DNA of 8,343 nt, taken from NCBI GenBank assembly GCA_017557475.1, contig JAFYYO010000146.1:1-8343 (forward strand), in the 5' to 3' direction. The first letter of the stretch is position 1. Each line of letters opens with the position of its first letter. The notes below the pieces were generated by a model, which was given only the letters and a program-made list of their open reading frames with translations, did no database searches and was not told where the DNA came from. The translations under genes and the position numbers were made by a program. Of the stretch, positions 1 through 8,343 are shown one piece after another. Source of the stretch: Bacteroidaceae bacterium (GTDB lineage Bacteria; Bacteroidota; Bacteroidia; Bacteroidales; Bacteroidaceae).

Positions 1-23
1 AAATAATGTATAACAGCTCTCGG

Positions 24-58
24 ACTGACATTTTTCTCGGCTTTTGATGTCAGTTTTT
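24..58 (+). terminator. Probable intrinsic terminator of an off-window upstream gene
   Basis: ACTGACAT at 24-31 is the exact reverse complement of ATGTCAGT at 47-54. This gives an 8-bp stem with a 15-nt loop, followed directly by a run of five T (54-58). That is the layout of a rho-independent terminator reading rightwards. The stem is only moderately GC-rich and the loop is long, so it is weaker than the hairpin after dnaK. It would end a plus-strand gene lying left of the window and insulate dnaK from it. It could also be a leader hairpin, but its distance upstream of the likely dnaK start site makes a terminator the better reading. Confidence 0.6.
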
Positions 59-85
59 GTCATATTCTTGGCAGTATGGCACGTT

Positions 86-102
86 TTGGCATAGCATTTG
101 TA
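86..102 (+). promoter_or_regulatory. Candidate sigma-54-type (-24/-12) promoter of dnaK
   Basis: The stretch TGGCATAGCATTTGTA at 87-102 resembles the -24/-12 consensus TGGCAC-N5-TTGCA. The GG and TTG blocks are at the correct distance, but T replaces C in the -12 element. Two further TGGCA blocks lie just upstream, at 69-73 and 77-81. The one at 77 begins TGGCACG, but its downstream GGC is one base too close for a good -12 element. Transcription would start near 112-114, leaving a leader of about 50 nt before the ATG at 162. I found no CIRCE inverted repeat and no clean Bacteroidota vegetative -7 motif (TAnnTTTG) here. The assignment rests only on motif likeness. Confidence 0.38.
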
Positions 103-161
103 TTGATATAAGCAGACAAATGTGTCATAAAACAAGAGTATAAACTAAACAAAATACGATT

Positions 162-2057
<1,896 letters not shown>

Positions 2058-2084
2058 TAAACAACCTAAAAGACTAGTAAAAGG

Positions 2085-2118
2085 ACTCCGCGCAAGCACT
2101 GCTTACGCGGAGTTTTTT
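2085..2118 (+). terminator. Strong intrinsic terminator after dnaK
   Basis: ACTCCGCG at 2085-2092 pairs perfectly with CGCGGAGT at 2106-2113. A C-A mismatch (2093/2105) follows, then a second 4-bp stem, AAGC (2094-2097) with GCTT (2101-2104), closing a three-base loop. Six T (2113-2118) come directly after the stem. This is a textbook rho-independent terminator 28 bp after the dnaK stop. On the minus strand the same hairpin is followed by CC and then four T, so it may also stop transcripts of the convergent transporter gene, less efficiently. Confidence 0.92.
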
Positions 2119-2149
2119 ATTGTGTCATGCTTAACAAAGCGGAAGATTC

Positions 2150-3469
2150 CTAAGGAGTACTGAGGCTGAACCTGACGTGAGTGGCGCAATGAAGCATGAA
2201 GATGAGAGCTGCTTCGATGAGGTAGGCGATGAGATAGCTGTACCAAAGCATCTGCGGAGCTGTCTTTGCCACAATCCAAAGCACGGGAATGACGGTGAGA
2301 GAGAGGGCGAAGGAGATGAAGAGTGCCATTCGATGATGGTGGTAGAGCTTGTAAACAATCATCAGGACATAGATGTAGCAGAACGGCATAAAGCTGAGCG
2401 CGAAGATGCGAAGAGCACGATTGCCTTCATCGACAAACGCGGCATCTGTCGCTCCAAACAGTTTGACGATTCCCGTCGGCCAAAGCCAAACGAAGACACA
2501 GGTCACTATCATCGCTGCCGTAATGAAGCGGAAGGCCTTTCTTATTACCATCTGAACGCCTTCGATGTCGCCCTTTCCGACTTGTATGGCACCAAGCGAC
2601 TGCAAGGTTTGGCAGGTGCCAGAGAGGAAGAGGTTGTAGACCTGAAGCAAGTTCATGCAGACAGCAAAGGCAAAGATGCCGGTTCGTCCTAAGGTGTTGA
2701 GCACGATGGTGTTTGCAGAAAGCAGCAATAAGGTCAGACTTATGGAAGCAATGGCTAAAGGCGCGCCTTGCTTAATGATAAGACCCACCCCCGACCCCTC
2801 CCTTAAAAGGAGGGGAGAAAAGGTTAGCCTTCTGCTCTTCAGCCAATGGCTCAGCAATATTGCGATGCCAATCAAATGACCTACAACGGTTGCGGCAGAC
2901 GAGCCTGCGATGCCCCAGCCAAGCCATTTAATGAAGACGATATCGAGGAAGAGGTTCGCGGCATTGTCCACGATGACTGCCAACGAGACTAGTTTCGGTT
3001 TGCCGTCCACGCCGACCATCGTCGAGAGACCCCACATCAGGATGAATGCAGGATTGCCAAGCAACAGGATCTGCATGTAGTCGCGAGCCAAAGGTAGTAT
3101 CTGATCGTTGCTGCAAAGCAGTCGAGCCGTCTGGTTTGGGAAGACGACACCTCCCACGATTGCCAGTAAGATGCCCAGCCCAACACTAAACGTCAAGGCT
3201 CTTGTAAAGAAGCGTCTGGCCTCCTGAACGTCGTTCCTGCCCAACGCATAAGCCACCAGCATACCGGCTCCCGCGTTGATGAGGAGATGCAGGGTAAAGA
3301 TGAACTGATTGATGGGCTTTGAGAGGTTGATGGCACTCACGCCGTCCTCGCTGATGAGGTTGCCCACGATGATGCCGTCAACCACATTCCCCAAGCATCC
3401 CGACAAGGCAACAAGGATGTATGCCCACAAGTAATTGTAGAATTGTTTGTTCAGTTCCGTGTTGTTCAT
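2150..3469 (-). CDS. MATE-family efflux transporter
   Basis: This inner-membrane exporter belongs to the multidrug and toxic compound extrusion family, which uses Na+ or H+ gradients to expel organic molecules. The 439-residue protein is of usual length and is almost entirely hydrophobic. It can be read as two six-helix halves separated by a polar linker near residues 208-233. The N-terminal region with VVDGIIVGNLISEDGVSAIN (29-48) and the GMLVAYALGRND stretch (69-80) are typical MATE signatures, as is the second-half counterpart SLGAIQVGKGD (291-301). The start ATG at 3469-3467 gives the normal MATE N-terminus and has no strong ribosome-binding site; the stop is TAG at 2152-2150. It lies on the same strand as the peptide synthetase, 182 bp downstream, with no clear terminator between them. 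Co-transcription and export of the synthetase product are therefore plausible but unproven. The linker (218-229) is encoded by a palindromic repeat. Substrate cannot be told from sequence. Confidence 0.94.
   Translation of the reverse strand: MNNTELNKQFYNYLWAYILVALSGCLGNVVDGIIVGNLISEDGVSAINLSKPINQFIFTLHLLINAGAGMLVAYALGRNDVQEARRFFTRALTFSVGLGILLAIVGGVVFPNQTARLLCSNDQILPLARDYMQILLLGNPAFILMWGLSTMVGVDGKPKLVSLAVIVDNAANLFLDIVFIKWLGWGIAGSSAATVVGHLIGIAILLSHWLKSRRLTFSPLLLREGSGVGLIIKQGAPLAIASISLTLLLLSANTIVLNTLGRTGIFAFAVCMNLLQVYNLFLSGTCQTLQSLGAIQVGKGDIEGVQMVIRKAFRFITAAMIVTCVFVWLWPTGIVKLFGATDAAFVDEGNRALRIFALSFMPFCYIYVLMIVYKLYHHHRMALFISFALSLTVIPVLWIVAKTAPQMLWYSYLIAYLIEAALIFMLHCATHVRFSLSTP
2783..2818 (-). 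repeat. C-rich palindromic repeat element read in frame inside the MATE gene
   Basis: CCCCTCC at 2795-2801 is the reverse complement of GGAGGGG at 2809-2815, making a 7-bp, nearly all G/C stem around a 7-nt TTAA-containing loop. It is flanked by the run ACCCCCGA. The base composition is strikingly unlike the surrounding coding sequence. On the minus strand it is translated as SPLLLREGSGVG (MATE residues 218-229), between the two membrane halves. I recognise this peptide and DNA pattern as a short dispersed repeat common in Bacteroidota genomes, usually between genes. That recognition is from memory and was not checked by search. The repeat keeps the frame open and sits where the family tolerates length change. 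Confidence 0.75.
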
Positions 3470-3512
3470 CTTACCAAGTTTTTGCCCTTTTGCTGGTGTA
3501 CCTTTTCACATG

Positions 3513-3628
3513 ACATGCCTAATTCGCAAATTAGACGTGCCTAGTTTGCAATCATAACGTGCCTAGTTTGCAATCATAACGTGTCTAGTTTGCAATCATA
3601 ACGTGTCTAGTTGGCGATCATAACGTGG
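3513..3628. repeat. Five-copy 22-bp tandem repeat array in the NRPS-MATE gap
   Basis: Units begin at 3513, 3535, 3557, 3579 and 3601, and a 6-bp partial sixth begins at 3623. Copies two and three are identical. Copy four differs by one base (C to T in the CCTAG block). Copy five differs from copy four by two bases. Copy one is diverged, with 14 of 22 positions shared. The shared core is CTAGTTTGCAATCATA preceded by ACGTG. Each unit contains the small palindromes CTAG and TTGCAA. The diverged first copy contains a perfect hairpin, CTAATT (3519-3524) with AATTAG (3529-3534). The array fills most of the 182-bp gap and lies just after the synthetase stop and upstream of the transporter start. It could bind a regulator or shape the mRNA end, or it may be inert. 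No spacers are present, so it is not a CRISPR. Confidence 0.95.
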
Positions 3629-3651
3629 AATGTTTTCCGAGCTGGCATTTT

Positions 3652-6600
3652 TCACTCGAAGAAGCCGAAGCCTCCGATGGCCGTCAGCATGCGTTCTACA
3701 TAGTCCCACGACGTGGGTGACCAGGCAAAACCGAGTCGGTAGAGAACCTGCGTAGTGTAGTCGTTGTCGCGCTCCACATCGGTGGTCTTCTGTCCGTGAG
3801 CCATGTCCTGATAAGCCAAGAGCGACGACATCTGCCCTGCCTTCTGCGGATCGGACTTCGCCTGCTCCATCGTCTCTGCAAACTCTTCCTGCTCAACGAA
3901 TCGGATACCTTCACCGACGGTACTCAAGCCGGTCAGTACGTCGCCGAGGAACTGGAAGTGAATGTTGTAAGGATGGAAGACGACGCACTCCTTCGGGCTT
4001 GTGGCGAGGAGGATGATGGCGTGTGCCACCTCGTTGATGGGCGAGAACTCGACGCGTTTGTTACGCATCGAGTACGGACAGCAACCCAGCATATTATAGA
4101 CCTTTATGCGACCCATGAACGAGTTCGTGGAGAAGTTCGCCTGGAATTCTCCGTCGGTGCTTCGGGCTGCGAGGTTGCCTACGCGCATAATCTTTGCACT
4201 CAAGCCTTGCTTGGCAACTGCATCGAGAATGAGTCGCTCAGCCATGAACTTCGAGTAGATGTACTTGTTGCCGAGGTACTGACCCATGAAGAATCGCTGC
4301 TCGGTAAAGACTTCGTCTTTCGGCGTGCCTGCCCAAAGTCCGCGCGTACTTGCTGTGGAGATGTGTACGAGGCGTGCTCCTGTCTGCAAGCAGAAGTCCA
4401 CGCATCGCTGAGCACCACCGATATTGACGTCCTCTATTTCTGTTCCTTCGCTGAAGTGCTTAACGATGGCAGCACAGTTGAAGACGGTATCAACCTGAAG
4501 GCTTGTGTCGAAGTCCTGCGTCACATCGCCGAGAATGACATGCAGACGCTTGCCGAAGAGGTCCTTGAAGGCATTGTCGAAATAGTAGAAGAGTAAAGTG
4601 CGAAGTCGGCTCTCTGCCTTCTCCTGACTCTTCGCTCGAACCAAACAGTAGATGTTCTTTGCGTCAGAATCGATGAGGTCGCGCAGGATGTGGATGCCGA
4701 GATAGCCTGTCGAACCTGTCAGCAAGACGTTGCCAAGCGGCTGACGCTCGCTACTGCGGAAAGCATCGAGTGTGTTGCCTTGCAGCAGAGCATCGATGGA
4801 GGTGTAGTCGAAATCAGCTTCTCCAGATGTTTCGGCTTCTTCGGTTTCGCCAGTAATCAGCCGTGCCAGTTGTCGAGGCGTCGGGTTGGCAAAGACATCG
4901 CCGTAAGCCACATGCAGACCAGCCTTGTCTGCCTCAATAATGACGCGAGTCACGACGAGGCTTGTGCCGCCCAGTTCGAAGAAATTATCTGTGGCTCCCA
5001 CCTTGTCCATCTGCAAGATGTCGCCAAAGATGTTGCAGAACGTCTGCTCGGTCTCATTGGCTGGAGCGACGTAGGCAGAGGTGACGGCCAGTTGCGGCTC
5101 AGGCAAAGCCTTCACGTCCGTCTTGCCGTTGGGCGTCATGGGCATCTCCTTCAGTTGCAAATAAGCTGTCGGCACCATGTATTGTGTCAGGCTCTTCGAG
5201 ATTTCTGCCTTCAAGGCATCGGGCGCAATCTCGCGCTCGGCGGTGTAGTAGGCGCAGAGGTGTTCCTTGTCGTTCAGCTTTCGGATGAGGATGACAACCT
5301 TCTTCATACCCTCCACTTTCAGCATGACATTCTCAATTTCACCCAACTCGATACGCAAGCCACGCAGTTTGATTTGGTGGTCCGTGCGGCCAAGTATGAC
5401 GACATTGCCGTTTGGCAGCCATTTCGCATAGTCACCCGACCTATAGATGCGCTCGCCATGATAGTCGATAAAGCGTTCGCGAGTCATCTTGTCGAGGTTG
5501 TTGTAGCCTCGAGCCACACCGCGACCTCCGATATACAACTCGCCTACAACACCAACAGGCAACTCGTTGCCGTCGCCATCCACGATGAACTCCTTGACGT
5601 TCAACTGCGGCTTGCCGACCGTAACAAGCTTTACATTCGTCAGCTCAGCATTGTTCGAGGCGACGGTTATCTCAGTCGGACCATAACAGTTGAAGATGCG
5701 CGCCTTCGTTGCCTTGCGCATCATGCCGAGCAACTGGTCTGAGAACTTCTCGCCACCAGCACGGCAAATGTTGACTTTCGCAATGGCATTGCAGAAATCA
5801 TCACTCGTGAGCCAAGTCTGCCAACGCGATGGTGTGCCGCTTACCATATTGATTTGTTGCTCGTTGATGAGGTTCGCGAGGTCGAGCGGGTTGTTTGCCT
5901 GCTCTTCTGTCGCAAGGATAAGCGTCTTGCCGTTGAAGTAGCACATACCGATGTCTTGCAGAGCCGCATCGAACGATATCGTGGTAACGCTCAGGATGCG
6001 CTTGGCATCGGTCAGCACAGCATTAGCAAATACATTCGCTGGATGCCCGTAAAGGTAGTTGCAAATACCTTCGTGACGCAGCATCACACCCTTAGGTCTT
6101 CCCGTCGAACCACTGGTATAAATGAGATAGGCAAGGTCGTCTGGAGTAATTGAACATTGAACATTGAACATTGAACATTCTTCCTTCATCAACTCTTCCA
6201 CGTCGATGGCCTTGTCGGCAGGAACGCTATCGAGACGGTCGGCAGTTGTGATGATGTAGCGAGCCTCGCTGTCCTCGAGGATAAGCTTCACACGGTCGGC
6301 AGGATATTCTGGGTCGCAAGGAATATAAGCCGCACCGGCCTTCAGCACACCAAAGAGTGAGAGAATCAATCGGCTTGTGCGAGGCAGCAGCAAAGCCACT
6401 CTGTCTCGTTCCTGAACGCCTCGCTGACGAAGTCCGTTCGCAATGCGATTCGTCACTTCATCCATTTCCTTATAGGTAAACTTGGCATCAATGGCAACCA
6501 ACGCCTCGTGCTCAGGCTGCGTCTGTGCAAAGTGACTGATGCAGTCGTGGAACAACTTGAAGGGAGCTTCGCCGACGGCTGTCTGACGAAGACCTTTGAG

Positions 6601-8343
6601 TTCTTCTTCCTGATTCTGGCTTACGATGGAAAGCTTCCTTACCTGTGCTTCTGGCTGCTGCATCATGTGCTCTGTGACAGCCACAATGCTTTCTGCCAAC
6701 GCCTTACCCAGTCGGTCGGAATATAGCGAGTCGTCGTACTGCACGACCACACCTCTTGACTCAATCTTGATGTTTATCTTGAACTTAGGTACATTGAGTT
6801 CCAACAACTCCTGCCCAATCGTCTTGCCATAAGCTTTATATTCCGACAGGACGCCTACCTGGTAAGCGTAAGCAATGGCAGGACGGAAGCCGAAGTCGGA
6901 AGCAATGCGGGCAAAGGGATAATCCTCGTGACGAAGCGTCTGGTCGAACGTCTCGCTCGTCTTCTGCAGGAAGTCACGGACACTGACATCATCAACGTTC
7001 AAACCGAGCGCAAGCGTATTGACAAACATGCCCACAGTGTCAGCAATCTTCAGGTTGCTGCGACCGCTGCTGACCGTACAAAGATAGACTTCGCGATTAT
7101 TTGTGTAGCGAGAGACGACGTAAGCCGTTGCTGCAAGGAACAGATGAGCTGGCGTGATGTCATGCTCGCGGCAGAAAGACGTTGCCTTAGCAAAGTCGGG
7201 CATACACACAGCCTCGCCAATGAAGCCCTGTTCGTCCTCTGTGTGACTCAGGTCGGCAGGTATCTCGCTGGCGCCTTCACAAGTCTGCAACTTCTCTGCA
7301 AAGAACTGCTGAGCCTTGCGGAACTCCTCAGTATCTTCCGCAGCCTGCTGGTCTGTCACGAAATCAAGGTAAGAGTAGCCCTCCTTCTCTATCGTTTGAC
7401 CTTCAAGCTTTGAGCATATCTGACGAATGAAGAGGTCGGCAGAACCTCCGTCGAAGACAAGGTGATGGATGTCCATCAGCAAGTGGACGCTGCTCTCTGT
7501 CTTGACAATCTCGAAGCGATAGAGCGGAGCTTTCTGCAAGTTGAAGGGCTGCACGAACTCGTTCTTGTATGCCGCCAAAGCCTCATCAGTCATCTCAGTG
7601 ACAGGAACCTCAACGGGCATACTATCCTCCAAGGTCTGGATGATTGTGTTGCCTTCTGTTGCGAAGTGCACGCTCAGTTCTGGATGACTTTCCACAACAA
7701 CCTTGACTGCTTCTGCCAGTTGCTTGGCATCTGTTCCAGAAGGCAAAGTCAGGAGATAAGGAATGTTATAGACGGTCGAAGTTGGATTCTTCAAGCAATC
7801 GAAATAGACGCCTGTCTGAGCATAGGACAAGGGAGCCTTGTCGATAGAATGGGTTGACTGAATTGATTGGGCTGCATGTGGCTGCATCAAGTTCCTCAGG
7901 ATTTCATTCTCTATGCTCTGCAGCGTTGCCGTCTTGACGAGCGACTTCGCATCAAGGGTAACACCATAACACTTGTTAATCTGCACCGCAAGTTTGATAG
8001 CGGAGATTGACGTGAGTCCTGCATAACCGAGGACAGTCGTGATGCCGAAGTCCTCGTTGTTCACGATGCCGGCAATCAGGTCGTGCAGTTCTTGTTCAAG
8101 CACATTCATCGGAGCATTCACCTCAGCAACTGTCTCTACCTTCTTCTCGGGCTTGGGCAATGCACGCTTGTTAACCTTTTGGTTTTGATTGAGAGGGATG
8201 GTATCTATCTGCATCGTGACAGCTGGCACCATATATGGCGGTTTCTCTTCGAGGATGAAGTTGTTGAGTGCTTCGATGTCTATCTTCTGGTCGCTGACGA
8301 TGTAAGCCGCAATGAACTTTCCGCCACCTGCGCCTTCCACATC
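3652..8343 (-). CDS. Nonribosomal peptide synthetase with terminal thioester reductase (5' part off window)
   Basis: This is the C-terminal 1563 residues of a modular peptide synthetase; its start lies beyond the right edge. Residues are counted from base 8340. 1-65: end of an adenylation domain with the A10 lysine (K55). 78-150: carrier domain, pantetheine site S111. 165-590: condensation domain with the HHLVFDG catalytic motif (292-298). 592-1085: complete adenylation domain with YTSGSTGRPKG (741-751), NCYGPTE (884-890), GELYIGGRGVARGY (933-946), YRSGD (966-970), LRGLRIELGEIE (992-1003) and PNGK (1070-1073). 1092-1163: second carrier, FELGGTSL with S1127. 1200-1562: thioester reductase of the NAD(P)-binding Rossmann type, with GSTGYLG (1209-1215) and the catalytic Y1360xxxK1364. 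The protein ends after the reductase, with no thioesterase, so the peptide should be released by reduction to an aldehyde or alcohol. All core motifs are intact. A heptamer repeat encodes residues 722-731. The visible order matches AusA-like dimodular synthetases. Confidence 0.95.
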   Translation of the reverse strand, partial: DVEGAGGGKFIAAYIVSDQKIDIEALNNFILEEKPPYMVPAVTMQIDTIPLNQNQKVNKRALPKPEKKVETVAEVNAPMNVLEQELHDLIAGIVNNEDFGITTVLGYAGLTSISAIKLAVQINKCYGVTLDAKSLVKTATLQSIENEILRNLMQPHAAQSIQSTHSIDKAPLSYAQTGVYFDCLKNPTSTVYNIPYLLTLPSGTDAKQLAEAVKVVVESHPELSVHFATEGNTIIQTLEDSMPVEVPVTEMTDEALAAYKNEFVQPFNLQKAPLYRFEIVKTESSVHLLMDIHHLVFDGGSADLFIRQICSKLEGQTIEKEGYSYLDFVTDQQAAEDTEEFRKAQQFFAEKLQTCEGASEIPADLSHTEDEQGFIGEAVCMPDFAKATSFCREHDITPAHLFLAATAYVVSRYTNNREVYLCTVSSGRSNLKIADTVGMFVNTLALGLNVDDVSVRDFLQKTSETFDQTLRHEDYPFARIASDFGFRPAIAYAYQVGVLSEYKAYGKTIGQELLELNVPKFKINIKIESRGVVVQYDDSLYSDRLGKALAESIVAVTEHMMQQPEAQVRKLSIVSQNQEEELKGLRQTAVGEAPFKLFHDCISHFAQTQPEHEALVAIDAKFTYKEMDEVTNRIANGLRQRGVQERDRVALLLPRTSRLILSLFGVLKAGAAYIPCDPEYPADRVKLILEDSEARYIITTADRLDSVPADKAIDVEELMKEECSMFNVQCSITPDDLAYLIYTSGSTGRPKGVMLRHEGICNYLYGHPANVFANAVLTDAKRILSVTTISFDAALQDIGMCYFNGKTLILATEEQANNPLDLANLINEQQINMVSGTPSRWQTWLTSDDFCNAIAKVNICRAGGEKFSDQLLGMMRKATKARIFNCYGPTEITVASNNAELTNVKLVTVGKPQLNVKEFIVDGDGNELPVGVVGELYIGGRGVARGYNNLDKMTRERFIDYHGERIYRSGDYAKWLPNGNVVILGRTDHQIKLRGLRIELGEIENVMLKVEGMKKVVILIRKLNDKEHLCAYYTAEREIAPDALKAEISKSLTQYMVPTAYLQLKEMPMTPNGKTDVKALPEPQLAVTSAYVAPANETEQTFCNIFGDILQMDKVGATDNFFELGGTSLVVTRVIIEADKAGLHVAYGDVFANPTPRQLARLITGETEEAETSGEADFDYTSIDALLQGNTLDAFRSSERQPLGNVLLTGSTGYLGIHILRDLIDSDAKNIYCLVRAKSQEKAESRLRTLLFYYFDNAFKDLFGKRLHVILGDVTQDFDTSLQVDTVFNCAAIVKHFSEGTEIEDVNIGGAQRCVDFCLQTGARLVHISTASTRGLWAGTPKDEVFTEQRFFMGQYLGNKYIYSKFMAERLILDAVAKQGLSAKIMRVGNLAARSTDGEFQANFSTNSFMGRIKVYNMLGCCPYSMRNKRVEFSPINEVAHAIILLATSPKECVVFHPYNIHFQFLGDVLTGLSTVGEGIRFVEQEEFAETMEQAKSDPQKAGQMSSLLAYQDMAHGQKTTDVERDNDYTTQVLYRLGFAWSPTSWDYVERMLTAIGGFGFFE
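6150..6179. repeat. Four-copy TTGAACA heptamer tract inside the second adenylation domain
   Basis: TTGAACA occurs four times head to tail (6150-6156, 6157-6163, 6164-6170, 6171-6177), all perfect, followed by TT. Read on the minus strand it encodes CSMFNVQ and then CSI, synthetase residues 722-731. This lies just before the conserved LAYLIYTSGSTG core, in a loop that varies among adenylation domains. Seven is not a multiple of three, so the tract runs through all frames and only a change of three units would keep the frame. I associate this heptamer and the peptide CSMFNVQ with repeats scattered through Bacteroidota genomes, again from memory. Confidence 0.95.

What the first reader, a model, noticed from the sequence alone, without database searches (positions are those of the whole stretch)
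3652..8343. Reductive-release NRPS with AusA-like ...A-T-C-A-T-R order: candidate maker of dipeptide aldehydes or pyrazinones
The sequence shows a complete C-A-T-R end preceded by A(end)-T, with intact catalytic residues: HHxxxDG, both pantetheine serines, the A3-A10 motifs, the GxTGxLG nucleotide site and YxxxK. Synthetases of this order, such as aureusimine synthetase AusA, release a dipeptide aldehyde that cyclises to a dihydropyrazinone and oxidises to a pyrazinone. Free peptide aldehydes of this kind inhibit cysteine and threonine proteases. A member in a Prevotella-like organism would be a host-relevant small-molecule pathway whose product I cannot name.
Basis: partly seen in the sequence, partly recalled or inferred. 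Interest (0 to 1): 0.75.

Follow-up and report, generated by a model that had tools for sequence, protein, structure and literature searches.

The report
Rumen enzyme making blocked peptide aldehydes

Summary
In detail: window 3652-8343 (-) encodes T-C-A-T-R after the tail of an A domain, motifs intact, gene cut by the window edge. AusA's order A-T-C-A-T-R does not hold: the closest relatives (91-93% identical) begin with a condensation domain, so the full gene is C-A-T-C-A-T-R. Among 306 related genes, 7 cut or split ones set aside, none has AusA's set-up; all 27 two-module genes that start with A lack the Asp that holds the amine, though they are only two pocket types. The likely product is an N-blocked dipeptide aldehyde, as ruminopeptin is, which cannot close to a pyrazinone.

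Relatives share a cluster: sensor phosphatase/kinase, STAS protein, outer-membrane barrel, NRPS, MATE exporter, often PPTase. In 6 of 16 genomes this phosphatase is the only one of its family found. A similar cluster was printed in 2010 for the rumen archaeon Methanobrevibacter ruminantium. So it is a rumen member of a known kind. Against: the first C domain does not resemble solved starter C domains. Acyl donor, residues, aldehyde and target are inferred.

The parts
8170..8343 (-). C-terminal end of the first adenylation domain (A1), with the A10 lysine motif NQNQK; the A1 core and (by relatives) the N-terminal C domain lie off the window
   Evidence: aligned to L062 residues 852-909
7879..8103 (-). 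first carrier domain T1 (GLTSIS)
   Evidence: equivalent of L062 T1 model hit 932-1006
6598..7842 (-). condensation domain C2, HHLVFDG, expected to join residue 1 to residue 2
   Evidence: Pfam PF00668, residues 168-582, 6.5e-58
5122..6534 (-). second adenylation domain A2, pocket code DAQSRGCVAK
   Evidence: Pfam PF00501 residues 604-947 and PF13193 1002-1074; code by motif anchors, columns agree with the LgrA alignment
4855..5043 (-). second carrier domain T2 (LGGTSL)
   Evidence: Pfam PF00550 residues 1101-1163
3655..4722 (-). terminal thioester reductase R, TGSTGYLG and YIYSK, expected to release the product as aldehyde
   Evidence: Pfam PF07993 residues 1208-1443; closest solved T-R pieces 6vtj 318 bits and AusA R 4f6l 179 bits
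2150..3469 (-). MATE family exporter, next gene downstream on the same strand
   Evidence: Pfam PF01554 7.6e-27; within 6 kb downstream on the same strand in 59 of 67 relatives with more than 3 kb of flank
162..2057 (+). dnaK, convergent neighbour, not counted as part of the cluster
   Evidence: NCBIfam DnaK 1020 bits, over its cut-off 648; it fell in no neighbour group shared by 3 or more loci

Best explanation
The window holds the 3' two thirds of a dimodular synthetase whose full order is C-A-T-C-A-T-R. C1 puts an acyl group (from CoA or the fatty-acid ACP) on residue 1, which A1 chooses and which is probably aliphatic. C2 joins it to residue 2, chosen by A2. R releases the chain by one hydride transfer as an N-acyl dipeptide aldehyde. 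The MATE protein next door exports it. A sensor phosphatase/kinase and a STAS protein, upstream in relatives, switch the cluster on. The product most likely acts as a reversible inhibitor of serine, cysteine or threonine proteases in the rumen. Because the N-terminus is blocked it does not close to a dihydropyrazinone. Shown: the domains in the window, the order and gene neighbours in relatives, selection. Inferred: that the window's own gene starts with C1, the acyl donor, residue identities, aldehyde rather than alcohol, export, regulation, target.
For: N-terminal C domain in 72 of the 76 loci whose gene is not cut before that point (71 in one frame, L074 on a separate frame; L034 partly cut); of the other four, L077/L079 place A0-T0 before C1 and L050/L051 start with a non-Asp A domain. 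HHxxxDG is intact in 217 of 224 N-terminal C domains, and C1 dN/dS is 0.083 (L102 v L062). Of 306 related genes (83, 207, 16; overlapping), 7 cut or split ones set aside: 187 are C-first with two A domains and Asp235; 27 are A-first with two A domains and all lack Asp235; 0 are A-first, two A domains, with Asp235. The same table holds 25 A-first, three-A genes with Asp235, so free-amine starts could be seen. In genome G154 the only PP-binding matches are the two NRPS T domains and one carrier in an 85-aa frame, so no aminoacyl loading module for C1 is found there. In a tree of 58 of 621 C domains, dimodular C1 falls with the C domain that follows the Asp-less A0-T0 of L077/L079, apart from C2. 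A PaaK-like CoA-ligase relative lies downstream in 10 of 67 loci. Gut clusters are known to give acylated dipeptide aldehydes: N-octanoyl-Met-Phe-H from a Clostridium cluster, and ruminopeptin, N-acylated Leu-Glu (PMC8518294, passages; that these synthetases are C-first is recalled).
Against: C1 itself is off the window. By profile, C1 is nearest to chain-elongating C domains (bacitracin 136, tyrocidine 135 bits) and far from solved starter C domains (7c1h 36, CDA 30 bits; the types of all four are recalled). In the tree, C domains inside four-module genes (P0012, P0020), which sit between amino-acid modules, lie on C1's side, and the C domains that follow Asp-less A domains in L050 and L090-L093 group with C2, so C-domain type does not follow the donor strictly; no support values were printed. 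Five of 224 N-terminal C domains have DY for DG and two lack the motif. No acyl-activating gene is conserved in most clusters. Four of 8 genomes have a carrier match in a longer frame outside this gene (G002 745 aa, G144 1356, G147 268, G148 1451). R domains generally reduce on to the alcohol (PMC8949500, passages). Dipeptide aldehydes of gut bacteria have been isolated as pyrazinones (PMC12327764, passages), so a free-amine product cannot be excluded. The 306 genes are not independent, and the 27 Asp-less ones are only two pocket types (23 and 4).
Confidence: 0.6

Rival explanations
1. C1 is idle or slow, so the enzyme releases a free-amine dipeptide aldehyde that cyclises to a dihydropyrazinone and oxidises to a pyrazinone.
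For: Dipeptide aldehydes of gut bacteria were isolated as pyrazinones (PMC12327764, passages). C1 evolves fastest (median identity to L062 0.615 against 0.732-0.922 for the other pieces). C1 is not close to solved starter C domains.
Against: C1 keeps HHxxxDG in 217 of 224 and is under purifying selection. The configuration that must give a free-amine dipeptide is absent from the table once cut and split genes are set aside.
Confidence: 0.21
2. The reductase carries out two rounds of reduction and the product is an N-acyl dipeptide alcohol, not a protease inhibitor.
For: R domains generally reduce the aldehyde again (PMC8949500, passages). The MxcG model of myxochelin, an R-domain NRPS, aligns over 169-1518 of the window protein at 413.5 bits, below its cut-off of 2300.
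Against: Nearest solved R pieces are 6vtj (318 bits; its chemistry was not looked up) and AusA R (179 bits), which releases an aldehyde; MxaA, an alcohol-former by recall, scores 69 bits. Similarity does not settle the electron count.
Confidence: 0.13
3. C1 takes an aminoacyl or peptidyl group from a second synthetase or a free carrier in trans, so the product is a longer peptide aldehyde.
For: C1 resembles elongating C domains, trimodular cousins exist, and 4 of 8 genomes hold another carrier match in a longer frame.
Against: G001 has only two Condensation matches, both in this gene, and G154 has no further multi-domain carrier match. MAGs are incomplete.
Confidence: 0.06

Closest known systems
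mru0068 NRPS cluster of Methanobrevibacter ruminantium M1 (PMC2812497, passages)
   Same: Two C-A-T modules with the C domain first, plus a terminal domain (called thioesterase in the text, thioester reductase in the legend of its Figure S8), surrounded by genes for two serine phosphatases, an anti-sigma factor antagonist and a MatE exporter; from the rumen. The paper itself says that the first C domain is often associated with N-acylated peptides.
   Different: Archaeal host. In the relatives here, phosphatase and kinase are one fused protein, an outer-membrane barrel is added, and a PPTase is often next door. Sequence-level orthology of the whole protein was not tested; the product of mru0068 is given as unknown.
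Ruminopeptin (Ruminococcus) and Clostridium cluster BGC0001686 (PMC8518294 and PMC12327764, passages)
   Same: Gut anaerobes, acylated dipeptide aldehydes. Ruminopeptin is N-acylated Leu-Glu, which would fit an aliphatic A1 pocket and a pocket with a basic residue in A2 (both pocket readings recalled).
   Different: Other phylum. Their sequences were not on hand, so no pocket or tree comparison was made; the C-first order of their synthetases is recalled.
AusA aureusimine synthetase (NF047350; PMC12153313, passages)
   Same: Two amino-acid modules and a terminal R domain; the parts are homologous.
   Different: AusA is printed as A1-T1-C-A2-T2-R. In relatives here a C domain comes first, scores are far below cut-off, and A2 has another pocket.
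RsbU/RsbV/RsbW partner-switching modules
   Same: SpoIIE phosphatase, HATPase_c_2 kinase and STAS protein; NCBIfam matches to RsbW (below cut-off) and anti-sigma factor antagonist (above cut-off).
   Different: Phosphatase and kinase are fused behind a PDC/Cache sensor; the output partner is unknown.

Membership tests
AusA / aureusimine synthetase | score over the NF047350 equivalog cut-off (2500 bits) | tested here: not met
   785.8 bits for the window (partial gene), 1186.7 for full-length L062
AusA / aureusimine synthetase | order A-T-C-A-T-R with an amino-acid A domain first and no C domain in front | tested here: not met
   tested on relatives, not on the window, which is cut: L062, L102, L103 start with C; 0 of the genes left after 7 cut or split ones were set aside
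AusA / aureusimine synthetase | A1 for Phe/Tyr/Leu and A2 for Val | tested here: inconclusive
   A2 code DAQSRGCVAK in 71 of 83 genes, the window included; substrate not proven
AusA / aureusimine synthetase | dedicated PPTase AusB beside the NRPS | tested here: inconclusive
   an ACPS-family PPTase lies within 6 kb downstream in 30 of 67 loci, but L019's scores 59.7 against the AusB cut-off 225; none in the window
gut N-acyl dipeptide aldehyde synthetases (ruminopeptin type) | C-A-T-C-A-T-R in one protein | tested here: met
   tested on L062, not on the cut window: two each of Condensation, AMP-binding and PP-binding, then NAD_binding_4; that this order defines the type is recalled
gut N-acyl dipeptide aldehyde synthetases (ruminopeptin type) | N-acyl dipeptide aldehyde product | not testable with these tools
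   needs expression or in vitro assay
classical starter C domain (lipoinitiation) for C1 | closer to known starter C domains than to elongating ones | tested here: not met
   profile of 15 C1 domains: bacitracin/tyrocidine 135-136 bits, 7c1h 36, CDA 30 bits (types recalled); position at the N-terminus is met
mru0068-type cluster | serine phosphatase, anti-sigma antagonist and MATE exporter beside a C-first two-module NRPS | tested here: met
   in relatives: phosphatase 54 of 64, STAS 57 of 64 upstream; MATE 59 of 67 downstream; in the window only MATE is visible; compared with the description in PMC2812497
mru0068-type cluster | full-length sequence orthology | not tested
   the archaeal protein was not on hand; only the T-R piece 6vtj (archaeal by recall and by a reference title seen) was compared, 318 bits

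The most novel reading that the evidence does not exclude
A rumen-wide family of partner-switch-controlled protease inhibitors: rumen Bacteroidota and methanogens share one cluster plan, and the Bacteroidota exchange whole A domains and starter units to vary the aldehyde residue (acid-type pocket in the window, base-type and aliphatic pockets in cousins) while keeping the two-module products N-blocked. The sensor phosphatase would then tie protease blockade to a chemical cue in the rumen.
Probability: 0.25. Interest if true: 0.65.

Novelty: new member of a known kind. Interest (0 to 1): 0.42.

Why it matters
Relatives are common in one group of Bacteroidales: 63 of 139 genomes of the genus of L062's genome, that genome included, hold a match at E <= 1e-100. 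With another query and a stricter limit, 11 of 393 genomes drawn across the order do, that genome again included; the two figures are not directly comparable. Peptide breakdown limits nitrogen use in ruminants (general knowledge), so a common secreted protease inhibitor with its own sensor module would be worth testing. Correcting pyrazinone to N-blocked aldehyde changes what a chemist should look for: aldehydes or their adducts, not pyrazinones.

Tried and rejected
AusA-like order: rejected on relatives. Rows set aside before the count: the window, L028, L034, L037, L065 and L078 (cut by a contig or window end) and L074 (split over two frames). Two of them, L037 and L074, would otherwise read as A-first with Asp235; L037 begins at base 2 of its contig, and in L074 the frame before it carries C1.

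Two distant NRPS genes from the order-wide search looked A-first in their cut loci (L115, L116). On fetching more DNA, the frame of the G206 gene begins with what reads, by eye, like the tail of a C domain, and the G248 gene has a C domain in front, so neither is a clear AusA-order exception; both are only about 29% identical to the query and outside the family.

Rule that C1 and a missing Asp235 exclude each other in all genes: rejected. It holds for two-A genes (27 of 27 A-first lack Asp235), but 25 three-A and 2 four-A genes are A-first with Asp235. One C-first gene, L052, has Glu at that place.

C1 as a classical starter C domain by sequence: not supported. C1 and C2 each matched the AusA model only at about 996-1408, so what AusA's own first ~340-420 positions are was left open.

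Naming residues from the A2 code: no table was on hand. An Arg at position 299 with no acid in the pocket but Asp235 suggests an acidic or amide residue by recalled analogy with Glu and Asp codes; this stays a guess.

Rfam search of the window: no match over gathering score. Whole genome of the window: not held. No structure prediction was run.

Literature: Guo et al. 2017 (looked up by a recalled DOI) and the archaeal PCP-R structure paper are not held. Searches for an earlier description found 47, 278, 1590, 49, 179, 27 and 29 papers and showed 20, 20, 20, 20, 15, 8 and 8; by title and start of abstract none of those shown names this Bacteroidota cluster, and the rest were not seen. The rumen survey PMC8241843 (passages) counts 934 NRPS clusters in Bacteroidaceae; the passages seen do not describe this one.

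Full report
What is in the window. The minus-strand frame 8343-3652 encodes 1563 aa and stays open to the window edge. Pfam gives T-C-A-T-R after the tail of an A domain. Against L062, dN/dS is 0.063 over 1563 codons and 0.048-0.062 in each of five domains, so the gene is under strong purifying selection. A MATE exporter follows at 2150-3469 on the same strand, and dnaK converges from the other side.

What precedes it. No genome is held for the window, so the missing 5' part was read from relatives. All 80 titles name Bacteroidia taxa, and 31 name a ruminant host or the rumen (my count). The window protein is 91% identical to L062, 92% to L102 and 93% to L103. All three encode 2415-2432 aa with C-A-T-C-A-T-R. 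Of the 76 loci whose gene is not cut before that point, 72 have the C domain at the N-terminus (71 in one frame, L074 on a separate frame; L034 partly cut); L077 and L079 have A0-T0 in front of C1; L050 and L051 have no C1.

Is the N-terminus blocked? Position 235 of A domains, an Asp, holds the alpha-amine of the amino acid (established knowledge, recalled). In a table of 306 related genes (83 including the window, 207 proteins, 16 genes; overlapping and not independent), 187 are C-first with two A domains and Asp235, 33 C-first with three, 27 A-first with two A domains and no Asp235, 25 A-first with three and Asp235, 12 A-first with three and no Asp235, 9 and 2 A-first with four (without, with), 1 C-first with Glu235, 1 single-module, 7 cut or split and set aside, 2 without R. 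The set-up that would force a free-amine dipeptide is not among those kept; two of the set-aside genes (L037, L074) would look like it only because their 5' part is cut off or on another frame. The 27 fall into two pocket types, VPVFSGFSI in 23 and VPHISG(I/V)GM in 4. The A-first genes with Asp235 have three or four modules and would not give a pyrazinone from two residues.

Is C1 active, and with what donor? HHxxxDG is intact in 217 of 224 N-terminal C domains; five have DY and two lack the motif. C1 of L102 against L062 has dN/dS 0.083. In a tree of 58 of 621 C domains, dimodular C1 falls with the C1 of L077/L079, which follows an Asp-less loading pair, and away from C2; but C domains inside four-module genes (P0012, P0020) lie on the same side, the C domains behind Asp-less A domains in L050 and L090-L093 group with C2, and the printed tree shows no support values. 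A C1 profile is nearest to elongating C domains in the PDB and far from solved starter C domains (types recalled). Carrier domains were sought in 8 genomes. In G154 the only matches are the two NRPS T domains and one in an 85-aa frame; in G001 the matches besides the NRPS are in frames of 76-128 aa; G145 and G150 are alike. G002, G144, G147 and G148 have one further match each in a longer frame (745, 1356, 268 and 1451 aa). So in four of eight genomes no loading module that could hand C1 an amino acid is seen, within the limits of MAGs. CoA or fatty-acid ACP is then the likely source. A PaaK-like protein lies downstream in 10 of 67 loci; make it a distant relative of phenylacetate-CoA ligase and F390 synthetase, below the NCBIfam cut-offs.

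What it may make. A2 reads DAQSRGCVAK in 71 of 83 genes, with DAHSRGTVSK in 5, DMKNMGTVSK in 5 and DAEGTGVDDK in 2. Apart from the shared final Lys, the first three each hold a basic residue and the last holds extra acids. By recalled analogy this suggests acidic or amide residues for the window's class and basic residues for the last. In the wider table of C-first two-A genes the last code is DAQSRGCVA in 63, and many others carry A1-like codes such as DAMFSGGIF (37). Of those 63 genes, 55 have a first code that begins DAMFSG, which looks aliphatic, also by recall; the window's own A1 core is off the window. The T-R part is nearest to 6vtj (318 bits) and then to AusA R (179 bits). R domains can stop at the aldehyde but generally go on to the alcohol (PMC8949500, passages).

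The cluster. Of 64 loci with more than 5 kb upstream, a PP2C phosphatase (SpoIIE) fused to a kinase domain behind a PDC/Cache sensor lies on the same strand within 6 kb of the NRPS start in 54, a STAS protein in 57, and an alginate-export-type barrel in 48; all three in 46, none in 4 (L006, L012, L067, L079). L012 and L067 carry parts of the module on the other side, reversed. Of 67 loci with more than 3 kb downstream, MATE follows in 59 and a PPTase in 30. In 6 of 16 genomes (G145, G146, G147, G148, G150, G154) the SpoIIE match is the only one found in the genome and lies beside this NRPS (and, for G146, the coordinates of L014); the other 10 genomes have 2-13 matches. That points to a dedicated regulator; what it switches is unknown. 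These upstream genes lie off the window and were not seen for the window's own organism.

Comparison with what is known. AusA is A1-T1-C-A2-T2-R (PMC12153313, passages); membership fails on score and, in relatives, on order. Acylated dipeptide aldehydes from gut bacteria are known, among them N-octanoyl-Met-Phe-H and ruminopeptin (PMC8518294, passages). The 2010 genome paper of Methanobrevibacter ruminantium describes a C-first two-module NRPS (mru0068) surrounded by two serine phosphatases, an anti-sigma antagonist and a MatE protein, and already links the first C domain to N-acylated peptides (PMC2812497, passages). The cluster plan is therefore in print, in another domain of life. None of the papers shown in searches names the Bacteroidota version by title or start of abstract; only part of each list was shown, and the library lacks most subscription papers, Guo et al. 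2017 among them.

Verdict. The pyrazinone reading is probably wrong. The thing is most likely a rumen Bacteroidota member of the known N-acyl dipeptide aldehyde kind, with a constant sensor-regulator neighbourhood in its relatives.

Noticed in passing
G116:C44, G088:C16, G131:C5 and others (L094-L096, L105): In a cousin class the second A domain is 72-81% identical to the A1 domain of L062 while the C1-A1-T1-C2 part is 60-65% identical, with breaks near the C-A and A-T linkers: whole A-domain exchange between positions.
   Followed up: partly
L102 against L062: Synonymous divergence is 1.6 in C1, 0.73 in A1, 0.52 in T1 and 0.10-0.18 from C2 to R, which suggests a mosaic gene from recent recombination.
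   Followed up: no
L050, L051: C1 is missing, the first A domain lacks Asp235 (VPHISGVGM), the gene between STAS and the NRPS is MFS-like by eye, and no MATE gene was grouped in these loci.
   Followed up: partly
L036:14795-19141 and L066:16130-23632: A second reductase NRPS lies downstream on the same strand (in L066 after the MATE gene), with an acid-rich last pocket (DAEGTGVDDK) that suggests a basic aldehyde residue.
   Followed up: no
L077:3402-12323, L079:5762-14770: About 3000 aa genes with an Asp-less A0-T0 pair in front of C1.
   Followed up: partly
window 5079-3655 against PDB 6vtj: The T-R part is nearer to 6vtj (archaeal by recall) than to AusA, which would fit exchange of such synthetases between rumen bacteria and methanogens.
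   Followed up: no
L012, L015, L022, L023, L026, L034, L060, L067: A PaaK-like adenylating enzyme gene sits between NRPS and MATE; it may supply the acyl starter.
   Followed up: partly
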